Shown piece by piece: positions 1 through 64,000 of a DNA stretch of 64,000 nucleotides. Positions within the stretch are counted from its first letter, which is position 1. The number at the start of each line of letters is the position of its first letter. A program made the translations under genes and the position numbers. Under the pieces are notes generated by a model. The model did no database searches. It was not told where the DNA came from and saw nothing but the letters and a program-made list of their open reading frames with translations. This DNA comes from Sporosarcina ureilytica. GTDB lineage: Bacteria > Bacillota > Bacilli > Bacillales_A > Planococcaceae. Location: positions 186,001 through 250,000 of the forward strand of contig NZ_CP017560.1 of assembly GCF_001753205.1 (NCBI RefSeq), in the 5' to 3' direction.

Positions 1-343
1 CATATCCGCTTTCAATCGCTTTTTGGGCTATATCGACCCCTGGGTCCGATATACAAGGCATTCCCGCATCACTCACAAGCGCAACCGATTTCCCTTCTGA
101 CAGGATCTGTAATATTTTCTCTCCGCCAACTCCTTGGTTATGTTCGTGGTAACTGATGAGCGGTGTTTGAATCTCAAAATGATTGCATAACTTAATCGTG
201 TTACGCGTATCTTCTGCTGCGATTGTATGCACTTCATTTAATATTCGAATGGCTCGATAAGTCATATCTTCTAGGTTTCCAATCGGTGTCCCCACGAGAA
301 ACAATTTTCCGCTTCCTGGTTCAGCACTTTTTTGTGATTTCAT
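1..343 (-). CDS. rsmI: 16S rRNA (cytidine-1402 2'-O) methyltransferase RsmI, 3' end cut by window edge
   Basis: This is a partial gene that begins inside the window and runs off its left edge; about 114 N-terminal residues are visible. The start (ATG at 343-341) opens [10 protein letters not shown] and is followed by VGTPIGNLEDMTYRA and later SDAGMPCISDPG, the two hallmark motifs of the SAM-dependent tetrapyrrole-methylase fold used by RsmI. The family methylates the ribose of C1402 in the 16S decoding centre. The start lies 23 bp inside the end of yazA, so translation is probably coupled. The order yabA-yabB-yazA-rsmI is as in B. subtilis (yabC). Confidence 0.95.
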   Translation of the reverse strand, partial: MKSQKSAEPGSGKLFLVGTPIGNLEDMTYRAIRILNEVHTIAAEDTRNTIKLCNHFEIQTPLISYHEHNQGVGGEKILQILSEGKSVALVSDAGMPCISDPGVDIAQKAIESGY

Positions 344-608
344 CTCGTCCACTTCCTTTTGCGATATGTTTTTCTTTTTGCTTCCGGCTCAACTGTTTAA
401 AATGATATTCTGCTTGCATTGCTTCTCGCTTCGTTTCATATGCTTCATAGTAGATACAATGCACAGGGAGCTTGGCACGTGTATATTTTGCACCTTTGCC
501 TTCATTATGAACATGAACGCGTCTTTCTAAATCATTTGTATATCCCGCATAAAACGATCCATCATTACATTCCAAAACGTAAAACAGATGCTCAGGCTTT
601 TTCTCCAT
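321..608 (-). CDS. yazA: GIY-YIG nuclease-superfamily protein YazA
   Basis: A 95-residue single-domain GIY-YIG protein of the UPF0213/YazA type. The two short motifs appear as [18 protein letters not shown] near residues 9-26, followed by an ERR helix arginine and a conserved Glu (MQAEYHFK). Family members are small predicted endonuclease-fold proteins; the cellular substrate of YazA is not established. It overlaps yabB by 17 bp at its 5' end and rsmI by 23 bp at its 3' end, so it sits in the middle of a tightly packed operon. The family call is certain; the function is not. Confidence 0.9.
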
Positions 609-1341
609 ACAAGAGCTTCCTCACTTCTTCTGTATAATTTCCGTCATTGTCATATACATAAAGGGGCGGTAATATCTTCAAGTCTGGTTTCCCATCCTTA
701 GTTCCTTCAATTAACAACGTATTCGCTTCTTTCCCTTCCTTCGAATAAACAAACCGAATACGCTTCGGTTCCAAACGATTCGCACGCATTGCAGTTACAA
801 TGTCCAATAATCGTCCTGGACGATGAACAAAAGCCGCCTTTCCACCTTGCTTTAACAATTCACTTGCCGACTGAATCGCTTGTTCTAACGTCAGATGAAT
901 TTCATGACGCGCAATCGCAACATGTTCTTTTAAGTTTTTTTCAGTCGCTTCATATGCCGGAAAGTAGGGAGGATTACAAGTGACGGCATCATACTTTTCA
1001 TAACCAATCTTCTCAGCAATGCCAATCACATCACCTTGAATGATTTTGATTTGTTGTTCTAACTCATTGTACACAACACTTCTATTCGCCATTCCAGCCA
1101 ATCGCTCCTGCAACTCAACAGCCGTAATACTCGCTTTTGTCCTTGCACTTAAAAATAAAGGGATCGCCCCGTTACCCGCACAAAGATCCACAATTTTCCC
1201 TGATGCTCGAGTAGGTACATGAGCAAACCTTGCCAAAAGTACCGCATCTAAAGAAAAGGAAAAGACAGACGGACTTTGAATAATTCGCAAATCCTCCGCC
1301 AATAAATAATCCAGTCTTTCATCATCTTTTAATATATCCAA
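592..1341 (-). CDS. yabB: tRNA1(Val) (adenine-37 N6) methyltransferase family protein YabB/TrmN6
   Basis: A 249-residue class I SAM methyltransferase. The SAM loop reads [13 protein letters not shown], and the catalytic N6-adenine motif is NPPYFP. I place the start at TTG 1341-1339 ([16 protein letters not shown]), nine bases downstream of a GGAGG on the minus strand; this gives a length close to the usual 247. An upstream in-frame ATG at 1560 would add 73 residues, but that stretch merely translates a dispersed GC-rich repeat (1360-1500) and is rejected. The family modifies A37 of a valine tRNA in enterobacteria; the exact tRNA in Bacillales is inferred. Confidence 0.9.
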
Positions 1342-1359
1342 ACATAAACGCCTCCAACA

Positions 1360-1500
1360 GTGATTTCCGTTCCGGGCGGACGCTTTCCGTGGGGCGTGCG
1401 GTGAGCCTCCTCGGTCGCTTGCGCTCCACTGCGGGGTCTCACCTGTCACGCTAATCCCACAGGAGTCGCCGCCCTCCACTCCAATCAACAGAGATACTTT
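1360..1500 (-). repeat. Dispersed GC-rich intergenic repeat, copy A
   Basis: Read on the minus strand, the element begins TGTTGATTGGAGTGGAGGGC and ends with a GGAAAGCGTCCGCCCGGAACG-like tail followed by GAAATCA. The same ends occur at 24139-24419 and 57842-57967. Its GC content is far above that of its neighbours. It lies between yabA and yabB and stops about ten bases before the yabB ribosome-binding site, so it becomes part of the yabB leader RNA. Repeats with these ends are, from memory, common in Bacillales intergenic regions. Confidence 0.8.
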
Positions 1501-1633
1501 TATAATAATACTCAGTTTAAACCAGTACTCATATTTTGTGAAAAAAGAATATGAGGTCAATACTTCATATGAACAGAAATGTAATTAATTGACTCAAGCT
1601 ATTATGTAGCCATTATTTAACTTCCGATATTTA

Positions 1634-1675
1634 AAAAGCCGATGCCTACTTTGATATAGGATCGGCTCATTTTAC
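1634..1675 (-). terminator. Rho-independent terminator after yabA
   Basis: On the minus strand AGCCGAT and ATCGGCT form the stem, with an internal CCTA/TAGG pairing and a following T-rich tract. It partly overlaps the yabA stop region and separates yabA from the repeat and yabB. Confidence 0.65.
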
Positions 1676-2043
1676 ACATTTTGTTTATTTAAAAACGATA
1701 AGCAGAACAGGCAATCTTCCCCTTTACGGATGCTCCCATAATGAATGTTACAAACGTGAAATCCTTCATTGTAAAGTCGCGCTAAGTTATCGACACCTTC
1801 GCCAACGTCTACTGTATTTTGTTTCTTTTCAGGACGTTGATTACTCGAAGAATTCTCTTCTAGCTCGTCAATTTCATCAAGTCTTTTTCGTAAGTGATGG
1901 TTTTCGAGTTGAAGTGAATGATTCTTTTCTGTCATCTCTGCGACAAACCCCATCAGTTCACGGAATTGCTTATGCATAGATTCAAGCTGTTGTTCAAATT
2001 CCATTATGCTATCCAAAAAGTTCCTTTCTTTCAACTTCTCCAC
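1672..2043 (-). CDS. yabA: DNA replication initiation control protein YabA
   Basis: A 123-residue protein with a leucine/glutamate-rich N-terminal coiled coil (about residues 5-60), a variable Ser/Asn/Gln linker and a C-terminal zinc motif of the form HVCNIH-x9-CLFC. This is the YabA arrangement (B. subtilis protein 119 residues): the coiled coil tetramerises, and the C-terminal domain binds DnaA and the DnaN clamp to restrain re-initiation. It follows ricT by four bases and lies in the holB-ricT-yabA-yabB run, as in B. subtilis. Its targets dnaA and dnaN are in the same window. Confidence 0.96.
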
Positions 2044-2047
2044 CCCA

Positions 2048-2875
2048 TCATTTTATCAAGTGCAACATTTTATTGTTCGGGTCCATAATTTCTTCCAATG
2101 TATATTCAACAACTTGTTCTTCTTCCAATAAATTTACCTGAAGTATACGTTCAAGTAAATTTAAACCAACTACTTTTCCGGGTCCTTCCGGTGTATCAAT
2201 TCGCGTCCCAATATCCGGCATTTGCTTTTTAGCCTCTTCATACTCATCATTTTCATATTTCAAGCAGCACATAAGACGACCGCATAAACCCGATATTTTT
2301 GAAGGATTCAATGATAAATTTTGATCTTTCGCCATTTTAATTGAAACAGGTTCAAAATCACCCAGAAAGGTAGAACAACAAAGCATTCGACCACATGGAC
2401 CAATCCCACCTAGCATTTTCGCCTCATCCCGGACGCCGATTTGCCGTAATTCAATACGCGTACGAAATATGGATGCCAAGTCTTTGACGAGATTGCGAAA
2501 ATCGACGCGACCTTCCGCAGTGAAATAAAAAATGATTTTATTTCTATCGAAAGTGTACTCAACATCTACAAGCTTCATATCAAGCTGATGGTCTCCAATC
2601 TTTTCAGCACCTATCAGGAATGCTTTCTGAGCTTCGACGTTGTTTTCCTCAACTTTATCTACATCTTTTTCCTCTGCCGGTCTAATAATTTTTTTCAGTG
2701 GCAAAACTACGTCATTTTCATCGACTTCTTGCACTGGTATTGCTACTTTACCGTATTCAACACCTCTTGCCGTTTCGACGATTACGTAATCATCTATAGT
2801 TAACTCATAATCGAGTGGATCGAAATAATATATTTTCCCCGCTTTTTTGAAGCGAACACCTATTACTTTATACAA
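2048..2875 (-). CDS. ricT: RicT/YaaT PSP1-domain protein, RNase Y specificity (Y-complex) subunit
   Basis: A 275-residue PSP1-domain protein. Two cysteine clusters, CGRMLCC and CGRLMCC, in the second half match the Fe-S ligands reported for the RicA-RicF-RicT complex, which modulates RNase Y mRNA maturation, competence, biofilm formation and Spo0A phosphorylation in B. subtilis. The start overlaps the end of holB by 8 bp and the end abuts yabA, indicating one transcript. The homology is unambiguous. The partner genes ricA (ymcA) and ricF (ylbF) are not in this window. Confidence 0.95.
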
Positions 2876-3863
2876 CGAGAAATCCCTCCTGCATATTGAG
2901 CATCAATTGTTCCATAAGAAGCGTTCGATTCATATTCCCACCCAATTGCCTTTTAGCTTGTAAAATAGCTTCCATTACCGCAGACAATTGGCTGTACGTC
3001 AATTTCATCGCAAGCGAATTTAAAAACTCATTGTGATCTGGATACACAGGCAAAGAGTTTAATTCTGCTTTTAATGCAACGACATCGCGATAAGCATACA
3101 ATAGTAAATCAAGTCCTCGGTCCGTCTCTTCTCTTTCTTTAAAGACTTGAGACCAAGTTGATTGGATATACAATAACGCCTCATGGATATTTTGATCTGA
3201 TGCTTCAACTAATTTTAACACTGTTTTTCGCATATGCGCAAATTCGTCATCTTGCGCCAACTGTAAAGCCTCATCTATATTTGCGGTTAGCATCGTAACA
3301 GTTGCAGCCATAGACCTCGTAATCCCTTGTTCTTCAAGCATGGAAATCAACGCTTCACGCGAAGGTGGAAGGAATGATATTCGTTGGCAACGTGATTGAA
3401 TCGTCGGCAATATAGCTTGATAGGATTTAGTGAGTAAGATTGCAGTCACATTTCCTTCTGGTTCCTCTAAATATTTTAATAGTGCATTAGCTGATGCCGA
3501 ATTCATACGTTCAGCTTGTGAAATAATATATATTTTACGACCACTTTCATATCCTTTTTTCGTCATCTCTAACAGAAATTCATCCATTTGCCCCTTTTTA
3601 ATTGTTTGCCCATCAGGATAAATGATTGTGATGTTAGGATGATTACGAGATGCAACCCGTAAACAAGAGCTACATGTTTCACATGGAGCATTTTGTGTTG
3701 GATTTTGACAAAGTAAAAGTTTTGCAAAAAATAAGGAAATTTCTTCCTTCCCAGTACCACGTTCACCCTCAAAGATGTAAGCGTGTCCAATTCGGTTATG
3801 TTCAAAAGACGCTTTTAATCTACTTATTACTATTTGCTGATTAATAAATGTTGTGCTTTCCAT
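2868..3863 (-). CDS. holB: DNA polymerase III delta-prime subunit
   Basis: A 331-residue AAA+ clamp-loader subunit. The P-loop region reads GERGTGKEE (about residues 33-41), with Glu where the Walker A Ser/Thr should be; this fits the known lack of ATP hydrolysis by delta-prime. A zinc cluster (C..CETCSSC) follows near residues 52-65, and sensor-like motifs ANALLKYLEEP and QSRCQRI come later. It assembles with DnaX (encoded at 13802-15571) and delta to load DnaN. It is separated from yaaR by a hairpin terminator and overlaps ricT. Confidence 0.96.
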   Translation of the reverse strand: MESTTFINQQIVISRLKASFEHNRIGHAYIFEGERGTGKEEISLFFAKLLLCQNPTQNAPCETCSSCLRVASRNHPNITIIYPDGQTIKKGQMDEFLLEMTKKGYESGRKIYIISQAERMNSASANALLKYLEEPEGNVTAILLTKSYQAILPTIQSRCQRISFLPPSREALISMLEEQGITRSMAATVTMLTANIDEALQLAQDDEFAHMRKTVLKLVEASDQNIHEALLYIQSTWSQVFKEREETDRGLDLLLYAYRDVVALKAELNSLPVYPDHNEFLNSLAMKLTYSQLSAVMEAILQAKRQLGGNMNRTLLMEQLMLNMQEGFLVV

Positions 3864-3885
3864 TTTTCTCCTACCCTCTTACTTC

Positions 3886-3917
3886 AAAAAAACCGTGCTT
3901 CTTGTTAGAATACACGG
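3886..3917 (-). terminator. Hairpin terminator between yaaR and holB
   Basis: On the minus strand CCGTG...CACGG encloses an inner TTCT/AGAA pairing, followed by seven T residues. It should reduce read-through from the yaaO-tmk-darA-yaaR block into holB. Confidence 0.6.
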
Positions 3918-3920
3918 AAA

Positions 3921-4361
3921 TTACGTATATAGATTAATAAGAAGTCCTTTAATCTCACCAATTTTATCTAAAAGATCAACAGCTTTTTTCTCTTCGTTTA
4001 AAAGATCTTCTGCTAATTCGATTAGTTTTTCATCAATAATTTGAACAATTTTTAACCTGCGCCCTTCACCATATTGATTCCAAGTGTGTGACTGGTTTAA
4101 CGCTAGGCCCGTTTCAACAGATTCTTTCAAAAATCGACGAACAAGCATTTTAAACTTGGCCATGTCACGCAAATTACGAGACCTAGCGAGTCTGTCCCCG
4201 GCGATAGAAATATTTCCGAGAAGTCTCGTAATTTGCTCGCTATGAAGTTTTTCACTGTGCTTCTGAACCATTTTACCAAACCGTAATCCATTCTGCGCAG
4301 TCAATTGTTGCCCGTTCTTCATTTTATCTACATTAGTGCGGTAATTACTGTTAACTTTCAC
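3921..4361 (-). CDS. yaaR: YaaR family protein (DUF327)
   Basis: A 146-residue, highly charged, helical protein of the DUF327/YaaR family; the length equals that of B. subtilis YaaR. Recognisable features are the HSEQITRLLGNISIAGDRLA region and a C-terminal LIELAEDLLNEEKKAVDLLDKIGEIKGLLINLY helix, here named only by its family. The function is unknown. The gene lies between darA and holB as in B. subtilis and follows darA by 17 bp. No membrane segment or signal peptide is visible. Confidence 0.85.
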   Translation of the reverse strand: MKVNSNYRTNVDKMKNGQQLTAQNGLRFGKMVQKHSEKLHSEQITRLLGNISIAGDRLARSRNLRDMAKFKMLVRRFLKESVETGLALNQSHTWNQYGEGRRLKIVQIIDEKLIELAEDLLNEEKKAVDLLDKIGEIKGLLINLYT

Positions 4362-4378
4362 GTATACTCACCTCGGCT

Positions 4379-5393
<1,015 letters not shown>

Positions 5394-5394
5394 A

Positions 5395-6831
5395 CTATTC
5401 TTCCACCTCATTCATTACGACAAGTATTTGTTTTTCTTTTGTTCGAATTGCCCCTTGGAAACTGGCTTCCATCGTGGTGAGTGTTATCAGTAATTCAACA
5501 TGTTCCTCTGTTATCCTTTCACCAGCTAATAATAATGGAATACCTGGTGGATAAGGTATAATCGATGCTGCTGCTATCATACCTACAGTCTGATTATACT
5601 GTACCCAATCAACTTGAAATTGTTCTAACTCGCTTCTATTGTAACAGAGTTCGGATATTTGATTGACAGTAATGGGCGGAGTACTAACATTCTTTTTCTC
5701 TTCATGGACATGTAGCCATTTAACGGCTCGCTCAATTTTATTACAAATCGTTTCAATATCGTATAATTGTCCTTTTTTTAATAAAGGAAGGATCAAAAGC
5801 ACTTGAAAAGGGTCCGCTAGTTCAACATAAATGCTTTCTTTCTCCAACGCTTTAAGCAATTGAAAACCAGTATAATTTTCAACTCTCCCCATTAACTTCA
5901 ATGGATCATTTGACTCAATGACTTGAAAGGATGCAATATGATTCAATCGATTGATAAATTTTTCTCTTCTATTTAAAAAGCTTGTTACATCTTTTCTCGT
6001 AAATGATTCTGCATAAGCCCTCGCATCGTCTAAGGACGCCATTAGAAGATAAGAAGGGCTACTCGATTGCAACATTTGTAAGTACTTTGATATACGTTCT
6101 TTTGACACTAAAGTAGATTTCACATGTAAAAAAGAAGCCATCGTCATTGCTGGTAACGTTTTATGTGCAGAATGAACAACGACATCAGCACCTAACGCCA
6201 AGGCTGATGTAGGAAATGGTTCCCCAATCACAAAATGAGCGCCATGCGCCTCATCTACGAGTACCGGTACATCTTGTTTATGACACATCGCAATAATTTC
6301 TTTTAAGTCTTCTCCAGTTGTCCCATAATAAGTAGGATAAGTTAATATGACAGCTTTCGCGTTAGGATATTGTTCTAATGCTAGTCGAACTTGTCTTGCT
6401 GAAACAGTACCGGCAGAAGCCGTTTCTTCATCCCAATCAGGTGCAATTAATACTGGCCTAGCATCAACTAATTCAAGTGCATTGAAAACAGATTTATGTG
6501 CATTTCGTTGGACAATCACTGTATCGCCAGCGCGACAAGTCGCATAAATCATCGCTAGATTACCTACTGTAGAGCCGTTAACTAAGAAAAAACTTGCATC
6601 CGTATTATATAATTCCATTAATTTATCCTGTGCGTCTGCAATGACATCCTCTGGTTGATGCAAATCATCAAGACCGCTTATCTCTGTAAAGTCAAATGAG
6701 AGCGCAGAACGTAATGCTGGTGGCAAACCGGATAATTCTCCATGCTTATGACCTGGTACGTGAAAAGAGACCGGTTTCTCCTGGTTAAACTCCTCCAACC
6801 TTTGGACAAGTGGACGATTGATATATTCCAT
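5395..6831 (-). CDS. yaaO: Orn/Lys/Arg decarboxylase family protein YaaO
   Basis: A 478-residue PLP-dependent group III decarboxylase. The N-terminal wing opens [13 protein letters not shown] and is followed by [10 protein letters not shown]. The PLP pocket reads VDEAHGAHF, and the Schiff-base lysine is in [12 protein letters not shown]. subtilis YaaO is 480 residues. The substrate (arginine, lysine or ornithine) cannot be read from sequence. In B. subtilis, csfB, xpaC and yaaN lie between the rrn cluster and yaaO; here yaaO directly follows 5S rRNA, and those genes are absent from the locus. Confidence 0.92.
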
Positions 6832-6974
6832 TTCTCTTCACTTCCTACTATTATATTTAAATGAAACAAGACCTATTCCCGAAGTAATGACGTCAAGACG
6901 TAAGACGTCAATCTCATAAATATGATCCTTACTTATCACTTCATTTAGCGAGTTATTATTAATTTCATATATAA

Positions 6975-7011
6975 CAAAAAGAGCCACTACCATAAGGTAA
7001 TGACTCTTTTA
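6975..7011 (-). terminator. rrn operon terminator (left rrn)
   Basis: On the minus strand AAAGAGTCAtTACC pairs with GGTAgTGgCTCTTT, followed by a T run, immediately after 5S rRNA. The sister copy at 33216-33251 has the same structure with one mismatch repaired. Confidence 0.85.
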
Positions 7012-7013
7012 GT

Positions 7014-7129
7014 GCTTGGCAACGTCCTACTCTTGCAGGGGCTAACCCCAACTACCATCGGCGCTGAAGAGCTTAACTTCCGTGTTCGGTATGGGAACGG
7101 GTGTGACCTCTTCGCTATCGCCACCAAAC
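7014..7129 (-). rRNA. rrf: 5S ribosomal RNA (left rrn)
   Basis: About 116 nt, identified by the 5' sequence TTTGGTGGCGATAGCGAAGA, the conserved loop CCGTTCCCATACCGAACACG and the 3' pairing partner GCCAAGC. It is the last gene of the 16S-23S-5S operon. The 23S-5S spacer (about 70 bp) holds no tRNA gene. Ends are by analogy and may be off by one or two bases. Confidence 0.95.
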
Positions 7130-7200
7130 TATTGAGCAAAAGTTGTTCACTCAAAACTGGATAAACAAAACATTGAATGACACAAACTGTCATGTATTTA

Positions 7201-10151
<2,951 letters not shown>

Positions 10152-10331
10152 TTAAAACCAACGTTGTATAGCGATATACAACAATTGATTCATACATTAC
10201 TACATTTGTGTTTATTTCAATGTCGTTTTATCCAGTTTTCAAAGAACAAGTAATGAAAGTTCATGTTAATGAACCCTCAAAACTGAACGCAAAACGTCAA
10301 GTTGAAGAGAACTTTCTCTTCATTCCGTTAA

Positions 10332-11893
<1,562 letters not shown>

Positions 11894-12102
11894 ATAGAGA
11901 AATTCGATTAGCTCGATTTCTTTGCTGGCATCCTTAAGATGTCCATTTGAATCCGAAGATTCGTTTCCTACAAACCAACAAGTTGATTTGTAGTTGTTAT
12001 ATCTTGACGTTTTGCTGTTCAGTTTTCAAGGTTCATATTATAGAAGAAACTTTTCATCGTTCCTCCCGGCTGCTTCTTTCGTTATTCCGAAGCAACTCTT
12101 AT

Positions 12103-12131
12103 ATCATATCAAGTATTAAACTTGATGTCAA
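12103..12131 (-). promoter_or_regulatory. rrn P2 promoter (left rrn)
   Basis: On the minus strand TTGACA (12131-12126), a 17-bp spacer and TATGAT (12108-12103): a near-consensus sigma-A promoter upstream of the 16S leader. Confidence 0.85.
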
Positions 12132-12199
12132 CAACTTTTTTTAAATTTCTTTTTTAGTTGTTTTTGTTATTTGTGTTGCTCGAATTGGCAACGTTAATA

Positions 12200-12228
12200 A
12201 CTATACCACCTTATTTTCTAGAATGCAA
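12200..12228 (-). promoter_or_regulatory. rrn P1 promoter (left rrn)
   Basis: On the minus strand TTGCAT (12228-12223), a 17-bp spacer and TATAGT (12205-12200). The -35 box begins eight bases after the bofA stop codon. Tandem P1/P2 promoters are usual for Bacillus rrn operons. Confidence 0.75.
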
Positions 12229-12235
12229 CCCCTAT

Positions 12236-12499
12236 TTATAAAATAAATGCAATCGCACAAATTGAAGCGAGACCTGGAATGCCAAGTATCGTAATAACAA
12301 GCCCTGACACAATGTTAACCGGGACAAAAACGCCAAAGAAACCTGCGACTACGTTTAAAATAAAAAGAGCTAGAAAGGAAAAAGCAAGACGGAACCAATA
12401 GATTGATATAAACTCGAACATATTTTTCACACGCTTCTTGTCCATTACTAATAGGAACAATATAAATCCAACGATAAAAGTACTAATGGCTGCTTTCAT
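12236..12499 (-). CDS. bofA: Pro-sigma-K processing inhibitor BofA family protein
   Basis: An 87-residue integral membrane protein, the same length as B. subtilis BofA. The start ATG 12499 lies seven bases after an AAAGGAGT. Hydrophobic segments span about residues 1-20, 35-58 and 62-87, and the diagnostic C-terminal GIPGLASICAIAF is present. In B. subtilis BofA sits in the outer forespore membrane with SpoIVFA and holds the protease SpoIVFB inactive, delaying sigma-K maturation. The order recR-yaaL-bofA-rrn is conserved. It supports a sporulating host. Confidence 0.93.
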   Translation of the reverse strand: MKAAISTFIVGFILFLLVMDKKRVKNMFEFISIYWFRLAFSFLALFILNVVAGFFGVFVPVNIVSGLVITILGIPGLASICAIAFIL

Positions 12500-12555
12500 G
12501 AGGAACACTCCTTTTTATGTGAATGCTCCATCATACGCAACCAAATGAAAATATA

Positions 12556-12774
12556 TTAGTCTCTACCTAAATTTCTTACCTTTGCTTCCTTATATAGATA
12601 GAAATGTCTACTCTCTGTTATTTTACGCCGTATGAAAACTTCTTGGTCATAATCATCAAGATGGTTTTCAATGAACTTCGCTTGTTCCCATTCATCTCTT
12701 GTTTCCGTCATTAACGATCGTAGCTTGTCGTCAAATATTCGTTTAAGCTTACTCTTCCTTTTAAACATAGACAC
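12556..12774 (-). CDS. yaaL: YaaL family protein (DUF2508)
   Basis: A 72-residue basic, helical protein. The order recR-yaaL-bofA and the motif DEWEQAKFIENHLDDYD mark it as YaaL/DUF2508. No function is established. It starts eight bases after the recR stop, inside the recR operon, and contains no signal peptide or membrane segment. The start (ATG 12774) follows a GGAG-like site at the recR terminus. Confidence 0.85.
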   Translation of the reverse strand: MSMFKRKSKLKRIFDDKLRSLMTETRDEWEQAKFIENHLDDYDQEVFIRRKITESRHFYLYKEAKVRNLGRD

Positions 12775-12782
12775 CGCTCCTT

Positions 12783-13379
12783 TTATAATTCTCGGCGTCC
12801 CTCGAGTGCTTTAGATAATGTAACTTCATCTGCATATTCAAGGTCTCCACCTACCGGTAACCCATGTGCAATTCTTGTCGTTTTGATACCAGACGGTCTT
12901 ACTAATCTTGAAATATACATGGCTGTTGCTTCACCTTCAATTGTTGGGTTGGTAGCGAGAATTAACTCTTCAACTTCCTCATCCTGCAAGCGCGTCAAAA
13001 GAGACGGAACATTTATATCTTCTGGTCCAACACCATCCATTGGTGAGATAGCACCGTGGAGTACATGATAAAGCCCTTGATAATCTCGCATTTTTTCCAT
13101 TGCTATCACATCTTTTGGATCTTGCACAACACATATAAGTGAACGATCACGCTGTTTATCCTGGCATATATGACATGGATCTACATCTGTAATATGTCCG
13201 CAAGTTGAACAGAAGTGTAAATTTCGCTTCGCATCCACAAGCGCCTTTGCAAAATCTAACACAGTGTCCTCTTCCATACTTAATACAAAAAACGCCAGTC
13301 GGCCCGCTGTTTTCGGACCGATGCCTGGCAATTTCATAAAACTATCAATTAACTTAGATATTGGTTCTGGATAATGCAT
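12783..13379 (-). CDS. recR: Recombination mediator RecR
   Basis: A 198-residue RecR. N-terminal helix-hairpin-helix [16 protein letters not shown] (about residues 14-29), a zinc finger [16 protein letters not shown] (about residues 57-72), a Toprim domain ([14 protein letters not shown]) and C-terminal Walker-B-like and helical segments all fit. It acts with RecO/RecF in single-strand gap repair and RecA loading. It follows yaaK by 11 bp; the dnaX-yaaK-recR order is one of the most conserved in bacteria. Confidence 0.98.
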
Positions 13380-13390
13380 ACTTATTCCTC

Positions 13391-13711
13391 CTAGAACATC
13401 CCCGGTAGGTTTAATCCCTTCGTGAATTGTCCCATTGTTGAGTTCGTTAACTCATCCGCTTTTTTCATTGCTTCGTTTGTAGCAATCACTACTAAGTCTT
13501 GTAAGATTTCTACATCTTCTGGATCGACTACGTCTGGGTTAATCACAACTTCTAATACTTCTTTATCTCCTGAAACCGTCACTTTGACCATACCGCCGCC
13601 AGCAGTTCCTTCGAGACGCTCTTCCCCTAGTTTCTCTTGTGCTTCCGCCATTTTCTTTTGCATTTTTTGCATTTGCTTCATCATACCTTGCATATTTCCC
13701 ATACCGCGCAT
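13391..13711 (-). CDS. yaaK: YbaB/EbfC family nucleoid-associated protein YaaK
   Basis: A 106-residue YbaB/EbfC-family DNA-binding protein. The start ATG 13711 ([17 protein letters not shown]) lies eight bases after GAGGAGG; the ATG at 13747 would add 12 residues not seen in the family. The methionine/glutamine/lysine-rich N-terminal helix, the GTAGGGMV turn and the C-terminal [15 protein letters not shown] are characteristic. Homologues bind DNA as dimers; the role is probably nucleoid-associated, and its coupling to recR suggests repair. Confidence 0.94.
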
Positions 13712-13801
13712 GTCAATTTCCTCCTCAATTTTAGTTTTACCTCTCAAAAATTCCTTCTCTTCTATAATAAGTCGAAATGAAACTTTTCGGTACTATATCG
13801 A

Positions 13802-15571
13802 TTAATCATCGTGTACTTCAATAAAGTCCTTGCCGAAAATCTTCTCAGCTTCCGCTACAATTGGATCAGCAACTTCTTGTTCTGCTTCTTTTAAAAAGTC
13901 CATCATTTCATCCGCGACGCTTTCTTCGTTTCCTTCGCCTGCGTTGTCACCTTGTTTCTCAAGCCCATGATTCCGAATAAAGTCAGACCGAACTTTGAGC
14001 CATGATTCCTCAGGAACATAGATCACTTCATACGGCTTTCCTGTTCGAGAGTTGAGAGCATCCGTTAAACCTGCTCGTAAAGATGGGTTTTCAGAAGCCA
14101 TTAAACAATGGATTTCATATTTAAACTTTAACACAAACGAATCCACAGATGCTGCAACCGGTTCCGCTTCATCTAGAAGAGCTGCATGTGATTTTTGCAA
14201 CATTTGCAACATACCCGCCCAATTTTCACGAATTGCTTGGATATCTTGTTTTGTTGCAGCCTTTAATACTTCATTAATTTTACCTGTTGGAATCCGAATA
14301 GATTGCGATGACTTTGATGCATTCCTTCTTGGTTGTGGTGCATTTGACGCACCAGGATTCACTTGGATTCCTGACTGGATTTGTTGTTGTAGTTGAGTAA
14401 TTGTACGTTCCAATTGTTCTACTTTATTCACCAAATCAGGATTTTCATTGGCAAGTGAGTTAGATTGTACCGATGCTATTTGTGGCTCTAAATGAATCAT
14501 TTTTAAAAGAGCTGACTCTACATACACTTTTGCATGATTTGAAAAACGCATTTCTTGTTGTGTTTTTGCCAATATATCAATAAATGAATAGAGCGTGTCC
14601 TGGTCAAATTCCTTGGCTAATTCCTCAAAACGACTATCTGCCGACACAAGTTCCAGTAGATCTTTCAAGTTTGGTGCAGTACGTAAAAGCAGGAGATCTC
14701 TGAAAAACGTAATTAAATCTTCCGCTAGTCGCGAAACGTCTTTTCCTTCTGCAATTAACTGATCTAAAAGAGACAACGTAGTGCCTGCATCTTTTTCCTG
14801 CAGCGCTTTCGCCAATCGATAAAAAATATCTTCTCCAATTGCGCCTGTCACAAGTAATGCATCATTTACTGACAAGCTATCTCCACTAAAGGAAGCAACC
14901 TGATCCAACATGCTCAATGCATCACGCATACCGCCAGAGGCCGCTTGCGCGATAACCTTTAAAGTCCCTTCATCAGACTCAATTTGTGCGTCTTGAAGGA
15001 CAACTTCCATGCGTTCAATAATATCAGATGAAGTAAGCGGTTTAAAGTCAAATCGCTGACACCTTGAGATGATTGTTAACGGCAACTTATGTGGTTCTGT
15101 CGTCGCCAAAATGAACACGGCATGTTCAGGTGGCTCTTCAAGTGTTTTCAACAAAGCATTGAATGCCGAATTCGATAACATATGAACTTCGTCAATAATA
15201 TATACTTTAAACCGTGAATTGGACGGTGCAAATCGAACCTTTTCAATAATTTCTCGCATTTCTTCTACTCGCGAATTAGACGCCGCGTCAAATTCAATTA
15301 CATCTGTATTAGAACCTTCTGTTATGCTTATGCAAGTCGAACACTCATTACACGGTTCATTCGCCGTTCGTTCTTCGCAGTTGAGAGCTTTCGCGAAAAT
15401 CTTTGCTGCACTCGTTTTTCCAGTTCCACGCGGACCTGAAAAAAGATATGCATGCGTCGTTTTATTATGAAGGAGGGCATTTTGAAGCGTCTGTTTCACA
15501 TGGTGCTGACCGGACATTTCTGCAAATGATTGCGGTCGATAAACACGATAAAAAGCTTGATAAACCAACAC
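13802..15571 (-). CDS. dnaX: DNA polymerase III gamma/tau subunit
   Basis: A 589-residue clamp-loader ATPase. Walker A GPRGTGKTSA lies at about residues 45-54, a zinc module CEERTANEPCNECSTC just after, then VYIIDEVHMLS (Walker B) and SRCQRFDFK (sensor/arginine finger). A poorly conserved Gln/Asn/Ser linker (about residues 375-430) leads to the tau C-terminal domain that contacts PolC and DnaB. The start is GTG 15571 after AAAGGAGAGGTAA; the adjoining TTG 15568 would match the B. subtilis N-terminus one residue better and cannot be excluded. Confidence 0.96.
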   Translation of the reverse strand: MLVYQAFYRVYRPQSFAEMSGQHHVKQTLQNALLHNKTTHAYLFSGPRGTGKTSAAKIFAKALNCEERTANEPCNECSTCISITEGSNTDVIEFDAASNSRVEEMREIIEKVRFAPSNSRFKVYIIDEVHMLSNSAFNALLKTLEEPPEHAVFILATTEPHKLPLTIISRCQRFDFKPLTSSDIIERMEVVLQDAQIESDEGTLKVIAQAASGGMRDALSMLDQVASFSGDSLSVNDALLVTGAIGEDIFYRLAKALQEKDAGTTLSLLDQLIAEGKDVSRLAEDLITFFRDLLLLRTAPNLKDLLELVSADSRFEELAKEFDQDTLYSFIDILAKTQQEMRFSNHAKVYVESALLKMIHLEPQIASVQSNSLANENPDLVNKVEQLERTITQLQQQIQSGIQVNPGASNAPQPRRNASKSSQSIRIPTGKINEVLKAATKQDIQAIRENWAGMLQMLQKSHAALLDEAEPVAASVDSFVLKFKYEIHCLMASENPSLRAGLTDALNSRTGKPYEVIYVPEESWLKVRSDFIRNHGLEKQGDNAGEGNEESVADEMMDFLKEAEQEVADPIVAEAEKIFGKDFIEVHDD

Positions 15572-15721
15572 TTACCTCTCCTTTTGCATACATTTTTTCA
15601 ATACTTCTATTGTAGCACAAATGCCACCCTAATACATTTGTTAATATCGTTTGGGAAGTTAACTGAACAAATATAACTTCTCTCTATATATACCGGGTAC
15701 TCTACTATTATTTTCCGCAAA

Positions 15722-15752
15722 ATAAAAACCCGTCCATTCCTGAACGAGTTTG
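15722..15752 (-). terminator. Terminator of the SRP RNA gene
   Basis: On the minus strand AAACTCGTTC pairs with GGACGGGTTT (ten pairs including G-U), followed by TTATTTT, just beyond the 3' end of the SRP RNA. Confidence 0.8.
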
Positions 15753-15766
15753 AATAATTCTATGTA

Positions 15767-16039
15767 ATGCCGTGCACCTTCCTCTGACTGCCGAACATAT
15801 GCGTTACTCCCGTCGCCAGCTCAGCCTAGGCAACCCTACGGCACATGAAAGATTCCACTTAATGCTGCTTCCTTCCGGACCTGACATGGTTCATGGATTT
15901 TCATTGCGTAGGACCCAAACGTCAACACTACGTGCGAGAGGCAGACCATACATTCGAACAGCCTCGGGAAGGAATTCAGTCTTGCTAGAGCGGATTGCAA
16001 GTTACAAGGTTCCGCTATTCCCCCACCTAGCACGGCAAT
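15767..16039 (-). ncRNA. ffs: Signal recognition particle RNA, long Bacillus type (scRNA)
   Basis: About 272 nt. The 5' and 3' ends pair (TTGCCGTGCTAGGTGGGG with ...GGTGCACGGCA). The Ffh-binding helix 8 reads CCATGTCAGGTCCGGAAGG followed by AAGCAGCATTAAG, nearly identical to B. subtilis scRNA, and the Alu-type 5' domain is present. It forms SRP with Ffh for co-translational targeting. It lies beside dnaX as in B. subtilis. Ends are estimated from the terminal pairing and the promoter. Confidence 0.96.
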
Positions 16040-16043
16040 ACTC

Positions 16044-16072
16044 AGTATACTAAATTATAACGGAAAAATCAA
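16044..16072 (-). promoter_or_regulatory. Promoter of the SRP RNA gene
   Basis: On the minus strand TTGATT (16072-16067), a 17-bp spacer and TATACT (16049-16044), placing the transcription start at the proposed 5' end of the SRP RNA. Confidence 0.75.
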
Positions 16073-16235
16073 CAAGCGAATTAAAATGACTCATTATTAA
16101 TCATTTAATGCAAAATTAATTACACTCCCATATCATGAGATATATTAGAACAAGAACACTTTTGGTAGGAAAACGAAACTTTTCAACAATCAATCCGTAG
16201 TAAAGATATAAAGTGTTTTACGCGAGGTGATATGA

Positions 16236-16409
16236 ATGTTGAACCGAGAACCTAAATGTTCGAGGTGCGGTATTGAAATTAAAGGAGATGACGTTGTACT
16301 CCTGAAAATGCGTTATCCAAAACGAAAAGGAATGGTTGAAATCAAAGCATATCTTAATAACGAAGGAGCGTTTCTATGTGAAAATTGTTTTCAACATGAG
16401 TCAAAGTAA
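16236..16409 (+). CDS. 57-residue CxxC...CxxC zinc-ribbon-like protein
   Basis: A short gene with a plausible ribosome-binding site (GAGGTG six bases before ATG 16236); a second ATG at 16232 hits a stop after seven codons. The product is basic, has CSRC near residue 8 and CENC near residue 48, and ends in FQHESK. Four cysteines at this spacing suggest one zinc site. I recall similar 56-57-residue Bacillales proteins carrying misleading 'Fe3+ hydroxamate' annotations; that name is not supported by the sequence. It is not the sigma-G inhibitor CsfB/Gin, which differs in sequence. It is transcribed head-on to replication. Confidence 0.7.
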   Translation: MLNREPKCSRCGIEIKGDDVVLLKMRYPKRKGMVEIKAYLNNEGAFLCENCFQHESK

Positions 16410-16495
16410 GGGCGACAGAATGCATCCTTTGTACTTTTATTCAAACCACTAATTTACTCTAACTAATGTTTCTTAAAAATCTTTCTTGAAAACTG

Positions 16496-16524
16496 TTGAC
16501 ATTATGTTTTATTCATGGTAAATT
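16496..16524 (+). promoter_or_regulatory. Promoter of tRNA-Ser
   Basis: TTGACA (16496-16501), a 17-bp spacer and TAAATT (16519-16524), ending 14 bases before the mature tRNA 5' end. Confidence 0.75.
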
Positions 16525-16538
16525 ATTAATTGTCTTAC

Positions 16539-16631
16539 GGAGGAATACCCAAGCCCGGCTGAAGGGATCGGTCTTGAAAACCGACAGGGGTGTTAAAGCC
16601 CGCGGGGGTTCGAATCCCTCTTCCTCCGCCA
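16539..16631 (+). tRNA. tRNA-Ser (anticodon TGA)
   Basis: A class II tRNA with acceptor GGAGGAA pairing with TTCCTCC, discriminator G and an encoded CCA (16629-16631). The anticodon loop is CTTGAAA (TGA), the variable arm is long, and the T-loop reads GTTCGAATC. It decodes UCN serine codons. It has its own promoter and terminator and stands alone on the plus strand. Confidence 0.96.
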
Positions 16632-16664
16632 TAATTTTAAATTAGCGCATAAATTTAGAGATTG

Positions 16665-16692
16665 AATTCGTTACACGGTAACGAATTTTTCT
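16665..16692 (+). terminator. Terminator of tRNA-Ser
   Basis: AATTCGTTAC-acg-GTAACGAATT is a perfect ten-pair stem followed by TTTC. Confidence 0.8.
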
Positions 16693-16715
16693 TAACAAAT
16701 AATAATCTGAAAATA

Positions 16716-16742
16716 AAAACACTCCTAGCGAGTGTTTTTTTG
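16716..16742. terminator. Second hairpin terminator after tRNA-Ser
   Basis: AAAACACTC-ctagc-GAGTGTTTT with a T run on the plus strand and A residues on the other side, so it could work in both directions. Confidence 0.7.
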
Positions 16743-16786
16743 TTTTCAGAAATCCCCCTCAATCATTCTGCTTTCAATCAATAAAC

Positions 16787-16824
16787 AAAAGCTACCCCGT
16801 AATGTAATGATCGTGGTAGCTTTT
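16787..16824 (-). terminator. Terminator after thrB
   Basis: AAAAGCTACC at 16787 pairs with GGTAGCTTTT at 16815. It lies directly beyond the thrB stop and ends the hom-thrC-thrB transcript. Confidence 0.75.
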
Positions 16825-16829
16825 ACTAG

Positions 16830-17744
16830 TTAAATCATCATATTTTGTTTTTGAACATTCGCTCCTACTTTTGACGAACGGACAGAAAAGCTATCGTAAT
16901 ATGGGAAGTTTGAAGTTAATTTTTCTACAACCTCTTCTTCCGTTCCCTCCTCAACTGCCACAATTAAAGAAGGACCAGCCCCACTAATCGTCATTCCATA
17001 AGCGCCTAACCCTTTGCATAGCGTTCGAATTTCATCAAAGTGCGGGAACAATGTTTTACGATAAGGTTCATGAAGATGATCTTTCTCCATCATTTTCCCG
17101 ACTGTTTTCCAGTCATTTTGTGCTAGTGCTGCCGTTAAGACGGCGCTCGCAGAACTGCTGCGAACTGCCTTTTCATGCGACAATTCATTCGGCAATAGCC
17201 CTCTCGCTTCTGATGTTTTAAACTCTTTTGGCGGAACGAGAACTACAAATGTTGCATCTACTTGTTCCACGTGAATATAGTCAATCTCGTCAGCTTCAAA
17301 ATAAGCGATTACAGCCCCACCAAGTAAAGCCGCACTAACATTATCTGCATGTCCCTCTAGTTCGCTGCCGAGTAAAACTTTGTCTCTGTCCGTCAGCCCA
17401 AGTTCTAATAGATGGTCAGCAATTACAATTCCAACTGCGATTGCGGAAGCACTGCTCCCAAATCCTTTTCCTAATGGGATGTCAGACTTCACTTGAAGCT
17501 TTAATGGCGCAACTTCCTTACGATACCTTTTGGCAACTTCAATAATCGTTTGAACGATTAAATTTCGCTCATCTGCCACCAACCCTTGAAAAGCTTCCTC
17601 TTCATAAATCACTGTCCATTCACCGTGAGCCGCTACTTCCACGGACATATACAGATCTAAAGCAAGGCCTACACTATCAAATCCAGGACCTAAATTTGCG
17701 GTAGTGGCCGGTACGATGACTGAAAATCCTGGATTTGACATCAT
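16830..17744 (-). CDS. thrB: Homoserine kinase
   Basis: A 304-residue GHMP-family kinase that phosphorylates homoserine for threonine synthesis. Motif 1 is [19 protein letters not shown] near residues 10-28, the ATP-binding glycine-rich loop is [12 protein letters not shown] near residues 90-101, and motif 3 is [14 protein letters not shown] near residues 252-265. Its ATG overlaps the thrC stop (ATGA), so the two are translationally coupled. A second Met follows at residue 2, leaving the exact start ambiguous by one codon. Confidence 0.97.
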
Positions 17745-18799
17745 TGAACCCCTGCCTTTAGTTCATTGAGCAGTTCTTTAAACTCCTCCTGTGATAACAA
17801 TGCCTTATCTTCGTTGACCTCTATTGCAGTATCAGGATCTTTCAAACCATTTCCAGTAAGCACCGCGACAACTGTTGTGCCTTTTTCAAGCACACCAGCA
17901 TCCACTTGTTTTTTCACGCCTGCGATAGATGCACATGAACCTGGCTCAGCGAAAACACCTTCCTGCGAAGCAATTAATTGATAAGCTTCTAAAATTTCTT
18001 CATCTGTCGCAGACAAAATGTTTCCTTTTGATTCTTCAAGGGCACATTTCGCTAATTCCCAACTTGCAGGGTTTCCAATACGGATTGCCGTCGCTACAGT
18101 TTCAGGCTCTTCAAACACGCGATTATAAACGATAGGTGCTGCTCCATCTGCTTGTACACCTAATAACTTTGGTAATTCAGTCCCTTTATTATCCGCATAT
18201 TCTTTAAACCCCTTCCAAGCGGCCGAAATATTTCCGGCATTCCCGACTGGCAGTGCAAATACATCAGGAACCTTTCCAAGCTGATCAATCGTTTCAAACG
18301 CAATTGTTTTTTGTCCTTCTAAACGGTACGGATTCACTGAATTCACGAGCGCAACTTCCCCTTCTCCAGCTTCACGTACCATTCTGAGTGCTTCGTCAAA
18401 ATTACCTTCAATCTCAACGATTTCCGCACCATACATTTTTGCTTGCGCCATTTTTCCAAGCGCAATTCTTCCCTCCGGAATAACGACAATTGTACGCATG
18501 CCCGCTCTAGCACCATATGCCGCTGCAGACGCAGACGTATTTCCTGTTGACGCACAAATTAAAGTCGTTTTCCCTTCCTCTTTTGCTTTCGCTACTGCCA
18601 TAACCATACCGCGATCTTTAAAAGAACCTGTTGGATTAACCCCCTCTACTTTCACATAGAGATTAATGCCCCACTGTTCAGATAGACGAGACAAATGGAT
18701 AAGCGGTGTATTTCCCTCATGTAAAGTGAGCATTGGTGTATTTTTCGTAATTGGTAACCACTCTTTATATTGTTCTAATAATCCATTCCATCTCATCAT
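17741..18799 (-). CDS. thrC: Threonine synthase
   Basis: A 352-residue PLP enzyme of the beta-replacing fold type II family, converting O-phosphohomoserine to threonine. The PLP lysine lies in [10 protein letters not shown] near residue 60, with the phosphate-binding glycine loop further on (GNAGNISA near residue 187). It overlaps hom and thrB by four bases at each end (ATGA junctions), so hom-thrC-thrB is a single operon, as in B. subtilis. A second Met at residue 2 may be the start. Confidence 0.97.
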
Positions 18800-20094
18800 G
18801 ATTTCTCTCCTTCTACACGGTAATGACTTAATACAGCTAACACGACATCCGTATTTTCAAGTTCTTCTAATACGTCAAGGTGTTGTTGGCGTGACATCTT
18901 ATGTGTAATAAACACAAGTTCAGAATCCTCTTCATCATTTACAGGATGCTGGACAACGGTTGCCAAACTTGCACCATACTTACTGTAAATGGCCGACAAT
19001 CTCGTTAATACACCCACTTCATCTTTTACTAAAAATCTATGAAAATACCTCGAAAATCGTTTATCATCACTTTTTACTTTTCGCTCATATTGTGGGGAAT
19101 GAAGTTTTTTTCCATTCATCCCAAGGAGTAAATTACGGCAAGCGGCCATCACGTCAGCCGTTACAGACGTCGCAGTTGGCAATGAACCTGCTCCCGGTCC
19201 ATATAACATCGTTTCTCCTACAGCTGCACCATATATATATACAGCATTATATTCATTATGAACGGATGCAAGCGGGTGTGAATTCGGAATAAAAACCGGC
19301 TCTACGGATACGGCAATTCCATCTTCATCCTTCTCTGCATGTCCTGCCATTTTCACCGTATAACCAAAGCTTTCCGCCAAGTCAACGTCTCCGTCTTGTA
19401 TTTCTTTCATCCCTCTCACAAACACGTCTTCTAGTTGCACTTCAGTAGAAAATGCGAGAGACGCTAAAATAACCATTTTTCTTGCCGCGTCAATACCGTC
19501 TACATCCGCGGATGGATCAGCTTCAGCAAACCCAAGTTCCATCGCTTCCGCAAGTGCATCTTCATAAGACATATTTTCTTGTTTCATTTTCGTTAAAATG
19601 AAGTTCGTCGTTCCATTCACAATTCCCGTTAATGAACTAATCCGGTCAGACGCGAGTCCTTCTTCCATTGTACGAATAAGTGGAATTCCGCCACCAACAC
19701 TCGCTTCGTAAAATAAATCACATTTATTTTCATCGGCAAGCCTCAACAATTCAGGACCATAAACAGCCATCAAATCTTTATTTGCCGTAACAACTCCTTT
19801 TCCAGCGTTTAAAGCAGCTTCAATCGCATCTTTCGCGCCATTCATACCGCCCATTACTTCTACAATCAAATCGATTGAAGGGTCATTCAAAACTTCGTCT
19901 ATGTCATCTGTAAAGACATCCGCAGGTAAATCTGTTTCCCGCTTCTTTGTCATATCTCTTACTAATACTTTTTTAATTTTTACTTCTGTGCCTAACTTAT
20001 GATGCAAATCTTGTTGATGCCCTAAAATAATTTTCGCTACACCGCTACCAACAGTACCAAAACCTAATAAACCAATATTAATTTCATTTCCCAT
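18796..20094 (-). CDS. hom: Homoserine dehydrogenase
   Basis: A 432-residue enzyme reducing aspartate semialdehyde to homoserine. An NAD(P)-binding Rossmann motif [13 protein letters not shown] opens the protein (about residues 8-20), then the substrate region [14 protein letters not shown] and the catalytic-site segment [21 protein letters not shown]-terminal ACT domain (about residues 350-430, [20 protein letters not shown]) indicates allosteric control, probably by threonine. First gene of hom-thrC-thrB. Confidence 0.97.
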
Positions 20095-20153
20095 TGACGA
20101 TTCTCCTCGCTATGTGTACACTATAGAAAAACAATTGACCTCTGTATAAAGAC

Positions 20154-20182
20154 ATTATAAAGATGTTCTAGCAGATTTACAA
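20154..20182 (-). promoter_or_regulatory. Candidate promoter of hom-thrC-thrB
   Basis: On the minus strand TTGTAA (20182-20177), a 17-bp spacer and TATAAT (20159-20154), about 60 bases before the hom start. The leader contains no T-box or riboswitch core that I can recognise. Confidence 0.6.
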
Positions 20183-20369
20183 CCCCAATTGTTAACACTC
20201 ACAAGGATAGAAGACATTGTCTAGCCTTAATAGGAGTCAAACAAATCACCATGAATGGCATGACTTTGCCTTTTTAGACAGATTAAATTATCCTAAATGA
20301 CCTCGTTTTTTAATGTGAATTATCTATATATTACCAATAAAAATAATTTAAAGATAGGGTTTGATAGAA

Positions 20370-21740
20370 ATGAAAGTGTGTAAATTTGGTGGAACATCAG
20401 TGGCAACGGCAGAACAAATCAAAAAAGTCGTCGATATTGTTAAAAGTGATACTTCAAGGAAGATTATTGTCGTATCTGCACCCGGTAAAAGATATCCTGA
20501 GGATGAAAAAGTGACAGACTTGCTCATTACTTTGGCAAATGTTGCACTTAACAATAAAAACATAGAAACAGCTTTAGAAAACGTGGTTACTCGATATCGT
20601 TTGATAGCAGAAGGACTTGGCCTCGACAGCACAATTGCTCAAGTCATTGAAGATGATTTACGTAATCGCTTAGCAACTAAGTCTAATGATGAAAGTTTGT
20701 TTATGGATACAATGAAGGCAGCCGGAGAAGATAATAATGCGAAGCTGATTGCCGCCTATTTTAACCATGTAGGTATACTTGCACAATACGCTTGTCCAAA
20801 AAAAGCTGGTTTACTCGTCAATGAGCGCCCTGAACGAGTCCAAGCATTACCTGAAGGATACGCACAGCTTGAAAACTTAAAAAACGCAGAAGGAATTGTT
20901 GTCTTCCCAGGATTTTTTGGTTATACGAAGAGTGGAACACTTCGTACATTTAACCGCGGGGGATCTGATATTACAGGCTCAATAGTCGCTGCTGCAGTCC
21001 GTGCAGACCTATATGAAAACTTTACAGATGTTGACTCAGTCTTCGCAGCCAATCCAACAGTTGTTGAAAATCCCGCCGCAATCGGTAAGATGACATATCG
21101 TGAAATGCGTGAACTCTCATACGCGGGCTTCTCAGTTTTTCACGACGAAGCATTGATGCCGGCATTTTTACGCTCAGTTCCCGTTTGTATTAAAAACACA
21201 AACAATCCGGAAGCGCCTGGAACGATGATTGTGAGTGAACGTGATTATTCCTCACAACCAGTAATCGGCATTGCAACGGATAGTGGCTTCTCAACATTAT
21301 TTGTTGAAAAATATTTAATGAACCAAGAAATTGGGTTTGGTCGTCGTTTACTTCAAATTTTAGAAGATGAAGGGATTTCCTTCGAACATACACCTTCTGG
21401 CATTGATAATATGTCTGTTATTATTCGGAATGAGTATTTAACAGAGGAAAATCGCGTGAAGATTATTAAGCGAATTAAGGAAGAGCTCCATGCAGATGAC
21501 GTTCACTTCCGCGAAACAGATTATTCCATGATTGTTCTCGTTGGAGAAGGAATGCGCCATGCGACGGGACTAACAGCGCGTGCTGCAACAGCAATTGCAC
21601 GTACTGGTTCTAATATCGAAATGATTAACCAAGGATCTTCCGAAGTAAGTCTCGTCTTCGGCGTTGATAAAAGAGACGAGGATAAAATTTTGCGTGAGCT
21701 GTACACGGAATTTTTCCAAAGAGTAAAAGTTCTAGCATAA
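20370..21740 (+). CDS. lysC: Aspartate kinase, class III (YclM/ThrD-like)
   Basis: A 456-residue monofunctional aspartokinase. It opens MKVCKFGGTSVA, has the kinase-fold segment FNRGGSDITGSIVAAAV and two C-terminal ACT repeats (about residues 300-456, including AATAIARTGSNIEMINQGSSEVS). Length and sequence resemble B. subtilis YclM (454 residues), the aspartokinase inhibited by lysine plus threonine, rather than DapG or LysC; the gene symbol is therefore generic. The ATG at 20370 is preferred over TTG 20361. It diverges from hom across a 275-bp gap, so all of the shared pathway to threonine except asd is here. Confidence 0.94.
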   Translation: MKVCKFGGTSVATAEQIKKVVDIVKSDTSRKIIVVSAPGKRYPEDEKVTDLLITLANVALNNKNIETALENVVTRYRLIAEGLGLDSTIAQVIEDDLRNRLATKSNDESLFMDTMKAAGEDNNAKLIAAYFNHVGILAQYACPKKAGLLVNERPERVQALPEGYAQLENLKNAEGIVVFPGFFGYTKSGTLRTFNRGGSDITGSIVAAAVRADLYENFTDVDSVFAANPTVVENPAAIGKMTYREMRELSYAGFSVFHDEALMPAFLRSVPVCIKNTNNPEAPGTMIVSERDYSSQPVIGIATDSGFSTLFVEKYLMNQEIGFGRRLLQILEDEGISFEHTPSGIDNMSVIIRNEYLTEENRVKIIKRIKEELHADDVHFRETDYSMIVLVGEGMRHATGLTARAATAIARTGSNIEMINQGSSEVSLVFGVDKRDEDKILRELYTEFFQRVKVLA

Positions 21741-21743
21741 ACG

Positions 21744-21782
21744 AAAGGCACACCAACATAAACGGTGTGCCTTTCATTTTTT
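21744..21782. terminator. Bidirectional terminator, aspartokinase versus hypothetical gene
   Basis: AAAGGCACACC pairs perfectly with GGTGTGCCTTT, with a T-rich flank on the plus strand. It lies between two convergent genes. Confidence 0.85.
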
Positions 21783-22475
21783 CTAGTATGGATAATACCC
21801 GAACATCGTTGGAAATTGTCGAATAATAGCATCTGCAATCATATCTGCCATTTCTAATGCTTGCGCCTCTATTTCATCAAAAACAGCTACATCTTCTTTG
21901 AAGTTTCCTTCAATCATCGTGACAGCTTCATGTTTCGTTAATGCTAAGTGCATATAAAACATTTCTCTAATCTCTTCTAGATGGATATATGGATTGATAC
22001 TACTTAAAAACACCGAAATTTCATCCGCATTTCTATACCACTGTTTTTCCTTTTCTTCAGCAGTTTTTGTATCTCCATTCACAGCAGCAGTAACTAGCTC
22101 TGCGGCAACCACTAGATGTTCTTTGATTAATTCTCCATATTTATCGGCAATTTGGTCTCCGTAAAAAGGTCTTAAACAATTCCCCAAATCCGTCGCGTTT
22201 CTTAATAATCGTGCTTGCACTTCATCCAAATCAGGTAATTTAAAAACGATACTAATAATTGTCATGCGCGTCCAGTTGACATGCTCTTCCCAAAGGAGGC
22301 GGTTCATCGTCTTATAATCCGCCTCTGCTTTACTAATAAACTGTCTGCCATAAGGATCTGGTGTATTTAAAATATATCTGACCGGAGCTGTATAATTCAC
22401 GCTTGGTCCCCAATAGTTTGATAAGTTCACGGCTCTTTCTTGATGAGAATTAAAGCCATTAGCATAAAAGTACAC
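21783..22475 (-). CDS. Conserved hypothetical protein, all-helical with internal repeat
   Basis: A 230-residue protein of unknown function. I recall Bacillus relatives sometimes mislabelled 'acetylglutamate kinase', but no kinase motif is visible. After a short Tyr/Asn-rich N-terminus come many helices. Two segments look related: GELIKEHLVVAAELVTAAVNGD (near residues 117-138) and MFYMHLALTKHEAVTMIEGNF (near residues 173-193), each beginning with an aromatic/hydrophobic-x-x-HL and ending in a xGx turn. Histidines at matching places could bind a ligand or metal (inference). No signal peptide. It is flanked by the aspartokinase terminator and the dck operon terminator, so it is monocistronic. 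Confidence 0.75.
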   Translation of the reverse strand: MYFYANGFNSHQERAVNLSNYWGPSVNYTAPVRYILNTPDPYGRQFISKAEADYKTMNRLLWEEHVNWTRMTIISIVFKLPDLDEVQARLLRNATDLGNCLRPFYGDQIADKYGELIKEHLVVAAELVTAAVNGDTKTAEEKEKQWYRNADEISVFLSSINPYIHLEEIREMFYMHLALTKHEAVTMIEGNFKEDVAVFDEIEAQALEMADMIADAIIRQFPTMFGYYPY

Positions 22476-22637
22476 TCTACGAACACTCCTCTATCATTTT
22501 CTCTATGCCAAGCTTAAGCAACAATAATTAACATCGCTTATCAAATTAGGCAAGATGAGCGTCCTGTATCGTATTCAATTGAGGTTATGTTGGTGATATT
22601 ATAATCGAGAATATCAGTTTACCTAAGATTTTTTTAA

Positions 22638-22676
22638 GAAAAAAAAGAAGAAGAAAGTCATACTCCCCTTCCTCTT
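22638..22676 (-). terminator. Terminator of the dgk-dck operon
   Basis: On the minus strand AAGAGGAAGG pairs with CTTTCTTCTT around the loop GGAGTATGA, followed by a run of eight Ts. Confidence 0.7.
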
Positions 22677-22695
22677 CCGTTATGGTATTTCAACT

Positions 22696-23346
22696 TTATC
22701 TATTTGTCGTCTGTCCAATCTGCTTTACAATATTTTCAATTTCATTCGGATTTTCAAGTAGATCATAATCGTTAATATTGAGTCGAAGTACAGGACAAGC
22801 ATCAAAAGTGTTAATCCATGTAGCATAACGCTCATGCATCTCTTCCCAGTACGCTATTGGTGTCTGTTGCTCCATCGGACGTCCGCGTTCTTCAATCCTG
22901 CCGATAATATCTGCAACTGATCCTTCTAAATAGATAAGTAAATTTGGATGTGGAAAATAAGGCGTCATAACCATTGCTTCAAATAAGTCCGTGTAAGTTG
23001 CGTAATCAACCGGATCCATCGTACCTTTTTCCATATGCATTTTCGCAAAAATCCCTGTATCTTCATAAATAGAACGGTCTTGAACAAATCCGCCGCCTAT
23101 TTCAAAAATTCGTTTTTGTTCTTTAAAACGTTCGGCTAAAAAATATATTTGTAAGTGGAAACTCCATGTTTTGAAATCATCATAAAAGCGATCCAAATAG
23201 GGATTGTCATCGACTTGTTCAAACGATGTTTTAAAGTTTAATGCATCTGCCAGTGCTTGGGTCATCGTTGACTTTCCCGCTCCTACTGTACCTGCAATCG
23301 TAATAATTGCATTTTCAGGAATTCCGTATTTTTCCCGTAAGTTCAT
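22696..23346 (-). CDS. dck: Deoxyadenosine/deoxycytidine kinase
   Basis: A 216-residue deoxynucleoside kinase. P-loop GTVGAGKST lies at about residues 19-27, and QDRSIYEDTGIF is the ERS/DRS substrate motif. It is very similar to B. subtilis Dck (YaaF, 217 residues), which uses dAdo and dCyd. The ATG overlaps the dgk stop by four bases, giving a two-gene salvage operon dgk-dck like yaaG-yaaF. Confidence 0.96.
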   Translation of the reverse strand: MNLREKYGIPENAIITIAGTVGAGKSTMTQALADALNFKTSFEQVDDNPYLDRFYDDFKTWSFHLQIYFLAERFKEQKRIFEIGGGFVQDRSIYEDTGIFAKMHMEKGTMDPVDYATYTDLFEAMVMTPYFPHPNLLIYLEGSVADIIGRIEERGRPMEQQTPIAYWEEMHERYATWINTFDACPVLRLNINDYDLLENPNEIENIVKQIGQTTNR

Positions 23347-23978
23347 CTTTCTTGCACTCCTTGAATCACTTCTACAATACTCGTTAACACATACTCCATG
23401 TCTTCTTTTTTATTCACAAAATCCAAATGATCCCCATTAAATCTAAGTACAGGAATATGTGGATTTTCTTCCTCAAATACATCAATAAACATTTCATAGT
23501 CATTTGCCAGTTGTGTTAAGTATGCAGGATCCATATTTTTTTCAAATTCACGCCCACGTAATGCGATGCGCTTCATCAATGTTTCTTGACTTGCATATAA
23601 ATAAACAATTACATTCGGTGCAGGCATATCCCGTGTTAAAATCTTATAGATTTCTTCATATTTCTTATATTCATTTTGCTCAAGTGTTCGCTTTGCAAAA
23701 ATTAAGTTTTTAAACACATGATAATCTGCAACGACTGGTGTATTGCTCAAGAGTATTTCTTTTTTTATATCACTCAATTGCTTATATCGATTACATAGAA
23801 AAAACATTTCTGTCTGAAAGCTCCATGCTTCAATATCATCATAAAACTTCGACAAAAATGGGTTTTCTTCAACTATCTCTTTTAGCAACTGGAAATTCTG
23901 TGATTCCGCTATCGCCCTAGACAGCGTCGTTTTACCAACGCCAATTGGCCCTTCAACTGCTATAAACGGAATAGTCAT
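23343..23978 (-). CDS. dgk: Deoxyguanosine kinase
   Basis: A 211-residue deoxynucleoside kinase with P-loop GPIGVGKTT (about residues 10-18), the substrate-region segment ADYHVFKNLIFA and the lid arginines RGREFEK. It resembles B. subtilis Dgk (YaaG, 207 residues), which phosphorylates deoxyguanosine. First gene of the dgk-dck operon. Separating Dgk from Dck is by sequence similarity; specificity is not provable from motifs alone. Confidence 0.95.
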   Translation of the reverse strand: MTIPFIAVEGPIGVGKTTLSRAIAESQNFQLLKEIVEENPFLSKFYDDIEAWSFQTEMFFLCNRYKQLSDIKKEILLSNTPVVADYHVFKNLIFAKRTLEQNEYKKYEEIYKILTRDMPAPNVIVYLYASQETLMKRIALRGREFEKNMDPAYLTQLANDYEMFIDVFEEENPHIPVLRFNGDHLDFVNKKEDMEYVLTSIVEVIQGVQER

Positions 23979-24048
23979 CAGATATCCCCCTATCTCATCT
24001 TAATTGCACGCACTTTATCTTATCACAATCGGGAATTGAAGTTAATAT

Positions 24049-24064
24049 TTTTTCACGTGGAACA
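24049..24064 (-). promoter_or_regulatory. parS-like site (15 of 16 match)
   Basis: On the minus strand the site reads TGTTCCACGTGAAAAA; the B. subtilis parS consensus is TGTTNCACGTGAAACA. One mismatch at position 15. It sits in a divergent intergenic region 25 kb from dnaA. Confidence 0.65.
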
Positions 24065-24138
24065 TTTTTCTTAAGTGGATGATTTTTCTGTTTAAGACGT
24101 TGATTGAATCAATAACATTTTATTATAATGGTATATCT

Positions 24139-24419
24139 GCTGATTGAAGTGGAAGGCGCCGACTCCAGTGGGATTAGCGAAAGCCGTAACGAAGAACGAG
24201 TTTTGCGACCAAAAAGCGAAGTGTTTGGGAGCAGGAACGTATAACAGGATCACCGCCCGCCCCACGGAAATAATGAAAGCTGAAGGAGGCGATTAGACGC
24301 GACAAGCATAAGACGAATTAACGGAGTGGCGCTTTTTGCCACGCAGTTAATTTGGCTTATGACTCGAGCATCTGCCTCCTGAAGCTGGAAAAGCGTGCGC
24401 CTGGAACGGAAATCAACAT
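24139..24419 (+). repeat. Dispersed GC-rich repeat, copy B, with long hairpin core
   Basis: Ends TGATTGAAGTGGAAGGCGCC and GCCTGGAACGGAAATCAACA match copies A and C. The core differs: about 24306-24362 can fold with CATAAG pairing to CTTATG, AATTAAC to GTTAATT and TGGCG to GCCAC around a CTTTTT loop. The piece CTTATGACTC-AGCATCTGCCTCCT is shared with copy C, and the GCATAAGACGA core with fragment 44648-44738. Confidence 0.8.
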
Positions 24420-24489
24420 TGTTCGGAATACATTTTAATAACGTTGATTATAAAAAATTCTTCATTACACAGCACTCATGCTACAATAA

Positions 24490-25027
<538 letters not shown>

Positions 25028-25040
25028 GTCTATAAACCTG

Positions 25041-26315
25041 TTACTTAATAACTTCTTTACCACCCATATATGGACGGAGTGCTTTCGGAATGATCACAGA
25101 ACCATCTTCTTGCTGATAGTTTTCTAAAATAGCCGCTACTGTACGTCCTACCGCTACACCACTTCCGTTTAACGTATGCACGAACTCTGGTTTAGCTCCA
25201 GCCTCTTTACGGTAACGGATATGTGCACGACGCGCTTGGAAGTCTTCAAAGTTTGAACATGAAGAAATTTCACGGTACACATTCTGCGTTGGCATCCATA
25301 CTTCTAAGTCGTACGTTTTTGCGGATGAAAAACCTAGATCTCCTGTGCAAAGTCTTACAACACGGTATGGCAACTCTAACAGTTGTAATACTTTCTCCGC
25401 ATGACCTGTTAATTTTTCTAATTCATCATAGGAATCTTCCGGTTTTACAAGACGGACAAGTTCTACTTTATTGAACTGATGCTGTCGAATTAATCCACGT
25501 GTATCTCTTCCTGCAGAACCTGCCTCTGAACGGAAGTTTGCGCTATATGCAGTAAAGTTAATAGGTAACTTACTACCGTCTAAAATTTCATCACTATGGA
25601 AGTTAGTAACAGGTACCTCTGAAGTTGGAATTAAGAAATAGTCCTCTTCTTCAACATGGAATAAGTCCTCCGCAAACTTCGGTAACTGTCCTGTTCCCTT
25701 TAAACTTGTACGATTAACAAGTTGCGGTGGAAGTAACTCTTCATAACCATGCTCATCAACATGCAAGTCTAGCATGAAGCTAATGAGTGCTCTTTCTAAA
25801 CGAGCCCCTAATCCACGATAGAAAACAAAGCGGCTTCCAGCGACTTTTGCTGCTCTTTCAAAATCTAAAATATTTAAATCCGTTCCTAAATCCCAATGCG
25901 GCTTCGGTTCAAATGTAAATGATGTTTTTTCGCCCCACGTGCGGATTTCTACATTTTCGTCATCACTGTCCCCTTGTGGTACACTGTCATGCGGTGTATT
26001 TGGGATGCGCATGAGAATATAATTCAGTTTCTCTTCAACTTCATGTAGCGCTGTTTCCAGACCTTTTATTTCTTCCCCAACCTCACGCATACGTAAAATT
26101 GCTTCATCTGCATTTTCTTTGTTGCGTTTCATTTGCGCAATTTGCTGCGATACTTCATTACGTTCTGCTTTCAATTGCTCTGTTTTAACAATTAATTCTC
26201 TTCTTTTTTCATCAAGTTCCCCAAACTGATCAAGATCCGTTAAGTCTTCACCTAGTCTTGCTAATTTTTCTTTTACTTCATCGAAATTTGTGCGTAGTTT
26301 CTTAATATCTAACAT
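25041..26315 (-). CDS. serS: Seryl-tRNA synthetase
   Basis: A 424-residue class II synthetase. The N-terminal coiled-coil arm (about residues 30-100) precedes the catalytic core; class II motif 2 is [21 protein letters not shown] and motif 3 is [19 protein letters not shown], quoted here by family name with positions near 270-290 and 375-395. The start ATG 26315 ([14 protein letters not shown]) lies eight bases after GAGGAGG; the upstream ATG 26348 is inside the T-box terminator region. Controlled by the T-box leader at 26343-26600. B. subtilis length is 425. Confidence 0.97.
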
Positions 26316-26342
26316 ACAATTCTCCTCCTCTACTATTTTAGA

Positions 26343-26600
26343 ACACAAAAAAAGCCCTCTATCCCCTTGTCATAAAAGGGACGAGAACTACCCGCGTTGC
26401 CACCCAAATTAACCAGACCACATAGTCCGATTCACTTCATTGAAATAACGGTTCAACTGACCGGCATAGGCTTACTAAATGTTCAGCCTAGCTACTCAAG
26501 GACGGATTCACAAATGTTTTTTATCAGCTTTCACCCCCCGCTGACTCTCTTTGAAAAAACAGACTTGCTACTGCTTCCTTTCATCGTCTAACTATTTAAA
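26343..26600 (-). promoter_or_regulatory. T-box leader of serS (specifier TCC, serine)
   Basis: The conserved T-box core GGGTGGCAACGCGGG is at 26405-26391 on the minus strand, followed by antiterminator/terminator sequence and a TTTTTTT run (26347-26353 region). The stem I 3' strand has GAATCC-GTCCTTGAG; aligning CTTGAG with known T-boxes puts the specifier at 26506-26504 (TCC, Ser). Uncharged tRNA-Ser would stabilise the antiterminator and raise serS expression. Confidence 0.93.
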
Positions 26601-26608
26601 TTACATAT

Positions 26609-26637
26609 ACCATACTATATTGCCACTTTATTCGCAA
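26609..26637 (-). promoter_or_regulatory. Candidate promoter of the serS T-box transcript
   Basis: On the minus strand TTGCGA (26637-26632), a 17-bp spacer and TATGGT (26614-26609), just after the Nudix gene stop and just before the T-box. Confidence 0.55.
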
Positions 26638-26638
26638 G

Positions 26639-27217
26639 TTATACAAAAACTAACTTTTTAGCGATCGCTTCAAAATAATTTATATGGTGCGGAACAAAAT
26701 CGACCAACCCTATCTCTGTAACAGTACCCATCATTATGTTACGGCACCTCACATTATTCACTTCTTGTGAGCATAGCCGAATGAAATCTTCTTTTTTTAT
26801 TGCATGGATGCTATCCACTTCTTCTTCTTGTAAGGTAAAGTCAGTTGGCTCAAATGAAGAAACATATAAAAATACATGTGCAAATTCATAGTCTTGAAAA
26901 CCCGGTAGGTCAATAATATCTTGAACTACACCAACTGATGTTAATTGAGAAAATTGAACTTTCACGCCAAGTTCTTCTTCGATTTCTCTAACGCCACCTT
27001 CTATAGTCTCTGTCGCTTCTAAATGTCCAGCTGCGGTTATATCAAATAACGACGGAAAATCATTTTTAGCGTCACTTCTCTTTTGAACGTAAATAAATTG
27101 TCTATCTACAAACCAACAATGAAACGTCTCATGCCATTTTCCTTGTCGATGAACATTCTCTCTTGTATCTTCACCAACCCATTGGAAATTTTCATCAAAA
27201 ACTTTTACCCATTCCAT
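26639..27217 (-). CDS. Nudix hydrolase
   Basis: A 192-residue Nudix protein. The start ATG 27217 (MEWVKVFDENFQWVG) is nine bases after GGAGG; the upstream ATG 27298 is less likely. The Nudix box reads GHLEATETIEGGVREIEEELG: the REIEEELG half is canonical, but the spacing between the first Glu and REx is six rather than seven, as in a known isopentenyl-diphosphate isomerase-like/YfcD-type subgroup (from memory). The substrate is unknown. It occupies the place where pdxT lies in B. subtilis (pdxS-pdxT-serS). Confidence 0.88.
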   Translation of the reverse strand: MEWVKVFDENFQWVGEDTRENVHRQGKWHETFHCWFVDRQFIYVQKRSDAKNDFPSLFDITAAGHLEATETIEGGVREIEEELGVKVQFSQLTSVGVVQDIIDLPGFQDYEFAHVFLYVSSFEPTDFTLQEEEVDSIHAIKKEDFIRLCSQEVNNVRCRNIMMGTVTEIGLVDFVPHHINYFEAIAKKLVFV

Positions 27218-27307
27218 CACTTCCAACCTCCGACTAAAAAAATACCTAATCCACCATGAGTAGAGTAGGTATTTATTATCTCCAATTTTGCAGTTCAAAG
27301 CGAATTC

Positions 27308-28153
27308 TTATAAGCTACGCGCTGCCATTCGTTCACTTTCAGCAAGCGCCGACATTTCAATCCCTTTCATCGGCGTTCCAAGATCCTTTGAGAGTTCAAT
27401 TAACAAATCATAATCTCTATAATTTGCAGTTGCTTTCACAATCGCACGCGCAAACTTTTCAGGGTTTTCCGATTTAAAAATTCCAGAACCAACGAATACA
27501 CCGTCCGCACCTAGTTCCATCATTAACGCTGCATCTGCCGGTGTTGCTACACCGCCCGCCGCATAGTTTGTCACTGGTAAGCGACCCGCCTTCTTAATCG
27601 CTAATAACACTTCATAAGGTGCCCCTAAAATACGGGCTTCTGTCATAACTTCCGCATCATCCATATGAATGAGTTTATTTACCTGTGCATTCACTTTCCT
27701 TAAATGGCGAACTGCTTCCACAATATTGCCCGTCCCTGGTTCCCCTTTTGTACGCAGCATTTTTGCACCTTCGCCAATTCTTCTCGCTGCTTCTCCAAGA
27801 TCACGTGCACCACAAACAAATGGTACTTCATAGTCACTCTTTAATAAGTGGAACTCATCATCTGCCGGAGATAACACTTCACTTTCATCAATATAGTCCA
27901 CTTTCATCGCTTCTAGCAAACGCGCTTCCGAGATATGACCAATTCTTGCCTTTGCCATCACTGGAATCGACACAGCTGCTTGTACTTCTTCAACAATGCG
28001 TGGGTCTGCCATTCTCGCCACTCCACCAGCCGCTCTGATATCCGACGGAACACGTTCAAGTGCCATAACTGCAATTGCACCTGCCGCCTCCGCTATTTTT
28101 GCTTGCTCCCCATTAATTACATCCATAATCACGCCACCATATTTCATATCCAT
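27308..28153 (-). CDS. pdxS: Pyridoxal 5'-phosphate synthase lyase subunit PdxS, N-terminally short
   Basis: A 281-residue PdxS that builds PLP from ribose 5-phosphate, glyceraldehyde 3-phosphate and ammonia. The two catalytic lysines are at VMAKARIGH (K68) and [10 protein letters not shown] (K136), and Asp of IMDVIN is present. B. subtilis PdxS has 294 residues with these lysines at 81 and 149, so 13 N-terminal residues are missing. A TAA codon directly precedes the ATG in frame, so no longer start exists. PdxT, the glutaminase partner, is not adjacent. Divergent from the MocR regulator. Confidence 0.95.
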
Positions 28154-28245
28154 TTATTCTTCCCCCTTTTCTTATTGTTCAGTATAATTGATATTGACAT
28201 GATTCAAATACTCAGATTCATATAAAATGAAGGGGTCAGATAAAA

Positions 28246-29655
28246 TTGAATATTGATATGCTGTTAATCGAGCTAAGTAAAGAAGCACCAATCCCATTGT
28301 ATGAACAGATTTATAACCAAATTCGACAAGATATTATTCAAGGTAAATTACAAGTTGGAATGAAACTACCTTCCAAACGTAAATTAGGAGAGTTTTTAAA
28401 CGTCAGCCAGACGACAATTGAACAAGCGTATGGTCAGTTAAGCGCTGAAGGTTTTATTTTATCACGCCCAAGAAAAGGATTTTACGTTCAAGCAATTGAT
28501 GAACTGGCTTATGTACAACCGAAAAAGGAAGTTTTCAAAACTGCTCCAATAAAAAAAGAAACCATTAATATTGATTTTTCACCCGGTCATATAGACACAA
28601 TCAATTTTCCATTCTCACAGTGGAGGAAGTTTGCAAAAGAAACCATTGATGAATCATCCAATCATCTTTTACTGCTTGGCCATCCACATGGCGATATTGA
28701 ACTACGACAAGAAATTGCCCAGTATTTATATCACTCGCGTGGGGTCGATTGTACACCCGAGCAAATTATTATCGGTTCTGGTACAGAGCAGCTTATGCCG
28801 CTTGTTATTCGTATTTTAGGAAAAGATGCATCCTTTGCGATTGAAGATCCTGGTTATCCATTAACGCACCATGTCTTTTCCCACAATAATCGGCAAGCCA
28901 TTCCAATCCCGGTAGATAATGAAGGAATGGACGTAGATGCGCTTCAACAAGTCGATGCATCTGTGGCCTATGTAACACCATCACATCAGTTTCCAACTGG
29001 TACAGTACTATCAGCAGCACGTAGAATTGCCCTTTTAAACTGGGCTTCCATGAAAGCGCACCGTTTTATTATTGAAGACGATTATGACAGTGAATTTCGT
29101 TATACAGGCCGCCCCATCCCCGCATTGTATGGCATGGATAACGGGGAAAATGTGATTTACATCAGTACGTTCTCTAAATCATTAATGCCTTCTTTACGGA
29201 TTGCTTATATGGTACTGCCAAAAGTTTTGCTAAGAAGATATCAAGATGCTTTTATCCATTATGTCTCTACAGTCCCACGTTTAGATCAGCATATTTTAGC
29301 GCGCTTTATGAGAGATGGACAATTTTCAAGACATTTAAATCGGATGCGTACAATCTACAAGCGGAAATTACAAACATTAATGGATGCACTAACCCCATAT
29401 GAACCAATTGTTTCTTATTATGGCGAAGAAACAGGTATGCATATTACCATCGATGTACAAACGAATGATAATGAGGAGAGCCTAGCGGAGAGAGCCCTTT
29501 CAGCTGGCATTCGGATTTATGGGCTGAACACATATCGAACGAAAAAAAAGACCGGTACACCTTCTTTCCTGATCGGTTTTGGAGGTCTATCCGACGAAGA
29601 GATTATTACTGGAACACAAAAACTTATGGCCGCTTGGGGAATTACCGAAAAGTAA
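28246..29655 (+). CDS. pdxR: MocR/GabR-type PLP-dependent regulator, probably PdxR
   Basis: A 469-residue fusion of an N-terminal GntR winged helix (about residues 15-75, with LPSKRKLGEFLNVSQTTIEQ) to an aminotransferase-fold domain; the PLP lysine is in STFSKSLMPSLR. The start is TTG 28246, ten bases after AAGGGG; an ATG at 28258 is an alternative. Divergent orientation 92 bp from pdxS suggests it controls PLP synthesis, as PdxR does in Listeria and corynebacteria (family knowledge). GabR-like control of another pathway is less likely here. Confidence 0.85.
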   Translation: MNIDMLLIELSKEAPIPLYEQIYNQIRQDIIQGKLQVGMKLPSKRKLGEFLNVSQTTIEQAYGQLSAEGFILSRPRKGFYVQAIDELAYVQPKKEVFKTAPIKKETINIDFSPGHIDTINFPFSQWRKFAKETIDESSNHLLLLGHPHGDIELRQEIAQYLYHSRGVDCTPEQIIIGSGTEQLMPLVIRILGKDASFAIEDPGYPLTHHVFSHNNRQAIPIPVDNEGMDVDALQQVDASVAYVTPSHQFPTGTVLSAARRIALLNWASMKAHRFIIEDDYDSEFRYTGRPIPALYGMDNGENVIYISTFSKSLMPSLRIAYMVLPKVLLRRYQDAFIHYVSTVPRLDQHILARFMRDGQFSRHLNRMRTIYKRKLQTLMDALTPYEPIVSYYGEETGMHITIDVQTNDNEESLAERALSAGIRIYGLNTYRTKKKTGTPSFLIGFGGLSDEEIITGTQKLMAAWGITEK

Positions 29656-29716
29656 GTGTTCTCCAATTGCTACTTGTTAATAACGCATTTAAGACTTACC
29701 CGATAGCAATTTCTAT

Positions 29717-29756
29717 CAAAAAAAGGAATGACCTAATTAGGCCACTCCTTTTTATT
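29717..29756. terminator. Bidirectional terminator between pdxR and dacA
   Basis: AAAAGGA pairs with TCCTTTT around an internal CCTAATTAGG palindrome, with A and T runs on both sides. The genes converge here. Confidence 0.7.
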
Positions 29757-29757
29757 T

Positions 29758-31101
29758 TTATGAAAATAATCCTTTTACAAAACCAGTCGTACTATCCCAA
29801 ATGCTTACAAAAAATGAACCTGTTGCACGCATACTTAATTTAAACCAACCTGCTTTTTCTACTGTTTCTGTAGCAACGACTTCTCCCGCGTACTGATTAC
29901 TATCAATAAAGCCGTAATCCGTGCCTTCCGTTCGTACCATGTTGATATGACCGACAACTGTTCCTTTTTTTACAGGTGCTTCAAGTTTTCCGTCTGTCAA
30001 TTTCGATTCATCTATTACAAGTTCAGGCTTGTACAAATCTTTTTCACTCGTTTTCACCATCATTGTAACCGAATCTTTCACGGCTATTTTAACGGAATCA
30101 TTTTTCCCTTTATTAACATCAATTGTCTTTTGTTCTTCAAATTCATAACCTGCCGGCACAAGTTCAACTTCAGAAAACTGACCAAATCCATAGTCAAACA
30201 ATGCACGAGTAGCTTCAAATCGAGCTTTATAAGAACCGTTTCCATCCGCATCGACTGCTTTCATCACAACAGCAATTAATCGTTTTCCGTTACGCTTTGC
30301 TGTCCCTGTGAAAGTATATCCTGCAAAGTTCGTCGTTCCTGTCTTTAACCCGTCTACCCCTTCATATTCATACACAAAGCCAGGCAGCATGAAGTTCCAG
30401 TTATCCATTTTAGTGGCATCGTCAGTCCCTTCACGGAACCATTTCGTATTGATTTTTGTCGTTTCCAATACTTCCGGATAATCATGAATTAAATGATATG
30501 CTAGTTTCGCAACCGATTTCGCCGGCATGACGTTTTCATCTTTCTCGCCAGTGCCTGCAGGATGCATTCCTTGCAAATCTTCATTATTTAAACCCGTTGA
30601 GTTGACAAATTTATAACCTTCTAACCCTAATTCTTCTGCTTTTTCATTCATTAATTTCAAAAACGCTGTTTCCGTACCTGCAATGGTTTCAGCAATTGCA
30701 ATGGTTGCGGCATTTGCCGAATAAATTGCAAGCGCTTCGTATAACTCCTTAATTGTATAGGTACCATCCGCGCGAAGGGGTACGTTACTTAAACGTCCAT
30801 CCTGCGAAATCGCATATGTATATTCATTTACTTTATATTCTTGTTCCCAAGTAATTTTTCCTTCAGCAATTGCTTCAAATAATAGATACTCGGTCATCAT
30901 TTTTGTCATACTTGCAATGCCTAATGGCGTATCTGCATTTTCTTCATATAATATTTTACCTGTGTCTGCGTCAATTAAAATAGCACCATCAACATGGATG
31001 CCTAATTTATCATTAGCGGCAGCCGGATTAATGCCAACTGTCGATATTAGCATAAATGGGACGATCAACAACACTAACAAATTTCTCATTCTCTGTTTCA
31101 A
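29758..31101 (-). CDS. dacA: D-alanyl-D-alanine carboxypeptidase (PBP5)
   Basis: A 447-residue low-molecular-weight penicillin-binding protein trimming peptidoglycan pentapeptides. A signal peptide (MKQRMRNLLVLLIVPFMLIS) ends near ANDKL. Active-site motifs: SMTK near residue 59, SAN near residue 120, and KTG in DGLKTGTTN. A C-terminal beta domain and an amphipathic anchor (FKLSMRATGSFF) follow. The start is TTG 31101, seven bases after GGAGG; ATG 31134 lies upstream of that site. The guaB-dacA-pdxS order is conserved. Confidence 0.95.
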   Translation of the reverse strand: MKQRMRNLLVLLIVPFMLISTVGINPAAANDKLGIHVDGAILIDADTGKILYEENADTPLGIASMTKMMTEYLLFEAIAEGKITWEQEYKVNEYTYAISQDGRLSNVPLRADGTYTIKELYEALAIYSANAATIAIAETIAGTETAFLKLMNEKAEELGLEGYKFVNSTGLNNEDLQGMHPAGTGEKDENVMPAKSVAKLAYHLIHDYPEVLETTKINTKWFREGTDDATKMDNWNFMLPGFVYEYEGVDGLKTGTTNFAGYTFTGTAKRNGKRLIAVVMKAVDADGNGSYKARFEATRALFDYGFGQFSEVELVPAGYEFEEQKTIDVNKGKNDSVKIAVKDSVTMMVKTSEKDLYKPELVIDESKLTDGKLEAPVKKGTVVGHINMVRTEGTDYGFIDSNQYAGEVVATETVEKAGWFKLSMRATGSFFVSIWDSTTGFVKGLFS

Positions 31102-31190
31102 AGTACTACCTCCGTAATTACTATTTCCCCTCAATCATTTTAACATAATTCCGATACGTCGTGCGAACTAATTAAATAAATAAGCTAAAG

Positions 31191-31233
31191 GTGCTTACTA
31201 AAAGACTTCTGCCCCAAGCCGCTAGCACCTGAA
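31191..31233. other. Imperfect hairpin upstream of dacA
   Basis: AGGTGCT at 31189-31195 and AGCACCT at 31225-31231 could pair over a 29-base loop. The flanking CTAGAC resembles ends of dispersed Bacillales repeats. No run of T follows. The role is unknown. Confidence 0.3.
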
Positions 31234-31242
31234 ACTAGACAA

Positions 31243-31286
31243 AAAAAGCATCTTTCCGCTCATATATAGACGCAGGAAAGATGCAA
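31243..31286 (-). terminator. Terminator of guaB
   Basis: GCATCTTTCC pairs perfectly with GGAAAGATGC, followed on the minus strand by TTTTTTT. Confidence 0.85.
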
Positions 31287-31348
31287 AAGTTCCTAAATAC
31301 TATTCGATATATTAGTCAAGAATACTCTTAATTATAATCATGAGAAGT

Positions 31349-32836
<1,488 letters not shown>

Positions 32837-32855
32837 TCATTTGAATATTAGTAAA

Positions 32856-32884
32856 ATATTATCAGCGCCCTTTAGTACTGTCAA
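32856..32884 (-). promoter_or_regulatory. Promoter of guaB
   Basis: On the minus strand TTGACA (32884-32879), a 17-bp spacer and TAATAT (32861-32856). No purine riboswitch is recognisable in the short leader. Confidence 0.8.
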
Positions 32885-33215
32885 GGGCCATGCGATTAGT
32901 AAATGTTTTCACATTATTCAATGTACAATCTTCACATAATCGATTGAATTCATAATGAATATTAATTTTACGGAATTACTCTCACCCGTTTAATACTATT
33001 GCCATACAACTTCATAACTAATCGTTACTTAAAGACAGATTGCATTAACTGCCCAACTGGGGGGAAATCCAGAAGCAGCTACACAATCTAGTAACAGATT
33101 TCATCGAACCAACTAATTAACTAACGCCATTCATTCCAACAGAGCTGGTTACAGCGTTTCTAGTGAACAATATATATTTCCCATCAGTAGGATACCACTT
33201 ATATATTTTTATAAA
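32885..33215. other. 331-bp gene-free region between guaB promoter and rrn terminator
   Basis: I see no credible gene, repeat or structured RNA here. The composition is A+T rich with scattered short tracts. Confidence 0.6.
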
Positions 33216-33251
33216 CAAAAAGAGTCACTACCATAAGGTAATGACTCTTTT
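33216..33251 (-). terminator. rrn operon terminator (right rrn)
   Basis: On the minus strand AAAGAGTCAtTACC pairs with GGTAgTGACTCTTT, followed by a T run. Same structure as 6975-7011. Confidence 0.85.
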
Positions 33252-33254
33252 AGT

Positions 33255-33370
33255 GCTTGGCAACGTCCTACTCTTGCAGGGGCTAACCCCAACTACCATC
33301 GGCGCTGAAGAGCTTAACTTCCGTGTTCGGTATGGGAACGGGTGTGACCTCTTCGCTATCGCCACCAAAC
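33255..33370 (-). rRNA. rrf: 5S ribosomal RNA (right rrn)
   Basis: By eye identical over its length to the copy at 7014-7129. The downstream/upstream spacer differs by five bases just after the gene (AGCTTATTCGCTC versus AGCAAAAGTTGTTCACTC). Confidence 0.95.
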
Positions 33371-33436
33371 TATTGAGCTTATTCGCTCAAAACTGGATAA
33401 ACAAAACATTGAATGACACAAACTGTCATGTATTTA

Positions 33437-36387
<2,951 letters not shown>

Positions 36388-36567
36388 TTAAAACCAATGC
36401 TGTATAGCGATATACAACAATTGATTCATACATTACTACATTTATGTTTATTTCAATGTCGTTTTATCCAGTTTTCAAAGAACAAGTAATGAAAGTTCAT
36501 GTTAATGAACCCTCAAAACTGAACGCAAAACGTCAAGTTGAAGAGAACTTTCTCTTCATTCCGTTAA

Positions 36568-38129
<1,562 letters not shown>

Positions 38130-38338
38130 ATAGAGAAATTCGATTAGCTCGATTTCTTTGCTGGCATCTTTAAGATGTCCATTTGAATCCGAAGATTCGT
38201 TTCCTACAAACCAACAAGTTGATTTGTAGTTGTTATATCTTGACGTTTTGCTGTTCAGTTTTCAAGGTTCATATTATAGAAGAAACTTTTCATCGTTCCT
38301 CCCGGCCGCTTCTTTCGTTCTTCCGAAGCAACTCTTAT

Positions 38339-38368
38339 ATCATAGCACAACTCCGAACTCGATGTCAA
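38339..38368 (-). promoter_or_regulatory. rrn P2 promoter (right rrn)
   Basis: On the minus strand TTGACA (38368-38363), an 18-bp spacer and TATGAT (38344-38339). The left operon has the same boxes with a 17-bp spacer. Confidence 0.8.
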
Positions 38369-38449
38369 CAACAAATTCTAAATTTCTTTTTCGTTGTTTC
38401 CGTTCGTTGTTTGCTGTTGTTTGTGTTGCTCGAATCAGCAACGTTAATA

Positions 38450-38478
38450 ACTATACCACCAAACTTTTAAAATAACAA
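38450..38478 (-). promoter_or_regulatory. rrn P1 promoter (right rrn)
   Basis: On the minus strand TTGTTA (38478-38473), a 17-bp spacer and TATAGT (38455-38450). Confidence 0.7.
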
Positions 38479-38789
38479 CACCTAAATAAAAGTAAATGTA
38501 TTTTGAATACTTCGCGCAAGGTCGTTAGCTAATTTAAGTATCTTATGATTTCATATAACTGCCTTTTCAAGCGCAGTATTGATCGGTAGATTATTAATCG
38601 ATCATCCATTTATTCCATTACTCTCTAATGAAGAATGTTCATTTCATCATAGTCCACCTGCGGATAATTCAAAAGTGGATGGTCACCTGTCCTTGGTCTC
38701 GATAGTCGTTGGCCAACGATGGTTGCCACATCATGTGGCAACGTCGGCACTAGTATGTCATAGGCTTACACAAAAGACGATGAATATAA
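38479..38789. other. 311-bp gene-free region with two adjacent palindromes
   Basis: No convincing gene. A 72-codon plus-strand frame at 38579 lacks a ribosome-binding site and family resemblance. The segment contains a perfect 14-bp palindrome (38706-38719, TCGTTGGCCAACGA) and, two bases on, a 21-bp hairpin (38722-38742) with ten paired bases per arm, GTTGCCACAT and ATGTGGCAAC. Confidence 0.65.
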
Positions 38790-39884
38790 CTAAATAATCA
38801 TATCAATAGTAATATCCCTTTGTTTTGTTAAATCTATTGTTGACCCATCTTCATTTAATTTTACGATTGGACGGAAAGGAGCATCTTGATAAATAAAGAT
38901 GACAACACCTTTGATGCCATTAGATAGTTTTACCTCAGTACCTAAAGAAAGCTTTCCAATAACATGATATAAAGTATCGATTACATTGATGTCGAATTTC
39001 CCAAACTCTTCTTCTCTTATAATTTCCAAAACCTTGAATGGTGATTCTTTTGATCGATAAATTCTAGCGGAAGTCATTGCATGATATACATCAGCCAATG
39101 CTAAGATTTGAGAATGTAATAGAACATTATTTTGTTTATCCCCTCTAGGATAGCCACTTCCATCAAGTCTTTCGTGGTGTTGGAGAATTGCGAGTTTCAT
39201 TTCTGTTCTAAGTAAAGGCGAGTCTTTTACCATTTGATAGCTATATATTGGATGTTTTTTAACCTCACTATATTCCATTTCGGATAAAACTGCATTTTTT
39301 TCTATTATGGATGACTCAATTTTAGCCATCCCACTATCAATAAGTGTCCCTGCCAAACCCAATTGTATGGATTCCCCTAATGAAAAATCCAACTTTCTTC
39401 CAATGGAAAATGCAATTAATCCAACGGCAATTGAATGATGATATAAATAATCTTTTGTATTAGATACATTGCTTAAAAAAGTTAAGTTCGTTTCGCTACT
39501 ATCATACTGTTTTAGTAAAGGAACTATAAAAGACCGTACACTCGCTATGTCAGGTTTAATTCCCACTCTCCATTTTACATACTCTTTTTTAAATTTATTT
39601 ACAGTTTCTAAATAACTAGTTTGAAAAGGAGTAGTATTTGAATGATGATCTTGAGCGTTGAGTTCTTCTTGTCTAATATCCTCTACTTCATCCTGAACTG
39701 GAACAATCTGATTTGTCTCTTTTACTTTCACTTTCTTAACATTGAACATTTGTAGGACCTGGATATGTTCGTTCGTTAAATCCGTATCTTTCTTAACAAT
39801 AGGAAAGTGAGTGTTCACGTATATATCCTCACTAATTGTAAGACCCGGACGTAAATTGTGTAATTCTACGAATGAATTGCCCAT
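38790..39884 (-). CDS. HD-GYP domain protein with degenerate HD motif
   Basis: A 364-residue protein: a conserved N-terminal region (LRPGLTISEDIYVNTHFPIV), a charged linker, then an HD-GYP domain (about residues 150-320). HH of YHHSIAVGL, HHERLDGSGYPRG and DVYHAMTSARIYR are present, but the expected HDIGK appears as IDSGM (in GTLIDSGMAKI), so the metal-binding His of the HD pair is replaced by Ile. The start ATG 39884 is eight bases after AAAGGAG. c-di-GMP phosphodiesterase activity, typical of the family, is therefore doubtful. It lies between gyrA and rrn, as in some other Bacillales. Confidence 0.85.
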   Translation of the reverse strand: MGNSFVELHNLRPGLTISEDIYVNTHFPIVKKDTDLTNEHIQVLQMFNVKKVKVKETNQIVPVQDEVEDIRQEELNAQDHHSNTTPFQTSYLETVNKFKKEYVKWRVGIKPDIASVRSFIVPLLKQYDSSETNLTFLSNVSNTKDYLYHHSIAVGLIAFSIGRKLDFSLGESIQLGLAGTLIDSGMAKIESSIIEKNAVLSEMEYSEVKKHPIYSYQMVKDSPLLRTEMKLAILQHHERLDGSGYPRGDKQNNVLLHSQILALADVYHAMTSARIYRSKESPFKVLEIIREEEFGKFDINVIDTLYHVIGKLSLGTEVKLSNGIKGVVIFIYQDAPFRPIVKLNEDGSTIDLTKQRDITIDMII

Positions 39885-39903
39885 TTTATTAACTCCTTTA
39901 CAA

Positions 39904-39932
39904 ATTTTATGCAAACCCACGAATGAAATCAA
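39904..39932 (-). promoter_or_regulatory. Candidate promoter of the HD-GYP gene
   Basis: On the minus strand TTGATT (39932-39927), a 17-bp spacer and TAAAAT (39909-39904), very close to the ribosome-binding site. Confidence 0.55.
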
Positions 39933-40070
39933 CGGTGTTCTAGGCTGAATGATAAAAACAAAATTAATATTTCAACCAATCTCTTAGTGAATTACTTACC
40001 CTGATGAGTTCTGTCTGAACGATAAATAATAGAATCATTTCACTATACATCAAAAAGGCTTTAAACCTTT

Positions 40071-40112
40071 TTAAAAACGCCAAATGAGTTTTTGCTCATT
40101 TGGCGTTTAAAA
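40071..40112 (-). terminator. Terminator of gyrA
   Basis: AAACGCCAAATGAG pairs perfectly with CTCATTTGGCGTTT across a six-base loop, followed on the minus strand by TTTTT. A weaker hairpin (AAAAGG/CCTTTT, 40051-40070) follows. Confidence 0.9.
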
Positions 40113-42647
40113 TTATTCATTTTGTTCGTCTAAATCTGCTTCGGTACTCGTCGAATCTGCATCGTTATCTACGTCAGCCGAATCTGAATCGGATTCTTCA
40201 TCTTCATCCTCATCATTATCTTCTTTCTCTACTTTCGCGACAGTTGCAACAAGTTCATCTTCCCCGAGACGGATTAGGCGTACACCTTGCGTACTTCGTC
40301 CAATAACGGAAATATCGCTAATATCCATTCGGATTAAAATTCCATTGATTGTAATTAACATTAAATCTTCTGTACCATCGACAGCTTTCATTGCGACAAG
40401 CGAACCGTTACGTTCTGTCACATGCAATGTTTTCAACCCATAGCCGCCGCGAGATTGGATTCGGTACTCTTCTTCAGACGTTCGTTTTCCAAACCCTTTT
40501 TCAGTAACGACGAGGATTTCTTTTCCTTCATCGATAACATCCATTCCAACGGTTATATCGCCATCTCGTAAACGGATTCCTCGAACTCCACCTGCGACAC
40601 GTCCCATAGAACGAATATCAGATTCATTGAATCGAATGAGCATACCATCCTTCGTTCCAATCACGATATCTTCGTTGCCGTTCGTCATTTTAACCCCGAT
40701 AAGTTCATCATTATCCCTTAATGTAAGAGCAATTAGACCATTTGAACGGATATTTGCAAAATCGGAGACTCGTGTTCGCTTGGCAACCCCATTCCGCGTA
40801 ACAAAGAAGAAGTACTTATCTTCCTCAAATTCCGCAACTGGAATCATGGCTGTGACATTTTCGTCTTTGTCTACGCCAAGTAGATTAATAATCGGCAAGC
40901 CTTTCGCTGTTCGACTAAACTCTGGAACTTGGTAGCCTTTCGTTCTAAATACACGGCCCTTACTTGTAAAGAATAAAATCGTGTCATGTGTCGATGTATT
41001 CAATAAATGTTCAACGAAATCATCATCGTTTGTGCCCATTCCTTGAATACCACGGCCACCACGACGTTGGCTACGATAAGTATTTGCAGGTAATCGTTTA
41101 ATATAACCATTATGTGTTAGCGTTAAAACTGAGTTTTCAACTGGGATTAAATCTTCATCCTCAATCATTTCTGCACCGCCGGCAGTGATTTCAGTCCTGC
41201 GCTCATCAGAAAAACGTTCCTTTAACTCAAGTAATTCTTCTCGAATAATTTGTACTAACTTTTCCTCGTCGGCAAGGATTGCACGAAGTTCAGCAATAAG
41301 TAATTGAAGTTGCTTATACTCTTCTTCAATTTTATCCCTTTCCAACCCTGTTAAACGTTGGAGACGCATGTCTAGAATTGCTTGGGCTTGTCTTTCCGAA
41401 AGATTAAACTGCTCGATTAGACCATTTTTTGCTTCTTCAGTTGTTTTTGACGCACGAATTAAGGCAATAATAGCATCAATATTATCAAGCGCAATTCTTA
41501 ATCCCTCTAGAATATGTGCACGGTCTTCCGCACGACGTAAGTCATATTGTGTACGTCTACGAATGACAACTTTTTGATGTTCTAAGTAGTGATATAAAAT
41601 CTCTTTTAAACCAAGTACTTTAGGCTGCCCATCTACGAGTGCAAGCATATTTACACCAAAACTTGATTGGAGTGCAGTTTGTTTATATAAATTATTTAAG
41701 ACAACATTGGCATTTGCATCCCTGCGGATTTCAATGACAATTCGCATACCGTTACGGTCAGATTCGTCTCGCAAGTCGGTAATGCCATCAATTTTCTTAT
41801 CGCGAACGAGTTCCGCAATTTTTTCAATTAATCGTGCCTTGTTTACTTGGTAAGGCAATTCATTAACGAGTATTGTTTCTCTGCCATTCGCTTTTTGTTC
41901 AATTTCAACTTTACCACGAATGATTAATGAACCTCTACCTGTTTTATAAGCTCTTCGTATACCACTGCGTCCCATAATAATTCCACCTGTTGGGAAATCA
42001 GGACCAGGTAGAACTTCCATTAATTCTTCAGTTGTAATTTCCGCATTATCCGCTAAAGCAAGTACTGCATTGATGGTTTCGCCTAAATGATGGGGTGGAA
42101 TATTCGTTGCCATTCCAACCGCGATTCCTGATGTTCCGTTCACAAGTAAGTTTGGAAAACGACTTGGTAGAACAATAGGCTCTCGTTCTTGACCATCATA
42201 GTTATCTTGATAATCTATCGTATCTTTATTAATGTCTCTAAGTAATTCCATTGCGATACGGGACATTCTAGATTCCGTATATCGCATGGCAGCGGCAGCA
42301 TCTCCGTCTACAGAACCGAAGTTTCCATGTCCGTCTACTAGCATATAACGGTAGTTAAAGTCCTGTGCCATCCGAACCATCGTATCGTACACAGCACTAT
42401 CGCCGTGTGGATGGTATTTACCAATGACATCCCCGACGATACGTGCAGATTTCTTATGTGGCTTATCTGCAGTATTCCCAAGGTCTTGCATCGCGTATAA
42501 AATTCGGCGATGCACTGGTTTTAAACCGTCCCTAACATCGGGAAGTGCACGGGAAACGATAACACTCATTGCATAGTCTAAAAACGATGTTCTCATTTCC
42601 GTACTAATATTAATGCCTTTGACGCCACGATTTGGCATATCTGCCAT
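40113..42647 (-). CDS. gyrA: DNA gyrase subunit A
   Basis: An 844-residue type IIA topoisomerase subunit that cleaves and rejoins DNA. The catalytic tyrosine is Y123 in [11 protein letters not shown]. The quinolone-resistance region has Ser84 and Asp88 ([15 protein letters not shown]), i.e. wild-type-like residues. The GyrA box is seen as [10 protein letters not shown] near residue 540. The C-terminal beta-pinwheel repeats follow, ending in a strongly acidic tail (about residues 805-844). It is 29 bp downstream of gyrB, in one operon. Confidence 0.98.
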
Positions 42648-42676
42648 ATTGGTAAACTCCTTTCAGTTTCCTTTTA

Positions 42677-44608
<1,932 letters not shown>

Positions 44609-44647
44609 TCACCTTTCCTTTCTAAACGTATACAAATACAAAAGTGC

Positions 44648-44738
44648 ATGGCGCCTTCTAGCCTCGACAGGCATAAGACGATTCAGCAGCGTGCTTTTAC
44701 TGCATAGTAGGATTGACTTGTGCCTCAAGTATCAGCTT
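44648..44738 (+). repeat. Fragment of dispersed repeat between gyrB and recF
   Basis: GCGCCTTCTAGCCTCGACAG, then GCATAAGACGATTCAG and a matching GACTTGTGCCTCAAGTATC resemble the core of repeat copy B (24290-24375), including GGCATAAG/CTTGTGCC end pairing, but with decayed arms. It occupies the place of remB. Confidence 0.55.
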
Positions 44739-44842
44739 CTATACACCACACCTAGCAAAGTAATTGCATACGTAAACCCCGCAACTAATGAATCTTATTT
44801 CAGTAAAAAAACTACCGCTCTTACAAAAGAGTTGGAACGGCA

Positions 44843-45967
44843 CTATTCGGCACTTTTTCTTTTCACGGTTCCTGCAGTCACTTCAAATATTTCGGCTTGG
44901 CGAATTGTTTCGTGATCGATACCAGCAATATTTGTCGTTGTAACAAACGTTTGGACTTCACCTTGAATCGTATTTAACAAATGAGACTGACGGAAATCAT
45001 CTAACTCCGATAAGACATCATCGAGAAGTAATATCGGGGATTCACCGACTTCTTGTTTCACTAATTCAATTTCCGCTAATTTTAAAGATAAAGCCGTTGT
45101 TCTTTGTTGACCTTGCGAACCGAACGTTTGAATGTCATAGCCGTTAACGTGAAAATGTAAATCATCTCGATGCGGTCCAAGTAAGGTTAACCCTCTATCT
45201 ACTTCTCTAGAACGCATTTCAGTTAACCGTTTTTCAAAAATGTTTTCCATTTCTTCAGTAGTCTGCCCAGAATTCAAGTCTTTTAAAGTTCCATAAGAAA
45301 CTTTCAACGATTCCATTCCCCGGGAAATACCTTTATGAATCGGTTCTGCCCATTTTTGCAGTAATTCCATGAAATAAAAACGTTTACGAATAATTTGGAT
45401 AGCTACTTGAATATACTGTTCTGTATATATATCAAACATGACATTATTAAAATTTGAGTTTCCTCGATTATCTCGTAGAATTGCGTTTCTTTGCTTTAAA
45501 ACCTTTTGAAATGTAAGTAGGTCATGAAGATAGACAGGAGAAATTTGACCAATTTCCATATCTAGAAATCGTCTCCTGACAGAAGGACTCCCTTTAACAA
45601 GATTTAAATCTTCAGGGGCAAACATCACAACGTTTAATTGACCGATGTAATGGCTCAATCGATTTTGCTCTAAATGGTTTACTCGTGCTTTTTTTCCCTT
45701 TTTGGAAATAACAAGCTCAAGTGGGAGATTCCCATATTTACGTTTAATGTTCCCTTCTATTTTACCATATTCTTGTTCCCAACGTATCAATTCACGATCA
45801 TTTGAAGTGCGATGTGATTTTGCCATCGACAAAACGTATATGGCCTCCATGATATTTGTCTTGCCTTGTGCATTTTCCCCTATTAAGACATTAATCTCAG
45901 GGGAAAATGACAAATCGAGCTTTTCGTAATTTCGATAATTCGTTAAAGCTAGTCGCTCAATATACAT
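44843..45967 (-). CDS. recF: DNA replication and repair protein RecF
   Basis: A 374-residue SMC-like ATPase that loads RecA at gaps with RecO/RecR. Walker A is [14 protein letters not shown] near residues 30-43, the signature region is [18 protein letters not shown] near residues 282-299, and Walker B is [13 protein letters not shown] near residues 312-324. It overlaps yaaA by 11 bp. Part of the yaaA-recF block; recR lies elsewhere in the window. Confidence 0.97.
45315..45328. promoter_or_regulatory. Possible Noc-binding site inside recF (13 of 14 match)
   Basis: The plus strand reads ATTCCCCGGGAAAT; the B. subtilis Noc site is ATTTCCCGGGAAAT (from memory). One mismatch. Being inside a coding region it may be chance. 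Confidence 0.35.
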
Positions 45968-46196
45968 CCGGCGAACCGTCTGTCTCTTCGTTTATTTTGA
46001 ATTTACCTAAATCCGGAATCTCGACAATATCATTATGGCGCAACTTTTTACCACGTCTTTGTTCTGGTTCATTATTTACATAAACGGTATTTTCATCCAG
46101 ATACCATTTGGCCATGCCGCCTGAACTAATCACGTTCACCATTTTTAAAAATTGGCCAAGTGTTATAAATTCCGAATGGATAGTCAGATCTTTCAT
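45957..46196 (-). CDS. yaaA: S4-domain RNA-binding protein YaaA
   Basis: A 79-residue S4-like domain protein. [23 protein letters not shown], quoted by region (residues 11-33), and the [18 protein letters not shown] stretch (near residues 39-56) are the S4 core. Known in B. subtilis as YaaA (RlbA), with a proposed role in large-subunit assembly. It is conserved between dnaN and recF and overlaps recF by 11 bp. Small cytosolic protein, no membrane segment. Confidence 0.93.
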
Positions 46197-46264
46197 CGAT
46201 CTTCAACCTTTCATAAGTTAGTTATCACTTCATTTTACAGGATTTCCGGTCGTAAGTAAAAAAA

Positions 46265-46302
46265 GACTATAGATAAAGTGTAAAACGACTTTATCTATAG
46301 TC
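46265..46302 (-). terminator. Terminator after dnaN
   Basis: GACTATAGATAAAGT pairs perfectly with ACTTTATCTATAGTC; on the minus strand a TTTTTTT run follows. It separates dnaN from yaaA-recF. Confidence 0.9.
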
Positions 46303-46328
46303 GGAGCGAACCTTTTATTAACAAGTTT

Positions 46329-47462
46329 TTAATACGTTCGAACAGGTAAGATTAATTGTAATATCGAATCATCATCTGCCGATTTTAATATAAATGGTCG
46401 CATTGCTCCCGTAAATTGAATCTCAATATCTTGTCCATCAATTGCACGTAATGCATCCATCATATATTTTGCACTAAAAGAAATCTTCAGTTCTTCACCA
46501 GCGATTTGAATTGCTTCAACTAGCTCTTCAACTTTTCCGATTTCAGGTGAATTAGACGATATCTCAATCATTTTATCTTCTGTGGAAAAACGAACGATAT
46601 TATTACGATCTTCTTTAGCAAGTAAGGATGCTCGGTCAATGGATTGTAACAGTGAACGGCCATTGACTGTAACAGATGTTTTACTTTCAGTTGGAATTAA
46701 CCGTGACGTATCAGGATAATTTCCTTCCAGTAAACGTGAATAAAATAATACATGATCCGTTTTAAACAGAACTTGTTGTTCTGCAATAATAATTTTTACT
46801 GGACTATCAGAATCCGGTAAAATTTTATTTAATTCTTGAAGACTTTTTCCTGGTATGACAAAACTAAATGGGATTGTTGGCATATTTTCAGGAGATGCAA
46901 GTCTTCTTGCAAGTCTGTGACTGTCCGTTGCAACACATGATAATTTACCTTCTTCAACAGTCCAATGAACACCCGTTAAAATTGGGCGCGTTTCTTGCTG
47001 AGATACAGCAAATACTGTCTCACGGATAATTGATTTCATTAGGTCTGCTGGTAATGAAAAGCTATGCTCATCTTTCACTTCCGGCAAAATTGGATACTCG
47101 TCTGGATTTGATCCAATTAATTTAAACTCAGATTTCCCTGAACGAATTAATGTGAGTAAACCGTCTGTTACGTTAATTTTAACTTCGTTTGTTGGCAGTT
47201 TACGAATAATTTCACTAAAAACTCTTGCTTGTAAGACGATACTGCCTTGTTCAGAGATTTTAATGAGTTCCTTACCATCTCTTTCTACGGGGATAAAAGT
47301 ACGAATCGTAATATCTGAATCGCTACCTGTCATCGACATTCCTTGTTCATTCACTTCAATTTTTATTCCCGTTAAGATTGGTATCGCAACTTTAGAACTG
47401 ATCGCTTTCATAACATCATTTAGCGCATCGAGAAGTTCGTCTCTTACAATCTCAAATTTCAT
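46329..47462 (-). CDS. dnaN: DNA polymerase III beta subunit (sliding clamp)
   Basis: A 377-residue clamp monomer with three similar domains. Recognisable are the N-terminal MKFEIVRDELLDALNDVMKA region, KIEVNEQGMSMTGSDSDITI and the C-terminal ILPVRTY. The ring tethers polymerases and other enzymes to DNA; YabA, encoded here, also contacts it. It begins 173 bp after dnaA, across the unwinding part of oriC. Confidence 0.98.
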   Translation of the reverse strand: MKFEIVRDELLDALNDVMKAISSKVAIPILTGIKIEVNEQGMSMTGSDSDITIRTFIPVERDGKELIKISEQGSIVLQARVFSEIIRKLPTNEVKINVTDGLLTLIRSGKSEFKLIGSNPDEYPILPEVKDEHSFSLPADLMKSIIRETVFAVSQQETRPILTGVHWTVEEGKLSCVATDSHRLARRLASPENMPTIPFSFVIPGKSLQELNKILPDSDSPVKIIIAEQQVLFKTDHVLFYSRLLEGNYPDTSRLIPTESKTSVTVNGRSLLQSIDRASLLAKEDRNNIVRFSTEDKMIEISSNSPEIGKVEELVEAIQIAGEELKISFSAKYMMDALRAIDGQDIEIQFTGAMRPFILKSADDDSILQLILPVRTY

Positions 47463-47635
47463 TTCATACCCTCGCTTATATATTTATATTAATTAATTAA
47501 AAGATAGTAATAATAGTAATAGGGCCTGTGGATTTGTGGATAAGTGACTTTACTGCACTGCCACAAGGTTTTCAACATGTGTACAACATGTTCATGATTG
47601 TGCATGGGTTATCCTATGTTACTCACAAGTTATGA
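47463..47635. other. oriC: oriC, dnaA-dnaN part: DnaA boxes, GC cluster, DnaA-trios and AT-rich unwinding region
   Basis: Plus strand from left to right: an AT-only tract (about 47478-47502), DnaA-trios TAG-TAA-TAA-TAG-TAA-TAG (47505-47522), a GGCC cluster (47523-47526), a near-box TGTGGATTT (47527-47535) and a perfect DnaA box TGTGGATAA (47535-47543). This is the arrangement described for the B. subtilis basal unwinding system. Weaker boxes: TTATCCTAT (47609) and TTACTCACA (47619). Confidence 0.88.
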
Positions 47636-48985
47636 TTATTCTCTACCAAGCGTATTTTTGATTTCTTTTATATCTTGTTGCAAAGCTTGGTCATCTTTTA
47701 ACATCGTCGAGATTTTCTCATGTGCATGAATAACCGTTGAATGATCTCGACCTCCAAATTCTGAACCAATTTTAGGCAAAGAATTATCCGTTAACTCTCT
47801 TGATAGATACATGGCAACTTGTCTTGGAAAGGCAATTGCACGTGTTCTTTTTTTAGCCGAAAAATCTTCAAGGCGTATGTTGAAGTGTTTTCCAACTGTT
47901 TTTTGAATATCAAGGATGGTAACGGTTCTTGGTCTTGTATTTGGAATAATATCTTTTAATGCTTCACCAGCAAGTTCTACTGTAATATCACTATTCACTA
48001 ATGAAGAATAGGCAACTACTCTGATTAGAGCTCCTTCAAGTTCACGAATATTCGTATCAATTTCATTAGCGATATGCATCATCACTTCGTTTGGAATATC
48101 GATAAGCCCATCAGCTTTCGCCTTTTTACGTAATATCGCGATTCTTGTTTCTAAATCAGGCGGTGTAATATCCGTAATAAGTCCCCATTCAAAGCGTGAT
48201 CTAAGTCGATCTTCTAATGTTGGAATTTCTTTTGGTGGCCTGTCACTTGAAATGACAATTTGCTTTGATTCTTCATGAAGTGTGTTAAACGTATGGAAAA
48301 ATTCTTCTTGTGTTTGTTCTTTTCCTGCAAGAAATTGAATATCATCTATGAGAAGCACATCAACATTTCGATATTTGTTGCGAAATTCGACGGCTTTATT
48401 GTCTCGAATTGAATTAATGAATTCATTTGTAAACTTTTCAGATGTTAAATAAACAACCTTGGCGTTCGGATTATCTTCCAATACATAATGGCCAATGGCA
48501 TGCATTAAGTGAGTTTTCCCCAGCCCAACGCCTCCGTAAATAAAAAGAGGGTTATAAGCTTTCGCTGGTGCTTCTGCAACGGCTAGTGATGCTGCATGGG
48601 CAAAACGATTGCCAGACCCAATCACAAAAGTGTCAAATGTATACTTTGAATTAAGCATTCCCGCAATTGAATGAGAAGGGGGAGTTTCAGCAGGTGGTTC
48701 AACTGGTTTAGGCATCATAAAGTCCTTTTCTTCCATATCTTCGGGTACAACGAAATGGATAAATCGATCTTCCCCTGTAATTTCAGACAGAATACCAGTG
48801 ATTAAGTGAATATAATTACTTTCCAACCAGTCTTTTGAAAATGTATTTGGGACAGCTATCGTGACATTCTCTTCTTCGTAAGAAATTAATTTTGTCGATT
48901 TTAGCCAGGTTTCAAAACTCGGTCTTGAAATTCGTTCTTCAATTTTCGACAAGACTTCATCCCATAATTTTTCTAGGTGATCCAC
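47636..48985 (-). CDS. dnaA: Chromosomal replication initiator DnaA
   Basis: A 449-residue initiator. Domain I (about residues 1-80), a proline-rich linker, then the AAA+ domain with Walker [16 protein letters not shown] and Walker [11 protein letters not shown], and domain IV with the box-binding signature [15 protein letters not shown]. The start is GTG 48985 ([12 protein letters not shown]), seven bases after AAAGGAGG; the ATG at 49036 lies near the promoter and is rejected. B. subtilis DnaA has 446 residues. Flanked by DnaA boxes on both sides. Confidence 0.98.
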
Positions 48986-49514
48986 TAAGGTGCCTCCTTT
49001 ACATAAACTTTTTAAGTGAAGATATGTATTATACACATAAATTCACTGTGTGGATAACAATTATGCAAAAGTGTGGAAAAAATTATCCACAACATATCAA
49101 CAATTGTGGATAAAGGTAAGCGTTATTTTTTTGTGCACAATTAAATCTTTTTTATTGTAACAGGGAACAGTTGTAATTACAAGGCTTTCTGTATCTTATC
49201 CACAACGCACTCCACTACTCACAAATCCTTTATCCACAGGCATTTATATGTGCACCTTTTGTCGATATTTGTTGTGCATAATATTTTCAGGAAAAATAAT
49301 GCGCACATATTCATGCCAAGAATAAAAAAAGTTCTGTGGATAACTAAGTTATTAAAGAAATGGATGTTGGACAAGTGTAAATGTAGAAGTTAATAACGCA
49401 AAATAAATATTGGGCTATGTCTGTATAACGGGTTAAAATGCTTATCTATATTAGTAATCCATTACGAAAAACTTTCAGCGGAATAGGTGATAAGCATAAA
49501 GAAATAATAAAAGA
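48986..49514. other. oriC: oriC, upstream part: DnaA box cluster
   Basis: About 530 bp without a gene between divergent dnaA and rpmH. Perfect 9-mer boxes: TGTGGATAA at 49049, 49105 and 49335; TTATCCACA at 49083, 49196 and 49230. A near-box TGTGGAAAA is at 49072. Four of these lie within 65 bp of each other next to the dnaA promoter, the rest further out. The region is A+T rich and corresponds to incA/incB of B. subtilis. Confidence 0.93.
49028..49057 (-). promoter_or_regulatory. dnaA promoter overlapped by a DnaA box
   Basis: On the minus strand TATAAT (49033-49028) is preceded at 18 bp by TTATCC (49057-49052), which is part of the DnaA box TTATCCACA (49057-49049). DnaA binding should occlude the -35 region. 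Confidence 0.7.
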
Positions 49515-49543
49515 TTGACTTTCAGGTTAAAAAAAATTATAAT
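49515..49543 (+). promoter_or_regulatory. Promoter of rpmH
   Basis: TTGACT (49515-49520), a 17-bp spacer and TATAAT (49538-49543), about 54 bases before the rpmH start. Confidence 0.8.
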
Positions 49544-49596
49544 TGTTAGGAATGTCAGGCGTAATAGCGACATTCAATGTAGGAGGTGTCTTATAA

Positions 49597-49734
49597 ATGA
49601 CTAAACGTACATTCCAACCAAATACACGTAAACGTAGTAAAGTTCACGGCTTCCGTGCGAGAATGAGCACGAAAAGCGGGCGCAGAATCATTGCAGCACG
49701 TCGACGCAAAGGAAGAAAAGTGCTTACAGCATAA
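49597..49734 (+). CDS. rpmH: Ribosomal protein L34
   Basis: A 45-residue, strongly basic protein of the large subunit. It opens [19 protein letters not shown] and ends GRKVLTA; the B. subtilis protein is 44 residues. AGGAGG lies nine bases before the ATG. First gene of the rightward (plus-strand) arm next to oriC. It has its own promoter and a strong terminator, so rnpA further on is mainly reached by read-through or another promoter. Confidence 0.98.
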
Positions 49735-49763
49735 GGCCACTGACTCTCAGTGGTCTTTTTTTT
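49735..49763 (+). terminator. Terminator of rpmH
   Basis: GGCCACTGA-ctc-TCAGTGGTC followed by a run of eight Ts. Confidence 0.9.
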
Positions 49764-49996
49764 ATCATATTTACAGTGAAAACATGATTATAAAACTTAA
49801 AATAGATAATACAGACGAATTGTTGATGTTTTTCCAAAGATAGATGATCGAAGAAAAGTCTAGTAAGCCATAAGTATGGGTAAAATAATTACGGCCACAC
49901 CTTGAAAATTTAGTTCAATGTTTTATTTTAGTGCATTTAAAGAGGCTTAATGAATGGTAAATGCAAAATTATTGATGGAACAGGTGAGTTTGTTAA

Positions 49997-50347
49997 ATGA
50001 ATAAACGCCAACGAATAAAAAAGAATAGTGAATTTCAGAAAGTATTTAAAGACGGAAAATCGTTTGCGAACCGTCAATTTATTGTCTACCGCTATTATAA
50101 AGAAGGGCAATCTGAATTTAGATTAGGCCTGTCTGTAAGTAAGAAAGTTGGAAATGCGGTCACAAGAAATCGAATTAAACGTTATATAAGACAATCTTTT
50201 CTTGAACTAAAAGATGAACTGAAAAATGATATAGATTATGTGATTATTGCTAGAAACCAAGCAGCGACAATGGATTTTCATGAAACCAAAAAAAGTTTAC
50301 AACATGTTCTGCGTATTGCACGTGTATTAAAGAAAAGACAGCAGTAG
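49997..50347 (+). CDS. rnpA: Ribonuclease P protein component
   Basis: A 116-residue basic protein that assists RNase P RNA in tRNA 5' maturation. The RNR signature is [12 protein letters not shown] near residues 53-64, and the N-terminus opens [20 protein letters not shown]. The start ATG 49997 follows AGGTGAG at eight bases. It is 262 bp after rpmH, a longer gap than in many Bacillales; I see no feature in 49764-49996. Confidence 0.97.
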
Positions 50348-50396
50348 CGAAGCACATTTTTAAATGATAAACTTTATTTAACTAATAGTTACTTGA

Positions 50397-50510
50397 GTCA
50401 ATTTCATAATTACCTAAAACCGCTAAGCTGATACAATATATAGTTGAGAACGGTTTAACTCAACTATATATTGTATCGGCGCAGCGAAAAGATTGGATTA
50501 TGAAATTGAC
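50397..50510. repeat. Inverted-repeat element, copy 1 (114 bp)
   Basis: Perfect 14-bp terminal inverted repeats: GTCAATTTCATAAT (50397-50410) and ATTATGAAATTGAC (50497-50510). Inside is a perfect 19-bp stem (50430-50448 with 50459-50477) around a ten-base loop AACGGTTTAA. It lies between rnpA and spoIIIJ. Internal sequence TACCTAAAACCGCTAAG is shared with copy 2 at 56716-56787. There is no coding capacity. Confidence 0.85.
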
Positions 50511-50549
50511 TAACTTTGATTTAAATAGAAAAGATATGGGGGAGCGAAT

Positions 50550-51329
50550 TTGAAAAAGAGGTTAGGACTAATCCTTATGTTCTCTGCCGTGGCCTTATTA
50601 TTGGCAGGTTGTACAGAATTTAATGAACCAATCTATGAAGATAGTGAAGGATTTTGGAATAAGTATATCGTTTGGCCATTAGTATCACTCATCACTTTAT
50701 TTAAAGAATTACTCGGTACATATGGGTATGGAATTGTTGCGGTAACAATTATTATTCGCCTAATTTTATTACCGCTGATGATTAAACAAACAAAAAGCTC
50801 AAAGGAAATGCAAGAAGTCCAGCCGGAGTTAAACGCATTAAAAGAAAAATACAAATCTAAAGATGCAGTGACACAAGAAAAGTATCGTACTGAAATGCAG
50901 AAACTCATGACTGAAAAGAAAATTAATCCAGCAGCAGGTTGTTTACCGGTATTGGTTCAAATGCCGATTTTGATCGGTTTTTATCACGCAATTAGCCGAA
51001 TGAATAGTACGCCTGAAATCGAACTTGGGACTTTCCTTTGGTTTCAGTTGGCTGAGCGAAGCATTACGCTCGCAGTGATAGCTGGAATCATGCAATTCGT
51101 TGTTCTTCGTACTGGACCAGCAATGGGGAACCCACAGATGAGAATGATGATGTATGTGATGCCGGTTTTCATTATCGTCATCGGAACAATATTACCAGCG
51201 GCATTGTCACTTTACTGGGTAATCGGTAATATCATTTCTATTATTCAAAACTTTTTCATTTACAAGCCATTCAAAAAAGAAGAAGAACTTGTAGAACAAC
51301 CTGCAAAAGTAGGAGGGAAAAGAAAATGA
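50550..51329 (+). CDS. spoIIIJ: Membrane protein insertase YidC/SpoIIIJ (MisCA)
   Basis: A 259-residue YidC1-type lipoprotein insertase. A signal peptide with lipobox LLLAGC places the lipidated Cys near residue 21; about five membrane segments follow, and the groove arginine is in TIIIRLILLP near residue 73. A lysine-rich C-terminal tail follows. The start is TTG 50550, after GGGGGAG. It inserts membrane proteins alone or with SecYEG; in B. subtilis SpoIIIJ is also needed for sigma-G activation. It overlaps jag by four bases. Confidence 0.95.
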   Translation: MKKRLGLILMFSAVALLLAGCTEFNEPIYEDSEGFWNKYIVWPLVSLITLFKELLGTYGYGIVAVTIIIRLILLPLMIKQTKSSKEMQEVQPELNALKEKYKSKDAVTQEKYRTEMQKLMTEKKINPAAGCLPVLVQMPILIGFYHAISRMNSTPEIELGTFLWFQLAERSITLAVIAGIMQFVVLRTGPAMGNPQMRMMMYVMPVFIIVIGTILPAALSLYWVIGNIISIIQNFFIYKPFKKEEELVEQPAKVGGKRK

Positions 51330-52057
51330 CAACGGTGACGCAAAATGGTTCCACTGTTGAAGAAGCGATTGAAAAAGCATTGCAACGACTGAATGTTTCA
51401 CGAAATGATGTAGAAATTGAAGTACTGACAGAAGGAAGAAGAGGTTTTTTAGGATTTGGTGCTAGACAGGCCGAAGTAAAAATTACAGTGAAAGAGCAAC
51501 CGGTTCCTGTAGAAGAAGTCGAAATAAGTCTGAAAAATGAAGTAGAAACAGTTAATGATGTGAAAAAAGATAACATAGTAGCGGAACCTGCAACTATGGA
51601 ACGACAAATAGATCCAATCACAAACACAGAGCAATATCTTTCAAAAATTGCTAAAGAAATGGGAATTGATGATTTAAAAGTTACACATCAACTTGACGGC
51701 AAATATGTACACTTTCAGTTAGAAAGTGACAAAGCTGCCTTATTAATCGGAAAAAGAGGTCAAACTTTAAATGCCTTACAACAATTAGCGCAACTGATTA
51801 CGAATCAACATACCGACCAATTCAAAGTCGTGCGGTTGAATGTAGGCGATTATCGTGAACGTCGAGAACAATCATTAGCAAATCTTGCGGATAGAATGGC
51901 GAATAGGGCAGTGCAAACGGGCAGAAAAGTACAATTAGAACCGATGCCAGCTTATGAGAGAAAAGTCATTCACCACACTTTATCTAACCGTCTGGATATC
52001 GAAACCTATTCAGAAGGAACAGATCCGCACCGATATCTTGTTATAGAACCAATTTAA
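51326..52057 (+). CDS. khpB: RNA-binding protein KhpB/Jag
   Basis: A 243-residue SpoIIIJ-associated protein. Jag-N domain (about residues 1-52, GSTVEEAIEKALQRLNVSR), a variable linker, a KH domain (KAALLIGKRGQTLNALQQLAQL, near residues 140-161) and an R3H domain (AYERKVIHHTLSNR near residues 210-223). It binds RNA together with KhpA in other Firmicutes. It is translationally coupled to spoIIIJ through an ATGA overlap. Confidence 0.95.
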   Translation: MTTVTQNGSTVEEAIEKALQRLNVSRNDVEIEVLTEGRRGFLGFGARQAEVKITVKEQPVPVEEVEISLKNEVETVNDVKKDNIVAEPATMERQIDPITNTEQYLSKIAKEMGIDDLKVTHQLDGKYVHFQLESDKAALLIGKRGQTLNALQQLAQLITNQHTDQFKVVRLNVGDYRERREQSLANLADRMANRAVQTGRKVQLEPMPAYERKVIHHTLSNRLDIETYSEGTDPHRYLVIEPI

Positions 52058-52073
52058 TAACAACAATTGAACT

Positions 52074-52117
52074 AACTTCTATGACCTTTCAATTTAAAAG
52101 GTTATAGGAGTTTTTTA
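52074..52117 (+). terminator. Terminator after khpB
   Basis: AACTTCTATGACCTTT pairs (with G-U) to AAAAGGTTATAGGAGTT, followed by six Ts. Confidence 0.85.
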
Positions 52118-52225
52118 TTATCAAAGTGACCAGTTTGTCGTATTTAAGTAATTTCGCCCTATTCATATGCTTATTTCATTTGTTAAATCTCCACGTAATC
52201 CTCCATTATTTGATAACGTCCAATA

Positions 52226-52332
52226 TTTATCCACAGATTTTTTAGTTGTAGGGCTATGAGGTTCGTTAAATTTGTGTTAACATACTATGTTAGAAAGTCG
52301 TGTCCGAAAATACGTTGTCCACATGTGAATAA
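52226..52332. promoter_or_regulatory. DnaA box and two near-boxes upstream of mnmE
   Basis: A perfect TTATCCACA at 52226-52234. A convergent pair of one-mismatch boxes, TTGTCCACA (52315-52323) and TGTGAATAA (52324-52332), lies immediately before the mnmE ribosome-binding site. All are in the 298-bp gap between khpB and mnmE. Confidence 0.6.
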
Positions 52333-52355
52333 CTACTCCAGGAAGGTGAAAAACC

Positions 52356-53741
52356 GTGAATTTTGATACTATAGCTGCCATTTCAACGCCCATGGGTGAG
52401 GGAGCGATTGCGATTGTTAGATTAAGTGGAGATGAAGCAGTCCAGATTGCAGATCGCGTTTTCCGTTCACCAAGTGGAAAGCAGTTGGCAGAAGAACAAT
52501 CTCATACGATTCATTACGGTCATTTAATTGATCCCGGGTCGAATGAAACAATTGAAGAAGTGATGGTTTCCTTAATGAAAGCGCCAAAAACTTTCACAAG
52601 GGAAGACGTCGTTGAGGTTAATTGTCATGGGGGACTCGTGGCAGTGAATCGAGTGCTCGCACTCTTATTAAAAGAGGGAGCGCGTCTAGCGGAACCTGGA
52701 GAGTTCACGAAGCGTGCTTTTCTAAATGGGCGTATCGACTTGTCACAGTCAGAAGCAGTCATGGACCTTATTCGAGCGAAAACGGACCGTGCAATGAACG
52801 TTGCACTAGGTCAAATGGAAGGGAAGCTATCCAAGCTTGTCGGAGAACTTAGACAAGCCTTAATCGAAACACTTGCTCAGGTAGAAGTGAACATCGATTA
52901 TCCGGAGTACGATGATGTAGAGGAAATGACAGTTCCTCTTATGATTGAAAAATGTACATGGGTAAGAGATGAAATTGACAAATTACTAAAAACTTCTGCG
53001 CAAGGAAAAATTCTAAGAGAAGGTTTATCGACAGTGATTATTGGTAGACCAAACGTTGGAAAGTCTTCACTTCTAAATAGTCTCGTACAGGAAAATAAAG
53101 CGATTGTTACCGACATAGCGGGAACAACGCGTGATATAATTGAAGAATACGTCAACGTCCGCGGTGTTCCATTACGTCTCGTAGATACAGCAGGAATTCG
53201 GGAAACGGAAGATATCGTTGAAAGAATTGGCGTTGAACGTTCAAGACAAGTATTAAAAGAGGCGGATTTAATTCTTCTTGTGTTAAATAATGCGGAAGTA
53301 CTTTCCGAAGAAGATAAGCGTCTTTTTGAGGCTGTCGAAGGCATGGATACAATCGTTGTCGTTAATAAGACCGATTTACCAGCTAAAATAGATTTATCCG
53401 AAGTTGCTGAAATAGCAGGGGATAACAACATCGTGACGACTTCTTTATTAGAAGAAGAAGGGGTCATGGAACTTGAAGAAGCGATTGCTAACCTTTTCTT
53501 TACAGGTACAATCGAAGCAGAGGATATGACCTATGTATCAAATGCAAGGCATATCGCACTGTTACACAAAGCAAGAACTATTATTGAGGATGCACTTGCG
53601 GCGGCAGAAGCCGGTGTCCCAGTAGATATGATTCAAATAGATGTTACAAGGTCTTGGGAAGTTCTCGGTGAAATCGTCGGGGACACAGTACAAGAAGGTT
53701 TAATTAATCAGTTGTTTTCGCAGTTTTGCCTCGGAAAATAA
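52356..53741 (+). CDS. mnmE: tRNA uridine-34 5-carboxymethylaminomethyl modification GTPase MnmE
   Basis: A 461-residue three-domain GTPase. The N-terminal folate-binding domain opens [22 protein letters not shown] (residues 4-25). G1 is GRPNVGKSS near residue 227, G2/G3 are DIAGTTRD and DTAGIRE, G4 is NKTDL, and the C-terminal CLGK motif is complete. With MnmG (next gene, 24 bp on) it makes cmnm5U34 in tRNAs. Confidence 0.98.
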
Positions 53742-53765
53742 TTTATTAGAGAGTAGGAAAAGAAC

Positions 53766-55658
53766 ATGCCTAACAAATTTGAAGCCGGCACGTTCGATAC
53801 GATAGTAATCGGTGCCGGCCACGCTGGCGTAGAAGCTGCGTTAGCTTCAGCACGAATGGGTGCATCGACACTCGTTTTAACTTTGAATATAGATATGGTT
53901 GCGTTTATGCCATGTAATCCATCAATTGGTGGCCCTGCAAAAGGAATCGTCGTTAGGGAGATTGACGCACTCGGCGGTGCAATGGGGAAAGTAATTGATA
54001 AAACGCATATTCAAATGCGTATGTTAAATACACGTAAAGGTCCTGCTGTTCGTGCCCTTCGTGCCCAATTGGACAAAGTGCTATATCAGCAAGAAATGAA
54101 ACGTATTCTTGAAGAAGCGGAGAATTTAACATTACAACAAGCATCGGTTGACGAACTCATTGTAGAAGATGGAGAAGTAAAAGGCGTGATTACACAAGTT
54201 GGTGCAGTATACCGCGCTAAAACAGTCATTGTGACAACCGGTACGTTTTTACGTGGAGAAATTCTAATTGGAGATTTACGTTATTCAAGTGGTCCAAATA
54301 ATCAAATGCCATCTATCAAGTTAGCGGACAATTTACGAGAACTTGGCTTTGAAATGGTTCGTTTTAAAACAGGTACACCACCGCGTATTAACAGTCGCAC
54401 GATTGATTATAGTCAAACAGAAATTCAACCGGGCGATGAAGAACCACGTGCGTTTAGTTATGAAACGACAGAGTTCATTATGGATCAGCTGCCATGTTGG
54501 CTCACATACACTTCACCATTAACGCATGAAATTATCAATGAAAATCTTCGTCTATCGCCAATGTATTCAGGTGAAGAAGTTGGACCAGGTCCTCGTTACT
54601 GTCCATCAATTGAAGATAAGATTGTTCGTTTCAATGACAAATCTCGTCATCAAATTTTCCTAGAACCAGAAGGACGTAATACTGAAGAAGTATATGTACA
54701 AGGATTATCAACAAGTTTACCAGAGCATATTCAACATCGTCTTATCGCAAGCGTACCAGGCTTAGAAAAAGCACAAATGATGCGTGCAGGATATGCGATT
54801 GAATATGATGCGATTATCCCAACACAACTAAAACCGACGCTCGAAACGAAGAAAATTCGCGGGCTTTATACAGCGGGACAATTAAATGGTACGTCTGGAT
54901 ATGAAGAAGCCGCTGGACAAGGTTTATTGGCCGGAGCGAATGCAGCTGCAAGAGCATTAGGAAAAGAAGAGTTTATTTTAGCGCGATCTGATGGTTATAT
55001 GGGTGTTTTAATTGATGATCTTGTAACGAAAGGAACGAGCGAACCGTATCGTCTACTTACATCACGAGCGGAATATCGTTTACTTCTTCGTCATGATAAT
55101 GCAGATTTAAGACTCACTGAAATTGGTTATGAAGTAGGTCTTGTAAGCGAAGAACGTTACCAAAAGTATGTGGAGAAAAAGCAACAAATTGACGGTGAAT
55201 TGAAACGTTTACGTGAACTTACGGTTAAACCTTCAGAATTGGTCAATGAAATACTAGCTGAAACAAATTCAACTGCATTAAAAGAGCCTATGAAGGCAGC
55301 AAATATATTGAAACGTCCTGAAGCCACGTATGATCAAGTTGCAAGAATGATCGAATCCGACGTAGAACTATCCCCGGAAGTTATTGAACAAGTGGAGATT
55401 TTCACAAAATACGAGGGATACATTGAAAAATCTATGCAACAAGTGGAACGTATGAAGAAGATGGAAGACAAGAAAATACCGCATAACATCGATTACGATG
55501 CGATTACAGGTATTGCAAATGAAGCAAAAGCAGAACTGAATAAAGTTAGACCTTTATCAATTGCACAAGCATCAAGAATGCCAGGAGTAAATCCGGCAGA
55601 CGTTTCGATTTTACTTGTCTATATTGAACAGGGAAAAATTGCGAAGGTTTCGGGTTAA
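53766..55658 (+). CDS. mnmG: tRNA uridine-34 modification enzyme MnmG (GidA)
   Basis: A 630-residue FAD enzyme that partners MnmE. The FAD-binding motif is [17 protein letters not shown] near residues 16-32, the conserved region [18 protein letters not shown] is near residues 49-66, and C-terminal helices follow ([14 protein letters not shown] near residues 600-613). The mnmE-mnmG-rsmG order is as in B. subtilis. It is followed by its own terminator. Confidence 0.98.
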
Positions 55659-55739
55659 AGCAAAGTATTGGTGAAATTTTACCATATGTAAGGTGAACCC
55701 AATCTTTTTTTGACTGTATAACTTTCATTCTGTAAACTT

Positions 55740-55776
55740 AACTGGTATGGATATATGTGCCGTACCAGTTTTTTTA
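55740..55776 (+). terminator. Terminator after mnmG
   Basis: AACTGGTAtGG pairs with CCgTACCAGTT, followed by seven Ts. Expression of rsmG may rely on another promoter. Confidence 0.8.
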
Positions 55777-55817
55777 AAAAGTAAAGTACTACTTTTAAAA
55801 AAGGAGGATTGGCATAT

Positions 55818-56534
55818 ATGAATGAAGAACAATTTCTACAAGCATTGAAAGAACATAATATTGACTTGACTGAAAAACAAATTATTCAATTTAAAACTTA
55901 TTTTGAAGAACTTGTTGAGTGGAATGAAAAAATGAATTTGACTGCAATTACGGATGAGCCTTCCGTTTACTTAAAACATTTTTTCGACTCAATTACTGCA
56001 GCTTTTTACGTAGATTTAACTGGAAAGAAAACACTTTGTGATGTTGGAGCGGGTGCAGGATTTCCAAGCATCCCATTAAAAATATGCTTTCCTGAATTAC
56101 ACGTTACAATTGTTGACTCTTTAAATAAAAGAATTGGATTTTTGAATCATTTAGCAGAAAAGCTAGAATTAGAAAATATGGAGTTTGTACATGCAAGAGC
56201 TGAAGACTTCGGTCAGAATAAAGCTTTTCGTGAAAAGTTTGACATTGTTACTGCCCGTGCAGTTGCCAGATTGTCTGTTTTATCCGAGTTATGTATTCCT
56301 CTCGTTAAAAAAGGGGGCCTTTTTGTTGCGATGAAAGGGGCAGCTGCTGAGAAGGAGTTATCAGATGCCAGAAGAGCGTTAACCGTTCTTGGAGCTAAAC
56401 TTAAGAAAGATTATTCATTTCTATTACCAGTAGAAGAAAGTGAACGAAATGTTTTTGTTTTCTCAAAAATGAAAAGTACACCAAATAAATATCCAAGAAA
56501 ACCTGGAGTTCCAAATAAATCACCGATTAAATAA
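55818..56534 (+). CDS. rsmG: 16S rRNA (guanine-527 N7) methyltransferase RsmG
   Basis: A 238-residue SAM methyltransferase (GidB). The SAM loop is [16 protein letters not shown] near residues 73-88, preceded by [19 protein letters not shown], and the catalytic fold segment [12 protein letters not shown] is near residue 143. The start ATG 55818 is ten bases after AAGGAGG; the TTG at 55809 is too close. Loss of RsmG gives low-level streptomycin resistance in other species. The tail is basic ([13 protein letters not shown]). Confidence 0.97.
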
Positions 56535-56537
56535 TAT

Positions 56538-56553
56538 TGTTACACGTGAAACA
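56538..56553 (+). promoter_or_regulatory. parS site, 16 of 16 match
   Basis: TGTTACACGTGAAACA matches the parS consensus TGTTNCACGTGAAACA completely. It lies just after the rsmG stop and upstream of noc, 7.5 kb from dnaA. Spo0J should load here and spread. Confidence 0.92.
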
Positions 56554-56715
56554 TTACTTTTAGCGATATTGATTACAATAATTGTATTGAAATAATTAGT
56601 TGCATCGATTTCATGAGAGTTTGTTTTAATAAATAGGGTACATGTTATGGACTGATAATAACAGTCTTTTTATATAAAAGTATTTAAGGTTGAAGAGTGA
56701 AAGAACTTACTTGAG

Positions 56716-56787
56716 TCAATTTCATAATTACCTAAAACCGCTAAGTTGAGACAATAGCAGCGAATAGATTGGATTATGAAATTGACT
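56716..56787. repeat. Inverted-repeat element, copy 2 (72 bp)
   Basis: The same perfect 14-bp ends as 50397-50510 (GTCAATTTCATAAT at 56716-56729, ATTATGAAATTGAC at 56774-56787). The internal TACCTAAAACCGCTAAG and GCAGCGAA-AGATTGG are shared, but the 19-bp inner hairpin of copy 1 is absent. It lies in the leader of noc, ending 62 bp before its start. Confidence 0.85.
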
Positions 56788-56849
56788 TACTTTATAAAGT
56801 ATCGAACTAATTGGAGCTAGGGAGTAGTTTTGAAAAGGTGGTGCCGGAA

Positions 56850-57707
56850 ATGAAAAGTCCTTTTTCACGTTTTTTTGGGGGTAGTGTGAAAGAAGAGCCT
56901 GAAATTAGTGAGGGTAATCATCATGAACATGTCGAGCAAGTTGCGATTGATTTGATAGTACCCAATAAATATCAACCTCGTACAATATTTTCTGAAGAGA
57001 AAATAGAGGAACTTGCTAGAACAATTCATACCCATGGTGTCATTCAACCTATAGTTATTAGAACGATTGCGGAAAATAAATATGAAATCATTGCTGGTGA
57101 ACGAAGATATCGAGCGATGAAGTATTTAGGGTGGGAAGAAGTTCCCGCCATTATTCGTGAGCTTGATGACAAAGAAACGGCTTCAATCGCGTTGATAGAA
57201 AACTTACAACGTGAAGAATTAACGCCTATCGAAGAGGCATATGCATACGAACAGTTATTAGAACTCCATGAATTGACACAAGAAGCATTGGCACAAAGGT
57301 TGGGAAAAGGGCAGTCGACCATTGCAAACAAGATTCGCCTATTAAAACTTCCAGAGGAAATTCAAAACGCTGTCATGGATAAAAAGATATCCGAAAGACA
57401 TGCACGTGCATTAATTTCTTTAAAGGATAAAAACTTACAAATCGAGATGTGTAATGTTGTTATCGAGGAAGGCTTAAATGTAAAGCAGCTCGAAACACGA
57501 ATCGAAGAAATGTTAAACCCGCCAGAAAAAGAAAAGAAAGAAAAACGTCCAAAAAGAAAGTCCGTGAGTCGCGATGTCCGTATTGCATTAAATACGATTA
57601 AACAATCATTATCTTTAGTGACGAAAAGCGGCATCGATTTACAAACAGAAGAAGAGGACTCGGAAGACTTTTATAAAATCACCGTAAAAATTCCGAAAAA
57701 GAAGTAA
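56850..57707 (+). CDS. noc: Nucleoid occlusion protein Noc
   Basis: A 285-residue ParB paralogue. The start ATG 56850 gives [11 protein letters not shown], the amphipathic membrane-binding N-terminus typical of Noc, and follows GGTGG at eight bases; the ATG-like start at 56811 would bury that helix. The CTP-binding motif is GERRYRAMK near residue 91, and [14 protein letters not shown] and a helix-turn-helix ([19 protein letters not shown]) follow. It prevents division over the nucleoid. It is distinguished from Spo0J by the N-terminus and gene order. Confidence 0.95.
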
Positions 57708-57708
57708 A

Positions 57709-57738
57709 ACTCTTGCTCGGTAGCAGCAAGAGTTTTTT
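57709..57738 (+). terminator. Terminator of noc
   Basis: CTCTTGC and GCAAGAG enclose a nine-base loop, followed by six Ts. Confidence 0.85.
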
Positions 57739-58120
57739 CTTTATATATTTTAATCGATTTCATCATTACCTATTTTTATAATAAAGATGATTGTAAGACT
57801 TCTTACTCTTTGTAATGTTCGCTACAATGATGACGAGTGTCGTTGAATGAAGTAGAAGGCACCGACTCTAGTGGGATTAGTTTTTGTCACGTAGATAAAT
57901 TGTCTTATGACTCAATCATCTGCCTCCTAAAGCCGGAAAAGCGTCCGCCCGGAACGGAGATCAATATTATTAGCAACTTACTATAGTAAAGTTAATGTCA
58001 AATTGATTAAATTGCATGTTATTATCTTTTTTTATTATAAATTTGGTATGATAGATTAGAAGAGTTGATAATTTTAAATATATAATGAAATCAGGAAAAA
58101 GTAGGAAAGCAGGTGCAAGC
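57739..58120. other. 382-bp gene-free region between noc and soj with repeat copy C
   Basis: It contains a dispersed repeat (57842-57967) and the soj leader. A TATGAT near 58048 could be a -10 box, but no good -35 is 16-18 bases upstream. No gene is seen. Confidence 0.55.
57842..57967 (+). repeat. Dispersed GC-rich repeat, copy C (shortened)
   Basis: Ends GAAGTAGAAGGCACCGACTC and GTCCGCCCGGAACGGAGATC match copies A and B. The middle retains only CTTATGACTCAATCATCTGC and CTCCTAAAGCCGGAAAAGCG from the copy B type; the hairpin core is lost. Confidence 0.75.
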
Positions 58121-58882
58121 TTGAGCAGGATTATAGCGATTGCTAACCAAAAGGGAGGCGTCGGAAAAACAACAACATCAGTAAATTTAAGTGCTTGCCT
58201 TGCCCATATAGGCAAAAAAGTTTTACTCATTGATACGGATCCTCAAGGAAATGCTACGAGCGGGGTAGGCATTAATAAAGGTGACGTTCACAAATGTATT
58301 TACGACATATTAATTGATGATGTTGATATTGACGACGTAATTTTATCAACGAAAGTTGAAAACTTAGACATTATCCCAGCGACTATTTCATTAGCAGGTG
58401 CAGAAATTGAACTTGTTTCGACCATCTCAAGGGAAGTAAGGATGAAACATGCAATTCAAGAAGTAAAAGGTAAATATGATTACATTATTATTGATTGCCC
58501 ACCTTCACTAGGGTTATTAACAATCAACGCATTAACTGCATCTGATGCTATTATTATTCCTGTGCAATGCGAATATTATGCATTAGAAGGGTTAAGCCAG
58601 CTATTGAGTACAATCCGTTTAGTACAAAAGCATTTAAATGAAGACTTAATGATAGATGGTGTTTTGTTAACAATGTTTGACGCTAGAACGAATTTAGGGA
58701 TTCAAGTGATTGAAGAAGTTAAGAAGTATTTTCAAGACAAAGTGTACAAAACAATTATTCCGAGAAACGTAAGACTTAGTGAAGCACCGAGCCATGGGGA
58801 ACCGATTATTGTTTATGATTCAAGATCACGCGGTGCAGAAGTGTATTTGGAGCTTGCAAAGGAAGTGGTGCACAATGGCTAA
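58121..58882 (+). CDS. soj: Chromosome-partitioning ATPase ParA/Soj
   Basis: A 253-residue deviant-Walker ATPase, exactly the B. subtilis Soj length. KGGVGKTTTS lies at residues 11-20, then DTDPQGNATSG and DYIIIDCPPSLG. The start is TTG 58121 (LSRIIAIANQKGG) after AGCAGGTG; the ATG at 58085 adds a non-conserved basic extension and is rejected. Soj regulates DnaA and, with Spo0J, acts in origin segregation. It overlaps spo0J by 8 bp. Confidence 0.97.
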   Translation: MSRIIAIANQKGGVGKTTTSVNLSACLAHIGKKVLLIDTDPQGNATSGVGINKGDVHKCIYDILIDDVDIDDVILSTKVENLDIIPATISLAGAEIELVSTISREVRMKHAIQEVKGKYDYIIIDCPPSLGLLTINALTASDAIIIPVQCEYYALEGLSQLLSTIRLVQKHLNEDLMIDGVLLTMFDARTNLGIQVIEEVKKYFQDKVYKTIIPRNVRLSEAPSHGEPIIVYDSRSRGAEVYLELAKEVVHNG

Positions 58883-59714
58883 AGGTCTGGGAAAAGGTAT
58901 CAATGCTTTATTTCCAGGTGAATCATTAATAAAAGCAGAAACAGTTGAACAATTACATGTTAAGAGCATTAAACCGAATCCATATCAACCAAGGAAGGTC
59001 TTTGATGAGGTGGCTATTGAAGAATTAAGTGATTCGATTAAAGAACACGGAATCCTTCAACCAATCATTGTTAGAAAAACAGGAACTTCTTATGAAATTG
59101 TAGCCGGAGAAAGAAGATTCCGTGCAGCTAAACTTGTTGGGCTAGATGAAATTCCGGCCATTGTTCGTAGATTAACTGATGAAGAAACGATGGAACTTGC
59201 AATTTTAGAGAACCTTCAGCGAGAAGATTTAACACCTATAGAAGAAGCTGAAGCGTACAATACATTAATGGATAATCTGAAAATCACACAGGAACAGTTA
59301 GCGTTTAGATTAGGAAAAAGCAGGTCCCATATAGCGAATCATATAAGACTTCTAGCTCTGCCTGAAAAAATTAGGCAGTTAATTACAGATGGAAAGCTTT
59401 CGATGGGGCATGGTCGAACATTACTAGGGTTACGAAAGAAAGAACAAATTCCTCTCGTTGCTGAACGTGTATTAAAAGAAGGATTAAATGTACGACAGTT
59501 AGAAAGACTTGTTCAACATTTAAATGAAGAAGTTCCACGTGAAACAAGGAAGAAAGAAAAGAAAGATTTGTTTCTTCAAGAACATGAATCAAGTTTACGC
59601 GACTATTTCGGGACAAATGTAAATATAAAAAAATCTAAAAATAAAGGTAAAATCGAGATTGAGTTTTTCTCTGAAGAAGACTTAGAAAGAATACTTGAAT
59701 TACTGAATGATTAA
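58875..59714 (+). CDS. spo0J: Chromosome-partitioning protein ParB/Spo0J
   Basis: A 279-residue CTPase clamp that loads at parS. The N-terminus MAKGLGKGINALFPG contains the Soj-stimulating basic residues. The CTP motif is GERRFRAAK near residue 78, ENLQREDLTPIEEAEAY follows, then a helix-turn-helix (QEQLAFRLGKSRSHIANH) and a C-terminal dimer domain ending ELLND. The gene carries a parS-like site itself. The start is ATG 58875 inside the soj end. Confidence 0.97.
   Translation: MAKGLGKGINALFPGESLIKAETVEQLHVKSIKPNPYQPRKVFDEVAIEELSDSIKEHGILQPIIVRKTGTSYEIVAGERRFRAAKLVGLDEIPAIVRRLTDEETMELAILENLQREDLTPIEEAEAYNTLMDNLKITQEQLAFRLGKSRSHIANHIRLLALPEKIRQLITDGKLSMGHGRTLLGLRKKEQIPLVAERVLKEGLNVRQLERLVQHLNEEVPRETRKKEKKDLFLQEHESSLRDYFGTNVNIKKSKNKGKIEIEFFSEEDLERILELLND
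59531..59546 (+). promoter_or_regulatory. parS-like site inside spo0J (15 of 16 match)
   Basis: AGTTCCACGTGAAACA differs from TGTTCCACGTGAAACA only at the first base. B. subtilis also has a parS inside spo0J, which supports the call. Confidence 0.85.
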
Positions 59715-59721
59715 CCAAATA

Positions 59722-59757
59722 CCTATTTTGCATTTTGCAAAATAGGTTTTATTTTTA
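59722..59757 (+). terminator. Terminator of soj-spo0J
   Basis: CCTATTTTGC pairs with GCAAAATAGG around a short loop, followed by TTTTATTTTT. Confidence 0.85.
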
Positions 59758-59775
59758 GTGAGCGGAAGTGTTTAT

Positions 59776-60480
59776 ATGATTTTATTTGGAACAATCGTAA
59801 ATGCGCTGTTAATTGTTATAGGAACGATCCTCGGAAGATTCTTGCATAATATACCCGAACGTATGAAAGAAACGATTATGTACGGCATAGGTTTGGCAGT
59901 GGCAGTGATAGGAATACAAATGACGTTTGAAAGTACCCAAATCCTCATTGTCATTATTAGTATTGTTGTAGGTGCTGTGCTAGGTGAGTGGATGGATTTA
60001 GATGATAAAGTTACGAAACTAGGTCAGTGGCTAGAAATAAAGTTGCCCAGAAAAGAAGAAGGAATGAATATTTCCGAAGGGTTTGTAACGGCTACACTTA
60101 TTTTTGTAGTAGGTTCGATGGCAATTATTGGGGCCATTGATAGTGGGCTTAGAAATGATCATAATGTCCTCGTGATGAAAGGAATCATAGATGGATTCAC
60201 TTCCATTATATTAAGTTCCAGTCTTGGAATTGGCGTAGCTTTTGCGGCTATCCCAGTCTTTCTTTACCAAGGAATCATTACAGTATTATCAACTCAAATT
60301 AGTCAGTATATCCCCCAAGCATTGCTCGATTTTTTCATTTCGGAAATGACCGCTACTGGGGGACTTATGATATTGGCTATCGGGTTGAATTTAATAGGTT
60401 TAACAAAGATTAGAGTTGCTAATCTAGTGCCCGGTATTTTGGTAGTAGGGGTGATTGTTACCGTCATACATTTTCTTTGA
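59776..60480 (+). CDS. DUF554 family membrane protein
   Basis: A 234-residue integral membrane protein with about six to seven hydrophobic segments. MILFGTIVNALLIVIGTILG at the start and LGEWMDLDDKVTKLGQWLE near residue 75 are DUF554 features (B. subtilis YdfK is a member). It is likely a transporter or structural membrane protein; the function is unknown. The start ATG 59776 is five bases after GGAAGTG; a GTG at 59758 is an alternative. Its last 57 bases overlap the 3' end of convergent yyaC. Confidence 0.87.
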   Translation: MILFGTIVNALLIVIGTILGRFLHNIPERMKETIMYGIGLAVAVIGIQMTFESTQILIVIISIVVGAVLGEWMDLDDKVTKLGQWLEIKLPRKEEGMNISEGFVTATLIFVVGSMAIIGAIDSGLRNDHNVLVMKGIIDGFTSIILSSSLGIGVAFAAIPVFLYQGIITVLSTQISQYIPQALLDFFISEMTATGGLMILAIGLNLIGLTKIRVANLVPGILVVGVIVTVIHFL

Positions 60481-61032
60481 TCGGTAACGGCTATATGCAA
60501 GTTGTAAGGCACGAGAAAGAATACGACTCATCTCAAAGGGCAAATGAAGCCGAGTACTTTGTAATACGGCATGTTCCATGAATCCAGCAACATTAACAAT
60601 CCCTTTAATGGACACATTGCCAACAGGAGGAAGTTTTTTGCCCACTGCTTGTCCAGGTTGCAATGGTTCGTGTTGCAAAATGAATTGTCCAATAGAAGTG
60701 CCTTTTCCTAAACATGCATCAATCGCAACAATGAAAGCTTCAGGATTTTTATTTTGAAGTTCATTTAATCGTTGTTCTAAGTTAAGTGCATGTAACGGTG
60801 TTTCCAGTGTTCCAATAACGGGAAAAGGGAAAGTCTTTAGTTCAGACAAATGTGAACCAGTAAGTGGCCCAAGGGCATCTCCAGTAGAGCGATCCGTTCC
60901 GATACAAAAGAAAATGATATTTTCATTGTGGAATGGGATAGATTGGAGAAAAATATTACTAAATTTCCAAATGACGCCAGTTTCTTTATAGTGGATACGA
61001 AAGTCGGAAGTATTATGAATGATAGCTTGCAT
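60424..61032 (-). CDS. yyaC: Spore protease-like protein YyaC (DUF1256)
   Basis: A 202-residue protein of the YyaC family, related to the germination protease GPR. Motifs: FFCIGTDRSTGDALGPLTG near residues 40-58 (with the paired Asp residues), VIGTLETPLHA, and AIDACLGKGTSIGQF near residues 103-117. B. subtilis YyaC is 205 residues and is made in sporulation (family knowledge). The start ATG 61032 is seven bases after GGAG. It is on the minus strand, against the flow of the arm, and overlaps DUF554 tail-to-tail. Confidence 0.9.
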   Translation of the reverse strand: MQAIIHNTSDFRIHYKETGVIWKFSNIFLQSIPFHNENIIFFCIGTDRSTGDALGPLTGSHLSELKTFPFPVIGTLETPLHALNLEQRLNELQNKNPEAFIVAIDACLGKGTSIGQFILQHEPLQPGQAVGKKLPPVGNVSIKGIVNVAGFMEHAVLQSTRLHLPFEMSRILSRALQLAYSRYRSKKMYDGNNHPYYQNTGH

Positions 61033-61104
61033 ATGAAAACTCCATTTCATTTTTATAGTTAGTATATGCAAAAATTCAGGAAATCATACGATAGGAGGGG
61101 GAAG

Positions 61105-61971
61105 ATGGATTATTCAAAAACTGTGGAGGAAATCGAAAGGATAATATTGAATCAGGATACTTGGATATTACTTGGAACCCGCACGTTGAAAATTTTCTTT
61201 ATTGTTTTAATAGCTATCATCGTAATTAGAATAGGAAAAGCTGTTATTCGAAGGATGTTTACGTTTCAAATAAAAACGAAAATACGCCCATCCGAAAGAC
61301 GTGAACAAACTTTATTAAAACTACTTGAAAATTCTCTAACCTACGTCGTTTACTTCTCGGCAATGCTCGCTGTTTTAGCGGAGTTTAATGTTGATGTTAC
61401 CGGCATACTTGCAAGTGCAGGTGTTCTTGGATTGGCGGTAGGTTTCGGAGCACAAAACTTAGTTAGAGATGTAATATCAGGATTTTTTATTATTTTTGAA
61501 GATCAATTTTCGGTAGGCGACTATGTACAAATAGGGCAAGCATTAGGAACTGTAAAAGAAATCGGCCTCCGTACGACCAAAATAGCGGCTTACGGTGGAG
61601 AAGTTTATATTATTCCAAATGGGAGTATTACGGAAGTGGTCAACTACTCAATCAATAATGGATTAGCCATTATGGATATCAGGGTTGCCTATGAAACCGA
61701 CATTAAAAAGGCGGAGTCGCTCATACGAGACTTCATTGCTAATTTATCTGACGAGTATGAAGAACTCGTCGCACCCCCTAATTTAATAGGCGTGCAAGAT
61801 TTGACAGCTTCGGAAATTGTATTCCGAGTCACTGCGGAAACAGTTCCCGTGATGCAATGGGCGTTTAGTCGAAAGTTCAGAAAGGATTTAAAACTGTTTT
61901 TAGATAAAAACGGCATTGAAATACCATATCCGAAAATGGTCCATATTAGTGAACAGAAAGGAGCCAATTAA
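61105..61971 (+). CDS. Small-conductance mechanosensitive channel, MscS family
   Basis: A 288-residue MscS-type channel. Two to three membrane helices occupy about residues 22-110, including TGILASAGVLGLAVGFGAQ, and the pore-to-beta transition GAQNLVRDVISGFFIIFEDQF is near residue 115; quoted by family features. The C-terminal vestibule has YIIPNGSI. It opens on hypo-osmotic shock. The start ATG 61105 is six bases after AGGAGG; the ATG at 61066 is rejected. The gene ends one base before the DUF951 start. Confidence 0.94.
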   Translation: MDYSKTVEEIERIILNQDTWILLGTRTLKIFFIVLIAIIVIRIGKAVIRRMFTFQIKTKIRPSERREQTLLKLLENSLTYVVYFSAMLAVLAEFNVDVTGILASAGVLGLAVGFGAQNLVRDVISGFFIIFEDQFSVGDYVQIGQALGTVKEIGLRTTKIAAYGGEVYIIPNGSITEVVNYSINNGLAIMDIRVAYETDIKKAESLIRDFIANLSDEYEELVAPPNLIGVQDLTASEIVFRVTAETVPVMQWAFSRKFRKDLKLFLDKNGIEIPYPKMVHISEQKGAN

Positions 61972-61972
61972 C

Positions 61973-62170
61973 GTGACAAAAGAGTTTGGTTTAAACGATA
62001 TCGTTGAAATGAAGAAATCACATCCTTGTGGAACGAACTCCTGGAAAATCATCCGAATGGGTGCAGACATCCGAATAAAATGTGAGGGTTGTGCGCATAG
62101 TGTGATGCTTCCTCGGAATGAATTTGCAAAAAAGATGAAAAAAGTGATAGTTGAGGCAGATACTGAATAG
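61973..62170 (+). CDS. DUF951 domain protein
   Basis: A 65-residue protein of the DUF951 family. LNDIVEMKKSHPCGTNSWKI and IKCEGCAHSVMLPR are diagnostic; three cysteines (near residues 21, 39 and 42) may bind metal. The start GTG 61973 is nine bases after AAAGGAG. It follows mscS directly and precedes ychF, an order common in Bacillales. The function is unknown; small, cytosolic and SH3-like by reputation of the family. Confidence 0.88.
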   Translation: MTKEFGLNDIVEMKKSHPCGTNSWKIIRMGADIRIKCEGCAHSVMLPRNEFAKKMKKVIVEADTE

Positions 62171-62271
62171 GGAAATAGACATTTTATCCTGTTATCCTTA
62201 TAATAGAAGAGTTGAAAGTACTTGAACTTTTATGAAATAGTGATCGATATAGATGAAAGGTAGTGGAATAT

Positions 62272-63372
62272 ATGTCCTTGACAGCAGGGATTGTTGGACT
62301 TCCGAACGTTGGTAAGTCAACGTTATTTAATGCAATTACAAAGGCGGGCGCGGAGGCAGCGAACTATCCGTTTTGTACGATTGATCCAAACGTAGGGATT
62401 GTAGAGGTACCAGACGCAAGACTAGAGAAATTAACAGAACTTGTTACACCGAAAAAAACTGTGCCGACTGCTTTTGAGTTTACAGATATTGCGGGGATTG
62501 TTGAAGGTGCAAGTAAAGGGGAAGGACTTGGAAATAAGTTTCTTTCGCATATTCGAGAGGTTGACGCAATTTGTCAAGTCGTTCGTTGTTTCGCTGATGA
62601 AAATATTACACATGTTTCAGGGAAAGTGAATCCAATTCACGATATTGAAGTGATTAACTTAGAGTTAATTCTTGCGGATATGGAAAGTGTCGATCGTCGT
62701 TTAGAGCGTGTCTCTAAAATGGCGAAACAAAAAGATAAAGAAGCAATGATTGAAGAGCCTGTATTGCTAAAGTTAAAGGAAGCATTTGAAAATGAACAAC
62801 CTGCACGTTCTGTGGAATTGTCAGAAGATGAATTTGTACTAATTAAAGGCATGAACTTACTGACGATTAAACCGATGTTATACGTTGCAAACGTAGATGA
62901 AGATAGTATTACAAATGCTGATGATAATGAGTATGTAAATGTTGTTCGCGAGTTTGCGAAAACGGATAATGCTGAGGTAATTGTTGTTTGTGCAAAGATT
63001 GAAGAAGAGATGGCTGAGTTAGATGATGAAGATAAAGCGATGTTTCTTGAAGAACTAGGGATTCAAGAAGCTGGATTAGATTTACTCATTCGTGCTACTT
63101 ATTCATTACTTGGCTATGCAACTTACTTTACAGCAGGTGTGCAAGAAGTACGTGCTTGGACATTTAAAAAAGGAATGAAGGCGCCGCAATGTGCTGGAAT
63201 TATTCATACGGACTTTGAAAGAGGATTTATTCGTGCTGAAACAGTTTCATATGATGATTTAGTAGAAGCTGGATCGATGACTGTTGCAAAAGAAGCAGGA
63301 AAAGTCCGACAAGAAGGAAAAGAATATGTCGTTCAAGATGGGGACGTTATACTGTTCCGCTTTAACGTCTAA
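62272..63372 (+). CDS. ychF: Ribosome-binding ATPase YchF (OLA1 family)
   Basis: A 366-residue Obg-like ATPase (YyaF/EngD). G1 is GLPNVGKSTLFNAIT near residues 8-22, G3 is DIAGIVEGASKGEGLG near residue 69, and a C-terminal TGS domain ends QDGDVILFRFNV. It binds ATP rather than GTP and associates with ribosomes. The start ATG 62272 (MSLTAGIVG) gives the family length; a GTG at 62263 is too close to the ribosome-binding site. Usually followed by rpsF further on, which here is not next. Confidence 0.97.
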   Translation: MSLTAGIVGLPNVGKSTLFNAITKAGAEAANYPFCTIDPNVGIVEVPDARLEKLTELVTPKKTVPTAFEFTDIAGIVEGASKGEGLGNKFLSHIREVDAICQVVRCFADENITHVSGKVNPIHDIEVINLELILADMESVDRRLERVSKMAKQKDKEAMIEEPVLLKLKEAFENEQPARSVELSEDEFVLIKGMNLLTIKPMLYVANVDEDSITNADDNEYVNVVREFAKTDNAEVIVVCAKIEEEMAELDDEDKAMFLEELGIQEAGLDLLIRATYSLLGYATYFTAGVQEVRAWTFKKGMKAPQCAGIIHTDFERGFIRAETVSYDDLVEAGSMTVAKEAGKVRQEGKEYVVQDGDVILFRFNV

Positions 63373-63375
63373 AAT

Positions 63376-63413
63376 AAAAGGCTATTCAGTAGTTTAACTG
63401 GATAGCCTTTTTC
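63376..63413. terminator. Bidirectional terminator after ychF
   Basis: AAAAGGCTATtCAGT pairs with AACTGgATAGCCTTTTT. It lies between convergent ychF and the DUF3267 gene. Confidence 0.85.
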
Positions 63414-64000
63414 TTATTGGTTTATTTGTAGATGTTCTTTTTTAGAAAGTTCCGCAGGATTGTAAAGATAAAGTTTCGGTTCTGTTGGATGGTCTTTAAT
63501 GAGCCAATCATTCGGCAACTTTTTCAACTGTTTATACATACTAAAATCACCAGCTGCACCTCCAATTAATAAAGCAGCTAAAGCGATTAACATATTGCTA
63601 TCTGTATAGAGGCCAATGATTGCCGGTAATACCCCTGTCATCCAAAAGGGAAGTAATAATGACTTTCGAATTTCTTGGTTCGTCATCAACTGGGCCGTTG
63701 TGGCATAGGCAATGCCCAGCTTTAAGTTAACCCCGACTTTCATTTTTCGCCAAGGTATTTTTGAAAAAATACGAAATCCGAGTAAATGAAAAAATTCATG
63801 TAAGACGATTAATACAAGATAACTAGCAGAAAAAATGATGATATCTAAACTAAAAGTAAGCAATGTAAAAGTGTAAGAGAACATTTGATGAATGGTGATT
63901 TGTAATACAAACAATATAATAAAAGAAAATGAGGTTATATAAAACATTTGCTTAACGATTCTGGACAGGTCTAACTCAACAATATGATTCGGTTTAGGGG
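63414..64000 (-). CDS. DUF3267 putative zincin membrane metallopeptidase, 5' end cut by window edge
   Basis: A membrane protein with four or five hydrophobic segments and a zinc-protease-like motif HEFFHLLGF inside the second one. The frame stays open upstream of the ATG at 63947 (PKPNHIVELDLSRIVKQ) to the edge, so the true start is outside the window and at least 195 residues belong to it. DUF3267 members are predicted peptidases; I know of no established substrate. It is on the minus strand, opposite to ychF. Confidence 0.8.
   Translation of the reverse strand, partial: PKPNHIVELDLSRIVKQMFYITSFSFIILFVLQITIHQMFSYTFTLLTFSLDIIIFSASYLVLIVLHEFFHLLGFRIFSKIPWRKMKVGVNLKLGIAYATTAQLMTNQEIRKSLLLPFWMTGVLPAIIGLYTDSNMLIALAALLIGGAAGDFSMYKQLKKLPNDWLIKDHPTEPKLYLYNPAELSKKEHLQINQ

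Follow-up and report, generated by a model that had tools for sequence, protein, structure and literature searches.

An inverted-repeat element between rnpA and spoIIIJ

The window (the whole stretch of 64,000 nucleotides of the Sporosarcina ureilytica genome analysed here) holds, between the genes rnpA and spoIIIJ/yidC, a short element with inverted ends, which is read below as a miniature inverted-repeat element (MITE). This element (copy 1) is accompanied by a second, shorter one (copy 2), which sits between rsmG and noc. The features of both are collected in Table 1.

An inverted-repeat search of positions 50300-50620 revealed two inverted repeats in total. The outer one consists of 15-bp arms (50396-50410 and 50497-50511) that are 100% identical, and the inner one of 28-nt arms, 89% identical, enclosing a 10-nt loop. 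The initial annotation had described perfect inverted ends of 14 bp, one base short of those found here, and a 19-bp perfect stem with a ten-base loop, which is contained in the 28-nt arms. Since the borders of copy 1 are set by the target duplications, the element measures 118 bp, and the span first proposed (50397-50510) captured the right element with borders placed 2 bp too far inside on each side. At the full length, the terminal inverted repeats comprise 16 bp, and their sole mismatch is the outermost base (G on the left versus T on the right, read inward).

Table 1. Positions in the window of the two element copies and of the genes around copy 1
Feature	Position	Strand	Basis or remark
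rnpA, upstream of copy 1	49997..50347	+	TIGR00188, E = 3.3e-30, above cut-off
Left target-site duplication of copy 1, ACTT	50391..50394	.	sequence, copy census
Predicted MITE copy 1, 118-bp form	50395..50512	+	0/118 changes versus the consensus of ten 118-bp copies
Left terminal inverted repeat, 16 bp, GAGTCAATTTCATAAT	50395..50410	+	
Inner hairpin, left arm	50421..50448	+	inverted-repeat search, fold
Inner hairpin, right arm	50459..50486	+	inverted-repeat search, fold
Right terminal inverted repeat, 16 bp, TAGTCAATTTCATAAT on the - strand (read inward)	50497..50512	-	
Right target-site duplication of copy 1, ACTT	50513..50516	.	
spoIIIJ/yidC, downstream of copy 1	50550..51329	+	best model PRK02944 (SpoIIIJ), E = 2.6e-90, below its cut-off; TIGR03592 (YidC) above cut-off
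Left target-site duplication of copy 2, ACTT	56709..56712	.	
Predicted MITE copy 2, 76 bp, inner hairpin mostly gone	56713..56788	+	
Right target-site duplication of copy 2, ACTT	56789..56792	.	

The ten copies whose consensus copy 1 matches comprise seven from the host genome and three from the sister genome G019. The initial annotation stated that there is no reading frame; in the ORF listing, no ORF of at least 80 aa overlaps copy 1, and 118 bp could hold at most 39 codons. As a single strand it is predicted to form one long nested hairpin, with an RNA folding energy of -57.8 kcal/mol compared to -16.85 ± 3.31 in 200 shuffles (z = -12.4).

Copies in the host genome and their target duplications

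The initial annotation counted two copies in the window, which is correct, and regarded as contrary to a mobile element the case that only these two exist and that both are fixed at orthologous places in distant relatives. It also proposed to look for the ends genome-wide, for target duplications, for empty sites and for a transposase with the same ends. In the host genome (3,436,578 bases in one contig), the 14-mer end yielded 44 exact matches, compared to 0 for the reversed control, and 27 copies of 39-319 bp could be bounded, far from the two-copy case. Eight of them measure 144 bp, seven 118 bp and two 66 bp, and the lengths of 39, 76, 104, 105, 116, 137, 139, 140, 265 and 319 bp are represented by one copy each. 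The census left out a degenerate composite at about 169967-170216, an exact 14-mer at 724009 that apparently lies within a gene, and eight unpartnered end-like sites that differ from the end by no more than one mismatch.

Target duplications are also evident. An exact 4-bp duplication was found at 22 of the 27 copies, compared to the 1.69 expected by re-pairing the flanks of different copies, and is missing from the other five. Control duplication lengths of 2, 3 and 5-9 bp gave 0 or 1 exact cases among the same copies, and exact 4-bp duplications drop to three at most when the borders are shifted. According to a crude ORF call, 24/27 copies lie outside predicted ORFs of at least 70 aa.

Two unmatched end-like sites (3241171 and 3250711) were considered as the ends of a large carrier of 9.5 kb; this candidate was rejected, as the flanks differ (AATT versus ACGA) and no obvious transposase was seen by eye among the ORFs. 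Hybrid promoters formed from the outward TTGACT at the element ends were likewise set aside, their -10 matches being 1-5 out of 6 by raw count.

Empty sites and distribution among relatives

In G019, the sequence flanking copy 1 aligns on either side, 120 query bases are missing in between and nothing extra is present; the site is read as a pre-insertion state, with one ATTT where the host has ACTT. Copy 2 is also absent from G019 (query 6808-6898), where the flank shows, by eye, additional minor differences. In the case of another 20 host copies, the flanks were joined minus one duplication and searched against G019; these 20, the two window copies and five copies common to both genomes (whose 60-base flanks align at 48/53 to 60/60) make up the 27. 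Alignments run through the junction at 16 of the 20 sites, which are empty in G019. As judged by eye, 11 of these 16 junctions carry the 4-mer once, and the exact 4-mer is absent at the remaining five (1256558, 1367444, 1956111, 2442780 and 40220). The G019 site for 2732749 exhibits a 4-base difference beside the junction. The four sites with no through-alignment are 1689665, 2848828 and 2882392, which gave no match, and 47623, which matched by its left flank only.

An end-like 15-mer (with up to 3 mismatches) was found at the end of rnpA in none of 20 other genus genomes (stretches of 720-771 bases). Fixation at orthologous places is therefore not what is observed, with G019 empty at both window copies and 0/20 relatives holding the element between rnpA and spoIIIJ. 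At E ≤ 1e-3, BLAST matched the element in 14/68 genus genomes, in several of them at one end only, and many matches occur in G000, G019 and G050. In a family sample of 250 genomes, with few candidates scored in each, nine match, in 3/19 genera, and the matches outside the genus span 21-23 bases only. Plasmid and phage collections contain no similar element at E ≤ 0.01, and an exact 27-base pattern retrieved nothing from a genome-contig collection in which the host's own and near records may be absent.

Insertion sequences with near-identical ends

A transposase with nearly the same ends does occur in the genus: insertion sequences (ISs) of about 1.55-1.57 kb there encode a transposase of probable IS1182 type, have 16-bp ends almost identical to those of the MITE and show 4-bp duplications. 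When the genus was searched by pattern, G022 yielded three end pairs exactly 1574 bp apart, with the ends GAGTTAATTTCATAATT, and these 1574-bp elements are ISs with 4-bp duplications and a transposase of 452 aa. This protein matches PF01609, PF13751 and PF05598 above cut-off, and its best NCBIfam model is NF033551 (IS1182), with E = 4.1e-75 and 253.5 bits, below the 270-bit cut-off. A relative 58.7% identical is annotated as an IS1182 family transposase. An IS with such ends and an AACT duplication, on the Sporosarcina psychrophila plasmid NZ_CP146247.1, carries this annotation. Relatives of the transposase at E ≤ 1e-30 are present in 15/68 genus genomes.

Among 26 ISs, drawn from the genus and from named Sporosarcina, Planococcus, Priestia, Alkalihalophilus, Enterococcus and Paenibacillus records, an exact 4-bp duplication was observed in 20, of which 14 are from G022. 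These ISs were chosen for having both ends within 4 mismatches, so that the likeness of their ends is partly due to selection, and loci L144-L152 and L154 (truncated, broken or doubled) were left out. When no hand selection was applied, an end pair was found at 32/40 transposase loci and an exact duplication at 20 of these 32, a count that covers the 30 loci of the genus search plus L188-L196 and L123, including broken, weak and double-counted ones.

In the best MITE/IS end pairs, the two 15-base inner ends together contain 2-5 mismatches, and no sampled IS equals the MITE end at all 16 positions. In one IS, from Paenibacillus, the outermost bases differ as G/T, as they do in the MITE. Next to the 16-bp ends, MITE and IS match at 2-8 of 17 bases, which is about chance. 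The MITE is therefore no simple deletion derivative of a sampled IS. No IS1182 transposase was detected in the host or in G019 at E ≤ 1e-30, nor at E ≤ 1e-3 in a second search; therefore, the family looks orphaned in the host, and mobilisation in trans is not visible within the same cell.

Two candidates from G046 were rejected: the IS1182 match L189 as a partner, whose ends differ, and four single end sites as possible ISs, which have no partner under the exact pattern. In G050, contig C126 (L142 and L245) holds a 119-bp MITE of a second subfamily about 100 bp from an IS1182-type IS. On the plasmid-sized contig C2 of G022, a long open frame near 16100-18300 (L123) includes, in frame, a truncated IS1182-type transposase; the remainder resembles an annotated S-layer homology domain protein of an S. 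psychrophila plasmid.

Identity and proposed mobilisation

Copy 1 exhibits the features by which MITEs are recognised: it is short and gene-less, it holds terminal inverted repeats flanked by duplications of fixed length, it is present in many copies, and its insertions are polymorphic. Both its ends and the length of the duplication agree with IS1182 elements. With a probability of roughly 95%, copy 1 is an IS1182-type MITE, a non-autonomous mobile element and one of about 27 copies in the host. A non-autonomous mobile element was one of the two readings initially offered, and it is supported by the 27 copies, the 4-bp duplications, the empty sites in G019 and the genus ISs with near-identical ends. 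As judged from sequence comparison, putative autonomous partners are present in the genus, and none was detected in the host.

In the proposed mechanism, an IS1182-type transposase acting in trans would recognise the 16-bp ends, mobilise the element and insert it, with a 4-bp stagger, at AT-rich targets that are mostly intergenic. The source IS, of which none was detected, may since have been lost from the host genome. The family is very likely orphaned there, and its copies would stay so unless a transposase re-enters. The inner palindrome would be an internal feature, gone from the shorter copies and once the target of a nested insertion.

ISPse1, an IS1182 element captured in Paracoccus by trap plasmids, appears in PMC3281130 with entries of 16/16 and 4, which can be read as repeat length and duplication; the mobile insertion cassettes (MICs) of Bacillus cereus are named in the same source. 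Kamoun et al. 2013 (PMC3852290) state that prokaryotic MITEs share with their partner IS only the borders, generally under 20 nt. As described there, such MITEs resemble the present family in being short, gene-less, often present in more than 10 copies and alike to the IS at the borders only, whereas here a collapsed 22-bp nested copy is carried along and no partner IS was detected in the host. Compared to IS1182 family ISs, the MITE shows the same 16-bp ends, differing by a few bases, and the same 4-bp duplication, but it lacks a transposase gene, and beside those ends its similarity to the ISs does not exceed chance. MICs are non-autonomous elements of Bacilli moved by an IS, and they belong to IS231 (IS4 family). 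By this description, the MITE would likewise be an IS-moved, non-autonomous element of Bacilli.

The element is ordinary in kind, its notable parts being the nested and collapsed forms, the co-varying arms and an unusually readable history of copies within copies. Its analysis settles the nature of a hairpin that annotators could mistake for an operon leader RNA. It also adds a MITE family that combines ends of IS1182 type with target duplications and empty sites, and it illustrates the nesting of such elements, their collapse to a few tens of bases and their spread. No earlier report of the family, and no occurrence of its end sequence, was found in the open-access papers searched, most subscription papers being outside this scope; the main text of a Sporosarcina genomics paper (PMC5930826) contains 0 occurrences of IS1182 or MITE.

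The inner hairpin and alternative readings

The inner hairpin was studied by aligning 28 copies, 116-120 bp long and taken from four genomes; L232 (no end pair) and all copies outside this length range were left out. In this alignment, 88.0% of the arm cells stay paired, and a change on both sides is observed in 11 of the 26 hairpin pairs. It is possible, although the odds are clearly against it, that the palindrome is actively maintained, its arms changing in step between subfamilies and even inside individual recent copies, whether through a role for the element or the host or through template switching from arm to arm. If so, the MITE family would be a natural record of that process.

A more specific proposal is that the MITE spread is real but the inner palindrome is selected for a function in the host or the element (an RNA end, a protein site or a cruciform), the copies being kept and not merely tolerated; we consider it improbable. 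Double-changed arm cells amount to 69, whereas shuffles gave 27.1 ± 5.8 and slid partners no more than 27. The shuffles, however, take no account of how the copies are related, and two subfamilies, which the larger double changes follow, dominate the alignment, so that independent events may be few. Moreover, two other measures of covariation are ordinary, as the number of pairs with a double change was reached by 44/500 shuffles and that of further pair types by 234/500. In host copy 1122825, three arm pairs are changed on both sides, the left arm having four changes in all and the right arm three; simulation gives a P of about 0.0014, for a copy picked after looking. However, pair 37/83 is lost in 16/28 rows and pair 48/72 in 11/28, and copies of 66 and 76 bp persist with no hairpin. 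Of the copies between co-directional genes, 13/18 are in sense orientation, a weak tendency in too few copies to conclude. Quasi-palindrome correction, the copying of one arm to the other during replication, would give matched changes without selection.

The other reading initially offered was a structured RNA, such as an attenuator, in the rnpA-spoIIIJ leader, conserved for operon regulation. This would be consistent with the very stable fold, with the position of copy 1 between co-directional genes, with the co-variation of the arms between subfamilies and with a promoter-like site inside the hairpin (50444-50472, + strand, 10/12 matches; three such sites in the region compared to 1.2 ± 1.1 in shuffles). 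As a conserved feature, however, it finds no support: the end-like sequence is missing from the locus in all 20 relatives, the site is empty in G019, 26 other bounded copies lie elsewhere in the genome, the locus has no Rfam match at the gathering threshold, and no terminator-like site was found in the region. A conserved leader RNA is therefore very unlikely. Less likely still is a REP/PATE-type element moved as a single-stranded DNA hairpin by an IS200/IS605-like (Y1) transposase, which would suit the strong inner hairpin and the 24/27 copies outside predicted ORFs but is contradicted by the terminal inverted repeats and the 4-bp duplications, neither of which is known from that class.

Nested, probably collapsed and related forms

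Within the IS1182-type MITE family, the 144-bp copies consist of the 118-bp form plus 26 bp in the right hairpin arm. This addition is made of GAGGCAATTTCATAATTGCCCA (22 bp) and a 4-bp repeat, AACA on the left and AACT on the right, and GAGGCAATTTCATAATTGCCCA, which varies slightly from copy to copy, corresponds to two ends of the element placed almost tip to tip. The 22-bp sequence is present in the eight copies of 144 bp and in three of 137-140 bp. At an equivalent position, locus L137 of G019 holds a nested 53-bp element with AACT on both sides, and the subtraction of 53 + 4 bp leaves exactly 118. The simplest reading of these sequences is that the 22-bp scar would be a nested insertion that later collapsed and was carried along as the outer element spread to new sites. 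As the G018 and G050 copies examined carry no scar, the 118-bp form appears to be the older one. The host site of L137 holds a 39-bp tip-to-tip remnant with flanks 52/58 and 52/56 identical; either the element collapsed in place in the host lineage or it grew in the other lineage, and we favour collapse.

Larger host elements with similar ends were observed at 368536-368800 (L006), 47623-47941 (L085) and about 169967-170216 (L086), two of the three with exact 4-bp duplications; for the one at 368536, the G019 site is empty and aligns with 98% identity. Similar larger elements occur in G046, G002, G022 and G037 (loci L126-L131). They carry a GC-rich repeat, in forms of GTTGATTGGAG...GGCGACTCC, for which there was no Rfam match at the gathering threshold and nothing relevant in a literature word search. 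Locus L136 of G036 shows similar ends and a different interior. Finally, the copies at 2065797, 2166729 and 3018064 of G019 (L239-L241) represent the second, 119-bp subfamily, which has a different hairpin sequence and is also present in G050.
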